The notes under the pieces: generated by a model
Seen by the model: only the letters and a program-made list of their open reading frames with translations
What the model was told of the DNA's origin: nothing
The model's database searches: none
Assembly: GCF_021026375.1 (NCBI RefSeq)
Contig: NZ_JAJNDB010000006.1
Coordinates: 186,001-250,000, forward strand
Length of the DNA stretch: 64,000 bases
Reading direction: 5' to 3'
DNA from: Actinomycetospora endophytica
GTDB taxonomy: Bacteria; Actinomycetota; Actinomycetes; Mycobacteriales; Pseudonocardiaceae
Translations under genes and position numbers: made by a program
Part shown: piece after piece, positions 1-64,000 of the stretch
How positions within the stretch are numbered: the first letter of the stretch is position 1
Layout: every line of letters begins with the position of its first letter

Positions 1-2
1 CG

Positions 3-680
<678 letters not shown>

Positions 681-849
681 GGGCCGGACGCCTAGGAATT
701 CACACTCGCCGTACAACCGCCTACTGAGAGGAGCGGTACTGGTCCGTTACGACGCCATCATGGAGTCGCTCTTGCGGCAGTGAGAACCTCTTTGTCACGC
801 GAAGTGATCCCCTGGGCGAAAATCGTCCGAGCGGGGACGAGGAGTTCTC

Positions 850-1968
850 ATGCAGTGCCGAACCAGTCTGGTCCGTCAGGCGCCGGGGAAGTACGAGACG
901 GCGACCGTCGAGGTCGACGATCCCCGGCAGGACGAGATCCGGGTCAAGATGGTCGCGTCGGGGCTCTGTCACTCCGACGACCACATCGCCACCGGCGACC
1001 TCCCGGTCGGCGTCTACCCGCACGCGGGCGGCCACGAGGGCGGCGGGATCGTCGAGTCGGTCGGCCCGAACACCAAGGGCTTCGAGGTCGGCGACAAGGT
1101 CGTCTTCTCGTTCGTCCCCGCCTGCGGTCAATGCCGCTGGTGCGCCACCGGCCACTCCAACCTCTGTGACCTCGGGGCCGGCCTGCTCGCGGGCACTCGA
1201 TGGAACGACACCTCGACCCGCCTGCACCTCACTGACGGCACCGACGTCGGCCAGACGGCCGGCATATCGACCTTCTCCGAGTACACGACGGTGGCGGTCG
1301 ACTCGGCCATCAAGGTCCCGGAGGACACCAAGCTCGAGGTCGCATGCCTGCTCGGCTGTGGCGTCGGCACCGGCTGGGGGTCCGCGGTGAACACCGGCGA
1401 CGTCATGCCCGGCGACACCGTGATCATCCAGGGCATCGGCGGCATCGGCGCCAACGCCGTCCAGGGCGCCGCGCACGCCGGCGCCGCGAACGTCATCGCG
1501 GTCGACCCGGTCGCGTTCAAGCGCGAGAAGGCCCAGGAGCTCGGCGCCACCCACGCGGTGGAGTCGATCGAGGAGGCCACCGAGCTCGCCAAGGGCTTCA
1601 CCAACGGCCAGGGCGCCGACGTCTCGATCGTCACGATCGGAGTGACGAGGCCCGAGCACGTCGGCGACGCCTTCGCCTCGATCCGCAAGCAGGGCACCGT
1701 CATCGTCACCGGCCTCGGCGACATCACCTCGGTGGGAGTCCCGATCCCGATCGGCGAGCTGACGCTGTTCGAGAAGAAGATCAAAGGCTCGCTGTTCGGG
1801 TCGTCGAACCCGCGCGCCGACATCCCCAAGATGCTCGACCTCTACAACCACGGGAAGCTCAAGCTCGACGAATTGGTGACCGCGACCTACTCCATCGACG
1901 AGGTCGCGCAGGGCTACGAGGACATGCACGCCGGAAAGAACATTCGAGGCGTGCTCATCTTCGACTGA
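850..1968 (+). CDS. NDMA-dependent (mycofactocin-associated) zinc alcohol dehydrogenase
   Basis: Medium-chain zinc alcohol dehydrogenase, 372 aa, oxidising alcohols to aldehydes with a tightly bound NAD. N-terminal catalytic domain: GLCHSDDH and GHEGGGIVESVG carry catalytic zinc ligands, and CGQCRWCATGHSNLC holds the structural zinc cysteines. The Rossmann motif GIGGIGANAVQG follows near residue 200. Overall it resembles the NDMA-dependent Rxyl_3153-type family, whose members are known to work with the redox cofactor mycofactocin in actinobacteria; that link is family knowledge, and no mft genes are in the window. A GAGGAG-like ribosome site sits just before the ATG. It has its own 170-nt leader after the aldo/keto reductase. 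Confidence 0.9.
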   Translation: MQCRTSLVRQAPGKYETATVEVDDPRQDEIRVKMVASGLCHSDDHIATGDLPVGVYPHAGGHEGGGIVESVGPNTKGFEVGDKVVFSFVPACGQCRWCATGHSNLCDLGAGLLAGTRWNDTSTRLHLTDGTDVGQTAGISTFSEYTTVAVDSAIKVPEDTKLEVACLLGCGVGTGWGSAVNTGDVMPGDTVIIQGIGGIGANAVQGAAHAGAANVIAVDPVAFKREKAQELGATHAVESIEEATELAKGFTNGQGADVSIVTIGVTRPEHVGDAFASIRKQGTVIVTGLGDITSVGVPIPIGELTLFEKKIKGSLFGSSNPRADIPKMLDLYNHGKLKLDELVTATYSIDEVAQGYEDMHAGKNIRGVLIFD

Positions 1969-2001
1969 CCGCGTGGCCTACCGGAATCGACGCCCGCCGT
2001 C

Positions 2002-2589
2002 TCATGAGGAAGGTCTCATCGCTGCTCGCGGGAGCCTGACCAGCAGCCCGGCCCCCATCCCGGCGAATCCGAGATCCCGGAGTCCGGCGGCCACCAGCTG
2101 CACCCCCTCCGGAGCGCCCTGAGTGGCCGCGACCGCGACGACGCCGAGGGCCAGCGCGACCCCGGCCCAGCGCGGCAGCACGTCGGCCCGCACGACCGCG
2201 TACCCGAACCAGACCCCCGCCACCAGCATGATCGCGCCGTGGACCGTCATCCACACCCCGAGCTGCTCGGAGAGCGTCGCGTAGTCGGGTGTTCCCTGGA
2301 CCAGCGCGACGACGACGGTCGCCGTGAAGAAGACGTACGCGTACGCGTACGCCCCGGCGGCCACCGCAGCGTGCCGGGCGATCCGGGGACGCTGCGCGAG
2401 GTACAGGCCGATCACGACGACGGGGATCGCCGCTTCGGCGACGAGGGTGAGCCAGAGCTGCGGCGCGGAGAAACCGCCCTGGACGGCCTCCCAGACGTCG
2501 GAGGCGAAGTACAGGACCGAGAAGGCCACCGCGGCCGTCCCGAGGAGCTCCGTCGCCCGGGTACGGGCGACGGACGGGTTCTCGGGCAT
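2002..2589 (-). CDS. Multi-pass membrane protein, unknown function
   Basis: 195 aa from the ATG giving MPENPSVART; a longer frame exists but its upstream part has no hydrophobic or conserved character. About six hydrophobic segments are visible, for example LLGTAAVAFSVLYFASDVW, LTLVAEAAIPVVVIGLYLA, YAYVFFTATVVVALV and IMLVAGVWFGYAVV, consistent with an integral membrane protein. I do not recognise a family. It converges with the alcohol dehydrogenase and lies 71 nt downstream of the SnoaL-like gene on the same strand, so the two may be cotranscribed. Confidence 0.6.
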   Translation of the reverse strand: MPENPSVARTRATELLGTAAVAFSVLYFASDVWEAVQGGFSAPQLWLTLVAEAAIPVVVIGLYLAQRPRIARHAAVAAGAYAYAYVFFTATVVVALVQGTPDYATLSEQLGVWMTVHGAIMLVAGVWFGYAVVRADVLPRWAGVALALGVVAVAATQGAPEGVQLVAAGLRDLGFAGMGAGLLVRLPRAAMRPSS

Positions 2590-2660
2590 GGCGGCCTCTG
2601 CGGATTCCGGGAGGACCTCATCGTCGCCTCCGCGGTCGACCCGGACAAGGAGCAGCCAGG

Positions 2661-3092
2661 TCAGGCGGGCGGCGCCAGGCCGAGCTGACGCAGCAGACCC
2701 AGCTCGTCCAGGCGTCCCCACCGCTCGACGATCATGTCCCCTTCCAGCCGGAACACGTTGATCCCGGCGAGGACGATCGCCTTGCCCGTCGGCGCGACTC
2801 CCATCAGCTCGCCACGGTGGGCGCCGCGGGCGACGAACCGTTCGACGACGATGTCTCCCTCGCCGACCATCTGGTCCGGGACGCTGTGCCAGTCCGGCAG
2901 CGCGGCGCGGAACATCGCTGCCACGCGCCGCAGCCCCTCGGCTCCGTCCGGTGCCCCGGGAATCGGCGGGTCGTGGTCGACGAACCCCGGGGCGAGATAG
3001 CGGTCGACGGCGCCGAGATCCCCCGCCGTGAACAGTTCCTGAATGAAGGAGTCGACGATCTTCTTGTTGTGGTCGATCTGATCATTCGTCAT
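2661..3092 (-). CDS. SnoaL-like (ester cyclase family) protein
   Basis: 143 aa starting at MTNDQIDHNK. The pattern of an early helix (IVDSFIQELFTAGDLGAVDRYLAPGF), VDHDPP, RVAAMFRAALPDWH, GEGDIVVERFVARGAHRGE and GVAPTGKAI is typical of the SnoaL-like polyketide cyclase/ester cyclase group of the NTF2-like fold. Members range from cyclases to stress-related proteins of unknown substrate, so the reaction is not assigned. It is divergent from the LuxR gene with 88 nt between start codons, which makes regulation by that protein plausible but unproven. Confidence 0.8.
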   Translation of the reverse strand: MTNDQIDHNKKIVDSFIQELFTAGDLGAVDRYLAPGFVDHDPPIPGAPDGAEGLRRVAAMFRAALPDWHSVPDQMVGEGDIVVERFVARGAHRGELMGVAPTGKAIVLAGINVFRLEGDMIVERWGRLDELGLLRQLGLAPPA

Positions 3093-3180
3093 GCCGGGAA
3101 TCGTGGGCGCCGACCGAGCCGGCGGCCATCCCACAACTTTGGGGTTTCCCCGGCCGCGATCCGCGCCGGACACTCGCTCC

Positions 3181-4251
3181 ATGTCGCGAGCGAGCGCAGC
3201 CCAGATCGAGCACGAGATCGTGCGGGCCTGCCATCGAGGGCTCGACGTTCCCGGCCTGCAACGCGAAGTGCTCGCGACCTTGCGGCGGGTGATGTCGATC
3301 GACGCGGCATTCTTCGCCACCGCCGATCCGGACACCCTCCTGTTCACGGGCGCCCACGCCGAGGAACCGTTGCCGAAATCCCAGGCGTTGTTCGTCGAGA
3401 ACGAATTCGGCGCCGCCGACGTCAACAAGTTCGCCACGCTGGCCACGTCGTCCCGGCACGTGGCGTCGCTGGACGGCGCGACCCGCCACGAGCGTGCGTC
3501 CAGTGGGCGGTACCGCGACATCATGGGGCCGTTGGGCCTGGGCGACGAGCTGCGCGCGGCCCTCGTCGTCGACTCGCGGTGCTGGGGCTACCTGTGCCTG
3601 CACCGCGAGGACCACGAACTGGGGTTCGCGCCGGGCGACGCGGACCTGCTCGCCCGGCTCGGCCCGCACATCGCCCACGGACTGCGACAGGCGGTCCTCG
3701 TGCACGGTCCGGCCGGTGCGGGGGTCGGCCCCCGACCCGCCGTCCTGGTGCTCGCCGACGAGGACCTGGCCGTGGTCGGGATGAACCCTGAGGCCGAGGT
3801 CCTGATGTCGCTGGTCGACGAGGGGGTCGGGCCCCTCCCCGTGTCCGTCCGCACCGTGGCGACCGCGCTGATCAGCCTGGAGCGCGGCGACACCGCTGCT
3901 CCGCCGGTCCCCAGCACGCGGGCCCGCGCCGCCGACGGGCACTGGCTCGACGTCCACGCCTCGCGCCTGCAGGGACCACCGGGCGAGGGGCGGATCGCGG
4001 TGGTGCTCGAGCGGGCCGGCGGGCACACGATCGCCCAGCTCCTCCTCGCCGCCCACGGCCTCACGCCGCGCGAGGTCGACGTCGCGCGGCTCGTGATCCG
4101 CGGGACCGCCAGGACGACGATCGCGAACACCCTGCACATCTCCCGCCACACCCTCCAGGACCACCTGAAATCGATCTTCGACAAGGTGGGGGTGCGCAGC
4201 CGCCGGGAACTCGTGGGGCGACTCCTCGGTGCGCCACCTCCGAGCGTGTGA
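3181..4251 (+). CDS. LuxR-family transcriptional regulator with GAF/PAS-like sensor region
   Basis: 356 aa from ATG 3181 (MSRASAAQIEHE). The first ~190 residues look like a GAF-type sensor: VLATLRRVMSIDAAFF, then LRAALVVDSRCWGYLCLHRE, then FAPGDADLLARLGPHIA. A PAS-like stretch (LVLADEDLAVVGMNPEAE) follows. The C-terminus is a LuxR-type helix-turn-helix: LTPREVDVARLVIRGTA, then TIANTLHISRHTLQDHLKSI, then FDKVGVRSRRELV. It probably activates or represses neighbouring oxidoreductase genes, the divergent SnoaL-like gene being the nearest candidate. The ligand is unknown. Confidence 0.88.
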   Translation: MSRASAAQIEHEIVRACHRGLDVPGLQREVLATLRRVMSIDAAFFATADPDTLLFTGAHAEEPLPKSQALFVENEFGAADVNKFATLATSSRHVASLDGATRHERASSGRYRDIMGPLGLGDELRAALVVDSRCWGYLCLHREDHELGFAPGDADLLARLGPHIAHGLRQAVLVHGPAGAGVGPRPAVLVLADEDLAVVGMNPEAEVLMSLVDEGVGPLPVSVRTVATALISLERGDTAAPPVPSTRARAADGHWLDVHASRLQGPPGEGRIAVVLERAGGHTIAQLLLAAHGLTPREVDVARLVIRGTARTTIANTLHISRHTLQDHLKSIFDKVGVRSRRELVGRLLGAPPPSV

Positions 4252-4513
4252 CTGCGGAATCCCATTGTTGGTGACAACGAACAGCTCACCCGCGGTAAGA
4301 GGATCCGAGCCCGAAGTTATTCTGTCTCGCCGTCACTCAGCGTAGTAGCCTCGACCGAGGCGGTCCGATTCATCCCCGGAAATTACGCATGATCGGCCAT
4401 GTGCGTTCGTCGGCCGATTCTTTCTGGTGCCGATTCCGTCCAGGTCCGGCGAGTCTGCCGCAGCGTGCGCGCGCACAAGGCGCCGCACTTCCCCACGGAG
4501 AGGACAGTAGACG

Positions 4514-5910
4514 ATGACTGCAACGGTGAGTGGTGGCGTCGAGGGACTGCGGGCCCGGATGTCCGGCCCGGTGTTCAGTCCGGGTGACGCCGACTACGAC
4601 TCGGCCCGGTCCGTGTGGAATGGGGAGATCGACCGCCGACCGGCGATCATCGCCCGTTGCCTCTCCCCGGGGGACGTCGGCGCGGCGATCACCTTCGGAC
4701 GCGAGAAAGGACTCGAGATCTCGGTGCGCGGCGGTGGGCACAACTTCGGTGGAGCGGCGGTGGGCGCCGACGGTCTGATGATCGACCTCAGCGCCATGAA
4801 CCAGGTGGTCGTCGAGCCCGAGACTCGCCGTGCCCGGTGCGGCGGCGGGGCGACGCTGGCCGATCTCGACGCCGCCACACAGGAGCACGGTCTCGCCGTC
4901 ACCGGAGGCACGATCAGCAACACGGGCGTCGGCGGCCTGACCCTGGGCGGCGGGTTCGGCTGGCTGACCAGCCGTCACGGGCTGTCGTGCGACAACCTGG
5001 CATCCGCCGACGTCGTCACCGCGGACGGGCGCTGTGTGCGGGCGTCCGACATCGAGAACGCGGATCTCTTCTGGGCCCTGCGCGGTGGTGGCGGCAACTT
5101 CGGCGTCGTGACGACCTTCGAGTTCAGGCTCCATCCGGTCGGTCCCGAGGTGCACCTGGGGTTCTTCTTCTGGCCGCTGGCGTCGGCGCGCGACGCGCTG
5201 CGCGCGGTCCGCGGTGCTGTCGAGGCGTTGCCACGGGGCGTCGGCAGTCTCGTGGGTGCCTGAACGCCCCGCCTGCGCCGTTCGTGCCCGAGCAATACCA
5301 CTTCAGCCCAGGCGTCGCGCTGATGGTCGCCGGCTTCGACTCCGCCGAGGACCACGCGGCCGCCGTGGCGCCGATCCGCGCCGCTCTTCCGCCCACGGTC
5401 GACTTCGTGACGCCGATCCCCTATACGGCGCTGCAGCAGATGCTCGACGACAGCGCTCCATGGGGCGCCCTCGGCTACGAGAAGGCGCTCTCTCTGGACG
5501 AGTTCAGCGATGCCGCCATCGACGTCGTCGTCGACCAGTTCCCCCGGAAGACCTCGCCGATGTCGTTCTTGCCGATCTTCGCGATGAGTGGGGCGTTCCG
5601 CGACGTGGCCGATGAGGACTCCGCCTACGGCGGAAGTCGATCCGCGGGCTGGATGATCAACATCGCCGCCGTGGCCGCCGATCCCGAGGCGTTCGCCGCG
5701 GACCGGGCGTGGGCCCGCGCGTTCTGGAACGCCCTGCGGCCCTACGCCAGCGGCACGGGGAGCTACGTCAACTTCATGACCGACTACGGCGACGAGGAGC
5801 GCGTCCGGGCGGCGTACGGGCCCGTGAAGTACGCGCGCCTCGCGGCCATCAAGTCGAAGTACGACCCGGACAACGTGTTCCACCGGAACGCGAACATCCG
5901 GCCGGCGTGA
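4514..5910 (+). pseudogene. FAD-binding BBE-type oxidoreductase, split by a frameshift near 5250
   Basis: Two reading frames together make one berberine-bridge-enzyme-like flavoprotein. Frame one (4514 to a stop at 5263) carries the FAD domain: RGGGHNFGGAAV (the His is the usual covalent FAD site), GGGATLADLD, GLTLGGGFGWLT and WALRGGGGNFGVVT. Frame two resumes near 5251 with LNAPPAPFVPEQ and carries the substrate domain and the BBE end (YVNFMTDYGDEER, KYDPDNVFHRNANIRP). A one-base loss in the run around cgtgggtgcctg would explain the break. Coding quality is good on both sides, so this is either a very recent inactivation or a sequencing error. A GAGAGGA-type ribosome site precedes the ATG. 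Confidence 0.85.
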
Positions 5911-5916
5911 TCGCGA

Positions 5917-5945
5917 GCCGGGAGGCCGCGCCGTCGCCTCCCGGC
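5917..5945 (+). terminator. Hairpin after the FAD oxidoreductase
   Basis: Perfect 10-bp inverted repeat GCCGGGAGGC / GCCTCCCGGC with a 9-nt loop, starting 7 nt after the stop codon at 5910. There is no long T-run, which is common for actinobacterial terminators. Confidence 0.6.
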
Positions 5946-6031
5946 CGCTACGGCAGATCTCTTGACGATCGACCATGGTCACCCGCAGGCTTGAGATCCA
6001 CCTCACTCGATGCCGAAGGGGCGACGTCGCG

Positions 6032-6286
6032 GTGCTGACGAAGGAACGGATCGGCCCGGTCATCGCGACGTTGGCGGCGATCGCCGGCCTCGTGCTCGTC
6101 CTCACCGGGGCCGGCCACAAGGCCGACGCGGACGACAACGACAACGCGCCGAGCACGCCGCCGACCAGCCAGGTGCAGCCCGCGCCCGGCCAGGTCCAGG
6201 CGCCGGTCGCGCCCGGTCAGATCGCGCCACCCCAGACCCAGGCGCCGCAACAGCAGAAGGACAACGACGGCGACGACGACGGCTGA
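6032..6286 (+). CDS. Small membrane-anchored proline/glutamine-rich protein
   Basis: 84 aa from GTG 6032 (VLTKERIGPV); an in-frame ATG at 5975 would add 19 residues with no clear ribosome site. One hydrophobic segment (IGPVIATLAAIAGLVLVLTG) is followed by an acidic linker (ADADDNDNAP) and a low-complexity tail of PTSQVQPAPGQVQAP-type repeats ending in DNDGDDDG. It is likely a single-pass or secreted small protein of unknown role. It sits tail to tail with the RNase P RNA gene. Confidence 0.5.
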   Translation: MLTKERIGPVIATLAAIAGLVLVLTGAGHKADADDNDNAPSTPPTSQVQPAPGQVQAPVAPGQIAPPQTQAPQQQKDNDGDDDG

Positions 6287-6309
6287 CCGCGATCGTCCGT
6301 GCAGGTCGG

Positions 6310-6727
6310 GAGGCGGAGGAGCCGGCCTGTAAGCCGGATCCTGTACCCGTGGACCCTCGCGGGTCCTCGGGCGGCGACCATCCATCTCGGCCCGTCGTCG
6401 CCGACGGGCTCCAGCGGTCTACCCGCAGGTCTCGGACGGGCAGCCCTCGGACGACCTGCGCGGCGCCACCGTCTCCGGTGACGCCTTCTTGACCTTGCTC
6501 CGGGTGGGGTTTACCGAGCCGTCCTGGTCACCCAGGACGCTGGTGGTCTCTTACACCACCGTTTCACCCTGACCATCGGCGCACCGATGGCGGTCTGTTC
6601 TCTGTGGCACTGTCCCGCGGGTCACCCCGGGTTGCTGTTGGCAACCACCCTGCCCTGTGGAGTCCGGACTTTCCTCGACGGGCCCTCGTGGGGCCCGACG
6701 CGGTCGCCCGGCCGACTACTCCGCCTC
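6310..6727 (-). ncRNA. rnpB: RNase P RNA, bacterial class A
   Basis: The catalytic RNA of RNase P, which matures tRNA 5' ends. On the minus strand the universally conserved core GAGGAAAGTCCGGACTCCAC and the following CAGGGCAGGGTGG block are present near 6640-6690. The 3' part contains GGCTTACAGGCCGG. The ends can pair as helix P1: GAGGCGGAG at the 5' end (6719-6727) with CTCCGCCTC at the 3' end (6310-6318). The length of about 418 nt suits an actinobacterial rnpB. A TATGAT -10 box lies just upstream at 6732-6737. Exact ends are inferred from P1. Confidence 0.95.
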
Positions 6728-6731
6728 GCCG

Positions 6732-6737
6732 ATCATA
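6732..6737 (-). promoter_or_regulatory. -10 box of rnpB
   Basis: TATGAT on the minus strand, 4 nt before the inferred start of the P1 helix of RNase P RNA. No strong -35 box is seen at the usual distance. Confidence 0.5.
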
Positions 6738-6926
6738 GCGGGCCCGCCCGGGTCACCCGTCCCACCGCGTTGCTTGTCGCGGGCTCCCGCACCGACCGCC
6801 CTGCCTTGTCGCAGTGATTCAGAACGACAAGGCGCCCGGGTCGACGTCGGAGACCGCGACGAGGCGGCCACAGCAACCGCCCGGTGACCAGGCACCGCGC
6901 CACCGCCCCGACTAGCGTCCCGTGCC

Positions 6927-7697
6927 GTGACGGACCCGGGCGCGCTCCAGATCGTGCTGCTCGTCGTGCTCGGCCTGCTCGCGGGCGCAGTGAACGCGAT
7001 CGCGGGCGGCGGCTCGCTCATCGTGTTCCCGGTGCTGCTCGCAACGGGTCTCCCTCCGCTCCCGGCCAACGTCACCAACTCGGTCGCGCAGTGGCCCGGG
7101 TACGCCGGCTCCACGCTCAGCGCCCGCACCGACCTCGGCGGCCAACGACGCCGTATCGCGATCACGACGATCCCCGCGGTCTTCGGCGCGGCGCTCGGGT
7201 GCGCGCTGCTGCTCGTCCTGCCGCAGTCGGTGTTCGACGCGATCGTGCCGGTGCTCGTCCTGCTCGCCAGCCTCACGCTCGGCCTGCAGCCGTGGATCAA
7301 GCGCTGGACCTCCCGCGACGGCGAGTCCGAGGCCGGCCGCGAGCGCCCCGTCGCGCTCGGGGTCGTCACGTTCGTCGCGGCGGTGTACGGCGGGTACTTC
7401 GGCGGGGCGCTCGGCGTCGTGCTGATCGCGGTGCTCTCGCTGCTCTGCGCGGACTCGATGCGCCGCCTCAACGCGGTGAAGGTGCTGCTCTCGCTCGTGG
7501 TCGCCTCGGTGACCGTCGTGCTGTTCGGGATCTTCGCGCCCGTCGACTGGTTCGCGGTCCTGCTGCTCGCCCCGTCGACGCTGATCGGTGGTTACCTCGG
7601 CATGGCCGTCGCCCAGAAGATGCCGGACAACGTGCTGCGCTTCTCGGTGGTCGTGCTCGGCATCGCGGTCGCGATCTACCTCTTCGTCAAGGGGTGA
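6927..7697 (+). CDS. TauE/SafE-family sulfite/anion exporter-like permease
   Basis: 256 aa from GTG 6927. It has the two-repeat membrane architecture of the TauE/SafE (DUF81) family: GLLAGAVNAIAGGGSLIVFP in the first half and AAVYGGYFGGALGVVLIAVL in the second, about eight hydrophobic segments in all. Families of this kind export sulfite, sulfoacetate or other organic anions; the substrate here is unknown. Its stop overlaps the GTG of the next transporter gene, so the two permeases are translationally coupled. Confidence 0.85.
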   Translation: MTDPGALQIVLLVVLGLLAGAVNAIAGGGSLIVFPVLLATGLPPLPANVTNSVAQWPGYAGSTLSARTDLGGQRRRIAITTIPAVFGAALGCALLLVLPQSVFDAIVPVLVLLASLTLGLQPWIKRWTSRDGESEAGRERPVALGVVTFVAAVYGGYFGGALGVVLIAVLSLLCADSMRRLNAVKVLLSLVVASVTVVLFGIFAPVDWFAVLLLAPSTLIGGYLGMAVAQKMPDNVLRFSVVVLGIAVAIYLFVKG

Positions 7698-9001
7698 CCG
7701 GGCCCGCCGCGACCGCCCTCGCCGTCGCGCTCCTCGCGGCGGTGCTCGTCGTCGCCGTCGCCCGGCCCCGCGGGCTCCCGGAAGCGGCCGCGGCGATCCC
7801 GGCCGCCGCGATCGCCGTCGTCACCGGGCTGCTGACCTGGGACGACGCGCTCGCCGAGATCGTCCGTCTCGGCCCGACGGTCGGGTTCCTCGCCGCCGTG
7901 CTCGTGCTGGCCCATCTCGCCGACGCCGAGGGCGTGTTCACCTGGGCGGGGTCGCTGCTGAGCCGTGGGCATCGTCGTGAGAGCCGGGATCCGGACGTCG
8001 ACGGGGACCGCGCCGACGTCGGGCGCAGCCTCTACCGGCGTGTCTTCGCCGTCGCCGCCGCGACCACGGCCGTACTCAGCCTCGACGCGACGGTCGTCCT
8101 GCTCACCCCCGTCGTCGTGCGCACCGCGCGGCGCCTGCGGGTGGCGACCGAACCCGCCGCCTACGCCTGCGCGCACCTCGCCAACTCGGCCAGCCTGCTG
8201 CTGCCCGTCTCCAACCTCACCAACCTGCTCGCCGTCGCCGCGGCCGGCCTGTCGTTCCTGCACTTCGCGGGGCTCATGACGCTGCCCTGGCTGGTCGTGC
8301 TCGCGGTCGAGTACGTGGGCCTGCGGTGGGTGTTCCGCAGCGAGCTCACCCGTCCGGCACCGGACGACCCGGCCGGGACCACCGACGACGACACCCCGGA
8401 CGACGACGGCGCCCCCGCCTTCGCCCTCGTCGTCCTGGCCCTGACCCTCGTCGGGTTCGCGGTCGCGGCGCCGCTGGGCGTGGAGCCGGTGTGGGTGGCC
8501 GTGGCCGGGGCTGTCGTGCTCGGCGCGCGATCGCTCCTCGCCCGCCGCACGACCCCGACCCAGCTGGTCAGCGCCGCCGCGCCGCTGTTCTGCCTGTTCG
8601 TGCTCGCACTCGGGATCGTGGTGGCCGCGGTCGGGAAGCACGGGCTCGGCGGGGTGCTGAGCGGGATCGTCGCGCCGCTGGGTACGGGCCTCGCCGGGCT
8701 GCTCGCCGTCGCCGTCCTCGCCGCCGTGCTGGCGAACGTCGTCAACAACCTCCCCGCGACGCTGCTGTTGCTCGCCGCCTTCGGACCCACCCCCTCGACG
8801 CCGACCGTGCTGGCGATGCTCATCGGGGTCGGCGTCGGCCCGAACCTGACCTACGTCGGGTCGCTCGCCACGCTGCTCTGGCGGCGGGTGATGCTGGACG
8901 AGGGCACGGCGCCGTCGCTGCGCCGCTTCACCGTCGCGGGCCTCGTGACCACACCGGCGGCTCTCCTCGTGGGCACGGTCGCGCTGTGGCTCGTGACCTG
9001 A
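7694..9001 (+). CDS. ArsB/NhaD-like (SLC13 clan) ion transporter
   Basis: 435 aa from GTG 7694, overlapping the preceding stop codon by GTGA. Family features are WDDALAEIVRLGPTVGFLAAVLVLAHL near the N-terminus, LDATVVLLTPVVVRTARRL with the conserved D-T-V-L-TP pattern, CAHLANSASLLLPVSNLTNL, and a second-half NNLPATLLLLA motif. About ten to eleven membrane segments are seen, with an acidic linker near residue 230. ArsB members extrude arsenite and NhaD relatives exchange Na+/H+; without arsR or arsC nearby I do not claim arsenite. Confidence 0.82.
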   Translation: MTGPAATALAVALLAAVLVVAVARPRGLPEAAAAIPAAAIAVVTGLLTWDDALAEIVRLGPTVGFLAAVLVLAHLADAEGVFTWAGSLLSRGHRRESRDPDVDGDRADVGRSLYRRVFAVAAATTAVLSLDATVVLLTPVVVRTARRLRVATEPAAYACAHLANSASLLLPVSNLTNLLAVAAAGLSFLHFAGLMTLPWLVVLAVEYVGLRWVFRSELTRPAPDDPAGTTDDDTPDDDGAPAFALVVLALTLVGFAVAAPLGVEPVWVAVAGAVVLGARSLLARRTTPTQLVSAAAPLFCLFVLALGIVVAAVGKHGLGGVLSGIVAPLGTGLAGLLAVAVLAAVLANVVNNLPATLLLLAAFGPTPSTPTVLAMLIGVGVGPNLTYVGSLATLLWRRVMLDEGTAPSLRRFTVAGLVTTPAALLVGTVALWLVT

Positions 9002-9026
9002 CCCGCCGGTCCCTACGCTGCCGGAC

Positions 9027-10148
9027 ATGCCCGACGACGAGGCCCGCGACGCCGTCCGTGACCAGGCCCTCGGCATCGCCGCCGGCTGGTCGCCGCCGGA
9101 CGCGCCGGCGTCGTGGGCGCTGACGGCCGAGCTCTTCCGGGCGATCGCCGGCGAGGACGCGCTGCTCGACCTTGCGGCCGCGATCCCCGCCGACCGGCTG
9201 CCGCCGCTGCTGCTCAGCGCCGCGCTGCGCTCCCTGATCGCCCGGGAGCGGCCCGCCGGGCTCGTCGGGTTCTTCCCGACGCCGGGGTCCGGGCAGCCGC
9301 CGTTGGACGCCGGGTTCCGGCCCGCGCTCGCCGCGTTCGCCCGGGATCACGCCGCCGAGCTGGGACGGTTGTGCGCCGTGCACCGCTACCAGATGAACGA
9401 GGTCGGGCGCAGCGCCGACGTGCTCGCCGTCCTCGCCGACATCGCGCCCGACCGTCCGCTCGCCCTGGTCGACCTCGGCACCGGCGCGGGCCTCGGCCTG
9501 CAGCTCGACCGCTACCGCTACCGGTTCGCCACGACCACCGGAGACACCGTCGTCGGCGACCCGGACTCCCCCGTCGAGCTCACCTGCACCGTCCGCGCCG
9601 GCCACCCGCCGATCCCCACGACGGTGCCCGACGTCGCCGCGCGCGCCGGGGTCGACGTCGAGCCGCTCGACCTCGACGACACCGCCGTCCGCGACTGGCT
9701 CGCCGCGTGCATCCCGCCCGAGACCGGCGCCGTCGACCGGTTCGCGGCCGCGTCGGAGATCGCCCGCGGCAACCCGGCCCGCCTGGTGCGCGGCGACCTC
9801 GTCGACACCGTCGCCGCGGTCTGCACCGAGATGCCCGCGGACGCGCTGCTCGTCCTCGTCGACACCTACGTGCACGTCTTCCTGCCCGACGACGAGCGGG
9901 ACCGCTTCCGCGCGCTGCTCCCCTCGCTCGGGCGGGACCTCGAGTGGATCTCGGTGGACCCGCTGGTGCCGCTCGGCCCGGAGTGCCGCGACAGCGTGCA
10001 GGGCCTGCCGGTGCCGGCGCGCGCGGTCGAGGCGTGCCGGGCCGGGGTCACCGGCGTCGTCGGACGGCTCTCGGTGCGCGACGGCTCGATCTCCGGGAAG
10101 GTCCTCGGCCTCGCCCACCCGGGCGCGGCCTGGCTGGAGTGGCTGTAG
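9027..10148 (+). CDS. DUF2332 family protein
   Basis: 373 aa from ATG 9027. It resembles the actinobacterial DUF2332 family: an N-terminal helical region (DQALGIAAGWSPPDAPASWALTAELF), PTPGSGQPPLDAGF, the conserved QMNEVGRSADVL, then LVDLGTGAGLGLQLDRYRY, a glycine-rich motif that recalls a methyltransferase nucleotide loop, and CIPPETGAVDRFAAA. The function of the family is not established. It lies 25 nt after the ArsB-like gene on the same strand and converges with the phosphatase gene, only 4 nt apart. Confidence 0.8.
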   Translation: MPDDEARDAVRDQALGIAAGWSPPDAPASWALTAELFRAIAGEDALLDLAAAIPADRLPPLLLSAALRSLIARERPAGLVGFFPTPGSGQPPLDAGFRPALAAFARDHAAELGRLCAVHRYQMNEVGRSADVLAVLADIAPDRPLALVDLGTGAGLGLQLDRYRYRFATTTGDTVVGDPDSPVELTCTVRAGHPPIPTTVPDVAARAGVDVEPLDLDDTAVRDWLAACIPPETGAVDRFAAASEIARGNPARLVRGDLVDTVAAVCTEMPADALLVLVDTYVHVFLPDDERDRFRALLPSLGRDLEWISVDPLVPLGPECRDSVQGLPVPARAVEACRAGVTGVVGRLSVRDGSISGKVLGLAHPGAAWLEWL

Positions 10149-10152
10149 CGGA

Positions 10153-10818
10153 TCAGCCCAGGTAGCAGGTGTCGTTGACGAGCCGCACGCTGGCGCCGCC
10201 GTCGGGCCAGAAGTCCACGACCGACAGGCACGCCAGGTCGAGGTGCAGCCGGAACAGCAGCGGCGCGCCGGCGTCGAGCGCGATCCGCAGGATGGTCTTG
10301 ATCGGCGTCACGTGGCTGACCAGGACCACCGTCGTGCCCGCGTGCCGGCTCAGCAGCCCGTCCAGCGCGGACCGGACCCGCACGCCCACCGCGTCGAAGC
10401 TCTCCCCCTCCGGCGGGGCCACCGCGGTGTCGCCGAGCCAGGCCCGGTGCACCTCGGGGTCGCGGTCGGCCGCCTCCCGGAAGGTCAGGCCCTCCCAGCC
10501 ACCGAAGTCGGTCTCGGTGAAGCCCTCGTCCACCTCGACGTCGACGCCGAGCCGCGACGCCACCGGACCGGCCGTCGAACGGGCCCGGTCCAGCGGCGAG
10601 CTGACCACCGCCGTCGCGCCCGGGTAGCGCGCCGCGATCGAGGCGGCCGCCGCGTCCGCCTGGGCGATCCCGACGTCGGTGAGCTGCGGGTTCCCGCGCC
10701 CGGAGTAGCGCCGGTCCACCGAGAGCGGGGACTGCCCGTGGCGCAGGAGCAGCACCCGGGTGGGGATCGCCGCGCCGCGCCCGGTCCAGGCGCCGGCGGC
10801 GTCGGAGGAGGTGCTCAC
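10153..10818 (-). CDS. Histidine phosphatase family protein (phosphoglycerate mutase-like)
   Basis: 221 aa from GTG 10818, which overlaps the stop of the zinc-ribbon gene (GTGA). The catalytic RHG motif is in TRVLLLRHGQSPLS, the second half carries SSPLDRARSTAGPVA and EGFTETDFGGWEGLTF, and the second histidine is in VVLVSHVTPIKTILR. In M. tuberculosis the gene at this place (Rv2228c) is a fusion of RNase HI with this phosphatase domain. Here the first ~20 residues are only a short linker and no RNase H domain is present. Substrate unknown; alpha-ribazole phosphatase-like activity is possible. Confidence 0.88.
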   Translation of the reverse strand: MSTSSDAAGAWTGRGAAIPTRVLLLRHGQSPLSVDRRYSGRGNPQLTDVGIAQADAAAASIAARYPGATAVVSSPLDRARSTAGPVASRLGVDVEVDEGFTETDFGGWEGLTFREAADRDPEVHRAWLGDTAVAPPEGESFDAVGVRVRSALDGLLSRHAGTTVVLVSHVTPIKTILRIALDAGAPLLFRLHLDLACLSVVDFWPDGGASVRLVNDTCYLG

Positions 10819-11546
10819 GCCGCCTTGCCCCGCACGACGATCGCGCCGCAGTTCTCGCAGCGCACCACGTCGTCGTCCGCCGCGCTCTGCACGTCCCGCA
10901 GCTCGCTGCGGTCCATCTCGAGCCGGCAGGCGCCGCAGCGGTTCCCGGTCAGCTCCCCGGCGCCCACGCTGCCCTTGGCGCGGATGCGGTCGTAGAGCTC
11001 GACGAGGTCGGCCGGCAGCTCGGCCAGCAGGGTGGTGCGCTCCTCGCCGCGCCGGACCTCGGTGGTCCCGATGTCGCCGAGCACCCCGTCGCGGCGCTCG
11101 ACGGCGTCCTCCAGAGCGGTCTTCGCGGCCTCGTGCGCCTGGTTCTCGTGCTCGAGGTCGGTGCCCGCGGCCTCCTGACGCTCCATGACCTCGAGCTGGT
11201 CCTCCTCGAGCACCGACCGACGGCGGGCCAGCGAGTCCAGCTCGTGCTGCAGCTCGGTCATCTGCTTGGCCGACACCGACCCGGAGTCGAGCATGCCCTG
11301 GTCGCGGGTCTCCCGGCTGCGGACCTGCTCGACCTCGCGGTCGAGCTTCGCGACGTCCCGGTCGAGGTCGGAGAGATTGGTCTGCGCGACGACGACGGCG
11401 TCGGACGCCGCACGCAGCGCCTGCTCGGCCTCCTCCACCGCGGTCTGCTCGGGCATGGTCCGGCGGCGGTGCTCGGCGCGGGCGAGCTCGGCGTCGACGG
11501 CCGCGAGGTCGAGGAGCCGGCGTTGGGCGGACGGGTCGGCCTTCAC
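10815..11546 (-). CDS. C4-type zinc ribbon, coiled-coil protein (DUF164 family)
   Basis: 243 aa from GTG 11546. Residues ~15-180 form a long charged coiled coil ([57 protein letters not shown]). The C-terminus carries a zinc ribbon: [11 protein letters not shown] and [12 protein letters not shown], two CxxC pairs. This is the Rv2229c-like family, a putative nucleic-acid or scaffold protein whose function is not firmly known. Both neighbours overlap it by GTGA, so Nif3, zinc ribbon and phosphatase form one tightly coupled transcript. Confidence 0.88.
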
Positions 11547-12448
11547 TGGCGAGCGGCTCCTTCGATGACGTCGTACATGGTCGGCGGCGGCGCGGCCGCC
11601 GTCGGGGTGACCGTCGCGCGGGCCCCGTTCCCGGCGACGCCGAGGGTCCACGGGTCGGTCCGCCGCGTCGACACCGTCACCGTGGCCTGCGGCAGCGCGT
11701 CGCGCAGGACGGCGGCGGCCTGTGCACACCACGGGTGCTCCGAGGCCCAGTGTGCGACGTCGACCAGCGCGGGGGCGCCGGGACGCTGCAGGTGCTCGTC
11801 GGCGGGGTGGTGGCGCAGGTCGGCGGTGACGTAGGCGTCGACACCCGCGTCCCGGACCAGGTCGAGCATCGAGTCGCCCGCGCCGCCCGAGACGGCGACG
11901 CGGGAGATCGGGCGCTCCGGGTCCCCCGCTCCGCGGACGCCCCACGCCGTCGCGGGCAGCGCCGCGGACACCCGCTCGACGAACTCCGCGAACGGCTCGG
12001 GGGTGGCGAGGTGCCCGATCCGGCCGATGCCTTCCCCGTCGTCGCCCTGCGGCGCCAGCGGCCGTTCGACGACGACGCCGAGCGCGTCGGCGAGGGCGTC
12101 GGACACCCCGGGCGAGGCCGCGTCGGCGTTGGTGTGCGCCGCGAACAGCGCGCAGCCCGCCCGGATCAGCCGGTGCACGACGGCGCCCTTCGGCTCGTCG
12201 GCCGGCACCCCGTGGACGCCGCGCAGCAGCAGCGGGTGGTGGGTGACCAGCAGGTCCACGTCCTCCGACACGGCCTGCTCGACGACGGCGGGTGTCGGGT
12301 CGACGGCGACCAGCACCCGGGTGATCTGCTCGTCCGGGTCCCCGCAGACCAGCCCGACGGCGTCCCACTCCTGCGCGAGCCCGGGCGGGTAGGCCGCCTC
12401 GAGCGCGGCTACGGCGGTGGCGACGGTTGCTCCCATGGTGGCCGCCAT
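11543..12448 (-). CDS. Nif3-like dinuclear metal centre protein
   Basis: 301 aa from ATG 12448 ([13 protein letters not shown]); an ATG 12 nt further in is equally possible. Nif3/DUF34 family: [24 protein letters not shown] at the N-terminus, [14 protein letters not shown] with the metal-binding HH pair, AAHTNADAA, and near the end [10 protein letters not shown]. The hexameric family binds two metal ions and is proposed to act as a metallochaperone or GTP cyclohydrolase I type 2-like enzyme; the exact role is unsettled. It lacks the extra central domain of some ~370-aa homologues. Its start region overlaps nothing functional of the divergent ptpA gene. Confidence 0.88.
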
Positions 12449-12501
12449 TGTGGTGCACGACCGCCCGGGGCCGGACAGGGCGGCCGGTCGGATCGAGGAC
12501 G

Positions 12502-12977
<476 letters not shown>

Positions 12978-12981
<4 letters not shown>

Positions 12982-13817
12982 GCGACGCCTCCGAGGCCGT
13001 CGCCCGGCTGACCGGATTCGCCGTGACCCGGACCCGCCCGATGGGGCCGGTCACCCGCTGCACCCTCGAGGACGGCACCGAGGTGATCGCGAAGCGCGGC
13101 GACGTCGCGGCCGAGGCGGCCGGCCTGCGCTGGTTGGCGGTCGACGGCGGGCCCGGCGTCCCGGCGGTGCTCGGGGCCGACGAGTCGTGGCTGGTCAGCG
13201 AGGCGGTGGGCGACGGGTCCGCGGGGCGGGGCGCCGCCGAGGCGTTCGGGCGCGAGCTCGCGGTGCTGCACGCGGCCGGGGCTCCGGCGTTCGGTTCGCC
13301 TCCGGTTCATGGCCCGGCCGAGGCGTGGATCGGCGACGCCCCGATGCGCAACGACCCCGCGCCGGAGGGCACCCGCTGGATCGACTGGTACGTCGAGGCC
13401 CGGGTCATGCCCTACGTCCGGCTCGCGGTCGACCGCGGCGGGATGACGTCGTCGCAGGCATCGCAGCTCGAGGACGGGTGTGCGCGGCTGGCCGGCGTCG
13501 ACCTCGGGCCCGAGGAACCGCCTGCGCGACTACACGGGGATCTCTGGACCGGGAACGTGCTGTGGGGCGTCCCGGGCGCGTGGATCATCGACCCGGCCGC
13601 GCACGGCGGGCACCGCGAGACCGACCTCGCGATGCTCGCCCTCTTCGGCTGTCCGCAGCTCGACACCGTCCTCGCGGCGTACGACGAGGCCGCCCCGCTC
13701 GCCGACGGGTGGCGCGACCGGGTCGGGCTGCACCAGCTCTTCCCGCTGCTCGTCCACGCGGCGCTCTTCGGCGGAGGCTACGCAAGCTCCGCATGTGAAC
13801 GAATTTCGTCGTCATAG
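12978..13817 (+). CDS. Fructosamine kinase family protein, altered C-terminus
   Basis: 279 aa from GTG 12978. Fructosamine/ketosamine 3-kinase fold (aminoglycoside phosphotransferase-like): the ATP lysine region is [18 protein letters not shown], the catalytic loop is [14 protein letters not shown], and the metal-binding end is [19 protein letters not shown]. Such enzymes phosphorylate glycated amines for repair. The family ends with [18 protein letters not shown] plus about 15-25 residues. Here GGGY is followed by [11 protein letters not shown] and a stop that lie inside a palindromic repeat (13792-13837), so the natural tail seems replaced. Translationally coupled to ptpA. Confidence 0.85.
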
Positions 13818-13837
13818 CGACCCACAGCACTCACATG
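13792..13837. repeat. 46-bp palindromic element, copy 1 (diverged arms)
   Basis: Begins CATGTGA and ends TCACATG, spanning the fructosamine kinase stop codon. It aligns over its full 46 bp with the second copy at 34080-34125, with about 36 identical bases; the left half differs at three positions only. The right arm has diverged, so the hairpin is weaker here. In the sense frame it encodes the tail ACERISSS. Confidence 0.7.
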
Positions 13838-13859
13838 GCCTCCGGCCATACTGTGCGGT

Positions 13860-14744
13860 GTGCGCTTCCTGCTCCGGCCCGGGTGGATCGCCCTGACGTT
13901 GGCGGTCGCGGGCTTCGCGTTCGGGTGCTACTACCTGCTCGCTCCGTGGCAGTTCCACCGCAGCACCGAGCGCGACGGCAACAACGCCGCCCTCGCGCGC
14001 GCGGTCTCCACCGCGCCCGTGCCCCGTGGCACGCTCGTCCCGCCGGGCACCGAGCCGGGAGCAGCAGCGCAGTGGCGTCAGGTGATCGTGACCGGGACCT
14101 ACGAGCCGACCGGTGAGGTCCTCGCCCGCCTCCGCTCGGTCGACGGCAACGCCGCGAGCGAGATCCTCACGCCGCTGCGCACCACCGACGGCGAGACGCT
14201 GCTCGTCGACCGCGGCTACGTGAAGCCCCAGACCGGCGAGACGCTGCCGCCCATCGCGCCCCCGCCGGCCGGGCCGGTGACGCTGGTGGGCTACCAGCTG
14301 CCGGACGAGCCGGCCACCGACCGTGCCCCCATCACCCAGGGCGGCTACCGGCAGGTCTACGCGGTCGACGCGGCCCAGATCGGCACGCTCGTCGGCGCTC
14401 GGCTGTCCCCGGGCTACGTCCAGCTCCTCCCGAACCAGCCCGGCGTCGTCACCGCCGTGCCGCTCCCCCCGCCGGACCCGAACTCCTCGTACTCCTACGC
14501 CTGGCAGTGGCTGATCTTCGGCGTCATGGCCATCGGCGGCTGGTTCTACTTCGTCCGCCTGGAGTACCGCACCCGCCTGGCCGAGGCGGAGGCGTCCACG
14601 GGTCCCGACGGCGAGGGTGGACCGGCTCCCGTTCCGCCCGCGCCGGCTCCGGACCGTGCCGGTCGGGACGCACCCGTCGAACCGCCGCCGGACCCCCGCA
14701 CCCGCACGACCTCCGAGGTCCTCGCCGACCGCTACGGCCGCTGA
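13860..14744 (+). CDS. SURF1-like cytochrome oxidase assembly protein
   Basis: 294 aa from GTG 13860. SURF1 family topology: transmembrane helix at residues ~7-28, then WQFHRSTERD, a periplasmic domain with QWRQVIVTGTYEP, LRTTDGETLLVDRGYV and the second helix WQWLIFGVMAIGGWFYFVRL at ~214-233. A proline-rich cytoplasmic tail of about 60 residues follows and ends EVLADRYGR. It helps assemble the aa3-type cytochrome oxidase haem centre. Position between ptpA and cobD matches Rv2235. Confidence 0.9.
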   Translation: MRFLLRPGWIALTLAVAGFAFGCYYLLAPWQFHRSTERDGNNAALARAVSTAPVPRGTLVPPGTEPGAAAQWRQVIVTGTYEPTGEVLARLRSVDGNAASEILTPLRTTDGETLLVDRGYVKPQTGETLPPIAPPPAGPVTLVGYQLPDEPATDRAPITQGGYRQVYAVDAAQIGTLVGARLSPGYVQLLPNQPGVVTAVPLPPPDPNSSYSYAWQWLIFGVMAIGGWFYFVRLEYRTRLAEAEASTGPDGEGGPAPVPPAPAPDRAGRDAPVEPPPDPRTRTTSEVLADRYGR

Positions 14745-14973
14745 GTCCTCGCTACTCGGCGGCGCCGGCCCTCGTGTGCTCCTGATCAGCGTGGTCGGGT
14801 GAGCGCGGGGCCTGGCGATGCGCGGGCCGTTCTCGGGCAGGCCGGGGACCGCACCGCTGTCGCCACGCCAGGCAATTGATCTTGCCGAGTCCGACATCTC
14901 GGGGCCGGGCGACTGCCGTTCGGCCGACGATCTGTTCCGCGTGCGCGCGTCGCTCCGGGGACGTCGGGCGGCT

Positions 14974-15040
14974 CATGATCAGCGGGCCTACGTGGCTGCT
15001 GCCGGTGCTGCCCGGCAACCGTCCAGGCCCGTTGATCATG
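14974..15040. repeat. TGATCA hairpin element
   Basis: 67-bp imperfect palindrome: left arm CATGATCAGCGGGCCT (14974-14989), right arm AGGCCCGTTGATCATG (15025-15040). The central ~35 bp are variable. Confidence 0.75.
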
Positions 15041-15079
15041 CGCAGCGGCCGAAACACCGCACGAGCCGGCCCGCCGGCC

Positions 15080-15144
15080 GTGATCACCGGGCACCTGACG
15101 GGGTCCCGCTCCGGCGACCGGCCCACCAGGTGCCCGATGATCAC
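15080..15144. repeat. TGATCA hairpin element
   Basis: 65-bp palindrome: GTGATCACCGGGCACCTG (15080-15097) against CAGGTGCCCGATGATCAC (15127-15144). Same consensus as copies at 51773 and 57194. Confidence 0.78.
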
Positions 15145-15303
15145 GCACCCCGCCAAGAATCCGCACTCCCGCAAGCGACCGGCAACACGTGCCGCACTCG
15201 GCATGATCAATTGCCTAGCGTCGGCGGAGCACACCCACCCCTCGCCCGGCCGAGAACGACACATCGCGAGATCAGCCCCGGCACCCCACCAGGCACGCGG
15301 GTC

Positions 15304-16251
15304 TCACCCGGACAGCTCCCCCCGATCCACCGCCGCCGCCACCGCCCCGGCCACGAGCGCCGCCCCCACCGTCACCGCCCGGGAGAGCCGCACCGCCCGA
15401 CGCAGGTCCGGCACGCGGGGCGGCGGACCGCTGCCGAGCACCGGGCGGTCCTGGACGCCGTACGGGTAGACCGTGCGCCCGCCGAGCCGACGCCCGAGCG
15501 CCCCCGCGAACGCCGCCTCCACCGGCCCCGCGTTCGGGCTGGGATGCCGAGCCGCGTCCCGGCGCCACGCCCCCAGCGCCGCGCGAGGACGCCCACCGAC
15601 CACCGGCGCCGTCCCGGCCGCGAGCAGGGCCGCGAGACGGGCGGGCACCGCGTTGGCGACGTCGTCGGCCTCGGCGCTCGCCCAGCCGAACCGGGCGTAC
15701 CGCGTCGAGAGATGCCCGACCATCGCGTCCAGCGTGTTCACCGCACGGTACCCGAGCAGCCCCGGCACCCCCGCGACCGCACCCCACACCAGCGGAGCCA
15801 CCACGGCGTCGGAGGTGTTCTCGGCGACCGACTCGAGCGCCGCCCGGGCGAGACCGTCGGCGTCCAACGACGACGGGTCGCGGCCGCACAGCGACGGGAG
15901 CCGACGTCGGGCGGCGTCGAGATCGCCCGCGGCGAGCTCCCCGCCCAACGACGACCCCTCCCCCGCGAGCGAGCGGCCGCCGAGGACGGCCCAGGTCGCG
16001 ACCGCCGTGACCACCACCCGGCCGACCGCCGACCGCGCCGCCGTCCGTTCCAGCAGAGCGCCGCCGAGCACGGCCCCGCCCACGAGGGCTCCGGCGTAGG
16101 CCGCACCCCGACGCCGCGAGTCCGCCCACCAGGCCTGCTCGAGACGCGCGGCGCCGGCCCCGAAGAGCGCGACCGGATGACCGCGGCGTGGATCGCCCAG
16201 CACGGCGTCCGCGATCACCCCGAGCAGCAGCCCCGTGGCCCGTCCTCGCAT
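15304..16251 (-). CDS. cobD: Adenosylcobinamide-phosphate synthase (CobD/CbiB)
   Basis: 315 aa from ATG 16251. CobD/CbiB membrane enzyme that joins the aminopropanol arm to adenosylcobyric acid in cobalamin synthesis. Recognised by LLLGVIADAVLGDPRRGHPVALFG, LARAALESVAENTSDAVVAPLVWG, YRAVNTLDAMVGHLSTRYARFGW and SPNAGPVEAAFAGALGRRLGG, all hallmark blocks, with about five membrane segments. It lies where Rv2236c lies next to the SURF1 gene. No other cobalamin genes are in the window. Confidence 0.93.
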   Translation of the reverse strand: MRGRATGLLLGVIADAVLGDPRRGHPVALFGAGAARLEQAWWADSRRRGAAYAGALVGGAVLGGALLERTAARSAVGRVVVTAVATWAVLGGRSLAGEGSSLGGELAAGDLDAARRRLPSLCGRDPSSLDADGLARAALESVAENTSDAVVAPLVWGAVAGVPGLLGYRAVNTLDAMVGHLSTRYARFGWASAEADDVANAVPARLAALLAAGTAPVVGGRPRAALGAWRRDAARHPSPNAGPVEAAFAGALGRRLGGRTVYPYGVQDRPVLGSGPPPRVPDLRRAVRLSRAVTVGAALVAGAVAAAVDRGELSG

Positions 16252-16302
16252 CAGGTGATCATCGCAGCAGCGGCCGGGCGCCCGCCGTGACACGCTGCGG
16301 GT

Positions 16303-16953
16303 GTGGCGTTCAGCGACGAGCTCTGGGACTCCGCGGCCGACGTCTACACCGCGATCCGCGCCCATCCCTTCCTCACCGGACTGACCGACGGGACGCTGCC
16401 GCACGCCGCGTTCGGACAGTTCGTGGTGCAGGACAGCCACTACCTGCGCGGCTACGCGCGGGCGCTGGCCGTGCTCGCCGCGCGGGCACCCACCGAGGAC
16501 GACACCACGCTGTTCGCCCAGCACGCCGCGGGCGCGATCGCGGCCGAGCAGGACATGCACGCGGCACTCTCCGACGCGCTCGCCCTGGACACCGACGCCC
16601 CGGCCACCCCGACGACGCTCGCCTACACCAGCTATCTGCTCGCGACCTGCCACGGCGCCTCGTTCGCCGAGGGACTCGGTGCGGTGCTGCCCTGCTACTG
16701 GATCTACGCGCGGGTCGGCGAGGCGCTGCTCGGGGAGTCGTCGCCGGACCCGCTCTACGCCCGGTGGATCGCGATGTACGGCGGCGACGAGTTCCAGGCG
16801 GTCGTCGACGCGGCCCTGGGGGTCATGGACCGCATCGCCGTGGACCTGGCCCCGGCCGAGCGGAGCCGGGTCCTCGAGCACTACCGGACGACCTCGCGCT
16901 ACGAGTGGATGTTCTGGGACGCGGCCTGGCGCCGGGAGAATTGGCCGGTCTGA
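16303..16953 (+). CDS. TenA/thiaminase II family protein
   Basis: 216 aa from GTG 16303, divergent from cobD with 51 nt between starts. TenA fold: HPFLTGLTDGTLPHAAFGQFVVQDSHYL at the N-terminus, SYLLATCHGASFAEGLGAVL with a conserved Cys, PCYWIYARVG, and the C-terminal YEWMFWDAAWRRE. Family members hydrolyse thiamine or salvage aminopyrimidine from thiamine breakdown. Without thiamine genes nearby the exact substrate is open. Confidence 0.9.
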   Translation: MAFSDELWDSAADVYTAIRAHPFLTGLTDGTLPHAAFGQFVVQDSHYLRGYARALAVLAARAPTEDDTTLFAQHAAGAIAAEQDMHAALSDALALDTDAPATPTTLAYTSYLLATCHGASFAEGLGAVLPCYWIYARVGEALLGESSPDPLYARWIAMYGGDEFQAVVDAALGVMDRIAVDLAPAERSRVLEHYRTTSRYEWMFWDAAWRRENWPV

Positions 16954-16980
16954 CGCCGGCCACGCACCGGCCCACGAACG

Positions 16981-17020
16981 ACGACGGCGGGCCCACCCCC
17001 TGGGGTGGACCCGCCGTCGT
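16981..17020. terminator. Strong bidirectional hairpin terminator
   Basis: Arms ACGACGGCGGG-c-CCACCCC and GGGGTGG-a-CCCGCCGTCGT around a 2-nt centre; 18 of 19 pairs match. It lies between the convergent tenA-like and small membrane protein genes. Confidence 0.75.
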
Positions 17021-17036
17021 GAGCTGTCTGGAGGCC

Positions 17037-17171
17037 TCAGGCCTCGACGAGGCCCGCCTCGACCTGCGGACGGCCGCCCTTCCAGTTGCGCTGCGCGTAC
17101 GCGGCGAGGCTGGACGCCAGCCCGAATCCCGCTCCTCCAACGACAACCATGGCCACGAACACTGCCGCCAT
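17037..17171 (-). CDS. Small 44-aa single-pass membrane protein
   Basis: 44 aa from ATG 17171. An AGGAGG ribosome site lies 8 nt upstream, which is the best evidence it is translated. One transmembrane helix (MAAVFVAMVVVGGAGFGLASSLAAYA) is followed by a basic segment QRNWKGGRPQ. No family recognised; it is closed by the shared hairpin at 16981-17020. Confidence 0.55.
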   Translation of the reverse strand: MAAVFVAMVVVGGAGFGLASSLAAYAQRNWKGGRPQVEAGLVEA

Positions 17172-17478
17172 TTGGTGGCTCCTCCTCACCAGGTGCACGC
17201 GCCGCATCCGGTGGGCGGGTCCTGCTGACCCGGTCGGAGTCCGACGCTTGCGTATCGAGTGGATGCTGGCTGCATCCACCCGTAGAGACGCGTCGATCTC
17301 GGCGGATGTTCCAGCCGTCGCCCGGTGAATTCCGGTGTTCCATGTCACCCTCAGGTGTCCGGCGCGCACCACGGGTAAGAGAGCAGTACGGTTCGGCACA
17401 CGAAAACGAAGCGAATCGGACATTTCACCCATAAAGACTCGCACGGTTCCGAGGGCCGTAGGGCGGGGAGGAAGAGAC
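17172..17478. other. Divergent intergenic region, no gene seen
   Basis: 307 bp between the small membrane protein (minus strand) and the MFS transporter (plus strand). It is less GC-rich near 17380-17440 and presumably holds promoters for both, but I see no convincing -35/-10 pair and no operator palindrome. Confidence 0.5.
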
Positions 17479-18900
17479 GTGACTGGAACAACGGACGTCG
17501 AATCGAGTGGGACGCCGCCGAACATCACCGTCACAGACACGGCGACCATGCAGCGCGCGGTGGGCGCGGCCGCGGTCGGCAACATCACCGAGTGGTTCGA
17601 CTTCGGGGTCTACGCCTACCTGGCGACGACGATCGAGTCCAACTTCTTCCCGCCGGGACCGCTCGCGCAGATCGGCGTGTTCGCCGGCTTCGCGGTGTCG
17701 TTCCTGGTCCGACCGTTGGGCGGGCTCTTCTTCGGCCCGCTCGGTGACCGGATCGGCCGCACCAAGGTCCTGTCGATCACCGTCATCATGATGGCGGTCG
17801 GGACGTTCCTGCTCGGGTTCATTCCGCCGTACTCGGCGATCGGCATCTGGGCCCCGATCCTGCTGGTGCTCTGTCGTGTGATCCAGGGCTTCTCGACCGG
17901 CGGTGAGTACGCGGGAGCGATGACGTTCATCGCCGAGTACTCACCGGACCGACGACGCGGCTTCTTCGGCAGCTTCCTCGAATGCGGGACGTTCATCGGC
18001 TACGCGCTCGGCGCCACCGTCGCGACGGTCATCCCGCTCATCTCGTCGCCCGAGTTCGCCTCGACCTGGGCCTGGCGCATCCCGTTCTTCATCGCGCTCC
18101 CGCTCGGCATCGTCGGGGTCTACCTGCGCGTGAGGCTCGAGGAGACCCCGGCCTTCCAGACGCTGCTGTCGGAGTCCGAGGAGCGGGAAGGCACCCAGGC
18201 CTCGGCCGGCATCAAGATGCTGTTCACGAAGTACTGGCCGGCCATGCTCACCGCGGGCGGCATCGTCATGGCCTGGAACATCCCGAACTACATGCTGACC
18301 AGCTACATGCCGACCTTCCTCAAGGAGGACGTGACGCGGACCGGCGGTCAGGGGATCGACGCGACGAGCTCCGAGATCACCCAGATCATCATCCTGTGGG
18401 CCGCGGTCTTCATCATCCCGGCGCTGGGCATGCTCTCCGACCGGGTCGGCCGCAAGCCGCTGATGCTGACCGCCGCCATCGGCACGGTCATCCTTGCCTT
18501 CCCGATGATCTATCTCGTCACCCTCGGGTCGGTGTCCCTCGTCGGGCTCAGCCTGGCCGTCATGGCGATCCTGCTGATCCTCTTCAGCGCGACGTCGCCC
18601 TCGACACTGCCGGCCCTGTTCCCCACCGAGATCCGCTACGGCGGACTGTCGATCTCGTTCAACATCTTCGTCTCGGCGTTCGCCGGCACGACGTCGCTGA
18701 TCATGTCGGCGCTGGTGATCGGGACCGGGTGGGCCTACTGGCCCGCCGTCTACCTGATCTTCGGTGCCCTCGCGGGCCTCGCAGCGCTCCTCGCGCTGCG
18801 CGACCCGGCCGGCAAGCCGCTGCCCGGCTCCAACCCGGCGGTCTCGACGCCGGAGGAGGCCCGGGAGCTCGCCGCCTCGGGGCACACCGCGCGCGGCTAG
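17479..18900 (+). CDS. MFS transporter, metabolite:H+ symporter (ProP/MHS) type
   Basis: 473 aa from GTG 17479 with GGAGGAAGAG upstream. Twelve-helix major facilitator of the MHS group: AVGNITEWFDFGVYAYLA in helix 1, the loop motif GPLGDRIGRTKVL, RVIQGFSTGGEYAGAMTFIAEY in helix 4-5, RRRGFFGSFLECGTF, and the second-half loop SDRVGRKPLML. Relatives carry proline/betaine, citrate, alpha-ketoglutarate or shikimate with protons; substrate not determinable. Single-gene transcript ended by the hairpin at 18933. Confidence 0.9.
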   Translation: MTGTTDVESSGTPPNITVTDTATMQRAVGAAAVGNITEWFDFGVYAYLATTIESNFFPPGPLAQIGVFAGFAVSFLVRPLGGLFFGPLGDRIGRTKVLSITVIMMAVGTFLLGFIPPYSAIGIWAPILLVLCRVIQGFSTGGEYAGAMTFIAEYSPDRRRGFFGSFLECGTFIGYALGATVATVIPLISSPEFASTWAWRIPFFIALPLGIVGVYLRVRLEETPAFQTLLSESEEREGTQASAGIKMLFTKYWPAMLTAGGIVMAWNIPNYMLTSYMPTFLKEDVTRTGGQGIDATSSEITQIIILWAAVFIIPALGMLSDRVGRKPLMLTAAIGTVILAFPMIYLVTLGSVSLVGLSLAVMAILLILFSATSPSTLPALFPTEIRYGGLSISFNIFVSAFAGTTSLIMSALVIGTGWAYWPAVYLIFGALAGLAALLALRDPAGKPLPGSNPAVSTPEEARELAASGHTARG

Positions 18901-18932
18901 ACCGCACGCGGCCGGCCACCGCGATCACGGAC

Positions 18933-18970
18933 CGGAGCCCGTCCCGCCGTACCCGGCGGGGCGGGCTCCG
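18933..18970. terminator. Hairpin between convergent genes
   Basis: Inverted repeat CGGAGCCCGTCCCGCCG / CGGCGGGGCGGGCTCCG (one mismatch) 32 nt after the MFS stop and 22 nt from the end of the convergent gene. Confidence 0.7.
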
Positions 18971-18992
18971 TCGTGTGTCCGGCCCTGGCCGC

Positions 18993-19325
18993 TCAGGCCG
19001 GTCGGCGCAGCACGAACCGGCTCTCGACGACCGTCGTGTAGGTCCCCGAGGAGTGCACGTAGCCGGTCGGGTAGAGCGCGTGGTGCGGCCCGCCGAACTG
19101 GACGAGCTCCCACCCGTCGCGGCCGAGCCGGTTGAGGTGCTCGGCGAACAACCGCGCCCACGGCACGCTGTAGGGGCGGTACTCCTCGAAGATCAGCTCG
19201 TCCTTCGGACCGACCGCGTAGGCCTGCCACTCCGCGGTGTCGTGGCTGCTCGCGGCCGGGTCGAGGCTCCCGGTGGACAGCTGGACGGCAGAGATCTCCA
19301 GGGTCGCGTACTCCCAGGACGTCAC
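18993..19325 (-). CDS. Small hypothetical protein, DUF4177-like
   Basis: 110 aa from ATG 19325 (MTSWEYATLEISAV). The pattern WEYATLEI at the start and HLNRLGRDGWELVQFGG in the middle is like the DUF4177 type of small alpha/beta protein, followed by VVESRFVLRRP. No function is known. It stands alone between the MFS hairpin and a membrane protein gene. Confidence 0.65.
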   Translation of the reverse strand: MTSWEYATLEISAVQLSTGSLDPAASSHDTAEWQAYAVGPKDELIFEEYRPYSVPWARLFAEHLNRLGRDGWELVQFGGPHHALYPTGYVHSSGTYTTVVESRFVLRRPA

Positions 19326-19358
19326 GCGGGGGACCCTGTCACGAGGAGCGACCGGACG

Positions 19359-19721
19359 TCAGGAGGCTCGGCGATGGCGGCGCTCCGGCTCCGTCGGCGC
19401 CGGCGCGACGGCGCGGCGCGTGTCCTGCAGCGGCCGCACCACCCCGGCCGGCACCCGGGACGGAATCCGCCGACGCACGGCGGCGCGCCCGACCGGGATG
19501 CCCGCCCGGGGCCGCTCGACGCTGCGTCCGGCGAGCGTCTGGGGCCCACCGGCCCGCGTCGACGACGACGAGTCGCCCAGCAGGAATCCGGCGCCCTTGA
19601 CGACGAGCCCCATGACGACGAGCGCGATCCCCGGCATCGTGCCGCCGTTCACCCCGAAGGCGATCGCCGCACCGGCGGCGACCATCCCGAAACCGACGAG
19701 GAGCAGCACTGGGGAACGCAC
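19359..19721 (-). CDS. Small two-helix membrane protein with basic tail
   Basis: 120 aa from ATG 19721. Two hydrophobic helices fill residues 4-50 (LLLVGFGMVAAGAAIAFG, MPGIALVVMGLVVKGAGFLLG), then a basic proline-rich cytoplasmic tail rich in Arg (RPRAGIPVGRAAVRRRIP). Not recognised. It lies 33 nt upstream of the DUF4177-like gene on the same strand and may be cotranscribed with it. Confidence 0.55.
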   Translation of the reverse strand: MRSPVLLLVGFGMVAAGAAIAFGVNGGTMPGIALVVMGLVVKGAGFLLGDSSSSTRAGGPQTLAGRSVERPRAGIPVGRAAVRRRIPSRVPAGVVRPLQDTRRAVAPAPTEPERRHRRAS

Positions 19722-19841
19722 CTCACCACGCTAGGTGCCGCCTCAGCCGACGGCGTTGCTCTGTTCGGGTCGTCTTCCGGTCCGTGACGACTGCGGAGCG
19801 CGGCCGTACGCTGTGCGCCAACGATCACTCGGGAGGGTGCA

Positions 19842-20081
19842 GTGAGGGAGTTCGCCGTCCGCTACGTGAACGGTCCGTTGCAGGGGGAGGGGTCGATCTC
19901 GGTACCGGACGACGCACCCGGCGAGCCGCCGCTGGTGCAGCGGATCCCGCTCCCCGCGACCGAGCGGGGCGTGCAGCAGACGATGTCGCGCATGGTCGGC
20001 GGACAGAGCCACGCCGTCTACGAGCGGACCTCGCTCAACGACGCCGAGGAGTGGGAGTTCCAGCTCGTCCGCATCGAGTAG
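19842..20081 (+). CDS. Small hypothetical protein, 79 aa
   Basis: Begins at GTG 19842 after a GGGAGG ribosome site. Sequence is soluble, with FAVRYVNGPLQGEG at the start, a proline-rich middle (PDDAPGEPPLV) and AVYERTSLNDAEEWEFQLVRIE at the end; beta-rich by appearance. No family assigned. It is followed by a CGGCTCG / CGAGCCG hairpin around 20094-20130 before the GNAT gene. Confidence 0.55.
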   Translation: MREFAVRYVNGPLQGEGSISVPDDAPGEPPLVQRIPLPATERGVQQTMSRMVGGQSHAVYERTSLNDAEEWEFQLVRIE

Positions 20082-20150
20082 CACCCCCGCCGCCGGCCCG
20101 GCTCGCCCGCCCGTGGCGAGCGGGCCGAGCCGCGCGGGATGATGCCGACC

Positions 20151-20711
20151 ATGACCGACTCCGGGATCTCGGTCCGCCCGGCCGAGAGCGGGGACGCCGA
20201 GCGGATCGCCGACGTCTTCGCGGGCTACGTGCTGGCCTCGATCGCCACGTTCGTCGAGGAGCCGCCGCCGGCCTCGGAGTGGGAGGAGCGGATCGCCGCG
20301 GCCCGCGACCGCAAGCTCCCGTTCCTCGTGGCCGACCTGCCCGAGGGCCACGCGAGCGCCCCGCCCGGCGGGCTGCGGGTGGCCGGCTTCGCCGCGTGCT
20401 CGTCGTTCCGTCCGCACGCCGCCTACCGGTTCACCGTCGAGGACTCGGTCTACATCGCGCCCGAGGCGACCGGCCAGGGTCTCGGCGGCCGGCTGCTGAC
20501 GGCTCTCGTCGAGGAGCTCGCCCAGACCGAGATGCGTCAGGTCGTGGCCGTGATCGCCACGCTGCCCGACACCCGGCACGACACCCCGTCGATCGTGCTG
20601 CACCGCCGGCTCGGCTTCGAGGTCGTCGGGCGCATGCCCTCGGTCGGGTACAAGCGGGGGCAGTGGGCCGACACCGTGATCATGCAGAAAGACCTCCGCC
20701 CCGGATCATGA
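20151..20711 (+). CDS. GNAT acetyltransferase, phosphinothricin/amino-acid N-acetyltransferase-like
   Basis: 186 aa from ATG 20151 (MTDSGISVRPAES); an ATG 12 nt upstream is possible. GNAT features: ISVRPAESGDAERIADVFAGYVLASIATF at the start, as in Pat/phosphinothricin acetyltransferases; EDSVYIAPEATGQGLGGRLLTALVEEL containing the acetyl-CoA-binding motif (Q/RxxGxG/A); and VLHRRLGFEVVGRMPSVGYKRGQWADTV at the end, again Pat-like. It may detoxify an amine or a methionine sulfoximine-like compound; substrate unproven. Confidence 0.82.
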   Translation: MTDSGISVRPAESGDAERIADVFAGYVLASIATFVEEPPPASEWEERIAAARDRKLPFLVADLPEGHASAPPGGLRVAGFAACSSFRPHAAYRFTVEDSVYIAPEATGQGLGGRLLTALVEELAQTEMRQVVAVIATLPDTRHDTPSIVLHRRLGFEVVGRMPSVGYKRGQWADTVIMQKDLRPGS

Positions 20712-21293
20712 ACATTCAATGACCCATGCTCAATATGTCGGACCGGACGACCGGACTCCAGCCGGAAGCGCACAACCCTTCGGTGCACGATATGATGGTG
20801 GCGCCATTCCATCCGGGTGACACGATATATTCGATACTCCCGTCCGAAATTCTGCGTCCGCGTCCCGGATCAGGGGAATGCGACTCCTGCGTCGTCAGGA
20901 CGTCCCCGCGACGCCCTCTCTTCCCGGGGCTCCGGATTCACCTCCCGGGAGCGCCTCACGGCCCGGCCGGGCCACCGCCGCCACGGTGCGCCCGGCCGGG
21001 CCTGCCCCTCCCCGGGGCATCACGCGGCCATGAGCAGTACAGATGCTGGGCCGAATCGGCCGTGACGTGGACTTCCGAACCGTCGCCGTGAGGGAAGGAG
21101 CCACTTCGTTGGACCGATCGGGCGTTCTTCGGTTCTCATCCGGAACGACGCGGAGGCAGAACCGTGATCCACGTTTCCGATCACTGAGCGGGAGGAACCC
21201 GGCCGCAAGTCCGTGATCCACTGGGTTCAGCGGCGACGAAAAAACGCGACGACAACCGCGTGAAACGTTCCTGCGGCGATGATTCCGGGGGGA
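20712..21293. other. Gene-poor, less GC-rich region upstream of the serine recombinase
   Basis: About 580 bp with AT-richer patches (20712-20850 and 21230-21330) against the very GC-rich surroundings. No open frame shows coding character or a family resemblance. An 11-bp direct repeat CCGTGATCCAC occurs at 21162 and 21211. The composition suggests acquired DNA or a decayed gene. Confidence 0.5.
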
Positions 21294-21323
21294 ATGACAT
21301 CGTGCGGGACATTCTCCTATTAT
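21294..21323 (+). promoter_or_regulatory. Candidate promoter giving a leaderless recombinase mRNA
   Basis: ATGACA (21294-21299) and TATTAT (21318-21323) with an 18-nt spacer. The -10 box ends 7 nt before the ATG at 21331, so transcription would start at or next to the start codon. Confidence 0.5.
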
Positions 21324-21330
21324 TTGCAGG

Positions 21331-21999
21331 ATGAACCGCGCCCAGGACCTCGATATGCTCGCGGCGGAGCCCGAGGTACCGTCCGGCCGCGCGATCGGGT
21401 ACGGGCGTGGCTCCGTCTCCTCCCCCACCGACGTCGGCGGACCCGAGGACCAACGTGCCGCGCTGCTCGACGCCGGATGTGCCCGTGTCTACCTCGACAC
21501 CTCCTCGGGTCGTGGTGGAGCGGCCAGGCCTCAGCTCGACGCCTGTCTGGCCGCCCTCGAGCCGGGGGACACGCTGGTCGTCGTCCGCCTCGATCGGCTC
21601 GGACGGTCGTTGCCGCAGCTCGTGACGCTCGTGAACGACCTGCGCGCCCGCGGGGTGGGCATGCGCGCCCTCCAGGAGGGACTGGACACCACCACGCCGG
21701 GCGGGCGGATGGTGTTCGAGGTGTTCGCCGCGCTGAGCGACTTCCTGCGCGAGCTGCTCGTCGAGGGCACCCGGGACGGCCTGGCCGCCGCCCGCGCCCG
21801 GGGACAGCGACTGGGACGGCCGCCCGCGCTGACCCCCGAGCAGGTCCACCAGGCCCGGACGATGCTCGCCCGGCCGGAGAACTCGGTCGCGTCCATCGCG
21901 CGAATGCTCGGCGTCAGCCGGTCCACCCTCTACAAGCACGTCCCGGAGCTCGGCGGACGCCAGGTCTCGTCGCCGCCGCCGGACGCCCGCGAGGCCTGA
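21331..21999 (+). CDS. Serine recombinase (resolvase/invertase family)
   Basis: 222 aa. Catalytic domain at residues ~20-160: GYGRGSVSS holds Arg26 and the nucleophile Ser28 (the usual YARVST is altered to YGRGSV). VRLDRLGRSLPQLV and GGRMVFEVFAALSDFLRELL carry the other conserved arginines and the E-helix. A C-terminal helix-turn-helix follows (SVASIARMLGVSRSTLYKHV). The length suits a small Tn3-type resolvase or DNA invertase. There is no transposase, integrated element or obvious invertible segment in the window, so it may be a remnant or act at distant sites. Confidence 0.9.
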   Translation: MNRAQDLDMLAAEPEVPSGRAIGYGRGSVSSPTDVGGPEDQRAALLDAGCARVYLDTSSGRGGAARPQLDACLAALEPGDTLVVVRLDRLGRSLPQLVTLVNDLRARGVGMRALQEGLDTTTPGGRMVFEVFAALSDFLRELLVEGTRDGLAAARARGQRLGRPPALTPEQVHQARTMLARPENSVASIARMLGVSRSTLYKHVPELGGRQVSSPPPDAREA

Positions 22000-22005
22000 G
22001 CAGGC

Positions 22006-22947
22006 TCAGGACGGTCGCCGCGAGCCCGCCACGCGGCGGCCCGTCGGCCGCACCGGGGCCGTTCGACGACGGGTCCGGGCGGCGGGGCGCCCCGCACCCG
22101 ACGGCGTCTCGGGCGACATCGGGACGTCGGTGGTCTCCTGCGCCGCGAGCTCGTCCGGGTCGGTGACCACGTCGGCCGGAGGACCCGCGGGGCGCAGGTC
22201 GCGCGCCGGGCCGGGTCCTGGCCGACGGACCGGGTCGAGGACCACCGTGTCGGCCGCCTCGGGGGCGACGGCGGGTGAGGGCATGGCGCCGGGTGAGGGC
22301 ACCGAGGTGACGGCGGGCGCCGGTCCAGCGGGGACGGCCGGTTCGGGCGACGGCCGGGGCGCGGGCTCCGGTCGGGGCGCAGGCCCCGGCCCGGAAACGG
22401 GCTCGGGGCGCGGCGGGGCCGTCGTCGGGGGCCCGGCCGCGCGCGCCGGAGCGGGGACCGGCAGTGGCGAGCGCTCGGGCCCGCGCGGGGCCGTCGACAA
22501 CGGAGCGAGAGCCGGCCGCGCCGCCACCGCCGGCTCGGGCGCCACGCCCGACGCCGGCCGGGGTGCCGCCCCCGGCACCGGGTCGGGTACCGCCGACGCC
22601 GGCCCGGGTGCCACACCCGACGCCGGCTCGGGCGCTGCCGATGCCGGCCCGGGGCGCGGTCGGTGCCGCGCCGGGGCGGTCTCGCCGGCGGACGACGGCG
22701 CGGTCTCGCGCAACCACCGGTGGCTGCGACGAGCCGACCAGGTGTTCGCCCCCGCCACCATCAGAACCATCGCGGCCACGAGCGCCGACACCTCGTCGCC
22801 GACGACCAGCAGGCCGATCATGGCGAGCAGCGCGGCCGCGGCGACCAGCGCGGCCGCGATCATCGTCGAGGTCGCGGCCCGCGGGGACTCGTGCACCGCG
22901 TACCAGGGGACGGCGTCCGGACGCCCGCCGGAGTCCGTCGTCGCCAT
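22006..22947 (-). CDS. Membrane-anchored proline/alanine-rich repeat protein
   Basis: 313 aa from ATG 22947 (MATTDSGGRPDAVPW). Two helices at residues ~27-75 (STMIAAALVAAAALLAMIGLL, SALVAAMVLMVAGANTW) are followed by ~230 residues of low-complexity sequence with degenerate repeats such as APEPASGVAPGPASAVPDP and PRPEPAPRPSPEP, ending in a basic TRRRTAPVRPTGRRVAGSRR. Probably a membrane protein with an extended cytoplasmic or wall-spanning tail. Function unknown. It converges with the recombinase 7 bp from its stop. Confidence 0.6.
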   Translation of the reverse strand: MATTDSGGRPDAVPWYAVHESPRAATSTMIAAALVAAAALLAMIGLLVVGDEVSALVAAMVLMVAGANTWSARRSHRWLRETAPSSAGETAPARHRPRPGPASAAPEPASGVAPGPASAVPDPVPGAAPRPASGVAPEPAVAARPALAPLSTAPRGPERSPLPVPAPARAAGPPTTAPPRPEPVSGPGPAPRPEPAPRPSPEPAVPAGPAPAVTSVPSPGAMPSPAVAPEAADTVVLDPVRRPGPGPARDLRPAGPPADVVTDPDELAAQETTDVPMSPETPSGAGRPAARTRRRTAPVRPTGRRVAGSRRPS

Positions 22948-23062
22948 CCGCGCCTCCCACCCGCCGTTCACGCCCCGTTCAGATGCGCTCACCCAGGAGC
23001 AACGGGCGGAAGGGCCGGGAGTGACGGTCCGCAGCACGCAGGCGCGCCGGAGGATCACCCGA

Positions 23063-23566
23063 TCAGGGAGCCAGACGCTCCATCCGGACCACGGCGACTC
23101 CTGCGGCATCGACCTCGCGCCCGGACTCGACGTATCCCCGGCGGGCGTAGAGCGCCAGGTTCTCGGCGCTGTCCACACCGGTGACCAGCCACGACGTCGC
23201 GCCCCGGGGCAGCACCGCGTGCGCGGCGTCGATCAGGGCGGCGCCGATCCCCCGCCCCTGGACGTCGGGGGCCACGGAGTACCGGACGAACGCCACCGGG
23301 CCGCCGCCCCCGACCCCGCGCAGGCGCGCCGACCCGACGAGCCGCGGGCCGAGCCAGGCGCCGAAGCCCGCGACGTCGGATCGGCGCAGGTCGGCGGCGA
23401 GATCCTCGGGGGTCTCGACCAGCGGCGGGATCTCCGTCGTCCGGTACCGGCGTCCCTCGGAGAGGTACGCGGCGTACTGGACGGTCAGCGCCTCACCGGC
23501 GTGCTCGGGTCGCAGCGGCCCGACGACGAACCCGCCGGGGGCGTCGTCGGGAGCCGCGGCGGTCAC
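23063..23566 (-). CDS. GNAT family N-acetyltransferase
   Basis: 167 aa from GTG 23566, overlapping the yebC stop by GTGA. GNAT fold: [23 protein letters not shown] at the start, [24 protein letters not shown] with the acetyl-CoA motif QGRGIG, and [18 protein letters not shown] near the end. Target unknown. Coupling to yebC suggests coexpression; it is not part of the M. tuberculosis order. Confidence 0.83.
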
Positions 23567-24324
23567 CCGACCTCGGCCATGACCTCGTCGGAGGCGTCGA
23601 AGTTCGAGTAGACGTTCTGGACGTCGTCGGAGTCCTCGAGGGCGTCGATGATCCGCAGCACCTTGCGGGCACCGTCGGCGTCGACCTCGACGTTCAACGT
23701 CGGCACGAAGGAGACGTCGGCCGAGTCGTAGTCGATCTCGTTCTCCTGCAGCGCGGTGCGCACGGCCACCAGGTCGGTCGCCTCGGTGAGCACCTCGAAG
23801 CTCTCGCCGTAGTCGTTGACCTCCTCGGCGCCGGCCTCGAGCACGGCGAGCAGGAGATCGTCCTCGGTGAGCGCGCCGGAGGACTGGTCCTTCGGGACGA
23901 TGATCACGCCGCGCCGGTTGAACAGGTAGGACACCGAGCCCGCGTCGGCCATCTGACCGCCGTTGCGGTTCATGGCGGTGCGGACCTCGCCCGCGGCGCG
24001 GTTCTTGTTGTCGGTGAGGCACTCGATGAGCACCGCGACGCCGCCCGGGGCGTAGCCCTCGTAGGTGATGTTCTGGTATTCGGCGCCACCGGCCTCGGCA
24101 CCGGAGCCGCGCTTGACCGCGCGGTCGATGTTGTCGTTGGGGACCGAGGTCTTCTTCGCCTTCTGGATGGCGTCGAACAGCGTCGGGTTCGCCGCCGGGT
24201 CCCCGCCGCCGGTCCGCGCCGCGACCTCGATGTTCTTGATCAGCTTCGCGAACATCTTGCCGCGCTTGGCATCGATGGCGGCCTTCTTGTGCTTCGTCGT
24301 CGCCCACTTGGAGTGGCCGCTCAT
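23563..24324 (-). CDS. yebC: YebC/PmpR family protein (TACO1-like)
   Basis: 253 aa from ATG 24324: [43 protein letters not shown] and [14 protein letters not shown] are the family signature, and the full length matches. Members act as transcription factors or, as recently proposed, help ribosomes translate proline-rich stretches. Equivalent to Rv2603c, at the head of the pdx/PIM block. It is divergent from the thioesterase gene with 293 bp between them. Confidence 0.95.
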
Positions 24325-24617
24325 GACTCTCCCGCCCTTCGTCTCGCGCGCGTGCCGTGCAGCGTCGGCGCACACCGCACGCCAGACCCCGGGGGCTTCG
24401 GTGCGGCGGACGTCCCGACGACGGCACGGGTCGCGACCCGGCCCCGAGCACATCACCCGACGTCGTCGCGCCCTCCTGCCTCGACGCTCCAGTCTACCGA
24501 CGACCAACACGGCCGGTGGGACGGCGTGTCGCACCCGGTGTGACGGGGCCGCCGTTGCCCTGCTCGGCCGCACGTCCTAGCGTCTGAGTTCCGATCTGCA
24601 ACTCAGGAGGTCTCCAG

Positions 24618-25118
24618 GTGAGCACCTACGTCGTCGTCCGGGAACGGTCCTACCGCTGGGAGGACCCGCGCGCGCTCGCCGCGCAGGCGCCGCAGCGCAG
24701 CGGGCTGGCCTTCCTCGAGGCGATCCGGGACGGCGAGCTGCCGCCGCCCCCGATCATGGCGACCATCGGCGCGGGCGTGGAGTCCGTCGAGGAGGGCCGC
24801 GTCGTGTTCGTCCTCGAGCCGGCCGAGTACCACTACAACCCGATCGGGTCGGTGCACGGCGGCGTCTACGCGACGCTGCTCGACTCCTCGTGCGGGTGCG
24901 CGGTCCAGTCGACCCTGCCCGCGGGCGTCGGGTACACGAGCCTCGACCTGTCGGTGCGCTTCCTGCGGCCGATGTCGGCGGACACCGGACCGGTGCGCTG
25001 CGAGGGGATCGTCGTCTCGTCCGGACGGCGCACCGCACTCGCCCGGGCCTCGATCACCGACGCGGCCGGGCGGCTGCTCGGCGAGGCCACGTCGAGCTGC
25101 CTGATCATGCGTCCCTGA
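24618..25118 (+). CDS. PaaI-type hotdog thioesterase
   Basis: 166 aa from GTG 24618 with an AGGAGG ribosome site 8 nt upstream. Hotdog fold of the PaaI/DUF4442 group: YHYNPIGSVHGGVYATLLDSSCGCAVQS with the HGG motif and active-site Asp region, TSLDLSVRFLRPM, and GRRTALARASITDAAGRLLGEATSSCLI. It should hydrolyse acyl- or aryl-CoA thioesters. Convergent with the HxlR gene, whose coding end it overlaps by 14 bp. Confidence 0.87.
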   Translation: MSTYVVVRERSYRWEDPRALAAQAPQRSGLAFLEAIRDGELPPPPIMATIGAGVESVEEGRVVFVLEPAEYHYNPIGSVHGGVYATLLDSSCGCAVQSTLPAGVGYTSLDLSVRFLRPMSADTGPVRCEGIVVSSGRRTALARASITDAAGRLLGEATSSCLIMRP

Positions 25119-25605
25119 CGGAGGCGTCCACCTTCCGTCGGGACCCCGGGCCGGGCACCGTCCGGACCCGGTCCGCCGGTCCGAGCACGTGGCCCTCGGC
25201 GCAGACCTCCTGCAGCACGACCGGCGCCCCGCAATCGTGCTGCACGACGGCGGGCGGTCCGTCCGGACCAGCGTGGTGCCGGTCGCCGTAGGCCATCAGG
25301 GCGAGCAGCACCGGACGCAGGTCGAGCCCCGCCGTCGTGGGCCGGTACTCGCGGCGCGCCCGCCGGCCCGGCTCGCGGTACTCCCGGGTCTCGACGAGGC
25401 CGGCGTCGACGAGGGTGGTCAGCCGGCGGGTGAGGATGTTGCGCGCGATCCCGAGGTGGGTCACCAGCTCGTCGAAGCGCCGCAGGCCGTTGAGCAGGTC
25501 GCGGAGGACCAGCACCGTCCATGGTTCGCCGAGCACGGTCATGGTGCGCGCGATCGAGCAGGTGCTCGAGTCGAGGTCGCGCCACGCCGGGGTCTCGGTG
25601 CTCAC
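25105..25605 (-). CDS. HxlR-family transcriptional regulator
   Basis: 166 aa from GTG 25605 (VSTETPAWRDLDSSTC); a GTG three codons upstream is an alternative. Winged helix of the HxlR type: CSIARTMTVLGEPWTVLVLRDLLNGLRRFDELVTHLGIARNILTRRL, then LVDAGLVETREYREPGRR and REYRPTTAGLDLRPVLLAL. A C-terminal extension holds HDCGAPVVLQEVCAEGH, whose spaced cysteines and histidines could bind a metal or act as redox sensor. Targets unknown. Confidence 0.88.
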   Translation of the reverse strand: MSTETPAWRDLDSSTCSIARTMTVLGEPWTVLVLRDLLNGLRRFDELVTHLGIARNILTRRLTTLVDAGLVETREYREPGRRARREYRPTTAGLDLRPVLLALMAYGDRHHAGPDGPPAVVQHDCGAPVVLQEVCAEGHVLGPADRVRTVPGPGSRRKVDASVRDA

Positions 25606-25672
25606 GGTGCCCACGATACCTGGGTGGTCGAGAGCCACCCAGGTCGTCGGGCCTCGTCGGCGAGCTCCGTCG

Positions 25673-26296
25673 TCAGGCGGCGTACTCGCGTACGCGGCGC
25701 AGGAAGAGGTCGTGCAGGCGGGCGTCCCCGGTCTGCTCGGGGTGGAAGGCCGTGGCCATGACCGGCCCCTGCCGCACCGCGACGATCTTCCCGGACGCCT
25801 CCCCGCCGATGCTCGACGGGACCCGCGCGATGACGTCGACCCCGCGCCCGACCGACTCGACCCACGGCGCCCGGATGAACACCGCGCGCACCGGCCCGCC
25901 GCCGATGCCGGTGACGGACAGGTCGGACTCGAAGGACTGCACCTGGCGTCCGAAGGCGTTGCGCCGGACCACGATGTCGAGCGCACCGAGCTGGTGCTGG
26001 TCGGGGCGGGCGTCGATCGCCTCGCGCGCGAGCAGGATCATCCCGGCGCACGAGCCGAAGGCCGGCATCCCGGTGGAGAGCCGCCCGCGGAGCGGCTCGA
26101 GGAGGTCGAACGCGACGAGCAGCTTGGACAGCGTCGTCGACTCCCCGCCGGGGAGCACGAGCCCGGCGACCTCCGCCAGCTCGGCGGGACGACGGACCGG
26201 GCGCGGGTCGGCCCCGCAGGCGCGCAGCGCGTCGAGGTGCTCGGGCACGTTGCCCTGGAGGGCGAGCACGCCCACCGGCGGCCCGACGGCGGTCAT
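25673..26296 (-). CDS. pdxT: Pyridoxal 5'-phosphate synthase glutaminase subunit
   Basis: 207 aa from ATG 26296. Class I glutamine amidotransferase that releases ammonia for Pdx[32 protein letters not shown], catalytic Cys83 in [11 protein letters not shown] and the His185/Glu187 pair in [10 protein letters not shown] are all present, so it should be active. Normally next to pdxS; here two DUF4190 genes lie between the subunits on the same strand. Confidence 0.95.
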
Positions 26297-26329
26297 GGTT
26301 CCTCCGTCCCCGGGCGCGTCGGCCCGGCG

Positions 26330-26764
26330 TCAGCTGTTGTTCCGGTCCGGGAACCGGGTCTGGTACTCGTCGAGGTGCTGGGTGGCGCACATGCGCTGCT
26401 CCTGCTGACCGCTCGCCTGCTGCATGCACTGGTCGAGGGTCAGCCCCTCACCGAAGGTACCGATCCCGAGCATGGCCGGGACGACGATCGCCGCGCCCCA
26501 GATGAGCCCGACGAGTCCCAGGACGAGGCCGCCCAGCGCGGCGCCGCCGGACCGGTCCGGGTCGTGGAAGGCCTTGCGCGCGCCGATGAAGCCCACGATC
26601 ACGGCGGCGAGCCCGGCGACCATGCCGACCCAGCCGAGGAACCACGCGGTCCCGGCGGCGACGACGCCCAGCACCAGGGCAGGGGTTCCCCATCCCTCGA
26701 GGCCCTTCCCCGTCGCGGAGCCACCGGCTTCGGGCTCGGGAGCGGCGGAGCGGGATGTCGTCAT
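26330..26764 (-). CDS. DUF4190-type membrane protein, paralogue 1
   Basis: 144 aa from ATG 26764 (MTTSRSAAPEPEAG). Three hydrophobic segments (TPALVLGVVAAGTAWFLGWVG, MVAGLAAVIVGFIGARKAF, LGGLVLGLVGLIWGAAIVVPA), matching DUF4190-type small membrane proteins, then a conserved outer tail FGEGLTLDQCMQQASGQQEQRMCATQH with two Cys that could form a disulfide. It is 33 nt upstream of pdxT on the same strand. Function unknown; a partner paralogue precedes it. Confidence 0.7.
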   Translation of the reverse strand: MTTSRSAAPEPEAGGSATGKGLEGWGTPALVLGVVAAGTAWFLGWVGMVAGLAAVIVGFIGARKAFHDPDRSGGAALGGLVLGLVGLIWGAAIVVPAMLGIGTFGEGLTLDQCMQQASGQQEQRMCATQHLDEYQTRFPDRNNS

Positions 26765-26816
26765 GGGCGTGGATGGTGCCACGGCCATGGCGGTGCCCGT
26801 CGCGCGGCCAGCCCGG

Positions 26817-27575
26817 TCAGGTGGCGGCGTTCGGGAAGCGCTGGTTGAACTCGGTGATGTGCTGCGACTTGCACATGTGCATCTCGAAGGCGCCGTTCGC
26901 CTGCTGGAGGCATTGGTCGAGCGTCAGGCCGTCCCCGAAGTTGCCGGTGCCGAACAGCGTCGGCCAGACGACGACCACGCCCACGACGAGCCCGACCGCG
27001 CCGAGGGTGAGGCCGCCGAGCGACGAGCCGCCGTCGGTCGCGAGGCCGTTCCAGGCGCGCCGGGCCCCGAGGTAACCGGCGGCCACCCCGAACAGCCCGA
27101 GAACCACGCCGGCCCAGCCGGTCCAGCACGTGCCCGCCGCGAGCAGGCCCAGGACGAGCGCCGGGATGCCCATGCCGTTGCGGCGCTCGGTGCCGTCGGC
27201 GGTCCCGGCGTCGTCGGGCTTGGCGCGGCCACGGCGCTCGGCATCGGCGACCGCCGCGGCCTCCTCGTCCGCACCCGGGGTGGGTACGGCGGGCGGGGTG
27301 GGAGCCTGCGGAGTCGGGGCCGCGGGGCCCTGCGTGCTCGGCGGCGGCGGGCCTGCCGCGTGCCCGGGTCGGCCGCGCGGGGCGGGTGGCCCGGGCGGCG
27401 GGCCGGGGGGCGGCGTCCGTGCGGGGCCGGGCGGTGCGGGGGCGACTCGGGGCAGCACGTCGGTCTCCGCCTCGAGCGGCGGCGCGGCGGTCGGCGGCCC
27501 GGCCGGCGGGGCCCCCGGTCCCTGCCGCGGGACCACGCGGACGCGGCGAGCGCCCTCGTTCGTCTCCCCGGTCAT
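26817..27575 (-). CDS. DUF4190-type membrane protein, paralogue 2 with long proline-rich N-terminus
   Basis: 252 aa from ATG 27575. Residues 1-135 are proline/alanine-rich and likely cytoplasmic (PGPARTPPPGPPPGPPAPRG). The membrane part GIPALVLGLLAAGTCWTGWAG, VVLGLFGVAAGYLGARRAW, LGGLTLGAVGLVVGVVVVWP and the tail GDGLTLDQCLQQANGAFEMHMCKSQH align with paralogue 1, including both cysteines, so the pair arose by duplication. It lies between pdxS and paralogue 1. Confidence 0.7.
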   Translation of the reverse strand: MTGETNEGARRVRVVPRQGPGAPPAGPPTAAPPLEAETDVLPRVAPAPPGPARTPPPGPPPGPPAPRGRPGHAAGPPPPSTQGPAAPTPQAPTPPAVPTPGADEEAAAVADAERRGRAKPDDAGTADGTERRNGMGIPALVLGLLAAGTCWTGWAGVVLGLFGVAAGYLGARRAWNGLATDGGSSLGGLTLGAVGLVVGVVVVWPTLFGTGNFGDGLTLDQCLQQANGAFEMHMCKSQHITEFNQRFPNAAT

Positions 27576-27620
27576 CGTCGCGATCCTCCCACCCCGGACG
27601 TCAGGCGGTCGTCCGGCCCG

Positions 27621-28523
27621 TCACCAGCCCCGCGTGGCCAGCTTCTCGGAGTCGGGCATGTCGGACGTCGTCCGTCCGACCATCGCCTCGCCGAGACCGG
27701 CCGAGACCTTGGCGATCACGTCGGGATCGTCGTGGAACGTGGTGGCCTTGACGATCGCCTCGGCCCGGCGGGCCGGGTCGCCCGACTTGAAGATCCCGGA
27801 ACCGACGAAGACCCCTTCGGCGCCGAGCTGCATCATCATGGCCGCGTCCGCGGGGGTCGCGATGCCGCCGGCGGTGAACAGCACGACGGGCAGCCGCCCG
27901 GACTCGGCGATCTCCTGCACGATCGGCAGCGGGGCCTGCAGGTCCTTGGCCGCGGCGTAGAGCTCCTGAGCATCCATGCGGGAGAGCCGGCGGATGTCCG
28001 CGCGGATGGCCCGCATGTGACGGGTGGCCTCGACGACGTTGCCCGTGCCCGCCTCGCCCTTCGAGCGGATCATCGCGGCGCCCTCGCCGATGCGGCGCAG
28101 GGCCTCGCCGAGGTTGGTCGCGCCGCAGACGAAGGGGACCGTGAACGCCCACTTGTCGATGTGGTGCGCCTCGTCCGCCGGGGTGAGCACCTCGGACTCG
28201 TCCACGTAGTCCACGCCCAGCGACTGCAGGACCTGGGCCTCGACGAAGTGGCCGATGCGGGCCTTGGCCATCACCGGGATCGACACCGCGTCGACGATCC
28301 CGGTGATCATGTCGGGATCGGACATCCGGGCGACCCCGCCGTCGGCGCGGATGTCGGCCGGCACGCGCTCGAGCGCCATGACCGCCACGGCGCCGGCGTC
28401 CTCGGCGATGCGCGCCTGCTCCGGGGTGACCACGTCCATGATCACGCCGCCCTTGAGCATGTCGGCGAGGCCGCGCTTGACCCCCCGCGAATCGGACGAG
28501 GTGGTCGGGTCGGGGCGGGTCAC
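27621..28523 (-). CDS. pdxS: Pyridoxal 5'-phosphate synthase, synthase subunit
   Basis: 300 aa from GTG 28523, chosen because GGAGG sits 7 nt upstream; a TTG/ATG start 9-10 codons earlier is less likely. PdxS TIM barrel making PLP from ribose 5-phosphate, glyceraldehyde 3-phosphate and ammonia: [51 protein letters not shown] with the active lysine, [15 protein letters not shown], and [13 protein letters not shown]. Works as a complex with PdxT. Confidence 0.96.
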
Positions 28524-28727
28524 GGCAGGGCCTCCATCAACGAACGGCATCAACGACGGTGTCGGACTCCCCGATGCTAGACGCGACCCCCGACAGCGTC
28601 AGGCGCCCGCGACGCGGCCCACGTCACGGAGCCGGCATCAGGCCACCCGCGGGTGCGTGGATGGCGCCGTCCGCTCGTCAGATGTCAGGAATGTGCCATT
28701 GCTGACCGAGGGGCGGGCGGGGCCGAC

Positions 28728-29777
28728 CTACTGGATCGGCACCGGCGGATCGGGCGGCGCCAGGGAGCCGGGGTCGCCCAGCAGATCGGCGAGCTGGCGC
28801 GGGTAGACGACGTCGATCGTGGCCGCCAGCTCGGTGCGGGTCCACCAGCGGTGCCGGCGCACGGTGCGCCGCTCCTGCTCGGTGAACCCGGAGACGTCGA
28901 CCGTCGGCACCGGATCCACGCGGAGCACGAAGAACACCTCGCGAGCCGCGTAGGTGACGCCGTCGTGGTCGAAGATGACGTCGCGCACCCAGAGCGGGCC
29001 GTCGAGGTCGCCGATCCCCGGCTTCCCGGCCACGATCCCCGTCTCCTGCCCCAGCTCCCGCCCGGCCGCGTCGGCCGGGTCCTCGTCCGGCTCCACCCCG
29101 CCACCCGGCGTGAACCAGAACGCCTCCCCCGGTCGCGCGGGGTCCACGCCCTCGAAGAGCAGCACCCGTCCGTCCGGGTCGAGCACCACGACGCGCGCCG
29201 CGTCCCGCGCCACCGGGAGATCCACCGCGCCGTCGCCGTCGCCGGGCCGCTCCCCCGCCTCGGCGATCTCGAAGTAGCGCGGCCAGGGCGCGGTGCCCGC
29301 CAGGTGGAGCACCCGCACCATCCGCCGCCCCCGCAGCGCGCGCGTGTCCCGGATCGCGTCGTTGTGCACCCGCCGGGCGACCACCACGCGGGCGTCCGCG
29401 TCGGCGAGCTCGGCCGAGAGGTCCGGCGGCAGCAGCGCGTCGTCGAGCGCGGTGCGGCGCACCACGAGGTCGTTCTCGGCGGCCTCACGCGCCTCGGCAC
29501 CGCGCGCGCCCTCGACCGCCCGGGCGGCGGTCCGCAGCGCGCGCCGGTCGGTCGGGGTGAGCGACGACGGCGGCGCGGTGGCCGCGACCGCCCGGACCAC
29601 GGCCGCGCGACGGTCCAGCGCGTCGATCAGCCCGTGGTAGGCCGCGTCGACCCGCACGTGGAGCCGGTCGAGCCGGCGGGCCCGGCCGATCATCACGGCG
29701 GCGGTCACGAGGAGCACCACCACGACGACGGCGACGATCAGGACCGCGAGCCAGCCGCCCGGGCCGAACAGGTTCAC
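28728..29777 (-). CDS. Membrane-anchored protein with helical N-domain and NUDIX hydrolase domain
   Basis: 349 aa from GTG 29777, overlapping the pimA stop (GTGA). A transmembrane helix (residues ~9-30) is followed by a helical region to ~180 recalling LemA-like coiled domains (RVDAAYHGLIDALDRRAAVVRAV, AENDLVVRRTALDDALLPP). A NUDIX domain follows from ~200, with the NUDIX box GGGVEPDEDPADAAGRELGQ, then ETGI, matching GX5EX7REUXEEXGU apart from the usual EE being QE. Equivalent in place to Rv2609c. It should hydrolyse a nucleoside diphosphate derivative at the membrane; substrate unknown. Confidence 0.82.
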   Translation of the reverse strand: MNLFGPGGWLAVLIVAVVVVVLLVTAAVMIGRARRLDRLHVRVDAAYHGLIDALDRRAAVVRAVAATAPPSSLTPTDRRALRTAARAVEGARGAEAREAAENDLVVRRTALDDALLPPDLSAELADADARVVVARRVHNDAIRDTRALRGRRMVRVLHLAGTAPWPRYFEIAEAGERPGDGDGAVDLPVARDAARVVVLDPDGRVLLFEGVDPARPGEAFWFTPGGGVEPDEDPADAAGRELGQETGIVAGKPGIGDLDGPLWVRDVIFDHDGVTYAAREVFFVLRVDPVPTVDVSGFTEQERRTVRRHRWWTRTELAATIDVVYPRQLADLLGDPGSLAPPDPPVPIQ

Positions 29778-31045
29778 GACGACGACGGTAGGCGCCCGGG
29801 AATCCCCTCCGCCGTACGCGAGGAGGTGTCCGCGCCGACACGGCGCCGCGGCGAGCCGAGCCGCCCGTCGAGCGCCCCCGTGTCGTCCTCCCGGGGGACG
29901 ACCTGCCGCGGATCCGCCGCGACGGCCACCTCGTAGACGCGCAGCACCGCCGAGGCCACCGTGGTCCAGTCGAACGCGGCCACCCGGGACCGCCCGGCGC
30001 GCGCGAGCTCCGCTCGGCGTGCGGGGTCGGCGAGCAGGGCGGCGATCCCCTCCTCCCACACGGCCGGGTCGTCCGGCGGCAGCAGCTGCCCGGCGACGGC
30101 GCCGGAGTCGGGGTCGGTGAGCACCCGGCGGAACGCCTCGATGTCGCTGGCGACGACCGGGGTGCCCGCGGCCATCGCCTCGGCGACGACGATGCCGAAG
30201 CTCTCGCCGCCCGTGTTCGGCGTCGCGAGCAGGTCCATCGCGCCGAGGGCCCGCGCCTTGGTGGCGTCGTCGACGGCGCCGAGGATGTCGACGCGGTCGG
30301 CCAGCGTGGCGGGGAGGTGGCGTCGCAGGTCGGCGACGTCGCCCCGCCCGACGACGAGCAGCCGCAGCCCGGGGCGCGACGCCGCCAGGGGCGCGAGTGC
30401 CGCGAGCAGGGTGGCCATGCCCTTGCGCGGCTCGTCGAAGCGCCCGAGGAAGCCCACGGTGGTGCTCCCGGGCGGCCGGGCCAGGGGGTCGGCCGCAAAC
30501 GACGCGACGGCAGCCACATCAACGCCGTTGGGGATCTCGACCGCGTCACCGCCGAGGTGCTCGACGTAGACCTGCCGGGCCAGCGGCGAGACCGCGATCC
30601 GTGCGGTGACCCGCTCCAGCATCGGCCGCAGCCAGGACGCGAACAGGGCCATCGTCCGCGACCGCGGCGTCGAGGTGTGGAACGTCGCGACGACGGGTCC
30701 GTCGGCGACGGCGAGCGCGAGCATCGACAGGCTCGGCGCGGTCGGCTCGTGCAGGTGCAGCACGTCGAACGCGCCCGCGGCGAGCCAGCGCCGCACGCGG
30801 TGCATCGAGACCGGGCCGAACGTCAGCCGGGCCACCGAACCGTTGTAGGGGATGCCGACGGCGCGGCCGGCCCGGGTGACGAAGTCCGGGACCGGGGTGG
30901 ACGGGCTCGCCGGGGCGAGGACGTCGACGTGGTGACCGAGCCGGACGAGCGCCCGCGCCAGGTCCAGGACGTGGGCCTGCACGCCGCCCGCGACGTCGAG
31001 CGAGTACGGGCACACGATCCCGACCCTCAGGGACGTTCCGGCCAT
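29774..31045 (-). CDS. pimA: Phosphatidylinositol alpha-mannosyltransferase
   Basis: 423 aa from ATG 31045. GT4-family glycosyltransferase that adds the first mannose from GDP-mannose to phosphatidylinositol. Family blocks: RVGIVCPYSLDVAGGVQAHVLDLARAL, FDVLHLHEPTAPSLSMLAL, VVATFHTSTPRSR, IPNGVDV, VGFLGRFDEPRKGMATLL and the donor-binding ATPNTGGESFGIVVAEAMAAG. The C-terminal ~45 residues are a variable tail. In M. tuberculosis pimA (Rv2610c) directly follows the acyltransferase gene; here about 16 kb of other genes separate them. Confidence 0.93.
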   Translation of the reverse strand: MAGTSLRVGIVCPYSLDVAGGVQAHVLDLARALVRLGHHVDVLAPASPSTPVPDFVTRAGRAVGIPYNGSVARLTFGPVSMHRVRRWLAAGAFDVLHLHEPTAPSLSMLALAVADGPVVATFHTSTPRSRTMALFASWLRPMLERVTARIAVSPLARQVYVEHLGGDAVEIPNGVDVAAVASFAADPLARPPGSTTVGFLGRFDEPRKGMATLLAALAPLAASRPGLRLLVVGRGDVADLRRHLPATLADRVDILGAVDDATKARALGAMDLLATPNTGGESFGIVVAEAMAAGTPVVASDIEAFRRVLTDPDSGAVAGQLLPPDDPAVWEEGIAALLADPARRAELARAGRSRVAAFDWTTVASAVLRVYEVAVAADPRQVVPREDDTGALDGRLGSPRRRVGADTSSRTAEGIPGRLPSSS

Positions 31046-31118
31046 GGCCACCAGCGTCCCACGCACGACGACGGCCCCCGCGCGGCACGGGCCGGGGCGG
31101 GGGTGTGTCGGTGGCGGG

Positions 31119-31742
31119 TCACCGGCGGGCGAGGCACACCCCGCTCACCCGGAGCATCGCGGCCATGACCCCGACGCCGAGGGTGATCGAGCCGTGCGCC
31201 CCGCCGGTCACGGCCCAGGCGTTCCCGGCGACGACGCCGACCGCGGCGAGCACCGAGACGCCGGCGGCGACGGCGTGGCCCTCGCGACGCATCCGGCCGG
31301 CGAGGAGCAGGCAGGTCACGGTCAACGCGAGGAACGAGAGCGTTCCGGTGATCATGTGGCCGACGGCGTGCCAGCTCAGGCCGGGCGTCCCGACCGGGTC
31401 CATGGAGAACACCCCCGCGGCGGCCAGCAGCACCCCGGAGAGGCCCCAGGCGCCCGCCAGGGCCCGGGAGCGGGGGAAGGACCGGCGCAGACCGACGGCG
31501 CCGAGGACGACCAGCAGGCCGCCGATCAGGAAGTTCGCGATCTGGATCCAGCCGAGCGAACCGGTCGCGAGCAGGCTCAGGGGCTCGTACGAGAAGTCGA
31601 AGTCCGAGCGGGTGGCGGCCTGGGTCAGCGCCACCACCGACCACAGCGGCGCGGACACCGCTCCGGCGAGGAGCAGGCGGTCGGTGGTGACGGCCCGGTC
31701 GGCGTCGGTGCCGGCGGCGGGGGTGGTGAGCGTGGCGGTCAT
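31119..31742 (-). CDS. DUF998 membrane protein
   Basis: 207 aa from ATG 31742. Typical DUF998 organisation with six hydrophobic segments: LAGAVSAPLWSVVALTQA, FDFSYEPLSLLATGSLGWIQIANFLIGG, LSGVLLAAAGVFSMDP, WHAVGHMITGTLSFLAL and later helices. The family is of unknown function, often with redox or sigma-factor-linked neighbours. It diverges from the YCII/ECF pair; the shared promoter region carries a perfect palindrome at 31787-31824. Confidence 0.8.
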   Translation of the reverse strand: MTATLTTPAAGTDADRAVTTDRLLLAGAVSAPLWSVVALTQAATRSDFDFSYEPLSLLATGSLGWIQIANFLIGGLLVVLGAVGLRRSFPRSRALAGAWGLSGVLLAAAGVFSMDPVGTPGLSWHAVGHMITGTLSFLALTVTCLLLAGRMRREGHAVAAGVSVLAAVGVVAGNAWAVTGGAHGSITLGVGVMAAMLRVSGVCLARR

Positions 31743-31786
31743 GGCGTCCTCCGTGGGTCGAGCGGTCGTCGGGGCGTCGTGCGGGC

Positions 31787-31824
31787 CGATGTGACAGGGA
31801 ACGACTAGATTCCCTGTCACATCG
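31787..31824. promoter_or_regulatory. Perfect palindrome in a divergent promoter region, likely operator
   Basis: Arms CGATGTGACAGGGAA (31787-31801) and TTCCCTGTCACATCG (31810-31824) match perfectly across an 8-nt centre. The site lies between the divergent DUF998 (start 31742) and YCII (start 31882) genes, so one bound dimer could control both. Confidence 0.75.
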
Positions 31825-31881
31825 CCCGAGTCGACGTCGTGGTGACCAGGCACGACCGATCACGACCCGAAGGAGACGACG

Positions 31882-32211
31882 ATGCGATTCCTCATGACGA
31901 CCGGGGAGAACAGCCGGCAGCCCGACGAGGCCCTGTTCGCGGAGATGGGCGCGTTCATCGAGGAGATGGCGGCGTCCGGGAGGCTCGTCGTCACCGGCGG
32001 GCTCGGCCCGGACCCCCGGCGGATGGAGTCGCTGGGCGACGAGATCACCGTGACCGACGGCCCGTTCACCGAGACCAAGGAGGCGATCCTCGGTTTCGCG
32101 ATCATGGACTGCGACTCGTGGGACGAGGCGCTGGAGATCGCGCGGCGCTTCCGGGCGATCGTGGGTGACGGGCAGTCGACGATCCACCAGGTGTTCGGGC
32201 CCGATGAGTGA
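31882..32211 (+). CDS. YCII/DGPF-domain protein
   Basis: 109 aa from ATG 31882 with a GAAGGAGA ribosome site. YCII-related fold with the DGPF signature in ITVTDGPFTETKEAILGFAIM. Genes of this type are known companions of ECF42-group sigma factors, and here the sigma gene overlaps its end by 8 bp. The family is suspected to be enzymatic or sensory, but the role is not established. Confidence 0.88.
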   Translation: MRFLMTTGENSRQPDEALFAEMGAFIEEMAASGRLVVTGGLGPDPRRMESLGDEITVTDGPFTETKEAILGFAIMDCDSWDEALEIARRFRAIVGDGQSTIHQVFGPDE

Positions 32212-34105
32212 CGTCCGGGCCGCCGTCGCCGACCACTGGCGCCGGGAGTCCGCGACCGTCGTCGCGACCCTGGTCCGGATGGTCGGCGACGCCGGTCTGG
32301 CCGAGGAACTCGCCCAGGACGCCCTCGTCGCGGCGCTCGAGCAGTGGCCGGGGTCGGGGATTCCCGACGAGCCCGGCGCGTGGCTGACCACGGTCGCGCG
32401 CCGCCGCGCCGTCGACCACCTGCGCCGCACCGGCCGGCTGGAGTCCTACGACGACGAGCCACCACCGGAGCCCGCGCCGGCCGACGGGCCCGCGGACGAC
32501 GACGACGTCGTGCGCCTCATGCTCCTCACCTGCCATCCCGCGCTGGCGCGGGACGAGCGCACGGCGATGACGCTGCGCCTCGTCGGCGGCCTCGGGACCG
32601 CCGAGATCGCGCGGGCCTTCCTGCTGCACGAGCAGCAGGTCGTCGCGCGGATCGCGCGCGCCAAGCGGACGCTCGCCGAGGTCGGGGTGTCCCCGGGCGG
32701 TGACCTCGGCGGTCGGCTCGGGGCCGTCCTCGAGGTCGTCTACCTCGTCTTCAACGAGGGGTACACGGCCACCGCGGGCGCGGATCTGCTGCGCCCGCGG
32801 CTCGTCGGCGAGGCGCTGCGGCTGGGTCGCCTGCTCACCGCGCACGCACCGGACGACCCGGAGGCCCACGGTCTGCTCGCGCTGATGGAGCTGCAGGCCT
32901 CCCGCTCGGCCGCGCGCACCGACCCGGCCGGCGCGCCGGTGCCCCTCGACGAGCAGGACCGCACGCTCTGGGACCGCGACGCGATCCGCCGCGGTGTGGC
33001 GTCACTGCTGCGCACGCGTAGGACCCCGGGGCGGCCCGGCCCCTACGTGCTGCAGGCCGCGATCGCCGTGCAGCACGCGCAGGCCGCCCGGCCCGAGGAC
33101 ACCGACCGGGCGCAGGTCGCGGCGCTCTACGACCTGCTCGTGACCGTCCTCCCGACCCCGGTGGTGCGGCTGAACCGCGCGGTCGCGATCGGTGCGGCGC
33201 AGGGGCCCACCGCGGGCCTGGCGGCCGTCGACGAGCTGGTCACCGAGGGCACGCTGCGCGACTACCACCTGCTCCCGGCGGTGCGGGCCGATCTGCTCGG
33301 CCGGCTCGGGCGCGACGCCGAGGCGCGGGTGGAGTGGCGTCGGGCGGCCGCCCTGACCGCCAACGCCGCCGAACGGGCGTTGCTCCTGCGCCGCGCCGAC
33401 GCCCTCGCCGCGGTCGCGGCCACCGGGCCCACTCTCGGTCCGGCGGTGGAACGGTTCCTCGCCCGCGACGACCTCTCGGGCGCCTCACGCCGCTCCTACG
33501 GCCAGACCCTGCGCCGGCTGGTGCGCGCCCTCGGCGACGCGCGCCCGCTCGCGACCCTCGACGCCGACGTCGTGGCCGGGGTCCTGACGACGACGTGGAG
33601 CGACGCCTCGGCCGCCACCTGGAACCGGCACCGGGCGACCGTCCGGTCCTTCGCGGCCTGGCTGGACCGGCCGGGGATCGCCACCGGGGTGGCCACGCGG
33701 GACGCACCGGCGCGCCCGGCCGTCGTCGCACCCGTCGTCCCCGACGGGCCGCTGCGCGAGCGGGCGCTCTGGGCCGTGCTCGCGGAGTCCGGGGCGAGGG
33801 TGACCGAGGCGCTCGGCCTCGACGTGGACGACCTCGACCTCACCGGACACCGGGCCGGGGCCCTCCGGTGGTCGCCGGCCACGAGCGGTCTGCTCCGGGC
33901 CCTGGTCGGGTCGCGCGCCGCGGGCCCGCTGTTCCTCTCCGAGCGGCGTCCGGGGCCGGCTCGCCGACCCGGTGCGCGGGATCTCTGCCCGCACACCGGG
34001 CGGCGCCGGTTGTCCTACGAACGGGCCGAGTACCTGTTCAAGCAGGCCTCGTCCGGCTCCACGCTGAGAGCGCTTCGCGCATGTGAGCGGATTTGGTCGT
34101 CCTGA
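32204..34105 (+). CDS. ECF42-type sigma factor fused to a truncated tyrosine recombinase domain
   Basis: 633 aa from ATG 32204. Residues 1-~400 are a full ECF sigma factor of the DGPF-linked type: sigma2 (GDAGLAEELAQDALVAALEQWP), sigma4 (ERTAMTLRLVGGLGTAEIARAFLL) and the helical C-terminal extension (VYLVFNEGYTATAG, PTPVVRLNRAVAIG). From ~408 the chain continues as an integrase: SAM-like core-binding domain (AVERFLARDDLSGASRRSYG, RHRATVRSFAAWLDRPG) and catalytic start with Arg532 in ESGARVTEALGLDVDDLDL. It stops at SGSTLRALRACERIWSS, where integrases continue with the HxxR, H and Tyr residues, so recombination activity must be lost. The last residues lie in a 46-bp palindrome. Confidence 0.85.
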   Translation: MSDVRAAVADHWRRESATVVATLVRMVGDAGLAEELAQDALVAALEQWPGSGIPDEPGAWLTTVARRRAVDHLRRTGRLESYDDEPPPEPAPADGPADDDDVVRLMLLTCHPALARDERTAMTLRLVGGLGTAEIARAFLLHEQQVVARIARAKRTLAEVGVSPGGDLGGRLGAVLEVVYLVFNEGYTATAGADLLRPRLVGEALRLGRLLTAHAPDDPEAHGLLALMELQASRSAARTDPAGAPVPLDEQDRTLWDRDAIRRGVASLLRTRRTPGRPGPYVLQAAIAVQHAQAARPEDTDRAQVAALYDLLVTVLPTPVVRLNRAVAIGAAQGPTAGLAAVDELVTEGTLRDYHLLPAVRADLLGRLGRDAEARVEWRRAAALTANAAERALLLRRADALAAVAATGPTLGPAVERFLARDDLSGASRRSYGQTLRRLVRALGDARPLATLDADVVAGVLTTTWSDASAATWNRHRATVRSFAAWLDRPGIATGVATRDAPARPAVVAPVVPDGPLRERALWAVLAESGARVTEALGLDVDDLDLTGHRAGALRWSPATSGLLRALVGSRAAGPLFLSERRPGPARRPGARDLCPHTGRRRLSYERAEYLFKQASSGSTLRALRACERIWSS

Positions 34106-34125
34106 CGACCAAATCCACTCACATG
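34080..34125. repeat. 46-bp palindromic element, copy 2; also terminator-like
   Basis: 22-bp arms with one mismatch and a CT centre: CATGTGAGCGGATTTGG... paired with ...CCAAATCCACTCACATG. It contains the stop codon of the sigma-integrase fusion (34103) and ends 4 bp before the stop of the convergent sugar transporter (34129), so it could end both transcripts. Homologous to the element at 13792-13837. Confidence 0.85.
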
Positions 34126-34128
34126 CCG

Positions 34129-35601
34129 CTAGGCGACCATTTCCTCCAGTTCCTTGCCCTTCGTTTCCTTCACGGCTCTCAGGACGAATATCAGCGAGAG
34201 CAGCGCGAAGAAGGTGTAGAGCCCGTAGGCGAGTGTCAGTCCGACGCTCGCCAGCGCCTGGAACGTCACGGTGATGAGGAAGTTCGCGATCCACTGGGCT
34301 GCGGCCGCGACGGCGAGCGCGGCGGCGCGCAGGTAGTTCGGGAACATCTCGCCGAGCAGCACCCAGACGACCGGGCCCCACGTGATCGCGAACGACACCA
34401 CGAAGAGGTTCGCCGCCACCAGCGCGACCGGGCCCCAGATTCCGGGCAGGGCGACGGTCGACTTGCCGCTCTGGCTCACCGCCGGTATCGACTGGGAGAA
34501 CGCCACGGCCATGATGCCGAGCGTGATCGTCATGCCGATCGAGCCGCCGATGAGCATCGGGCGTCTGCCGACCTTGTCGACGATGAGGATCGCCACGATC
34601 GTCGACAGCACGTTGATCAGACCGTTGATCACCGAGGCGGTGAACGAGTCGGACTCCGAGAACCCGACCGCCTGCCACAGCGTCGTCGAGTAGTAGAAGA
34701 TGACGTTGATGCCGACGAACTGCTGGAAGACCGACAGCAGGATGCCGACCCACACGATCGGTTTCAGGCCGAGCTGTGGACCGCGCAGGTCCCGCAACGA
34801 CGGCTTGTCCTCGCGTCGCAGCGTCTCCGCGATCTCGTCGACCTTCGTCTTGGTCGCCGTGGCCGTCCGGCCCGGCTCCACCGACTGCAGGACCTCGCCG
34901 GCCCGGCTCAGGTCGCCGCGGGCCACCAGGTAGCGCGGCGACTCCGGGATCCGCAGCGCGAGGACCGCGTAGATGACCGACGGGATGATCCCGACGATGA
35001 ACATCCAGCGCCAGGCCTCGAGGCCGAGCCAGAAGGTGTTCGCGGCGCCGCCCGCGACGCCGGCCAGCAGGGCGTCGGAGAGCAGGGCGATGAAGATGCC
35101 GAGCACGATGGCCATCTGCTGCAACGAGGCGAGCCGACCTCGGATGTGGGCCGGGGCGATCTCGGCGATGTACGCGGGCGCGATCACCGAGGCGATGCCG
35201 ATGCCGACGCCGGCGAGGATGCGCCAGATGATCAGGTCCCAGACGGCGAAGGCGAGGCCCGCGCCGACCGAGCTGATCGCGAACAGCGCCGCCGCGATGA
35301 GCATGACCCGGATGCGGCCGTAGCGGTCGGCCGCCGGACCGGCGAACCACGCGCCGACGGCCGAGCCGAGCAGCGCACAGGCCACGGCGAAGCCGGACAG
35401 CAGCGGGCTGTTGGTCAGGTTGAAGTTGCTGTTCAGGGCGTCGACGGCGCCGTTGATGACGCTGGAGTCGAACCCGAACAGGAACCCGCCGACCGCGGCG
35501 ACGATCGAGATGAGGATCGCCTTGGCCGACGTCGTCGGTCTGGCTCCCCCAGCGCCCGAGGCCGCCGGGTCGGATGACCCGGCAGGTGAATCGGTGGTCA
35601 T
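34129..35601 (-). CDS. MFS sugar porter (sugar:H+ symporter type)
   Basis: 490 aa from ATG 35601, overlapping the glucokinase stop (ATGA). Sugar porter signatures: AAVGGFLFGFDSSVINGAVD in helix 1, GPAADRYGRIRVML, RILAGVGIGIASVIAPAYIAEIAPAHIRGRL, PESPRYLVARG between the halves, QQFVGINVIFYYS in helix 7, DKVGRRPMLIGG and the ETKGKELEE end. Twelve helices. Likely imports glucose or a disaccharide for the operon enzymes. Last gene of the five-gene sugar operon. Confidence 0.92.
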   Translation of the reverse strand: MTTDSPAGSSDPAASGAGGARPTTSAKAILISIVAAVGGFLFGFDSSVINGAVDALNSNFNLTNSPLLSGFAVACALLGSAVGAWFAGPAADRYGRIRVMLIAAALFAISSVGAGLAFAVWDLIIWRILAGVGIGIASVIAPAYIAEIAPAHIRGRLASLQQMAIVLGIFIALLSDALLAGVAGGAANTFWLGLEAWRWMFIVGIIPSVIYAVLALRIPESPRYLVARGDLSRAGEVLQSVEPGRTATATKTKVDEIAETLRREDKPSLRDLRGPQLGLKPIVWVGILLSVFQQFVGINVIFYYSTTLWQAVGFSESDSFTASVINGLINVLSTIVAILIVDKVGRRPMLIGGSIGMTITLGIMAVAFSQSIPAVSQSGKSTVALPGIWGPVALVAANLFVVSFAITWGPVVWVLLGEMFPNYLRAAALAVAAAAQWIANFLITVTFQALASVGLTLAYGLYTFFALLSLIFVLRAVKETKGKELEEMVA

Positions 35602-36596
35602 GACGCCCTCCCGGAGACGGCAGTGTCGCGGTGTGTACGTGCCAGGTCGGCGGCGCCGACCATCCCGGCCTCCCAGCCGAGCTCGGCGAGGCGGACCTCG
35701 GCCACGGGGCGGTGCCCGCGCCCGGTGAGGTGACCCCGGAAGGTGTCCTCGACGCGGGAGCGCAGCACCTCCCCCGCCGTGGAGACGCCGCCGCCGATGA
35801 CGAACAACGACGGGTCGAGCACCGCGGCCAGCTGGGCGAGGCCCAGCCCGATCCAGCGCCCGATCTCGTCGAAGCAGTGCAGGGCCCCCACGTCGCCGCG
35901 CTGGGCGGCCGCGGTGACCATCTCGCCGGAGATCCCGTCGGGATCGCCGCCCGCGTCGGCGAGCAGCCCCGCCGCGAACGCCGGTGAGTGGCGGGCGATC
36001 TCGCGGGCCTCGGTGACCAGCGCGCGCCCGGACCCGTACTGCTCCCAGCACCCCTGCAGCCCGCACCCGCAGCGCCTGCCGTAGGGGACCATCGTGATGT
36101 GGCCGATCTCGCTGGCCACCCCGAACCCGCCGCGCAGCAGCCGCCCGCCGACGACGAGGCCGCCACCGACCCCGGTGCCGATCGTGATCGCGGCGAGGTC
36201 GTCGTGGTCGCGGCCGGCGCCGAAGCGCGACTCGGCCCACGCGGCGGCGTTCGCGTCGTTCTCGACGACGACGGGCAGGTCGAGCTGCGCGGTCAGCGAC
36301 GCGCGTAGGTTCTCGTCCCGCCACGCCAGGTTCGGCGCGAACATGACCGTGGACCGGGCCGCGTCCACGAAGCCCGCGGCGCCGATCCCGACGGCGGCGA
36401 TGTCGTGCGTCGCCGCCAGCTCGCGGACGGCGTCCGCGATCCCCGAGAGGACTCCCCGGGTGTCCTGCGCCGGGGTCTCCCGGCGCGTGTGCTGGAGCAG
36501 CTTGCCCGTCCCGTCGACGACGCCCGCTGCGATCTTCGTGCCCCCTACGTCGACCCCGACGGTGAGGGCGTCCGCCGGAACCTCCCCCTCAGCCAT
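35598..36596 (-). CDS. ROK-family glucokinase
   Basis: 332 aa from ATG 36596. ATP site GVDVGGTKIAAGVVD, GAAGFVDAARSTVMFAPNLAWRDE, substrate motif VENDANAAAWAE, ITIGTGVGGGLVV, and the ROK zinc motif GHITMVPYGRRCGCGLQGC with WEQYGSG. It should phosphorylate glucose to glucose 6-phosphate, serving the free glucose released by the GH65 phosphorylase. It overlaps the transporter gene and is 7 nt after the HAD gene. Confidence 0.92.
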   Translation of the reverse strand: MAEGEVPADALTVGVDVGGTKIAAGVVDGTGKLLQHTRRETPAQDTRGVLSGIADAVRELAATHDIAAVGIGAAGFVDAARSTVMFAPNLAWRDENLRASLTAQLDLPVVVENDANAAAWAESRFGAGRDHDDLAAITIGTGVGGGLVVGGRLLRGGFGVASEIGHITMVPYGRRCGCGLQGCWEQYGSGRALVTEAREIARHSPAFAAGLLADAGGDPDGISGEMVTAAAQRGDVGALHCFDEIGRWIGLGLAQLAAVLDPSLFVIGGGVSTAGEVLRSRVEDTFRGHLTGRGHRPVAEVRLAELGWEAGMVGAADLARTHRDTAVSGRAS

Positions 36597-36603
36597 GACG
36601 CAC

Positions 36604-37353
36604 CTACTTCGTCGTGAGCCGGTGGGAGGCCAGCGCGCCCACGTCGATGGCGCCCATGTCGGTGACGACCAGGTCCGCGCCCTCGGCCTTGAGGGCGTCG
36701 ACGTCGTCGGCGCGCGAGACCCCGAGCGCCCCGAACTCACCGGCCCGGGCGGCCTGGATGCCGTTGGTGGCGTCCTCGGCGACGAACGCGTCGTGCGGGT
36801 CGACGCCGAGCTCCTTGGCGGCCGTCAGGAAGATCTCCGGGTGCGGCTTGCCCTGGGCGAAGTCCCGGCCGGAGACGTCGACGTCGAACGCCGCGTGCAG
36901 GTTCCCCGAGCCGCCGTAGTTCCCCAGGTCGACGCGCTCGAGGAAGAGCTTCGCGTTCTTCGACGACGAGGCCGCGGCGATCGGGATGCCGGCGTTCTTG
37001 ACCGCGATGACGAAGCGCACCGCGTCGTCGTACGCGGAGAACTTCCCCTCCGTGATCAGCTTGATGATCATGTCCTGCTTGTACTCGCCGTACTCGACGA
37101 CGCGCTTGTCGATGTCGGGCACGCCGAAGTACTCCAGCGCCGCCGTCGCGCCCGCCTTGCGCGGCTTGCCGGACATCCGCTGGTGGTAGAGCTCGGAGGT
37201 GAAGCCCTCCGGGCTCCACGTCGTCTGCGGGCGGATGTCGGCCCAGGGGCCCTCCATCAGTTCCTGCAGCGACTGCCGCCACGCCTGCTCGTGCGGGGAG
37301 TCGACGAGCACCCCGTCGACGTCGAAGATCGCGCCCCTGAAGCCTTCGCTCAC
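36604..37353 (-). CDS. HAD hydrolase, beta-phosphoglucomutase-like
   Basis: 249 aa from GTG 37353, overlapping the GH65 stop (GTGA). HAD motifs: FDVDGVLVDSPHEQAW with the DxD nucleophile, AAASSSKNAKLFL (motif II), GKPHPEIFLTAAKEL (motif III Lys) and VAEDATNGIQAARAGEFGALGV (motif IV). The helical cap is in the expected place. Next to a GH65 phosphorylase, a beta-glucose 1-phosphate to glucose 6-phosphate mutase is the likely role; a plain sugar phosphatase is the alternative. Confidence 0.88.
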   Translation of the reverse strand: MSEGFRGAIFDVDGVLVDSPHEQAWRQSLQELMEGPWADIRPQTTWSPEGFTSELYHQRMSGKPRKAGATAALEYFGVPDIDKRVVEYGEYKQDMIIKLITEGKFSAYDDAVRFVIAVKNAGIPIAAASSSKNAKLFLERVDLGNYGGSGNLHAAFDVDVSGRDFAQGKPHPEIFLTAAKELGVDPHDAFVAEDATNGIQAARAGEFGALGVSRADDVDALKAEGADLVVTDMGAIDVGALASHRLTTK

Positions 37354-39905
37354 TGCTCGCTCCTCCCGTTCTGCCCGATCAGGACCTGACCGTCCTCGGC
37401 GGACGCCGCGGCCGGTATCTCGGCGGGGTCGGAGACCAGGGGCACCGAGGCCCGGTCGCCGGCGCCCAGCTCGCGCACCTCGCCACCCATGCCGACCTTC
37501 ACCGGGTGCGAGAACCCCTCGGTGGCGACCTCGACCAGGAGCAGACCGTCGGCCACCGAGACCTGCAGCGTCGTGCCCTGGAAGACCATGGAGTAGCGCA
37601 GGCCGTCGAGGCGGGTGGTCAGGCGCGGCGCGAAGTGCAGCACCCCGTCGCGCACGCTGCACCCGACGTAGGCCCGCTGCAGGAGGTCGAGCGTGCCCGA
37701 CATGACACCCATGTGGATGCCCTCCTTGGTGGTGCCGCCCTGGACGTCGCCGACGTCGGACTCGAGCGCCACCAGGAACCGCTCCCAGCTGCTGCCCGGG
37801 TCGATCCCGGCCAGCACCGCGGCGTGCGCGACCAGGGACAGCGTCGACCCGTGCGAGGTGCGGTGGTCGTAGTAGTCGATGGTGCGGCGGGCGAGGTCGG
37901 GGTCGCCCGCGACGTCCGAGTAGCCGAGGCCGCCGAGGATCTCGCGCAGCTCGTCGTCGGAGAACAGGAAGAACAGCATCACCGCGTCGGCCTGCTTGGC
38001 GACCTTGTAGTGGTCCGGGTCGTCGCCCTCGGCCTTGAGGATGCGGTCCATGCGCTGGATGTTGGTGTGCTTGGCCCGGTAGGCGTCCCAGTCCAGCTCC
38101 TCGAGGTTCTCGTAGCCCTCGAACTGGCTGATCACCCGGTTCCCGTCGGGCGCCGCATGGGTGGGCACGTACATCAGCCGCGCCATCTCGCCCCACCGTT
38201 CGATCTCGGCGTCGGTGAGCCCGAGGCGGCTGCGCAGCGCCCGACGGCGGCTGGTGGGCAGCATGGCGAGCACGCGCGGCGCGGTCGCGCAGATCCACGC
38301 CACCATCACGTTGGTGTAGGCGTTGTTGCGCAGCCCGCCGTCGGTGGCCCCGGGGTAGCGCTCGTGGAACTCGTCCGGCCCCATGACGCCGTGGATCTCG
38401 TAGCGCCCGGTCTGCGGGTTCCGGTGCGCGATCGAGGCCCAGAAACGGGCGATCTCGAGCATCAGCTCGGCGCCGTAGTCGCGCAGGAACTCCAGGTCGT
38501 CGGTGGCCTGGTAGTACTGCCACACGTTGTAGAAGATCGCCGCGTTGACGTGGCGCTGGTTGTGCGAGTGGTCGGGGTCCCACTGGCCCGAGAGCGGGTT
38601 GAGGTGGACGACCTGCGTCTCCTCGGTGCCGTCGGACCCGGACTGCCACGGGAACATCGCGCCGGAGTAGCCCGCCTCGGCGGCCGCGGCCCGGGCCTCG
38701 GCGAGGCGGCGGTAGCGGTACATCAGCAGGCCCCGCGTGACCTCCGGCAGCCGGAAGTCCAGGAACGGATAGACGTAAAGCTCGTCCCAGAACACGTGGC
38801 CGCGGTAGGCCTCGCCGTTGAGACCCCGGGCCGGCACGCCGGCGTCGTGGCGGGCGGTGTGGCGCGAGCAGACCTGCAGGATGTGCGCGGTGTGGAAGCG
38901 CAGCAGCAGCTGCACGCGCGGTTCCGACGGCAGGTCGATCGCGCAGACGTCCCAGAGCTCGGTCCAGGCCGACTCGTGCTCGGCGTACGCCTCGGCGAAG
39001 TCCGGGTAGCGCTCCACGTGGCGCCCGGCCGCCGTGAGCGTCTCGGTGATCGCGTTGTCGTGGCTGGTGAAGAACGAGACCAGCTTCTCGACCTTGATCG
39101 ACTCACCCTCGTGGGCCTCGAGCTCGAGGACCTGCTGGATGTAGTCGTTCATCTGGTGCAACGTGCGGCGGGGCTCGACGGCCTGCCAGGACCGGCCCCG
39201 GCTGCGCGCGAGCCGGGTGCGGGCGGCCTCGGAGATGTAGAGGTTCGACTGCCGGGTGCGCACCTTGAGCGCGATCACCTCGGGGCCGAACGTGCGCGGG
39301 GTGACCGGGTCGAGGTGGCGGCCCTCGAGGTCGCGGTAGCGGGCGACCATGTTGTTGTCGACGCGGCCGTCGATCGCCGAGACGATCCCGACGTCGCCCG
39401 ACCAGTTCTCCGGCGTGATCACCCACTCGATCGCCGCCTGGTGGCTGTGCGCCATCGAGACGAACCGCCTGCTGCGCAGCGTGGTCTCACGGCCGGCGCG
39501 GTCGCGGAAGCGGAAGACCCGGGAGAGCGTCGCGGTCCGGATGTCGAAGGTGTGGCGGTACTCGAGCACCTCGACGTTGTCGAGCGTGATCGCCTCCTCG
39601 CCCTCGATGCGCAGCATCAGGACGAGCCAGTTCGGCAGGTTGACCAGGTCCTCGTTGAGCACCGGCCGGCCGCCGAGGATCGTCGTCTCGCGGTTGTAGG
39701 CGCCGTGGGCGTAGGTGCCCGCGTAGTGCGCCGGCGGGTCGGTGTCCTCCCACTCGGCGGCGCCGCGGGTGCAGAAGTAGCCGTTCCCGGTGGAGGACAG
39801 CGCCTCGCGCAGGCCCTCCTCCTCCGGGTCGACGCCCTCCCAGGTCAGCGTCCAGCCGTCTTCGGCGCCGACGGCAACGTCGTGGTCGGTCGCGGCACTG
39901 CTCAC
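37350..39905 (-). CDS. GH65 disaccharide phosphorylase (trehalose/kojibiose/maltose type)
   Basis: 851 aa from GTG 39905 with GGAGGAGACC upstream. N-terminal beta-sandwich (STGNGYFCTRGAAEWEDTD, YAGTYAHGAYNRETTILG, LPNWLVLMLRIEGEE), catalytic (alpha/alpha)6 barrel from ~350 (RGLNGEAYRGHVFWDELYVYPF, GAMFPWQSGSDGTEETQ) with the general acid Glu512 in GVMGPDEFHE, phosphate-binding TSHGSTLSLVAHA, then a small C-terminal barrel domain. It cleaves an alpha-glucoside with phosphate to glucose and beta-glucose 1-phosphate. The companion otsB points to trehalose or trehalose 6-phosphate, but substrate cannot be fixed by eye. Confidence 0.9.
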   Translation of the reverse strand: MSSAATDHDVAVGAEDGWTLTWEGVDPEEEGLREALSSTGNGYFCTRGAAEWEDTDPPAHYAGTYAHGAYNRETTILGGRPVLNEDLVNLPNWLVLMLRIEGEEAITLDNVEVLEYRHTFDIRTATLSRVFRFRDRAGRETTLRSRRFVSMAHSHQAAIEWVITPENWSGDVGIVSAIDGRVDNNMVARYRDLEGRHLDPVTPRTFGPEVIALKVRTRQSNLYISEAARTRLARSRGRSWQAVEPRRTLHQMNDYIQQVLELEAHEGESIKVEKLVSFFTSHDNAITETLTAAGRHVERYPDFAEAYAEHESAWTELWDVCAIDLPSEPRVQLLLRFHTAHILQVCSRHTARHDAGVPARGLNGEAYRGHVFWDELYVYPFLDFRLPEVTRGLLMYRYRRLAEARAAAAEAGYSGAMFPWQSGSDGTEETQVVHLNPLSGQWDPDHSHNQRHVNAAIFYNVWQYYQATDDLEFLRDYGAELMLEIARFWASIAHRNPQTGRYEIHGVMGPDEFHERYPGATDGGLRNNAYTNVMVAWICATAPRVLAMLPTSRRRALRSRLGLTDAEIERWGEMARLMYVPTHAAPDGNRVISQFEGYENLEELDWDAYRAKHTNIQRMDRILKAEGDDPDHYKVAKQADAVMLFFLFSDDELREILGGLGYSDVAGDPDLARRTIDYYDHRTSHGSTLSLVAHAAVLAGIDPGSSWERFLVALESDVGDVQGGTTKEGIHMGVMSGTLDLLQRAYVGCSVRDGVLHFAPRLTTRLDGLRYSMVFQGTTLQVSVADGLLLVEVATEGFSHPVKVGMGGEVRELGAGDRASVPLVSDPAEIPAAASAEDGQVLIGQNGRSEQ

Positions 39906-39955
39906 CGCGGTCTCCTCCCGGCTCGGGGCGTGGGCATGGTCGTGGGGGTGGCGTC

Positions 39956-40759
39956 CTAGCGGGCCAGTCCGTCGAGGAACCGGCCGACCGCGTCGACGTC
40001 GGCGAGCACGGCCGACGCCGCGGTCTCGCGGGCGGCGGCGTCGGCGGGGTCGATGACGAGCACCCCGAGGCCGCCGTCGGCGATGCTCGGCGCGACGAAG
40101 GCGTCCTCGTCGGTGACGTCGTCGCCGAGGTAGACCGGCAGGACGTCGGGCCCGCGCAGGTCGAGGACCCCGAGGAGGTGCTCGACGGCGCGGCCCTTGT
40201 TCCAGTCGATCTTCGGTTGGATCTCGTGCACGAACTTGCCGGGCGTGACCCGCAGCTCGCCCGGGTGGGCCGCGAGGATCCCGTCGACGAGGTCGGACAC
40301 CTCGCCGTGGCGGGCCGGATCCACCGCGCGGTAGTGCAGCGCGACCGAGGCGTGCTTGGGCTCGACGAGCGTCCCCTCGATCGCGGCGGCGCCGTCGGTG
40401 ACCTCCGCTGTGACCTTCTCGACGAGCTCCTCGAAGCCCGACGACGCGTCGTGCGTGATCGTCCCGGTGCTCGGGCTGTGGATGTCGAAGCCGTGGCTGC
40501 CCGCGACGATGAGGTCGTCCAGGCCCATGAGCTCGGTGACGACGGCGCGGTCCCGTCCCGACACCACGCACACGCTGGTGCGCCGCGCGAGATCGGAGAC
40601 GATGCGGCGCATCTCCGGCCCCATCACGGCGTCGGACGGCCGGTCGACGATCGGCGTGAGCACGCCGTCGTAGTCGAGGAAGACGGCCGGCGTCCGCCTG
40701 TCGTCGCGCTCGGCGAGCACCGCCTCGGGGGCGGGCAGCTCGGACGCTCGCGCGCTCAT
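39956..40759 (-). CDS. otsB: Trehalose-6-phosphate phosphatase
   Basis: 267 aa from ATG 40759. HAD-family OtsB: AVFLDYDGVLTPIVDRPSDA (DxDG motif), VCVVSGRDRAVVTELMG, VAGSHGFDIHSP, EPKHASVALHYR, GKFVHEIQPKIDWNKGRAVEHLL and VYLGDDVTDEDAF. It converts trehalose 6-phosphate to trehalose. First gene of the sugar operon, with a promoter 60 nt upstream. No otsA synthase is in the window, so its substrate is made elsewhere or imported. Confidence 0.93.
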   Translation of the reverse strand: MSARASELPAPEAVLAERDDRRTPAVFLDYDGVLTPIVDRPSDAVMGPEMRRIVSDLARRTSVCVVSGRDRAVVTELMGLDDLIVAGSHGFDIHSPSTGTITHDASSGFEELVEKVTAEVTDGAAAIEGTLVEPKHASVALHYRAVDPARHGEVSDLVDGILAAHPGELRVTPGKFVHEIQPKIDWNKGRAVEHLLGVLDLRGPDVLPVYLGDDVTDEDAFVAPSIADGGLGVLVIDPADAAARETAASAVLADVDAVGRFLDGLAR

Positions 40760-40818
40760 GGATGCGACCTCCCCCTCGACGTGCGTCCGCCCCGATGCCG
40801 GGTTGTGACGCGGTTCAC

Positions 40819-40847
40819 AGGCTAGGTCCGGTTGCTGTCGCGGTCAA
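40819..40847 (-). promoter_or_regulatory. Promoter of the sugar operon
   Basis: On the minus strand TTGACC (40842-40847), a 17-nt spacer, and TAGCCT (40819-40824), about 60 nt before otsB. The -35 box is the right end of the operator-like sequence at 40842-40856. Confidence 0.65.
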
Positions 40848-40856
40848 CGGATGAAC
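40842..40856. promoter_or_regulatory. Candidate ROK repressor operator at the sugar operon promoter
   Basis: Minus-strand GTTCATCCGTTGACC: an imperfect palindrome that shares its left half GTTCATC with the perfect site at 42139-42153 and overlaps the -35 box. Confidence 0.55.
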
Positions 40857-40902
40857 GCACGACGTGATCTTGGCATGGATCGGCGATACCCGTCGCGGGT
40901 GA

Positions 40903-42144
40903 TCATCCACGCGCGGCGAGGAGCTGTTCCCCCGCGAGGGCGACCGCGCCCAGGACGTGCGCGCGGGCCCCGAGGCCGGCCGCGACGACCTCGACGCCCT
41001 CGGCCGCGCCGGGTAGCGCCCACCGCTCGAGGGCCGCGTGGAGGGGATCGATGAGCAGGTCCCCGGCCTGCGCGAGCTCGCCGCCGACGACGATGCGGGC
41101 GGGCGTGAGCACGCTGCACAGCCCGCCGAGGGCGCGCCCGACGTGCCGTCCGGTGTCGGCGAGCACGCGCCGCGACGGGGCGTGGCCGCCGCGGGCGCGG
41201 GCCACCACCTCCGCGACCGACAGCGGGCGGCCGAGCAACGGCTCGAGCAGCCCGACCACCGTCGTCGTCGACGCCCAGGTCTCCAGGCACCCCCGGTTGC
41301 CGCACCGGCAGACGGTGCCGCCCGGGACCCCCGCGGGGCCGCCGGCGTCCTCGCCGACGACGACGTGGCCGAGCTCGCCCGCCGTGCCCGAGCGGCCCCG
41401 GTAGGGGCGCCCGTTCAGCACCAGGCCGGCGCCCACCCCGTCGGAGAGCTTGAGGTAGACCGCGTCGGCGACCCCGGAGAGCGCACCCCACGCCTGCTCG
41501 GCCAGCGTCCCGAGCAGGGCGTCGTTGTCGACGGCCACCGGCACCCCGAGCCGCGCGGCGGCGCGTCCCGGGGCGTCGACCCCGACCCAGCCCGGCAGGA
41601 TGCCCGGCTCGCCGACGGTCCCGGAGCGGGCGTCGACGGGCGCGGGCAGTCCGATGCCGACGCCGAGCAGGTCGGCGCGGTCGACGCCCGCCTCGGCCAG
41701 TGCCTCGCCGAGCAGCGCGTGCGCCGCGTCGAGCCCGCTGTCGACGTCGTGCCCCTCCGGCAGCTCCGCCTCGCGCTCGGCGAGCACCTCGGCCGGCGGG
41801 GCGACGACCGCTCCCCCGGGCGCCACCCGCGGCAACGTGTCGGCCGCGCGGGCGACGGCCACCCGGACGTGCCGGTGGCCGAAGTCGATCCCCGCGAGGT
41901 GACCGGTCGGCGGGGTCAGCCGCACCGCCCGCACCCGGCGGCCGCCACGCACCGTCGTCGTCGCGGTGAGCCGGCCGGCGTCGACCAGGTGGCGGACGAT
42001 GTTCGACACCGTCGCGGGGGCGAGGCCGGTGGCGGCGGCGATGCCGGACTGCGTCGGTTCACCGGCGGTGAGCACGGCGTCCAGCACGCGGCGACGGTTC
42101 GCCTCCCGCAGCCCCGCGGGCGATCCGGGCCCCGCCGCGTTCAT
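40903..42144 (-). CDS. ROK-family transcriptional repressor
   Basis: 413 aa from ATG 42144. N-terminal winged helix (REANRRRVLDAVLTAGEPTQ, GIAAATGLAPATVSNIVRHLVDAGRL) joined to a ROK sugar-sensing domain: GIDFGHRHVRVAVA, VAVDNDALLGTLAE, GELGHVVVGEDAGG and the zinc cluster CRCGNRGCLETWAS. It is likely relieved by glucose or another operon sugar. Located directly upstream of the otsB operon on the same strand, with palindromes at its own start codon and at the operon promoter. Confidence 0.9.
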   Translation of the reverse strand: MNAAGPGSPAGLREANRRRVLDAVLTAGEPTQSGIAAATGLAPATVSNIVRHLVDAGRLTATTTVRGGRRVRAVRLTPPTGHLAGIDFGHRHVRVAVARAADTLPRVAPGGAVVAPPAEVLAEREAELPEGHDVDSGLDAAHALLGEALAEAGVDRADLLGVGIGLPAPVDARSGTVGEPGILPGWVGVDAPGRAAARLGVPVAVDNDALLGTLAEQAWGALSGVADAVYLKLSDGVGAGLVLNGRPYRGRSGTAGELGHVVVGEDAGGPAGVPGGTVCRCGNRGCLETWASTTTVVGLLEPLLGRPLSVAEVVARARGGHAPSRRVLADTGRHVGRALGGLCSVLTPARIVVGGELAQAGDLLIDPLHAALERWALPGAAEGVEVVAAGLGARAHVLGAVALAGEQLLAARG

Positions 42145-42153
42145 CGGATGAAC
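42139..42153. promoter_or_regulatory. Perfect palindrome over the ROK repressor start codon
   Basis: GTTCATC-G-GATGAAC. The inner CAT is the complement of the ROK gene start codon, so binding would block its own expression. Confidence 0.6.
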
Positions 42154-42262
42154 TTAACGCGTCGCTGTGTCGCATGTCACTAACTGCTCGGCACAACCTC
42201 GGCCGAGTGAGCCGGACGTCCCACTCTGCGAGTGACGACGGCACAGCACTAGCGTCCGTTCG

Positions 42263-43390
42263 GTGGAGGATCAGCTCTCCGATCTCCGCCTGGCGGTGAC
42301 CGAGGCCCTGGAGGCCAGCCGCACGGCGTCCCAGGTCTACGACGGCGAGGGCCGGCTCTGCTGGGTCTCCGAGCAGATGCTGCAGCTGGCCGGGGCCGAC
42401 CCGTCCACCGAGATCGGCTACGGCTCCCGGATCGCCGAGGGGCTCGAGCTGCCGCTCTGGGCCTCGATGCTCTCGCCGGAGGCCCGCCGGGAGCTCCGCG
42501 AGGACCTCGAGAAGCGGTTCACCGACGGGCCCGACATGGCCCCGATCTGGGTCTCCCCCGTCGAGCTGAACCTGGCGAAGCGCCGCCGCCCCGTCGGGAT
42601 GCTCGGCGTGACGGTGCGCGCGTCGGACGGGACCGTCGCGGGCACCGCGCTGGTGTTCGCGCCGCTGCTCCCGGCCCGGGTGCTCGCGCTCGTCAGCGAG
42701 GGCGACGAGGCGATGTTCACCCGCATGGCCGACCTCACCGAGCCACGGCGGCGGCCCGCGGCGGTGGTGTTCGCCGACATCGACTCCTCCGGACCGCTGT
42801 CCCGGCTGCTCCCCACCCCGGCCTACTTCGAGCTGATCCGCCGGTTCACCACCGCGTTCGACGACCTCGTCGCCTGCCACGGCGGCATCGTCGGCAAGCA
42901 CGCGGGTGACGGGGCGAGCGCGTTCTTCCTCGCCGCGGACGCCGATCACCACCCCGCGGAGTCGGACGCTGCGAGCGCGGCGCTCGCCGTCGCGCTGGCG
43001 TTCCCGCCCGCGGTGCGCGGGATCGTCGCCGACCTCGCCGAGGACGGGATCGGGATCGCAGAGGCAGACTGCCGGGTGAACCTCGGCGTCCACTGGGGCG
43101 CCAACCTCTACATCGGTCAGATCGTCACCGGCGGCCGTCTGGAGGTCACGGCCCTGGGCGACGAGGTGAACGAGTGCGCCCGGATCGAGCAGGTCGCGAC
43201 CGGCGGGCAGACCCTGGTCTCGAAGACCGCCCTCGAGCGGCTCGAGGCCGGGGCCGCCGACCGGCTCGGGATCGACCCGATGACGCTGACCTACCGGATG
43301 CTCGCCGATCTCACCGAGATCGACCGGAAGGCCCTGCGCGACGCGGGGTCGCTCGCCGTCGTCGATCTCGCCGCCCTGACGGACCGGTGA
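42263..43390 (+). CDS. Class III adenylate/guanylate cyclase with PAS-like sensor
   Basis: 375 aa from GTG 42263. Residues ~15-130 look like a PAS/sensor region (SQVYDGEGRLCWVSEQMLQLAGADP, GTALVFAPLLPARVL). The cyclase homology domain spans ~165-345: AVVFADIDSSGPLSRLLPT with the metal-binding Asp, GGIVGKHAGDGASAFFLA with the second Asp, NLGVHWGANLYIGQIV and LEVTALGDEVNECARIEQVATGG. It should make cAMP or cGMP. Cytosolic, no membrane segments. Divergent from the ROK gene. Confidence 0.87.
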   Translation: MEDQLSDLRLAVTEALEASRTASQVYDGEGRLCWVSEQMLQLAGADPSTEIGYGSRIAEGLELPLWASMLSPEARRELREDLEKRFTDGPDMAPIWVSPVELNLAKRRRPVGMLGVTVRASDGTVAGTALVFAPLLPARVLALVSEGDEAMFTRMADLTEPRRRPAAVVFADIDSSGPLSRLLPTPAYFELIRRFTTAFDDLVACHGGIVGKHAGDGASAFFLAADADHHPAESDAASAALAVALAFPPAVRGIVADLAEDGIGIAEADCRVNLGVHWGANLYIGQIVTGGRLEVTALGDEVNECARIEQVATGGQTLVSKTALERLEAGAADRLGIDPMTLTYRMLADLTEIDRKALRDAGSLAVVDLAALTDR

Positions 43391-43394
43391 GGAC

Positions 43395-43667
43395 TCAGGC
43401 CGCGGCGTCCTGGTCGTCGTCGGTGTCGGTGCTGCGGCGGTCGGCGCTCGCGCTGACCCCGACCACTCCGGCGATGGCGACGACGACGCCGAGCCCCGGC
43501 AGCAGCGACTCCGCGCCCGCGAGCAGGACGGGCAGGTAGGGGCGCACGGTGTGCCACACCTGCTCGGCGCGGGTGGCGGGTGCCGTGTCGCCCGGCGCCG
43601 GGCGCGGTCCGGGGATCGGCGGCAGCGTCGTGGGGCCGGGGATCGTGATGGTGATCGTGATGCTCAT
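43395..43667 (-). CDS. Small 90-aa single-helix protein
   Basis: Starts at ATG 43667 with Ile/Thr alternation (SITITITIPGPTTLPPIPGP), then EQVWHTVRPYLPVLLAG and a hydrophobic helix LLPGLGVVVAIAGVVGVSA, ending in an acidic tail. No family recognised. It converges with the cyclase gene, 4 bp apart. Confidence 0.45.
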   Translation of the reverse strand: MSITITITIPGPTTLPPIPGPRPAPGDTAPATRAEQVWHTVRPYLPVLLAGAESLLPGLGVVVAIAGVVGVSASADRRSTDTDDDQDAAA

Positions 43668-44049
43668 GGGACGGCCTCGCTCTCCGCGTGCAGGCGGCCG
43701 GGCCCGTCACGCGGTCGCGGCCGGCCTCAGAGCGAGGGGGACGCGGAGCGCGGGGCGGGCGGGTGGGAGTCGGACCTGGTTCTCCTCGATCGCCGGGATT
43801 CGGCGACGGGACTGTGACCGGGACTCACACGCTCACCTCCTCGCACTCTCGGGCACACGCAGTGCCATCGACATCGATCACTAGACACCCCGGTGATCAC
43901 GCCGGTCAAGGGGGCGTGCGGGTGGTGGTGCTGGGGCCGTCGACGACGGGCACACCAGACATCCCGGCGGCCCTCGTGCGGCCGCCTGGTGTGCTGTTGA
44001 TCAGCGGCAGTGCTGGCGCGGCGGCGATCACCCGGGCGAGACTCACCCC
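43668..44049. other. Intergenic region, possibly with decayed TGATCA repeats
   Basis: 382 bp without a supported gene between the small protein and a membrane protein. TGATCA-containing stretches at about 43893 and 43995, and a short GATCAC/GTGATC inverted pair at 43875-43898, resemble the hairpin family but too weakly to call copies. Confidence 0.4.
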
Positions 44050-44535
44050 GTGACCGACCCCGCGGCGTGGAGCGACTTCAGCGTGGCCACCGCCGGCGCG
44101 GCGGCCGCGCTGACAGGCCTGCTGTTCGTGGCGCTCTCGATCAACCTCACCGCCGTCCTCGCCTCGACGCACACCACCGCCCGGGCGGCGTCGACGCTGG
44201 TCCTGCTCGCCTCGCCGGTGTTCCTCGCGCTCGCGCTGCTGGCGCCGTGGGGGTCGTCGACGACCCTCGGCGTCGTGCTCGTCGTCCTCGCGGTGATCAT
44301 CGGGGGCAGCCTCGGTGTGATGCTGCCGCGGCCGATCCCGGAGGTGCCCCTCCCGGCGTGGATCGCCACCACCGTGCTGCCTCCGGTCGTGCTGACCGCG
44401 GGCGCCCTGCTCGCCGGGATCGGGGTCCTCGCCGACGGGCTCGGCGGGCTGATCTGGCTCGCGCCGGGGATCGGGTTCGCGCTGTTCGGCGGGCTGGTCG
44501 GTGCCTGGGTGCTGCTGGTGGAGATCCTGCGCTGA
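44050..44535 (+). CDS. Integral membrane protein, 161 aa
   Basis: Begins at GTG 44050. Almost entirely hydrophobic with five likely helices (FSVATAGAAAALTGLLFVALSI, STLVLLASPVFLALALLAPW, TTLGVVLVVLAVIIGG, TVLPPVVLTAGALLAGIGVL, IGFALFGGLVGAWVLLVEIL). Resembles small actinobacterial modulator-type membrane proteins of unknown function. Convergent with the esterase gene. Confidence 0.6.
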   Translation: MTDPAAWSDFSVATAGAAAALTGLLFVALSINLTAVLASTHTTARAASTLVLLASPVFLALALLAPWGSSTTLGVVLVVLAVIIGGSLGVMLPRPIPEVPLPAWIATTVLPPVVLTAGALLAGIGVLADGLGGLIWLAPGIGFALFGGLVGAWVLLVEILR

Positions 44536-44541
44536 CCCGGC

Positions 44542-45753
44542 TCACCAGCCGTGGTCGGCCAGCCAGTGCTCACTGATCGTGAGGCGGGCCTGGTTGCCCA
44601 GGGAGCCGGTGCCGAGCGTGTCGTAGGCGTGGTTCGCGTACGGCATCCGGACGAGCGTCGCGTCCACCCCGGCCGCACGCGCCTGATCCACGAACCGCTC
44701 GACGCCGCCGGGCGGGACCAGCTCGTCGCGGGTCGGCCCGATGACCAACGTCGCCGGCGCACGCGGGGTGATCGCGGGGCCGCCGGAGACCGCGGCGTAG
44801 CGGTCCGGCACCTGCTCGGGGGTGCCGCCGGTGTAGAGCTGCCCCAGGTACCCGGCCGGGGTGCCGGGCTGGCCGGGGAAGTGGCCGTGCTCGTAGGCGT
44901 CCACCAGATCGACCGCCGGGTACTGCACGAGCACCCCGCGCGGCACCGGCACCGTCCCCCCGCACGACGACGGCTGCGTCCCGGACGCCGCGTGGTAGCC
45001 GACCGACACCGCGAGCTGTCCGCCCGCGGAGTCCCCGGCCAGGACGATGCGGCTCGGGTCGCCGCCCCGGCCGGGCGCCAGCGCGGCGACCTTCGTCAGC
45101 GCGCAGGCGACCTCCGGCCCGGCGACGTCCCACGTCGGGCGGGTGCCGCTGGAGAGCGTGTACGCGACGCTGACGACGAGGCGCCCGTGATCGGCGAACC
45201 ACCGCAGGTCGTCGGTGTTGCCAAGCTCGGACCCGGCGTTCCACCCGCCGCCGTGGACGTAGACGAGCACCGGAGCGGGCCCGGTGGCGCCGCGCGGGTC
45301 CCACACCGCGGCGTGCAGCGCGGCGCCGTCGGGACCCGTCGTGTACACCGGGTCGCCGTCGGGCAGCGCCAGGCCGGAGGAGGGGACGACCGCCCGGAAC
45401 GGGTTCACCGACCCGCCCGCGGCCACCGTCGTGACCACGCTGATCCCGACGACGACCGCGAGCGCCACCGTCGCGACGCCCGTCCCGATCGCCACCCCGG
45501 TGGCGGCCCACCGCAGCCGGCGGCGCAGCAGGAGCGCGAGCACCGCGGCCACCAGCCCGGCGACGACGAGCGTCGCCCCGCGCGCGGGGACGGTGACCGT
45601 GGCCCACCCGGAGAGCGCCCCGAGCCCGGGGACGAGCGCGCCGAGGGCGACGAGCAGCACGGTCAGGCCGACGAACCCGAGCACGACCAGCGCCAGACCG
45701 GCCGCCGCGCCGGTGAGCCGGCGACCGCGCCGCGGGCCGGCGGACGTCGTCAT
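44542..45753 (-). CDS. Membrane-anchored alpha/beta hydrolase (HSL-type esterase)
   Basis: 403 aa from ATG 45753. Three hydrophobic helices occupy residues ~12-115, then a hormone-sensitive-lipase-type catalytic domain: oxyanion HGGGWNAGSEL, nucleophile Ser in VLAGDSAGGQLAVS, Asp in GPTRDELVPPGG and His in YANHAYDTLG. An ester substrate at the outer membrane face is likely. It is divergent in layout from nothing close; the GntR gene lies 63 nt upstream on the same strand and could control it. Confidence 0.85.
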   Translation of the reverse strand: MTTSAGPRRGRRLTGAAAGLALVVLGFVGLTVLLVALGALVPGLGALSGWATVTVPARGATLVVAGLVAAVLALLLRRRLRWAATGVAIGTGVATVALAVVVGISVVTTVAAGGSVNPFRAVVPSSGLALPDGDPVYTTGPDGAALHAAVWDPRGATGPAPVLVYVHGGGWNAGSELGNTDDLRWFADHGRLVVSVAYTLSSGTRPTWDVAGPEVACALTKVAALAPGRGGDPSRIVLAGDSAGGQLAVSVGYHAASGTQPSSCGGTVPVPRGVLVQYPAVDLVDAYEHGHFPGQPGTPAGYLGQLYTGGTPEQVPDRYAAVSGGPAITPRAPATLVIGPTRDELVPPGGVERFVDQARAAGVDATLVRMPYANHAYDTLGTGSLGNQARLTISEHWLADHGW

Positions 45754-45816
45754 GGGCGGGAGCGTACGGCGCCGGCCGTGTGGACGATCTTGTGCGGCCC
45801 GGTCGGGTGAGGGACC

Positions 45817-46557
45817 TCAGCGGGTCGGGCGCCGCGGCCGGCTGATCTCCACCTCGATGAGGTACCGGTCGCCGCGGACCAGGGCGTCCACCCGTTCGAC
45901 CGGCGTGCCGCGGTCGTCGCGCGAGGTCCGCCGGAAGCGCCACCCCGCGCGCCCGGACGGGATGCCGAGCAGCGCCGCGTCCTCGCCCTCGACCAGGACG
46001 GGCTCGACGGTCTGCGTGCCGCCGACGACGCTGCGGCCGTACCGCGTCTCGAGCAGCGCGTACCAGGAGGCCTCGCCGTCGAGGTCGGCGCCCGCGATGT
46101 CGGGGACGATCCGCGTGGGCACGTGGAGCAGCTCGCGCGCCATCGGCTCGCCGTCGGCCAGGCGCAGGCGCGCGAACCGCCGGACCGGGTCGCCGAGCGG
46201 GACGGCGAGGTGTTCGGCGAGGTCGTCGTCGGCCGCGATCTCGTCGTGCCACAGCAGCCGGGAGGACGGGCGCAGGCCGCGCCGGGTCATGTCGTCGTGG
46301 AACGACAGCGCGGCGAGCGGCTGCGCGGGAGCGGTGCGGCGGGCGTAGGTGCCGGCGCCGTGGCGACGCTCGACGACGCGGCGGGCGGTGAGCTCCGCGA
46401 GGGCCAGCCGGACCGTCGAGCGCGACACGTGACAGCGCTCGGCGAGGTCCCGCTCCCCCGGCAGCAGCGCCCCGGGCCCGAGCTCGCGGCAGAGCCGTTC
46501 GACCTCCACCTGGACGTGCGCGGTCCGGGATTGCAGCACGGTTGCCGGTCTTACCAC
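45817..46557 (-). CDS. GntR/HutC-type transcriptional regulator
   Basis: 246 aa from GTG 46557. GntR winged helix at residues ~10-70 (CRELGPGALLPGERDLAERCHVSRSTVRLALAELTARRVVERRHGAGTYARR) and a UTRA effector domain to the end (FHDDMTRRGLRPSSRLLWH, FARLRLADGEPMARELLHVP, VEPVLVEGEDAALLGIPSG, FRRTSRDDRGTPVERVDALVRGDRY). A longer TTG start would place the operator palindrome (46564-46582) inside the gene, so the GTG is preferred. Likely autoregulated. Confidence 0.87.
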   Translation of the reverse strand: MVRPATVLQSRTAHVQVEVERLCRELGPGALLPGERDLAERCHVSRSTVRLALAELTARRVVERRHGAGTYARRTAPAQPLAALSFHDDMTRRGLRPSSRLLWHDEIAADDDLAEHLAVPLGDPVRRFARLRLADGEPMARELLHVPTRIVPDIAGADLDGEASWYALLETRYGRSVVGGTQTVEPVLVEGEDAALLGIPSGRAGWRFRRTSRDDRGTPVERVDALVRGDRYLIEVEISRPRRPTR

Positions 46558-46563
46558 GAGTGA

Positions 46564-46582
46564 GCGGTACCGCCAGTACCGC
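46564..46582. promoter_or_regulatory. Operator palindrome just upstream of the GntR gene
   Basis: GCGGTAC-CGCCA-GTACCGC, perfect 7-bp arms, ending 7 bp before the GTG start. The size suits a HutC-group GntR dimer. Confidence 0.7.
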
Positions 46583-46695
46583 AAGCGGTTGCGGGTGGTC
46601 GGATCGTCATCCGGGACTCATGGGCGCGTCCGGGAGGACGGCGCGCACCGAGTGCGGAATGCTCATGGGCGCTGCCACCGACTTCTCCGGAAGCT

Positions 46696-46709
46696 GATTC
46701 CCTGGAATC
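46696..46709. promoter_or_regulatory. Short palindrome before the MarR gene
   Basis: GATTCC-CT-GGAATC, ending 3 bp before ATG 46713. It occupies the place of a ribosome site, which is otherwise not visible. Confidence 0.45.
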
Positions 46710-46712
46710 GAC

Positions 46713-47129
46713 ATGAACCTGAGCGAGCTGTTCGACGACCTGGTCCGGGTCGAGATCGTGCTGTGGGACGCCGTCGACCGGCGCCTGCGTGCGGAGGTCG
46801 GGCTGCCGCTCGGACGCGTCGAGGCGCTCCGGGTCGTGGCGACGAGCGACCCGTGCCGCGTGCAGGACGTGGCGGTCTCGCTCCGGATCACCGTCGGCGC
46901 GGCGAGCAAGCTGACCGACCGGCTCGTCACGGGCGGCCTGGTGGAGCGCCGGGCCCACCCCACCGACCGGCGCTCGTCGCTGCTGCGGGCCACCGAGACG
47001 GGCGAGCAGGCGCACGCCGCGGCCACGGTGGCGATCGAGGACGAGCTGGGGCGGCTCCTGCACGACGACGACGTCGCCGGGCTCAGGCCCGTCGTCGCCG
47101 GCCTGCGGGCACGCCTCGCGCCGCGGTGA
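46713..47129 (+). CDS. MarR-family transcriptional regulator
   Basis: 138 aa from ATG 46713. Winged helix of MarR type: GLPLGRVEALRVVATSDPC, VQDVAVSLRITVGAASKLTDRLVTGGLVERRAHPTDRRSSLLRATE. Divergent from the GntR gene with 155 bp between starts. No metabolic gene adjoins it, so target and ligand are unknown; the palindrome at 46696 suggests autoregulation. Confidence 0.86.
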   Translation: MNLSELFDDLVRVEIVLWDAVDRRLRAEVGLPLGRVEALRVVATSDPCRVQDVAVSLRITVGAASKLTDRLVTGGLVERRAHPTDRRSSLLRATETGEQAHAAATVAIEDELGRLLHDDDVAGLRPVVAGLRARLAPR

Positions 47130-47138
47130 CTCCTGCCG

Positions 47139-48038
47139 TCAGCCGAGGTCCGGCCAGATGCGCTGCAGCATGTGCCAGTCCTGGGGGTGCCGGGCGATGT
47201 CGCCGGCGAACGCGTCGGCCATCGCCTGCGTCGCGGCGGGGACGGCGTCCTGGCCGGTGACCGGCACCGGCGGGTGGATCCGGAAGCCCCAGTTCTCGTC
47301 GGGTCCCGACCCGGTGAACCAGCAGCCGAGCGGGAGCAGCGCGGCGCCCGTCGCCGCGGCCAGCGAGGCGGGTCCGGGCGGCATCGCCGCACGGTGGCCG
47401 AAGAAGTCGACGCCGATGCCGTGGCGCGAGAGGTCGCGGTCGGCGACGAGGCACACGATCCTCCCGGCCCGCAGCGCGCGGAGCAGCCCGCGGACCGGGG
47501 CCTCGCCGCCGGTCATCGGGAGGATCTCGAAGCCGAGGGACTCGCGGTAGTCGACGAACCGCTGGAACAGCGCCTCGGGTCGCAGCCGTTCGGCCACCGT
47601 CGCGAATCCGCCGTAGCGCTGCACCGCCCACGCGCCGACGACGTCCCAGTTGCCGGAGTGCGTCAGCGCGACGACGGCGCCGCGGCCGCGGGCGAGCGCG
47701 GCGTCGAGGTGCTCGCGGCCGTGCACGGCCGGGTCGACGCGCTCGGCCAGTTCCTTGTGGTCCATAGTCGGGAGCCGGAACGCCTCGCGCCAGTAGCGGG
47801 CGTAGGACCGGACGCCGGCGCGGGTCAGCTGGTCCAGCTGATCGTCGCGCAGATCCGGCCGGACCCGCGCGTAGTTCCGGCGCAGGCGGGCGACGCCCGG
47901 CCCGCCGCGTCGGGTGGCGAGATCCGCCCCGCCGTCGAACGCGGTCCGCGCCAGCGGCGCCGGCAGTTCGCGGACGAGGCGCCAGCCCGCGGCGTAGCCG
48001 AGGTCGGCCGCCCGCCCGGCGAGGTCGCCACCGGTCAC
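47139..48038 (-). CDS. patA: Phosphatidylinositol mannoside acyltransferase
   Basis: 299 aa from GTG 48038, overlapping the pgsA stop (GTGA). Lauroyl-acyltransferase-like fold with the catalytic HX4D motif in VALTHSGNWDVVGAW, then FATVAERLRPEALFQRFVDYRESLGFEILP, CLVADRDLSRHGIGVDFFG and the C-terminal WHMLQRIWPDL. In mycobacteria this enzyme (Rv2611c) acylates the mannose of PIM after PimA acts. It is downstream of pgsA and HIT in one minus-strand operon. Confidence 0.9.
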   Translation of the reverse strand: MTGGDLAGRAADLGYAAGWRLVRELPAPLARTAFDGGADLATRRGGPGVARLRRNYARVRPDLRDDQLDQLTRAGVRSYARYWREAFRLPTMDHKELAERVDPAVHGREHLDAALARGRGAVVALTHSGNWDVVGAWAVQRYGGFATVAERLRPEALFQRFVDYRESLGFEILPMTGGEAPVRGLLRALRAGRIVCLVADRDLSRHGIGVDFFGHRAAMPPGPASLAAATGAALLPLGCWFTGSGPDENWGFRIHPPVPVTGQDAVPAATQAMADAFAGDIARHPQDWHMLQRIWPDLG

Positions 48039-48712
48039 CGGTCGGCGTCCCGCGACTCCGCCGCGGGGAGCTCTCCGACGGGTCGGTCGGTGCGTCCGGT
48101 GGCCGCGCCGTACTGCTCGCGGGCGCTCGTCCACACCGTCGCGATGCGCTGTCCGACGGTCACCAGCGAGCCGACGGTGAGCAGCCACAGCGCGACGTCG
48201 ACCGCCCACCACAGGCCCAGGCCGGTCAACCCGATCCCGGTCAGCCCGAGGATGAGCCGCTCGGCCCGCTCGACGATCCCGCCGTCGCCGCGCAGTCCCG
48301 CCGCCTCGGCGCGGGCCTTGATGTAGGAGATCAGCTGACCGCTGACCAGGCAGATCAGGGCCAGCGCGGCGACGGTCCACCGGTCGTTCGCCGCCGCCCA
48401 CCAGGCGATGCCGGCGAAGACGGTGCCGTCGACGAGGCGGTCGCCGACCGAGTCGAGCACCCCGCCGAACGGGCTCGACACCCCCCGCGCGCGGGCCATC
48501 GCCCCGTCCAGGACGTCCAGCATCGCGAAGCCCCAGACGATCATCGCGGCGGCGAAGAGGTGCCCCGTCGGGATCAGCCAGATCGCGAACCCCGTCGCGC
48601 CGAGGGTCCCGAGCACCGTCACCGCGTCCGGATGGATGCCGCGGCGTACCAGCCACTTGCCGGCGGGCTGCACGCCGCGGTTGATCGCCGCGCGGCCCCA
48701 CTCGTTGATCAC
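48035..48712 (-). CDS. pgsA1: Phosphatidylinositol (phosphate) synthase, CDP-alcohol phosphotransferase
   Basis: 225 aa from ATG 48712, overlapping the HIT stop (ATGA). CDP-alcohol phosphotransferase motif DGX2ARX8GX3DX3D is complete in DVLDGAMARARGVSSPFGGV then LDSVGDRLVD. About six membrane helices. By position (Rv2612c) it makes phosphatidylinositol phosphate, the acceptor lipid for PimA, from CDP-diacylglycerol and inositol phosphate. Confidence 0.93.
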   Translation of the reverse strand: MINEWGRAAINRGVQPAGKWLVRRGIHPDAVTVLGTLGATGFAIWLIPTGHLFAAAMIVWGFAMLDVLDGAMARARGVSSPFGGVLDSVGDRLVDGTVFAGIAWWAAANDRWTVAALALICLVSGQLISYIKARAEAAGLRGDGGIVERAERLILGLTGIGLTGLGLWWAVDVALWLLTVGSLVTVGQRIATVWTSAREQYGAATGRTDRPVGELPAAESRDADR

Positions 48713-49377
48713 TGCCCCTGTCCACTTCCCGTCGCTGTGCTCGCCCAGACCTCGGCGAGGCGCTGCCGGGTCTCGGCCAGCAGCGCAGGGATGACCTTCG
48801 TCTGGCCGATGACGGTGATGAAGTTGGCGTCGCCGCCCCAGCGCGGCACCACGTGCTGGTGCAGGTGGTCGGCGAGCGAACCGCCCGCGACGTGCCCCAG
48901 GTTGATGCCGACGTTGAACCCGTGCGGCGCCGACATCGCCCGCAGCGCCCGGATCGCCTGCTGGGTGACGCGCATCAGCTCGGTCGACTCGTCGTCGGTG
49001 ATCTCGTCGAGCCCGGCCACGTGCCGGTAGGGCACGACCATGAGATGGCCCGGGTTGTACGGGTGCAGGTTCAGCACCGCGTACACCAGGTCGCCGCGGG
49101 CGACGACGAGCCCGTCCTCGTCGTCACGTCCGGGGATCGCGCAGAGCGGGCAGCCCCCGTCGACCTCGCCGGTGCCCGACTCCCCCGCGATGTAGGCCAT
49201 CCGGTGCGGCGCCCACAACCGGCGGAAGCCGTCCGGGGTGCCGGCGCCGTCGAGCTGCTGGGCGCCGTCGGGGTGCCCGAGGGGCACGCCGGACTCCGGC
49301 CGCCCGGGCTGGGCGGGCAGGCCGCGAGCGCCGGCCCCGTCCGGTGCGTGCTCGCTCGTCACCGCGTCGTCGTCCAT
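48709..49377 (-). CDS. HIT-domain protein (AP4A phosphorylase-like)
   Basis: 222 aa from ATG 49377. A ~50-residue variable N-terminus precedes the HIT domain: LWAPHRMAYIAG, CPLCAIPGRDDEDGLVVARGD, YNPGHLMVVPYRHVAGLDE, and the catalytic histidine triad in SLADHLHQHVVPRW. Equivalent to Rv2613c, reported as a diadenosine tetraphosphate phosphorylase. Between thrS (24 nt) and pgsA (overlap). Confidence 0.92.
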   Translation of the reverse strand: MDDDAVTSEHAPDGAGARGLPAQPGRPESGVPLGHPDGAQQLDGAGTPDGFRRLWAPHRMAYIAGESGTGEVDGGCPLCAIPGRDDEDGLVVARGDLVYAVLNLHPYNPGHLMVVPYRHVAGLDEITDDESTELMRVTQQAIRALRAMSAPHGFNVGINLGHVAGGSLADHLHQHVVPRWGGDANFITVIGQTKVIPALLAETRQRLAEVWASTATGSGQGQ

Positions 49378-49401
49378 CGCAGACCCATCGTGCTCGTCGG
49401 G

Positions 49402-51468
49402 TCAGGCACGCGTCACGTGCGGACCGAAGGACCCCTCGTCCGGCGAGGTGTTCTCGCGACGCGCGACCCAGTCGGCGACGGCCGCCACCGCGTCGTCGAC
49501 CGGCACCCCGTTGACCTGGGACCCGTCGCGGAACCGGAACGACACCGCGTTCGCGTCGGCGTCCTTCCCGCCCGCGAGCAGCAGGAACGGGACCTTCGCG
49601 AGGGTGTGCGTGCGAATCTTCTTCTGCATCCGGTCGTCGGAGTGGTCGGCCTCGGCCCTCAGGCCCAGGGCCTTCATCTTCCCGACGATCCCGTCGACGT
49701 AGTCCGTCTGCTCGCCCGACACCGGGATCGCGACGGCCTGCACCGGCGCGAGCCACGCCGGGAACGCGCCCGCGTAGTGCTCGGTGAGCACGCCGAAGAA
49801 GCGCTCGATGCTGCCGAAGAGCGCGCGGTGGATCATGACGGGACGCTGCCGGGACCCGTCGCTCGCGGTGTACTCCAGCTCGAAGCGGTCGGGCAGCATC
49901 AGGTCGACCTGGATCGTCGACATCTGCCAGTAGCGCCCGATCGCGTCCTTGGCCTGCACGCTGATCTTCGGGGCGTAGAAGGCGGCGCCGCCCGGGTCGT
50001 CGACGAGGTCGAGGCCGAAGCTCGACGCCGCGTCGCGCAGCGCCTGCGTGGCCTCCTCCCACTCCTCGTCGGTGCCGATCGACTTCTCCGGGTTGCGGGT
50101 GGAGAGCTCGAGGTAGAAGTCGTCGAGGCCGTAGTCGCGCAGCAGCCCGAGCACGAAGGTCAGCAGCGAGGTGATCTCGCCGGCCATCTGCTCGCGGGTG
50201 CAGTAGATGTGCGCGTCGTCCTGGGTGAAGCCGCGCGCCCGGGTCAGGCCGTGGACCACGCCCGACTTCTCGTAGCGGTAGACGGTGCCGAACTCGAAGA
50301 GCCGCAGCGGCAGCTCCCGGTACGACCGCCCGCGCGCCCGGAAGATCAGGTTGTGCATCGGGCAGTTCATCGGCTTGAGGTAGTAGTCGATGCCCGGCCG
50401 CTTCAGCTCGCCGTCGTCGCCGTACTCGGCGTCGAGGTGCATCGCCGGGAACATGCCCTCGCGGTACCAGTCGAGGTGGCCGCTGGTCTGGAAGAGCTCG
50501 CCCTTGGTGGCGTGCGGGGTGTTGACGAACTCGTAGCCAGCCTCGGTGTGCCGCTTGCGGGAGTAGTCCTCCAGCTCCTTGCGGATGATCCCGCCCTTGG
50601 GGTGGAAGACCGCGAGGCCGGAGCCGATCTCGTCCGGGAAGCTGAACAGGTCCAGTTCGGCGCCCAGACGGCGGTGGTCGCGGCGCTCGGCCTCGGCCAG
50701 CCGCTCCAGGTAGGCGTCCTGGGCCTCCGGCGACTCCCACGCGGTCCCGTAGATCCGCTGCAGCTGCGCGTTGCGCTGGTCGCCGCGCCAGTAGGCGGCC
50801 GCCGACCGGGTGATCTTGAAGGCCGGGATGTACCCGGTGGTCGGGATGTGGGGGCCGCGGCACAGGTCGCCCCAGACCCGCTCGCCGGTGTGGGCGTGGA
50901 TGTTGTCGTAGGCGGTCAGGTCGCCGGACCCGACCTCCATGATCTCGCTGTCGTCCTCGTCGGTGGTGCCCTTGAGGTCGACGAGCTCGAGCTTGAAGGG
51001 CTCGGAGGCGAGTTCCTCGCGGGCGGCGTCGAGGGACTCGTACTCCCGGCGCACGAAGCGCTGCTTCGCCTTGATGATCTTCTTCATCGACTTCTCGAGG
51101 TCGGCGAGGTCGTCGGGGGTGAAGGGCTTGTCGACCGCGAAGTCGTAGTAGAAGCCGTCGGCCACCGGCGGGCCGATGCCCAGCTTGGCGTCCGGGAACT
51201 TCTGCTGCACGGCCTGCGCGAGGACGTGCGCGGCGCTGTGGCGGATGACCGCGCGGCCGTCGTCGGTGTCGGCCGCGACCGGCTCGACGTCGACGTCCTC
51301 GTCGGGGCGCCAGGCGAGGTCCTTGAGGGCGCCGTCGGGGGCGCGCACGACGACGACGGTGCTGGAGCCGGTGCCGGAGAGGCTCGCTTCGCGGAGGGCC
51401 TCGCCGGCCGTCGTCCCGGCGCCGACCCGGACGGTGGCGGCGGGAGCGGGGGCTGCGAGCGAGGACAC
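49402..51468 (-). CDS. thrS: Threonyl-tRNA synthetase
   Basis: 688 aa from GTG 51468. Class II synthetase charging tRNA-Thr. Domains in order: TGS ([16 protein letters not shown] onward), editing domain ([35 protein letters not shown]), catalytic core ([36 protein letters not shown] with the zinc Cys, [31 protein letters not shown]) and anticodon-binding C-terminus. First gene of the thrS-HIT-pgsA1-patA operon. Confidence 0.97.
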
Positions 51469-51606
51469 GGCGCGTACTCCTGGGTCGTGAAGGCTGATCT
51501 GGGTCGTGGCGGAGGGTCTCCCCCGCGAGTACCAGCCTATCGACCGACGGCGAGGGGGTTCGGAGCGCCGTGCCGGGGCCGGACGGGGGTCTCCGCGCGG
51601 CGGTTG

Positions 51607-51675
51607 CATGATCAACAGGCCTGGATGGCTGCGGAGGAGTCCCTGCGACGACCACTGGGTCCCGGTGATCACACG
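51607..51675. repeat. TGATCA hairpin element, degenerate arms
   Basis: Left tip CATGATCAACAGGCCTG and right tip GGGTCCCGGTGATCAC. The right 30 bp (GACGACCACTGGGTCCCGG...) recur at 57309-57336. Confidence 0.6.
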
Positions 51676-51692
51676 CGGCGGTCGTGCTCGCT

Positions 51693-51753
51693 TGATCAAC
51701 AGGCCTGCATGTGTCCCGCCCGGCCCGCAAGGCCCACCCAGGCCTGTTGATCA
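51693..51753. repeat. TGATCA hairpin element
   Basis: TGATCAACAGGCCTG paired with CAGGCCTGTTGATCA, perfect 15-bp arms, 31-bp centre. Confidence 0.8.
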
Positions 51754-51772
51754 CGCGAGGCGGGCGGCTGGT

Positions 51773-51839
51773 CATGATCACCGGGCACCTGGCGGGCTCC
51801 TCGCCCCCCGTCCACCCCGCCACATGCCCGCTGATCATG
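51773..51839. repeat. TGATCA hairpin element
   Basis: CATGATCACCGGGCACCTGG on the left, CATGCCCGCTGATCATG on the right, with a few mismatches. Same left arm as the copies at 15080 and 57194. Confidence 0.75.
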
Positions 51840-51887
51840 CGCGGGGAGTTGTCCGGCAGGTGAGCCGGCGCCCGCGGCCGCCGCTGC

Positions 51888-51950
51888 AAGATCAACAGAC
51901 CTGTTCGGGATGTCCGCGGCTGGTGGGACCCATTCATGCCTGTCAATCAC
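51888..51950. repeat. TGATCA hairpin element, decayed
   Basis: AAGATCAACAGACCTGT on the left, CATGCCTGTCAATCACG on the right; tips degraded to GATCA and AATCA. Confidence 0.5.
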
Positions 51951-51967
51951 GGTGGTCGGTCGCCCAA

Positions 51968-52030
51968 CATGATCACCGGGCACTTGCCGGGCCCTCAGCC
52001 CCGTCCATCCCGCCACGGCCTGTTGATCAT
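51968..52030. repeat. TGATCA hairpin element
   Basis: CATGATCACCGGGCACTTG on the left, CACGGCCTGTTGATCATG on the right. Confidence 0.7.
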
Positions 52031-52117
52031 GAGAGCAGGCTAGCCGCCCCCGACGCTCCTAGAGGAGAAAATCGCACCTACGAGACGAACTCTCGCGAGG
52101 AGTCCGGCAACCATAGG

Positions 52118-52414
52118 TCACTCGGCAGGCCGAGAGGCGACGGAACCTTGATCGGCGAACTTGTCGATCACGTCGCTCAGGTTCTCGTCGCTGATCTTCC
52201 ACCGCTCGGCGATCTCCCGCAGGACCTGCGCCGAGTGCTGGTCGATCTCCATGTCGTACTCGATGATCGTGGCTGCCAATTGTTCGACCCCGACCACGGA
52301 CTCGCCGGCCTCGACATCGTCGGAGAAGACCTGCAGCGTCGTGTCGTCGAACCCCTGGCCACGCAGGTCGGCGATCAATCGCCGAAATATCTGCCGTTCT
52401 TCCATCAGTTCCAA
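52118..52414 (-). CDS. Candidate immunity protein for the RHS/EndoU toxin
   Basis: 98 aa from ATG 52414, whose start overlaps the toxin end by 10 bp. Acidic helical protein (IFRRLIADLRGQGFDDTTLQVF, DDVEAGESVVGVEQLAATIIEYDMEI, AQVLREIAERWKISDENLSDVIDKF). The size, acidity, position and helix pattern resemble MafI-type immunity proteins, but the resemblance is by eye. Immunity genes normally follow their toxin like this. Confidence 0.65.
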   Translation of the reverse strand: MELMEERQIFRRLIADLRGQGFDDTTLQVFSDDVEAGESVVGVEQLAATIIEYDMEIDQHSAQVLREIAERWKISDENLSDVIDKFADQGSVASRPAE

Positions 52415-55400
52415 TTCCCGTAGAATGGATAGGCCGTGATGATTTCGCGGCCCGCGGGCTGATAAACGACCCTGACGGGGACACCGTCACGCACCCCGTA
52501 GACACGGAACGTCGCGGGACGCCCCGTCCTCTCCCAGATCGAACCGCCCCTCCCTCCCCCTCGGATCGTCGAGGACGGGTCGGTGACGATATCCGAGATG
52601 TGGTGCATGGTCTGATCTCTGGACCAGGTGCCCGGGAACTCTGACTTCCCGGGCTGGGCCGGTGGGTAGTGCCCGCCTCGTCCCGGGCCATCCCCGTCGA
52701 GGATGTGTTTGCGGGCCTCGGGGCTGGAGAGGTCGACCAGGCCGCCCCCGCCACCGTGCGACGGGTCCAGGCCCAACGGGTCCACCCAGGTGTGCGGGTT
52801 GTGCACGTACGCGACCGGGTTCGGGGCGGGCGCGAGGCCGAGCGGGTCGGGCGAGGCGTACCGGGCCGTGTCCGGGTCGTACTGGCGGTGCAGGTTGTCG
52901 GCCCAGCCGGTCTCGGGGTCGTCGTACTGGCCGGGGAAGAGCAGCGGGGACGACGCCGAGCCCTCCCACGACGTCCGCCCCCACAACGACCGCCGGGCCC
53001 GCCCGGCCACCACCCCGTCGAGCCCGACCAGCTCCGTCGGTGCCCCCACGAGATCGGTGACCACCGCGTAGAACCGCTCGTCGACCTCGTCCTGGCCGGC
53101 CCGGCGCCACCGTTCCCGCTGGGTGACCGGGCGCAGGCCGGAGTGGTCCCAGGTCGTCGAGGACACCCCGTCGGGCGCCCAGCGCACCTGCTCGACGAGC
53201 GTGGCCCCGTCCCACGTGAAGTCGACCTGTTCGGCCACCCCGCCCGCGCCGTCGAGCCGCTGCTTGGAGACCCGCCGCCCGAAGGCGTCGTGCAGGTACC
53301 GCCACCGGGTGCCGTCGGGCGTACGCACTTCGACGAGGCGGTCGAGCGCGTCCCAGGTGTAGAGCCACGTGTCGGGCCGGTGCGAGAGCCGGCGGCGGGT
53401 CCGGCGCACCACGCGGCCGAGCGCGTCGTGCTCGTAGGTCACCCCACCGGCCCGCTGCATCCGGGTACCGACCACCGACCGCGGGCCGGCCGACGCGCCC
53501 GCCCCGGGCCAGGAGGCGGCGGCGGTGTTCCCGAGCGCGTCGTAGGCGTACTGCTCGGACCACGGCGCCTCGTCGCCACTGCCCCGCGCGTGAGTGACCC
53601 GCCCGAGCGGGTCGAGCTCGAACTCCCGGGCGCCCGTCGAGGTGGCCAGCGACACCAGGTGCCCGTCCGCCCGGTACCCGAATCGCCGGTCCACCCCGCC
53701 GGCCCGCTGACCGACGAGCCGGCCGGCCACGTCGTGCTCGAGGTCCACCGCCGCCGCGCCGGCCACGCGGCGGGACTCCCGCCCGGCCGCGTCGTGGTCG
53801 AACGCCACCGACACGCCCGCGACCAGCGACCGCACCCGGGACGCCGCGTCGTAGGACCGCTCGGAGACCACGCCGGACGGGGTCTCCCGCCGCACCGGCC
53901 GACCCAGCGCGTCGTGCGCCGTCCGCAGCTCGCGGCCGTTCACGCTCTCCGAGACCACCCGTCCCGCGAGGTCCCGGCGCAGCACGACGTCGACGTCGGC
54001 CGTCGTCGCGCGCACCAGCCGGCCGGCGTCGTCGTGGTCGAACGTCGCCAGGGACCCCGGCGCGCGGCGCTCCGCCAGCTCCCCCGACGGCGAGTACCGG
54101 TACGTCGTGCGCTGCCCGGCGGCGTCGGTCCGGGCGACCACCCGCCCGAGCACGTCGCGCTCCGAGACCGTCCGGCGCCCGTCGAAGTCGGTCTCGGCGA
54201 CGACCCGGCCGCACGGGTCCCGCTCGTAGGTCCAGCTCAGGCCACCGGGCGCGGCGACCTCCGCCAGCCGCAGTTCGGCGTCCCAGGCGTACTCGGTGCG
54301 TGTGCCGTCGGCGGCGGTCTCGGCGGCCAGCAGGTCGAAGTGGGTGTACTCGAAGCGCCGTACCCCGCCGGCCGGGTCGGTCAGCGCGACGACGTTGCCC
54401 TCGCCGTCGTACTCCCGGCGCTCGACCCCGCCCAGCGGGTCCACGACCACGCTCGGCCGCCCCTCGACGGTCCACGTCCGCCGGGTGAGCGCCCCGGTCG
54501 GGTCGGTCTCGGCGACCACCCGCCCGAAGGCGTCGCGCTCCCACGTCGTCCGGGCCCCGAGCGGGTCGACGACGGCGACGGGCAGGCCGGCCGCGTCGCA
54601 CTCGACGAGGGTCTCCGCGCCGGTGGCGTCGAGGATCGACCAGGTCCGCCGGCCGGCGTCGTGCCGGTACCGGGTCCGGACGCCGGCGGGATCGATCTCC
54701 TCGAGCAGCCGGCCGGCGTCGTCGTGGCGGAACCGGGACGTGCCGGCCGGGCCCTCGACGCGGGCCGGGAGGCCCCGGGCGTCGCGGTCGATCGTCGTCT
54801 CCGCACCGTCGGGACCGACGACGCGGATCAGGTCACCGGCATCGTCGTAGGCCCGCTCGACGAGGGCCCCGGCCGCGTCGGTCTCGCGGACCGGACGCCC
54901 CTCGTCGTCGTACTCGATGCTCCGGCGGGCGCCGAGCGGGTCGACGACGGCGGTGAGGCGCCGGTGCTCGTCGTGAGCGTAGATCCAGGTGTTCCCGACG
55001 GCGTCGCGGCGCGTCATCGTGCCCGCGACCGGGCCGGTCGTGTCGTAGACGTAGTCCGCGCTGAGCGCTCCCCCGGACCCGCGCTGGCGGACGACCCGGT
55101 CCTCGTCGTCGTAGGAGTGCCGGAACCACGTCCCGACCCGGTTCGTCCAACCGGTGAGGCGTCCGCGCTCGTCGTAGCCCATCCGCAGCGGCAGGCCGGA
55201 GGAGTCGACGACCGCGGTCAGGTTGCCCGCGACGTACCCGAAACGGATCAGCGGGATCGGCCCGTCGGTAGTGAGCAGGTCGTACCCGGTCACGCGGTCC
55301 TGCGCGACGTGGACGCCGACCCGGTACCCGCCGCTGTGGCGGACCTCGCGGGGTGTGCCGTCGGGGTCGCGCACGATGTCGATGCGGTGACCGGCCTCGT

Positions 55401-56724
55401 CGGTCACCGCGGTGAGCCGGCAGGTCTCGCCGTCGCCGGCGAAGTGGTGACGACGGCGGGTGTCGAGGTCGGTCACGACGAGGCCGGCCTCGACGGCGTG
55501 CAACGTCCACCGCGGCGTGGTGGTCGCCCGGGCGGGCAGCGGGCCGGGCGGGTCGAAGCGCAGCACGTGGGTGTCGGCGCGGGCGAGGAGCACGCGGTCG
55601 TCCAGGACGCGCAGGTGCTCGTCGAGCAGCGACGCCCAGGTCGGGCCGAACCACCGACCGGAGCGGTACGACGACCGGTGGAATCGGCCGAGGACCAGCG
55701 GGAGGACGCCAGGGAGCTCGACGTCCGTGACCGGCATCAGGAGGTGGCCGGTGCCGGTGTCGACCGGGTCGCCGACGGTCGTGCTCTCGCCCGGCGCGGG
55801 CGTACGGGCCGCGTCCTCCGGGGCACGTCCCGCCGCCGGGGTGCTCGCCGTAGGGGCGTCCTCCACGGCACGGCCACCGGTGGTGACGGCCTCCTCGGCC
55901 CCGCGTCCGTCCCGGAGCAGCAGGCCCCCGCGGGCCAGCCGGCCGACCGGCCCCGCGACCGGGATCGCCCCCAGCGCCGCGACGCCCGCCGCGCCGGGGC
56001 TGCCCTCGGCGCCGTAGAGCCCCGCGTCGAGCAGGGCGAACGGCGCCCCGAGACCCGGCGGGATGCTCGCGACGGCGAGCGCCGGGTGCAGGAGGGTGCC
56101 GGGCTGGTCGACGACGGTCTCCGGGCCGGGCGCCGGGCCCGGCGCGGGTGCGCGCTGCGCGGTCGCCGTGCCCGGCAACGACTGCAGCCCCACCGCGACG
56201 TCACCCGGCGACACACCGTCGGGCACCGTCATCCCCGAGAGCCGCGCGGTGAGCGCCTCGATGCCGGTCGCGGCCGCCTGGTTGGCCTGGCGCTCCTTCT
56301 CGCGTGCCGCGCTCATCCCCGCCTGCGCGCCGGTGATCCCCTGCTGCAGCAACCCTTCCTCGGCGGGCATCATCGGCTGCGGCTGGTTCTGGCGGGTCGT
56401 CATCGCGTCGACGGCGGTGTCGAGCGCGGCGCGGGCCGTGGCGTAGGCCCGCTGCGCCTCGCGGAGGGCCTGGGCGTACTGCTCGAGGATCGGCCCGGCG
56501 GCCCGCACGACGTCCGCGCCCACGTCCACCGCCGCGCCGGCCCGCGTCACCGCCTGCGCCGCGATCGGCCCCGCGTCACCGCGCCAGGCCGCCCCCAGCC
56601 GTCCGCCCGCGGCCCGCACGTCCTCGCCGCCGCTGGTGAACCGGTCCGCCAGCCCGGCGAGCTGCGCGGCCCCGGCGGAGACGGCAGCAGGGTCGCCGCC
56701 CAGGGTCATGTCCGGTCCCGGCAC
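52405..56724 (-). CDS. RHS/YD-repeat polymorphic toxin with C-terminal EndoU nuclease domain
   Basis: 1439 aa from GTG 56724 (an ATG five codons in is possible). Residues 1-170 are a helical WXG100/LXG-like region (AGLADRFTSGGEDVRAAGGRLGAAWRGDAG). The RHS module begins near 300 with DPVDTGTGHLLMPVTDVELPG and then many YD repeats such as GRLTGWTNRVG and YDTTGPVAG. The RHS core end is GQYDDPETGWADNLHRQYDP, ARYASPDPLGLAPAPNPVAYVHNP, then TWVDPLGLDP. The last 100 residues look like EndoU RNase: His1340 (KHILDGDG), His1352 (GGHYPP), FPGTWSRDQ and Tyr1432 in ITAYPF. Likely a secreted RNA-cleaving toxin. Confidence 0.85.
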   Translation of the reverse strand: MPGPDMTLGGDPAAVSAGAAQLAGLADRFTSGGEDVRAAGGRLGAAWRGDAGPIAAQAVTRAGAAVDVGADVVRAAGPILEQYAQALREAQRAYATARAALDTAVDAMTTRQNQPQPMMPAEEGLLQQGITGAQAGMSAAREKERQANQAAATGIEALTARLSGMTVPDGVSPGDVAVGLQSLPGTATAQRAPAPGPAPGPETVVDQPGTLLHPALAVASIPPGLGAPFALLDAGLYGAEGSPGAAGVAALGAIPVAGPVGRLARGGLLLRDGRGAEEAVTTGGRAVEDAPTASTPAAGRAPEDAARTPAPGESTTVGDPVDTGTGHLLMPVTDVELPGVLPLVLGRFHRSSYRSGRWFGPTWASLLDEHLRVLDDRVLLARADTHVLRFDPPGPLPARATTTPRWTLHAVEAGLVVTDLDTRRRHHFAGDGETCRLTAVTDEAGHRIDIVRDPDGTPREVRHSGGYRVGVHVAQDRVTGYDLLTTDGPIPLIRFGYVAGNLTAVVDSSGLPLRMGYDERGRLTGWTNRVGTWFRHSYDDEDRVVRQRGSGGALSADYVYDTTGPVAGTMTRRDAVGNTWIYAHDEHRRLTAVVDPLGARRSIEYDDEGRPVRETDAAGALVERAYDDAGDLIRVVGPDGAETTIDRDARGLPARVEGPAGTSRFRHDDAGRLLEEIDPAGVRTRYRHDAGRRTWSILDATGAETLVECDAAGLPVAVVDPLGARTTWERDAFGRVVAETDPTGALTRRTWTVEGRPSVVVDPLGGVERREYDGEGNVVALTDPAGGVRRFEYTHFDLLAAETAADGTRTEYAWDAELRLAEVAAPGGLSWTYERDPCGRVVAETDFDGRRTVSERDVLGRVVARTDAAGQRTTYRYSPSGELAERRAPGSLATFDHDDAGRLVRATTADVDVVLRRDLAGRVVSESVNGRELRTAHDALGRPVRRETPSGVVSERSYDAASRVRSLVAGVSVAFDHDAAGRESRRVAGAAAVDLEHDVAGRLVGQRAGGVDRRFGYRADGHLVSLATSTGAREFELDPLGRVTHARGSGDEAPWSEQYAYDALGNTAAASWPGAGASAGPRSVVGTRMQRAGGVTYEHDALGRVVRRTRRRLSHRPDTWLYTWDALDRLVEVRTPDGTRWRYLHDAFGRRVSKQRLDGAGGVAEQVDFTWDGATLVEQVRWAPDGVSSTTWDHSGLRPVTQRERWRRAGQDEVDERFYAVVTDLVGAPTELVGLDGVVAGRARRSLWGRTSWEGSASSPLLFPGQYDDPETGWADNLHRQYDPDTARYASPDPLGLAPAPNPVAYVHNPHTWVDPLGLDPSHGGGGGLVDLSSPEARKHILDGDGPGRGGHYPPAQPGKSEFPGTWSRDQTMHHISDIVTDPSSTIRGGGRGGSIWERTGRPATFRVYGVRDGVPVRVVYQPAGREIITAYPFYGNWN

Positions 56725-56833
56725 CTCGCCCCCCTCCTCCGCGAAACCGCCCCCACCCGTCGTCGGGCCGACCTAACGTAGGTCGCGACGCCGGGCGCCG
56801 GTGGCCGTTTCGGAGAAGTGGGGGTGGCCGCCG

Positions 56834-57151
56834 GTGGCGGACGGGATCGACGCCGACCTCGCGGAGATGGCGGCGTGTGCGCAGGTCCTCCGGACGACCG
56901 GCGACACCGTCGGGCAGCTCGGCGCGGACGCGGGGCAGGCATCGGCCGCGGCGGGTGGCGGCGTGATCGCGGGCCCCCTCACGGCGTCGCTCGACCGCTT
57001 CACCGCGGAACTGCAGGCGCGCACCCAGCGGCTCGGGGCGGCGGTGGTGACGACGGGCAGCAGGGTGAGCGTCGCGTCGGGCAACTACGCGACCAGCGAT
57101 GCGGCGGCGTCGCGGCGGATCTCCGGAGCGGTGCCGACGACGGGTCAGTGA
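56834..57151 (+). CDS. WXG100-like small secreted protein
   Basis: 105 aa from GTG 56834 (VADGIDADLAEM); GTG 56801 would add 11 residues. Two-helix organisation with VRTTGDTVGQLG-like heptads (LRTTGDTVGQLGADAGQAS) and LDRFTAELQARTQRLGAAVVTTGSRVSVASGNYATSD, as in ESX/WXG100-type or DUF6507-like proteins. It is divergent from the toxin gene, 109 bp apart. A chaperone or cosecreted partner role is inferred; no secretion apparatus is in the window. Confidence 0.6.
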   Translation: MADGIDADLAEMAACAQVLRTTGDTVGQLGADAGQASAAAGGGVIAGPLTASLDRFTAELQARTQRLGAAVVTTGSRVSVASGNYATSDAAASRRISGAVPTTGQ

Positions 57152-57193
57152 CGGGCCGGCGGCGGATGGGGAGGCCCTCGGGATGGCCGGTTA

Positions 57194-57260
57194 CATGATC
57201 ACCGGGCACCTAGCGGGCCCGCCGAGCACCGATGACCCCGCCAGGTGCCTGTTGATCATG
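57194..57260. repeat. TGATCA hairpin element
   Basis: CATGATCACCGGGCACCTAG paired with CCAGGTGCCTGTTGATCATG around a ~27-bp centre; same consensus as 15080 and 51773. Confidence 0.78.
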
Positions 57261-57308
57261 GGACAGCGCGGGTGGAGAGTGCCGATGCAGCTCCGGAGCA
57301 TCCCCGGC

Positions 57309-57336
57309 GACGACCACCGGGTCCCGGTGATCACGC
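57309..57336. repeat. Right-arm fragment of the TGATCA family
   Basis: GACGACCACCGGGTCCCGG then TGATCACGCG, nearly identical to the right arm at 51647-51675. Its left arm is only partly recognisable. Confidence 0.6.
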
Positions 57337-57346
57337 GAGCCCGACG

Positions 57347-58618
57347 TCAGAGACCGCCCGGGCGCTCCGGCTTCCGCCCCAGCACCGCGATCAGGAACGC
57401 CTCGACGGCCCGCACGACGAGCAGGGTCCGCGGAGTGGGCAGCGCGTCGAACCCGTGCTGGGCGTGCGGCAGTTCGGCGTACGCGACCGGCGTCGCCGAC
57501 ACCTCCCGCAGCCCCCGCACGAACCCGCGGCTCTGCTCGGGCACGACGATCGCGTCGCCGGTGCCGTGCAGCACGAAGAACGGCGGCGCCCCGGGGTGGA
57601 CACGGTGCGCGGGCGAGGCGTCGATCCACACCGCACCGTCGTTGGTGAGCGTGCCGGGCATCATCGTCTCGGCGAGGAGCAGGTCGAGGGTGCCGCTGCC
57701 GTCGTCCTGGGTGAGGTCGTAGATGCCGTAGAGGGTCACGGCCGCGTCGACCCGCGTGCCGTCGTCGTCGCGGCCGGTCAGGGCCGCGAGCGCCGCGAGA
57801 TGCGCGCCGGCCGAGCCTCCGGTGACGGCGACGAAGTCCGGGTCACCGCCGTGCTCGCCGATGTGCGCGTGCACCCAGCGCAGCGCCGCGCGGACGTCGT
57901 CGATCATGGCCGGCCAGCGGGAGCCGGGCCCGAGCCGGTAGTTGACCGCCACGCAGACCCAGCCGCGCTCGACCAGGTGGGCCATGAGCGGGTTGGCCTC
58001 GCCCTCCTTGCGCCCCGACGACCAGGCCCCGCCGTGGATCTCGACCAGAACCGGTGCGCCGGCGTCGCGAGGCAGGTCCGGGTGACGCCACACGTCGAGG
58101 AGGTTCTCCCGCCCGTGGGGGCCGTAGGCGACGTCGCCCGCGCCCGCGGCCCGGAACCGTCGTGGTGCGGTGATCGCGCGCGGCGAGAGCCAGGCCGGCG
58201 CCTCCGGGGCGGGCGCGCGCGAGCCGAACGCCGACGAGAGCGCCTCGGAGAGGATCTGGTCGGTGGTCCGGGCGCGGCGGTCGAGCGTCAGGATGGCGGC
58301 GACGGCGGCACCGGCGAGCCCGAGCCCGACGCGTCCGGGGATGGTCCTGCTCGCGCCGCGACGGGCCGCGCTGAGCGCCACTCCCGCGGTGAGGACGGCG
58401 GTGGGACGCGGCAGCTCGGTCGCGAACGCGGCGAGCAGGGAGGCCCCGATCGCCGCGGGCCAGCGGCGGGTGAGAGGCCGGAAGCCCGCGGTCGCGACGA
58501 GAGCCGCCCCCGCGCCGCCCGCGAGCGCGGCGAGTGCGGCCGCCCTCGGTCCACCGCGCGTCCGGGTCGCCGGTCCACGCCACGCCCGCCGACCGGGCAG
58601 GCCGTCCGCCGTCGTCAC
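57347..58618 (-). CDS. Membrane-anchored alpha/beta hydrolase (carboxylesterase-like)
   Basis: 423 aa from GTG 58618. Hydrophobic N-terminal third with about three helices (AALAALAGGAGAALVATAGF, AAIGASLLAAFATEL), then the hydrolase: PVLVEIHGGAWSSGRKEG (oxyanion), AVTGGSAGAHLAALAAL (nucleophile Ser), HGTGDAIVVPEQS (acid) and LPHAQHGFDALP (His). Similar build to the esterase at 44542. Single gene bordered downstream by repeat elements. Confidence 0.85.
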   Translation of the reverse strand: MTTADGLPGRRAWRGPATRTRGGPRAAALAALAGGAGAALVATAGFRPLTRRWPAAIGASLLAAFATELPRPTAVLTAGVALSAARRGASRTIPGRVGLGLAGAAVAAILTLDRRARTTDQILSEALSSAFGSRAPAPEAPAWLSPRAITAPRRFRAAGAGDVAYGPHGRENLLDVWRHPDLPRDAGAPVLVEIHGGAWSSGRKEGEANPLMAHLVERGWVCVAVNYRLGPGSRWPAMIDDVRAALRWVHAHIGEHGGDPDFVAVTGGSAGAHLAALAALTGRDDDGTRVDAAVTLYGIYDLTQDDGSGTLDLLLAETMMPGTLTNDGAVWIDASPAHRVHPGAPPFFVLHGTGDAIVVPEQSRGFVRGLREVSATPVAYAELPHAQHGFDALPTPRTLLVVRAVEAFLIAVLGRKPERPGGL

Positions 58619-58902
58619 GTCCGACCACCTCCCCCGCCGTCGCCTACCGTCGCCTGTCCGGCACCCGCCGGAGCCTGTCCGCGTCTTCCCCACCCGCCGG
58701 CACCCCGACCTGGCCGCCGACATCTGCCGTCCGATCCCCCACGATCCTCCCGCGCACCCCTGTGCCCGGACTGTGCCCCGTCCCCGCGCGTCGCGCCCGA
58801 CACGCCCCGACACGGGCCCGACGGGCAGCCCGCACGGCCCCGCGGCGTGGCGCGGGTCGCGGCGAACCCCACCGAACGCCCCGAGTGGGTCACAATGACG
58901 GC

Positions 58903-60222
58903 GTGGCGGACCAAGCGAAGGCCGGGGAGGCCCCGACGGGGCGCGCGGCCGGGAGCGGCCGGGCCACCCTGCGGGCTGTCGGCGACCCGGGATGCGGACA
59001 GCGCAGCCACCCCTGGGCCGAGGTGCCGGCGGAGGCTGCGGACCGGATGCGGTCCATGATCGTCGGCACCGGGGACGACATCATCGACCAGGTCCGGGCC
59101 GAGGTCCCCGAGTACGCGCTGTCGATGGACGGCGTGTTCGGCCAGAACATCCGCAAGGGCGTGTCGGTGGCCCTGGAGCAGTTCCTGCAGCTGCTCGGGA
59201 CCGACGACGACCTGCCGGACACCCGCGTGTACTTCGAGCTCGGACGGGTCGAGCACCGCCACGGCCGCACCATGGACGCGCTGCAGAGCGCCTACCGCGT
59301 GGGCTCGCGCGTGATGTGGCGGCGCATCTCGGACGGCAGCGACGCCTACGGCCTCGGGCCCGACGGGATCTTCCGGCTCGCCGAGGCACTGTTCGAGTAC
59401 ACCGAGCAGCTCGCGGCGGCCTCGGTCGCCGGGTACGCGCACGAGCAGAGCCTCACCGCGGGCTCCCGGCAGGCCCGTCGGCACACCCTGGTCGCGGCGT
59501 TCCTGCGGACGCCGACCCCCGAGGGACCCGAGCTCGAGCGCCTGGTCCGCGAGGCGGAGTGGGCGATGCCCCGCTCGCTCGCGGTGATGGTGTGCGACGA
59601 GGACGCGGTGCAGGCCGTGTTCCGACGGCTGCCCGCGGACGCCCTGGGCTCCCGGGTCGACGGTCTCGGCGTGCTCGTGATCCCCGACCCCGACGGCCCC
59701 GGACGAGCGGACGCCCTGTTCGAGGCCACGGCAGGGGTGACCGCGGTCGTCGGCCCGACGGTGCCCGCGGACCAGGTCGCGCGCACGGTCGCCCGCGCCC
59801 GGGCCGCGTGGCCCCTGGTCGTCGCGGGCGAGGTCACGGCCGAGGTCGACGACGAGCGCCCCTCGACCTCCCGGCCCGCGTCCGGCCTCATCCGCGCGGA
59901 CGACCACCTGCTGGCCCTCCTGCTGCACGCCGACGTCTCGGTGACCACCGACCTCGTCGCGCAGCGCCTCGAGCCACTGCGCCGGATGACCTCCTCGGCC
60001 CGCGACCGCGCGGTGACGACGCTGCGGGCGTGGCTCGACGCGCACGGCGACATCGCCGAGACCGCCGGCCGCCTGCACGTACACCCGCAGACCGTCCGGT
60101 ACCGGCTGGCCCGCCTCAAGGAGTCCTTCGCCGGCGCCCTGGACGACCCGGTGGCCCGCCTCGAGGTCGCGCTCGCGCTGCGCTTCGGCCCGGCGTTCGG
60201 CGAGCCCGCCGTCGAGGGCTGA
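58903..60222 (+). CDS. PucR/CdaR-type transcriptional regulator
   Basis: 439 aa from GTG 58903. A helical sensor part at residues ~45-190 recalls RsbRD-type N-terminal domains (IIDQVRAEVPEYALSMDGVFGQNIRKGV, ELGRVEHRHGRTMDALQSAYRVGSRVMW). The C-terminus has the PucR helix-turn-helix: RAVTTLRAWLDAHGDIAETAGRLHVHPQTVRYRLARLKESF. No target gene is evident; divergent from the esterase gene with 284 bp between. Confidence 0.85.
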   Translation: MADQAKAGEAPTGRAAGSGRATLRAVGDPGCGQRSHPWAEVPAEAADRMRSMIVGTGDDIIDQVRAEVPEYALSMDGVFGQNIRKGVSVALEQFLQLLGTDDDLPDTRVYFELGRVEHRHGRTMDALQSAYRVGSRVMWRRISDGSDAYGLGPDGIFRLAEALFEYTEQLAAASVAGYAHEQSLTAGSRQARRHTLVAAFLRTPTPEGPELERLVREAEWAMPRSLAVMVCDEDAVQAVFRRLPADALGSRVDGLGVLVIPDPDGPGRADALFEATAGVTAVVGPTVPADQVARTVARARAAWPLVVAGEVTAEVDDERPSTSRPASGLIRADDHLLALLLHADVSVTTDLVAQRLEPLRRMTSSARDRAVTTLRAWLDAHGDIAETAGRLHVHPQTVRYRLARLKESFAGALDDPVARLEVALALRFGPAFGEPAVEG

Positions 60223-60261
60223 CCGAGGGCCGACCCTCGACGACGGGAGACGATCGAACGG

Positions 60262-60711
60262 TCAGCCGTCCGACGGCGCGTCGCGCACCGTGTAGGCCGT
60301 CGCCGGACGGGCGCCGAGCTCGGCCGTGAGCGCGGGCGGCGCCCCGTGCACCTCGACCCGGGCACCCGCGGTCAGCCGGTGCACGCGCAACTGCCCGAGC
60401 ACCCGCACCAGGGCGGGGCCGCAGTCGCCGTCGAGCCCGGACAGGTCGACGACGAGCTCCGCCCAGGCCTCTCGGGCGAGCCGGTCGCGCATCGAGCGCA
60501 GCGTCCTGACCTGCGCGGGCCCGCCGGTACCGACGACGGCGACCGCGACACACCCGTCGTCGTGCGCGCAGAGGCCGACGCCGGCGTCGGTCTCCCGGGC
60601 CCACCGGTTCGCGTCGGTCCGCGCCTGACGTCGGCGCTGGTCGGCCGTCGCGACGGCCGCGGGCTCCTGCAGTCGTACGTCGTCGTTCTCGCGGGACAAG
60701 GACATGGTCAT
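60262..60711 (-). CDS. STAS-domain-like protein
   Basis: 149 aa from ATG 60711. The central part (CVAVAVVGTGGPAQVRTLRSM, WAELVVDLSGLDGDCGPALVRVLGQLRVHRLTAGARVEVHGA) resembles a STAS fold, as in anti-sigma factor antagonists, with a conserved serine position replaced by Cys/Gly. Likely part of stress signalling together with the GAF-ANTAR gene 107 nt upstream on the same strand. Assignment is tentative. Confidence 0.6.
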   Translation of the reverse strand: MTMSLSRENDDVRLQEPAAVATADQRRRQARTDANRWARETDAGVGLCAHDDGCVAVAVVGTGGPAQVRTLRSMRDRLAREAWAELVVDLSGLDGDCGPALVRVLGQLRVHRLTAGARVEVHGAPPALTAELGARPATAYTVRDAPSDG

Positions 60712-60818
60712 CGCGCACCTCCGCCGATCGGCGCTGCTCGGACGAGCCCGCGCGGTCTCGGCGGGAGGGTTCGCGGCTCAGATCTCCGATGGACCCGGCC
60801 CGCGAACCGTGAGCTGGA

Positions 60819-61592
60819 TCACAGCTCCGAGCGATGCTCCGCGAGCGTCTTCGCGAGGTCACGGAGCTTGACGTTGAGGTCCTGCGAGGTGCGGCGGAGC
60901 GTGTCGAAGGCCTCGTCGGCGGTCAGTCCGCGACGCTCCATGAGGATGCCCTTGGCCTGGCCGATCACGTCACGGGACTGCACGGCCTCGGCCAGCTGGG
61001 TGGAGCGCAGCTCGGCCGCCTCCACCGCCTGCGCGCCCTTGAGCGCGACGGCCGCGTGGGTCGCGAACACCAGCGCGACGTCCTTGTCGGCCTCGTCCAG
61101 CCCGCCCGGGGTGCGCGAGTAGTAGTTCAGCGCCCCCATCCGGGGTCGGGCGTCGCGCGGGAACATCCCGGTCGCGAGCACCGAGTGCAGCCCGAGGTCG
61201 GCGGCGGCCGGACCGAAGCGGGCCCACCGCGAGTCGTGGCGCAGGTCGGCCGACAGGGCGTACCCGAGCCCGGGTGAGACGGTGGCCTCGACGCAGGGCC
61301 CTTCCTCGTGCTCGTACTGAACGGCGTCGGCCTTGCTCGCCACCGGGTCGGTCTCCACCGGCGTCGTGAACCCGCCGTCGAGGCGCAGGGTCACCGAGAC
61401 CACGTCCGCCCCGACGACCGCCCGCGCGGCGTGCACGATGCGCTCGAGCACCTCGCCGACCCCGAGGCCGCCCTCCACGATGGTCAGGGCCTCACCGAGC
61501 GAGACGAACTGCTCGGCGAGCGGCCCGAGCGTGTCCTGATCACCGTTCACGAACCGCTCGCGCTCCTCTCGCCACCTGCCCTCGTCAGCCAC
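60819..61592 (-). CDS. GAF and ANTAR domain response regulator
   Basis: 257 aa from GTG 61592. GAF domain at ~40-190 (VLERIVHAARAVVGADVVSVTL, YEHEEGPCVEATVSPG, MFPRDARPRMGALNYYSRTPGG, DVALVFATHAAVALKGAQ) and a C-terminal ANTAR domain (QLAEAVQSRDVIGQAKGILM, ERRGLTADEAFDTLRRTSQD, LNVKLRDLAKTLAE). ANTAR proteins bind RNA hairpins to stop termination, so this likely senses a small molecule and controls transcripts elsewhere. Confidence 0.92.
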   Translation of the reverse strand: MADEGRWREERERFVNGDQDTLGPLAEQFVSLGEALTIVEGGLGVGEVLERIVHAARAVVGADVVSVTLRLDGGFTTPVETDPVASKADAVQYEHEEGPCVEATVSPGLGYALSADLRHDSRWARFGPAAADLGLHSVLATGMFPRDARPRMGALNYYSRTPGGLDEADKDVALVFATHAAVALKGAQAVEAAELRSTQLAEAVQSRDVIGQAKGILMERRGLTADEAFDTLRRTSQDLNVKLRDLAKTLAEHRSEL

Positions 61593-61642
61593 GGGACGAA
61601 ATCATGGCATCCCGTGGCCGGACGGGGCGGACGAGAGCCAGG

Positions 61643-62941
61643 TCAGGCGGCGGCCGGAGCAGCCCCGTCGCGCAGTCGGCGCAGCGTCGCCACCGCTTCG
61701 CCGATCACGGGCAGTCCCCGACGGCGGCGCTTCTCCACGGCCTCGTGCCCACCGGGGAACGACAGCCGCGCGATCTTCCACAGCACGCCGCCGTACTGCT
61801 TCCACATCGGGCCCGAGTGGTAGGGCAGCCCGTAGCGGCGGCACAGGTCGCGGACCTGGGGCGCGATCCGCGCGTAGTGGTTCGAGGGCATGTCCGGGAA
61901 GAGGTGGTGCTCGATCTGGTGCGAGAGGTTCCCGGTCATGATGTGCAGCAGCGTCGAGCCCTCGATGTTCGCCGAGCCGAGCATCTGGCGGACGTACCAC
62001 TCGGCCTGCGACTCGTTCTCGAGGCGCTCCTCGTCGAAGGTCTCGACCTCGACCGGGAAGTGCCCGCAGAAGATCACCGCGTGGCCCCAGACGTTGCGCA
62101 TCAGGTTCGCGACGAGGCCGCCGACCGCGGCGGGGACGAACGAGGGGCCGGACAGCGCCGGGAACACCACGTAGTCCTTGAGCATCTGCTTGCCCGCCTT
62201 GCGGAGCATGCCCATGATCGCCGGCTTCTTGTCCGCCCAGGTCTTCTCGCCGCGCTGGACCTCGTCGATCTCGAGGTCGAACATCGCGATGCCCCACTCG
62301 AAGATCAGGGCGAGCCCGGCGTTGCTGAGGAACTGGAACAGGTAGTGCGGCGCCCACGGCTGGTCCGGGTCGATCCGGAGCAGGTTGTACCCGATGTCCC
62401 GGTCCTTGCCGTGGACGTTGGTGTACGTGTGGTGCAGGTAGTTGTGGGCGTGCTGCCAGCCCTCGGCGGTCGAGACCGCGTCCCACTCCCACGTCGTGGA
62501 GTGGATCTCCGGGTCGCGCATCCAGTCCCACTGGCCGTGCAGGACGTTGTGCCCGATCTCCATGTTCTCGAGGATCTTCGCGACGCCGAGCGACGCGGTC
62601 CCCAGGACGAAGGCCGGCGGGAACAGCGCGCCGAGCAGCATGATGCGCCCGGCGATCTCCAGCCCGCGCTGGGTCTTGATCACGCGGCGGATGTACTGGG
62701 CGTCGGCCTCGCCGAGCGAGGACATGACCTCGTCGCGCATCGCCTCGAGCTCGGCGCCGATGCGCTCGATGTCCTCGGTCGACAGGTGCGCGGTCGACGG
62801 CGTGATGTGAGCCGTGCTCGCCCCGGGGCGGCCGGGGCCGGTCGGGGTCTTCGCCTCGTTGATCCGGGTGACGTGGTCGGGGACGACCTCGGGGTTCGCG
62901 ACGGTGCTGGTCGAGCGGAGCGAGGGGGAAGTGACACTCAT
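61643..62941 (-). CDS. Membrane acyl-CoA fatty-acid desaturase (DesA3-like)
   Basis: 432 aa from ATG 62941. Di-iron membrane desaturase with three histidine boxes: GHNVLHGQWDW (HX3H), HAHNYLHHTYTN (HX3HH) and SHQIEHHLFPDMP (HX2HH). Helices near 95-125 and 225-320. In M. tuberculosis DesA3 (Rv3229c) is a stearoyl-CoA delta-9 desaturase that takes electrons from Rv3230c, and the gene just upstream here is that reductase type. Confidence 0.92.
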   Translation of the reverse strand: MSVTSPSLRSTSTVANPEVVPDHVTRINEAKTPTGPGRPGASTAHITPSTAHLSTEDIERIGAELEAMRDEVMSSLGEADAQYIRRVIKTQRGLEIAGRIMLLGALFPPAFVLGTASLGVAKILENMEIGHNVLHGQWDWMRDPEIHSTTWEWDAVSTAEGWQHAHNYLHHTYTNVHGKDRDIGYNLLRIDPDQPWAPHYLFQFLSNAGLALIFEWGIAMFDLEIDEVQRGEKTWADKKPAIMGMLRKAGKQMLKDYVVFPALSGPSFVPAAVGGLVANLMRNVWGHAVIFCGHFPVEVETFDEERLENESQAEWYVRQMLGSANIEGSTLLHIMTGNLSHQIEHHLFPDMPSNHYARIAPQVRDLCRRYGLPYHSGPMWKQYGGVLWKIARLSFPGGHEAVEKRRRRGLPVIGEAVATLRRLRDGAAPAAA

Positions 62942-62976
62942 TGCGGTCCTCCTGGAACGCCGGGGAGCGGTGGTCT

Positions 62977-64000
62977 CTAGAGGTCGAGGCGGCAGTCGCC
63001 GGCGGCGGCCGAGACACACGTCCGCACGACGACGGCGTCGTCCGCTTCGGTGGTGTCGTCGGCGATGTGCAACTCACCGGTCTGCAGGTCAAGGACGGCG
63101 CCGGAGCGCAGGCGCCCGACGCAGGTGTGGCAGATGCCCATGCGGCACCCGCTGGGCAGGAGCGCGCCGGCGTCCTCACCGGCGCGGAGCAGGGGGGTCA
63201 CCGCGTCGGCCTCGGCGACGATGCCGCTGGCCGTGAAGGTGACGCGTCCGCCGGTGCCCTCGGCGACCGGCTCGGGCGGACGGAAGCGCTCGACGAGGCA
63301 GGTCGCGCCGGCCTCGGCGACGTGGGCGGAGAACTCGTCGATCATCTCCGCCGGGCCGCAGACGAGGACGGTGCGCTCGCGCCAGTCGGGCACGAGGTCG
63401 TCGAGGTCGGCGGGACGGAGCCGGCCGGAACCGCTGTCGTGCTCGTGGACCCGCAGACGGGGCCGTGAGGCGGCGAGGCGGCCCAGGTCGTCGCCGTGCA
63501 CCCGCTCGCCGCGGCCGGAGTGGACGACGACGGTGTCGGCGCCCGTCGCCGTGCCGGCGCCACCGGCGAGGTGGCCGAGAATCGGGGTGATCCCGCTGCC
63601 GCCGGTCAGCGCGAGGAGCGGCCCGTCGTGCTCCGGGGCGAAGTCCCCGATCGCCGGGCCCAGGGTCAGCAGCTCGCCCGGCGCCGCGGTGCGGGCCAGG
63701 AAGGTGGACACCGAGCCGTCGGGCACGGCGGTGACGCTCACGGTCAGGTGTTCGTCGCCGGGGGCACTCGTGATCGAGTAGGTCCGCCAGTGACGGCGTC
63801 CACCGATCTCGACGCCGATCCCGAGGTGCTGGCCCGGCCGGTGACCGGCCCAGCCCGCGCCCGGCCGGATGGTGAGCTCGGTGGTCGCGTGGCCGACCGG
63901 GCGCGTGGCCACGATCCGGCCGCGGAGCGCCCTCGTCGACCACAGCGGGTTGACCAGGGCGAGGTAGTCGTCGGGCAGCAGTGGGGTGGCCAGGGCACGC
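62977..64000 (-). CDS. Ferredoxin-NADPH reductase with C-terminal 2Fe-2S domain, 5' end cut by window edge
   Basis: At least 341 residues; the frame stays open to the right edge (ending RALATPLLPDDYLALVNPLW at the edge), so the start lies outside. FAD domain: RPGQHLGIGVEIGGRRHWRTYSIT; NAD(P)H domain: LLALTGGSGITPILGHLAGG and VLVCGPAEM; C-terminal plant-type ferredoxin: LPSGCRMGICHTCVGRLRSG with a fourth Cys in VVRTCVSAA. It passes electrons to the desaturase 35 nt downstream, as Rv3230c does for DesA3. Confidence 0.92.
   Translation of the reverse strand, partial: RALATPLLPDDYLALVNPLWSTRALRGRIVATRPVGHATTELTIRPGAGWAGHRPGQHLGIGVEIGGRRHWRTYSITSAPGDEHLTVSVTAVPDGSVSTFLARTAAPGELLTLGPAIGDFAPEHDGPLLALTGGSGITPILGHLAGGAGTATGADTVVVHSGRGERVHGDDLGRLAASRPRLRVHEHDSGSGRLRPADLDDLVPDWRERTVLVCGPAEMIDEFSAHVAEAGATCLVERFRPPEPVAEGTGGRVTFTASGIVAEADAVTPLLRAGEDAGALLPSGCRMGICHTCVGRLRSGAVLDLQTGELHIADDTTEADDAVVVRTCVSAAAGDCRLDL

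What the first reader, a model, noticed from the sequence alone, without database searches (positions are those of the whole stretch)
32204..34125. ECF sigma factor fused in frame to a tyrosine recombinase that has lost its active site
Seen: one uninterrupted 633-aa frame holds a complete DGPF-linked ECF42-type sigma factor (residues 1-~400) and then the core-binding domain and first catalytic arginine (Arg532) of a phage-type integrase. The frame ends exactly where the HxxR/H/Tyr block should come. Known: ECF42 sigma factors have a C-terminal helical extension and a DGPF partner gene, both present; fusion to an integrase is not a standard architecture I know of. Inference: the integrase part may now be a DNA-binding tether that guides the sigma factor, or the fusion is a relic of an integration event.
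Basis: partly seen in the sequence, partly recalled or inferred. Interest (0 to 1): 0.75.

Follow-up and report, generated by a model that had tools for sequence, protein, structure and literature searches.

The report
Sigma factor carrying a dead recombinase
Many soil actinobacteria make a gene-switch protein (a sigma factor) joined to a DNA-cutting enzyme that can no longer cut, and the evidence suggests the dead enzyme now finds the promoter by binding its old DNA site.

Summary
The fusion is real, neither relic nor artefact. Window frame 32204-34105 (633 aa) is an ECF42-type sigma factor followed by the core-binding domain and front half of a tyrosine recombinase. The same unbroken frame occurs in 10 of 18 genomes of the genus and in 75 of 80 named actinomycete loci. 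Catalytic Tyr and second His are absent in 75 of 75 fusions; the module is under purifying selection (17 of 17 pairs).

New: the DGPF-fusion promoter holds an inverted repeat, ATGTGACAGGGAA-8 nt-TTCCCTGTCACAT. Non-fused ECF42 loci have TGTCGA-N17/18-CGAC instead (19 of 20). The nearest stand-alone recombinases, without a sigma factor, carry the same repeat with a 7-nt spacer (8 of 9), an outer clade a variant with 6 nt. In most fusions one arm sits where the -35 hexamer should be, and sigma region 4's recognition helix has lost its invariant Arg and Thr. Three early-branching fusions have both elements.

Best reading: the dead recombinase, with its old site, has taken over -35 recognition. DNA binding is inferred, not shown.

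The parts
31119..31742 (-). divergent DUF998 membrane-protein gene, likely second target of the promoter
   Evidence: Pfam DUF998 2.3e-25; divergent DUF998 within 600 nt of DGPF in 53 of 75 named loci
31776..31779 (-). -10-like CGAC of the divergent promoter
   Evidence: pattern match 217776-217801 minus strand of the contig
31789..31801 (-). left arm ATGTGACAGGGAA of the inverted repeat
   Evidence: TTCCCTGTCA occurs only twice in the 6.98-Mb genome, both here
31802..31809 (.). 8-nt spacer between the arms
31810..31822 (+). right arm TTCCCTGTCACAT, at the -35 position of the DGPF-fusion promoter
31832..31835 (+). -10-like CGAC, 22 nt from the start of the arm
31882..32211 (+). DGPF/YCII-domain gene, partner gene of ECF42
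   Evidence: Pfam YCII 4.2e-14
32204..34105 (+). sigma factor-recombinase fusion gene, 633 aa
32243..32437 (+). sigma region 2 (residues 14-78)
32516..32674 (+). sigma region 4 (residues 105-157); recognition helix about 142-156
32714..33403 (+). DUF6596/TPR extension (about residues 171-400)
33434..33670 (+). recombinase core-binding domain (about residues 411-489)
33749..34078 (+). front half of the recombinase catalytic domain (about 516-625), ending at TLRALR
34079..34126 (.). dispersed 47-nt palindrome that supplies the last codons and stop; not part of the conserved module

Best explanation
An ECF42 sigma factor was fused, apparently once, to a chromosomal tyrosine recombinase, whose catalytic half was then lost. 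The remaining core-binding domain and front catalytic lobe keep the recombinase's sequence-specific grip on its own half-site (TTCCCTGTCACAT). In early-branching fusions the half-site lies upstream of a normal ECF42 promoter and would act as a tether. In most fusions the half-site stands on the -35 position, so that sigma region 2 reads the CGAC -10 element, the dead recombinase reads the arm, and sigma region 4 no longer reads a -35 hexamer. The paired arms give two back-to-back promoters, one for the DGPF-fusion operon (self-activation) and one for the divergent DUF998 gene. Shown: fusion, conservation, loss of catalytic residues, site, site-module association, region-4 change, intermediates. 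Inferred: DNA binding, promoter use, regulatory consequence.
For: Conserved single-frame fusion: 10 of 18 in the genus, 75 of 80 named loci, one clade in a quick tree of 67 rows (SH-aLRT 96). Catalytic loss: Tyr and second His 0 of 75, Arg I 3 of 75. Purifying selection: dN/dS 0.15-0.48 in 17 of 17 pairs. Site follows the fusion: the exact repeat is in 29 of 45 fusion genomes and 0 of 252 others of the family, 1.56-2.2 kb from the module. Site follows the recombinase without a sigma factor: 8 of 9 nearest stand-alone integrases, 7-nt spacer, and an outer clade with 6 nt, e.g. L217 with 1 and L218 with 2 mismatches of 22. Promoter swap: non-fused TGTCGA-N17/18-CGAC in 19 of 20 and no arm in 20; fused, exact canonical form in 1 of 82; right arm in 76 of 82 (0-3 mismatches of 13), followed at +21/+22 by CGAC in 71 and CGTC in 2 of the 76, the other 3 being the intermediates. 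Region 4: Arg152 in 34 of 34 non-fused but 7 of 72 fused, Thr145 in 33 of 34 but 16 of 72. Intermediates: L115, L121 and L158 carry both a canonical or one-off -35 and an upstream arm, and all three keep Arg152.
Against: No binding or transcription data. 16 of 45 family fusion genomes lack the exact repeat; degenerate and single-arm forms are seen in the named set but were not checked in these 16. Six of 82 upstream regions (L109, L112, L126, L133, L144, L145) lack a right arm by the scan; L145 has a variant one and the other five only the left arm. A looser pattern (TTCCCTGTC-N11-14-CGAC) is also met off the locus: 13 of 18 genus genomes match, 3 of the 8 without the fusion among them, though none of those off-locus sites has the ACAT end. 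TTCCCTGTCA is not rare in all fusion genomes: 4 in G302 and 9 in G304, against 2 each in G300, G301 and G303. Three fusions with the arm at -35, the window among them, keep Arg152. The intermediates are two lineages only. Counts are not phylogenetically independent. L215, a near stand-alone, has half-sites but no full repeat, and in L150 and L207 the repeat lies 1.0-1.6 kb upstream of the integrase. The predicted fold does not show DNA binding.
Confidence: 0.72

Rival explanations
1. Sigma region 4 itself changed specificity and now reads TTCCC/GTTCC as its -35; the recombinase module does something else, such as dimerisation or binding a partner.
For: The arm starts at the -35 position. Region 4 is still recognisable, and three fusions with the arm at -35 keep Arg152.
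Against: The same arm stands near stand-alone recombinases without a sigma factor. The arm is nearly invariant (0-3 mismatches of 13 in 76 regions) while the recognition helix varies among fusions, the opposite of what region-4 reading predicts.
Confidence: 0.13
2. The inverted repeat is an operator for a third, unseen regulator that happens to travel with these loci.
For: It is a dyad, the usual shape of an operator; DGPF proteins have no known biochemical role (recalled).
Against: The feature shared by the loci with the repeat is the recombinase module: tblastn finds no relative of the window's DGPF, sigma factor or DUF998 in 20 stand-alone loci. Exact repeat in 0 of 252 family genomes without the fusion.
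Confidence: 0.09
3. The module is an inhibitory or signal-sensing extension (as SnoaL in ECF41) and DNA binding is vestigial, or the fusion represses its own promoter by sitting on the arm.
For: Extensions of other ECF groups are regulatory (PMC8999054, passages). A recombinase-fold protein without activity can be a repressor (MrpR, PMC10516654, passages).
Against: CGAC or CGTC stays at fixed spacing from the arm (73 of 76), and the arm replaces rather than accompanies the -35 in 59 of the 68 fusions with an upstream region to read, which suits activation better. Repression under some condition is not excluded.
Confidence: 0.15
4. Relic: the recombinase part is a decaying remnant, or an assembly artefact.
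For: Active site lost; a dispersed palindrome supplies the window copy's end; dN/dS of the module exceeds that of the sigma part in 14 of 17 pairs; L100 and L111 are broken copies.
Against: Many genera, one clade, dN/dS below 0.5 in 17 of 17 pairs, uniform end point.
Confidence: 0.01

Closest known systems
ECF42 sigma factors (DGPF partner, TPR extension)
   Same: Region 2/4, DUF6596/TPR extension, adjacent DGPF/YCII gene, CGAC -10. A review describes an extension of about 200 residues rich in TPR that is essential for activity (PMC8999054, passages).
   Different: Adds a recombinase module of about 230 residues; TGTCGA -35 replaced by a recombinase-type arm in most; invariant recognition-helix residues mostly lost.
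Xer/phage-type tyrosine recombinases (XerA, XerD, XerH, lambda Int, Cre)
   Same: Fold of core-binding domain and front catalytic lobe; paired arms around a short spacer (geometry of their sites recalled).
   Different: No Tyr, no second His, Arg I and Lys mostly gone; C-terminal half of the catalytic domain missing.
MrpR (YopR) of phage SPbeta, and SroF of phi3T
   Same: Recombinase fold in a DNA-binding regulator; MrpR shows no recombination activity (PMC10516654, passages; SroF known here only from structure titles).
   Different: Free-standing phage repressors; not fused to a sigma factor.
ECF41/ECF56 sigma factors with SnoaL extension
   Same: Sigma factor with a fused C-terminal domain (PMC8999054, passages).
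   Different: Extension is regulatory, not a DNA-reading recombinase.
Domesticated Crypton and ALOG recombinase-derived regulators of eukaryotes
   Same: Recombinase DNA-binding parts reused in gene regulation (PMC3212892, PMC3537659: search listing and start of abstract only).
   Different: Eukaryotic; not part of a sigma factor.

Membership tests
ECF42 sigma factor | regions 2 and 4 without region 3 | tested here: met
ECF42 sigma factor | TPR-type C-terminal extension | tested here: met
   DUF6596; TPR folds match model residues 167-407
ECF42 sigma factor | DGPF/YCII gene in the neighbourhood | tested here: met
   75 of 80 named loci, the 5 without being 3 stand-alones, L111 and L134
ECF42 sigma factor | TGTCGA -35 at its own operon (motif recalled from the literature, found here in 19 of 20 non-fused loci) | tested here: not met
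   the window has the arm instead; exact canonical form in 1 of 82 fused upstream regions. So: derived from ECF42, not a typical member
Active tyrosine recombinase | Arg I, Lys, HxxR, His/Trp and Tyr | tested here: not met
   Tyr 0 of 75, second His 0 of 75, Arg I 3 of 75
Tyrosine recombinase fold | core-binding domain plus catalytic domain | tested here: met
Tyrosine-recombinase core site | inverted arms around a short spacer, near the recombinase gene | tested here: met
Tyrosine-recombinase core site | bound and cleaved by the recombinase | not testable with these tools
   needs binding and cleavage assays
MrpR-type regulator | recombinase fold that binds a repeated phage element as repressor | not tested
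   fold match only; the arm is not repeated across the own genome (2 places)

The most novel reading that the evidence does not exclude
A new class of sigma factor in which promoter recognition is split between sigma region 2 (-10) and a domesticated, catalytically dead tyrosine recombinase that reads its own former recombination half-site in place of the -35 element. Living forms record the handover: site with 6-nt spacer beside an intact recombinase, 7-nt at near stand-alones, site upstream of a normal -35, then site at -35 with a degenerate region 4.
Probability: 0.62. Interest if true: 0.92.

Novelty: new variant of a known kind. Interest (0 to 1): 0.85.

Why it matters
Sigma factors are thought to carry their own promoter-reading parts. 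Here a mobile-element enzyme seems to have supplied one, together with its DNA site, and stages of the handover survive in living species. That makes a general question testable: how a regulator acquires a new DNA specificity without losing function. In the window's genome the arm is near-unique (TTCCCTGTCA at two places in 7 Mb; up to nine in one other fusion genome), so such fusions might serve as specific switches. Of six plasmid records with the near full-length protein, four name it and all four name only a sigma factor.

Tried and rejected
Relic, frameshift and assembly error: rejected. A reading that residues of the helix before the HxxR box (LSYERAEYLF) set arm specificity: dropped, because 6 of 20 family fusions have LSYPRA, and five of those six genomes carry the exact repeat; LSYERAEY was also a search pattern, so its conservation in L080-L159 is biased. 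Phage origin of the near stand-alone recombinase: no match in 50,697 phage records. Phylum-wide sampling was too thin (5 of 396 genomes). Picking divergent genes by longest ORF was unreliable (21 of 77) and was replaced by tblastn (53 of 75). Foldseek with the full-length model gave nothing at E below 0.001; the module alone gave 5. Casas-Pastor 2021 and Liu 2018 are not held, so whether a published ECF42 subgroup already contains this fusion could not be checked.

Counts to read with care. The 82 upstream regions hold four genomes twice (L017/L142, L019/L123, L020/L141, L021/L159); without them the right arm is in 72 of 78. One search counted 77 of 82, one of which (L126) proved a chance match. 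Only 30 of the 45 family 'fusion genomes' were checked for the sigma factor in the same frame; 15 rest on frame length. Region-4 counts use the window plus 71 of 75 named fusions: L089, L126, L129 and L138 were dropped for doubtful starts. The 0 of 37 for distant stand-alones in a Fisher line was typed before the scan was read; the scan itself shows repeats in L217 and L218 and one search shows related ones in more, so that value is not used, and notebook entry 7 ('0 full IR') is superseded. Shuffles were plain letter shuffles, 20 each. dN/dS is NG86 and the 17 pairs share some members. The tree is a quick one without bootstrap; its near stand-alone group is weakly supported (39). L221, L222, L225, L228 and L232 had no parsed frame and were scanned only for near-exact repeats.
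Full report
WHAT IS THERE. The window is a stretch of a 6.98-Mb genome. Its genus is Actinomycetospora by inference: the unnamed same-genus loci L013-L015 give the same hits as the named loci L080-L082. Frame 32204-34105 encodes 633 residues: sigma region 2, region 4, a DUF6596/TPR extension, a phage-integrase core-binding domain and the first part of a catalytic domain. The DGPF/YCII gene 31882-32211 overlaps its start. A divergent DUF998 gene lies at 31119-31742. AlphaFold2 with 63 sequences (window plus named loci) gives mean pLDDT 89.4 for the whole and 91.7 for the module alone. The module matches XerA, lambda Int, XerH and Cre, and, lower in the list, the recombinase-fold repressors MrpR/YopR and SroF.

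IS IT AN ACCIDENT? No. In the genus the same frame is open in 10 of 18 genomes, at 61-77% identity to the window protein. A profile of the module found matches in 70 of 297 genomes of the family, 45 of them in frames of 618-902 aa; the 20 of these outside the genus that I read all have the sigma factor in the same frame and stop at TLxxL. A scan of named genomes returned 168 relatives; of the best 80, 77 have the sigma factor and 75 have sigma factor and module in one unbroken frame, in Streptomyces, Amycolatopsis, Nonomuraea, Actinoplanes, Microtetraspora and others. Six plasmid records carry it nearly full length; the two opened name it only as a sigma factor. dN/dS of the module is 0.15-0.48 in 17 of 17 pairs, higher than in the sigma part in 14 of 17.

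THE ACTIVE SITE. Aligned to the intact Actinomadura recombinase in L150, the fusions end at the HxxR box. Among 75 fusions (window plus 74 of 75; L143 could not be parsed): Arg I in 3, Lys column empty in 69, His of HxxR in 8, second His 0, Tyr 0; 0-22 residues follow the HxxR position. The window's Arg532 is one of the three. L111, a broken copy not among the 75, runs on in an unrelated tail.

THE SITE. Upstream of the DGPF gene the window has ATGTGACAGGGAA-cgactaga-TTCCCTGTCACAT (31789-31822). In the whole genome TTCCCTGTCA occurs only in these two arms; in five other fusion genomes it occurs 2, 2, 2, 4 and 9 times. Of 82 fusion upstream regions (four genomes twice), 76 have the right arm with 0-3 mismatches of 13; at +21 or +22 follows CGAC in 71 and CGTC in 2, and in the other 3, the intermediates below, neither. 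A left arm with 8-nt (44) or 9-nt (12) spacer is common; 16 have no left arm within the scan's spacing. The exact repeat (6-9 nt spacer) is in 29 of 45 fusion genomes of the family and in 0 of 252 others (Fisher 5e-29, not corrected for kinship), at 1.56-2.2 kb from the module; the reversed-pattern control found none. One genome (G174) has a second copy elsewhere. The two plasmid loci read also have it. With the looser pattern TTCCCTGTC-N11-14-CGAC the site is found at the locus in 10 of 10 genus fusion genomes, but also elsewhere in 4 of these and in 3 of 8 without the fusion.

THE SITE BELONGS TO THE RECOMBINASE. In the genus of Actinomadura sp. J1-007 (L150), 65 genomes searched by profile gave two fusions and nine near stand-alone integrases, plus more distant ones. 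None of the nine has a relative of the sigma factor, DGPF or DUF998 in the locus held. Eight of the nine have the same repeat with a 7-nt spacer; the ninth, L215, has two half-sites. In six of the eight it lies 0-310 nt before the integrase frame; in L150 and L207 it lies 1.0-1.6 kb before it. At these repeats CGAC is not at +21/+22, so they are not sigma promoters of this kind. An outer clade has a variant repeat with a 6-nt spacer: mismatches to the 22-nt core are 1 (L217), 2 (L218), 3 (L226, L231, L233), 5 (L219, L229) and 6 (L220), against shuffle means of 8.2-8.8 and shuffle minima of 6-8; it lies 53-96 nt before the frame in L217-L220 and L229. L223, L224, L230, L234, L235 and L200-L202 are at chance. 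The L217 and L218 frames keep all the catalytic motifs; L219 and L220 do not. Fifteen more distant integrases have no repeat and one half-site in all. In the tree all fusions are one clade (96), near stand-alones lie beside it, and far ones outside (97).

THE SWAP. Non-fused ECF42 loci of the genus have TGTCGA-N17/18-CGAC before the first DGPF gene in 19 of 20 (L024 is cut by its contig end) and no arm in 20 of 20. With 17 nt between the elements, the fusions' -35 hexamer would fall on the beginning of the arm. Correspondingly the region-4 recognition helix has changed: Arg152 is in 20 of 20 non-fused of the genus and 14 of 14 diverse non-fused plasmid relatives (Actinomycetota, Alphaproteobacteria, Cyanobacteria), but in 7 of 72 fusions, where Glu (11) and Asp (9) are frequent; Thr145 is in 33 of 34 against 16 of 72. 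This is not general drift: mean identity within fusions exceeds that within the diverse non-fused set in region 2 (0.79 against 0.44) and TPR (0.78 against 0.49), but not in the recognition helix (0.54 against 0.56). Of the 14 diverse relatives, 6 showed a TGTCGA-N-CG[AT]C match upstream, 8 none, and none an arm.

INTERMEDIATES. Of 72 fusions, 59 have the arm at -35 (3 with Arg152), 6 fit neither scan pattern, 4 had no DGPF upstream region in the set, and 3 have a canonical or one-off -35 with CGAC while the arm lies further upstream: L158 (TGTCGA at -86, arm at -127, counted from the end of the ATG) and L115/L121 (GGTCGA at -71, arms at -139 and -113). All three keep Arg152. L115 and L158 branch first in the fusion clade of the tree (L121 was not in it). 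The arms of L115/L121 begin TTACC, as in the outer stand-alone clade.

MECHANISM. Inferred: the module, tied to polymerase through the sigma factor, grips the arm over about -35 to -23 while region 2 opens the CGAC -10. Loss of the rear catalytic lobe, which in full recombinases closes the clamp round DNA (recalled), would make room for polymerase. The two arms serve the DGPF-fusion operon and the DUF998 gene, so the system would be a small self-activating circuit; its signal is unknown.

LITERATURE. Searches for this fusion listed no paper whose title or abstract describes it, in the library held. Passages of PMC8999054 and PMC8103513 discuss ECF42, and the words integrase and recombinase do not occur in either text; passages of PMC9205884 and PMC11256431 did not help. 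The classification paper and the main ECF42 paper are not held, so novelty is provisional. MrpR (PMC10516654, passages) is the nearest precedent for a dead recombinase as a regulator; its authors suggest that such reuse may be more widespread.

Noticed in passing
window 34079-34126: A 47-nt near-perfect palindrome between the fusion and the convergent sugar transporter is dispersed through the genome: 68 matches at about 40 places, many on both strands. It could be a shared terminator or a REP-like repeat.
   Followed up: no
L013, L014, L015, L016: In four close relatives the fusion frame runs on into the antisense of the convergent transporter gene's end, so the last residues are not conserved there.
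   Followed up: partly
L109, L112, L126, L133, L144: Only the left arm, facing DUF998, is present; the DGPF gene starts soon after it, so the DGPF-fusion operon may be under another promoter there.
   Followed up: no
L150 4344-4450; L207 221-340; L215: In one stand-alone subclade an extra half-site lies about 75-90 nt from the paired arms (L215: two half-sites at that distance), like an accessory site of a recombinase.
   Followed up: no
L200 minus strand, about 91 nt before the integrase frame: A distant stand-alone integrase of another class has a perfect inverted repeat of its own, 11-nt arms of different sequence and a 7-nt spacer; perhaps each lineage keeps its own site there.
   Followed up: no
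G174:C1:10705891: A second exact inverted repeat far from the fusion in one family genome; neighbours not read.
   Followed up: no
L100, L111: Two loci where the sigma part is split or truncated while the module frame remains.
   Followed up: no
L252: A Rhodococcus plasmid has DUF998-YciI-non-fused sigma factor in one row, so the DUF998 link may predate the fusion.
   Followed up: no
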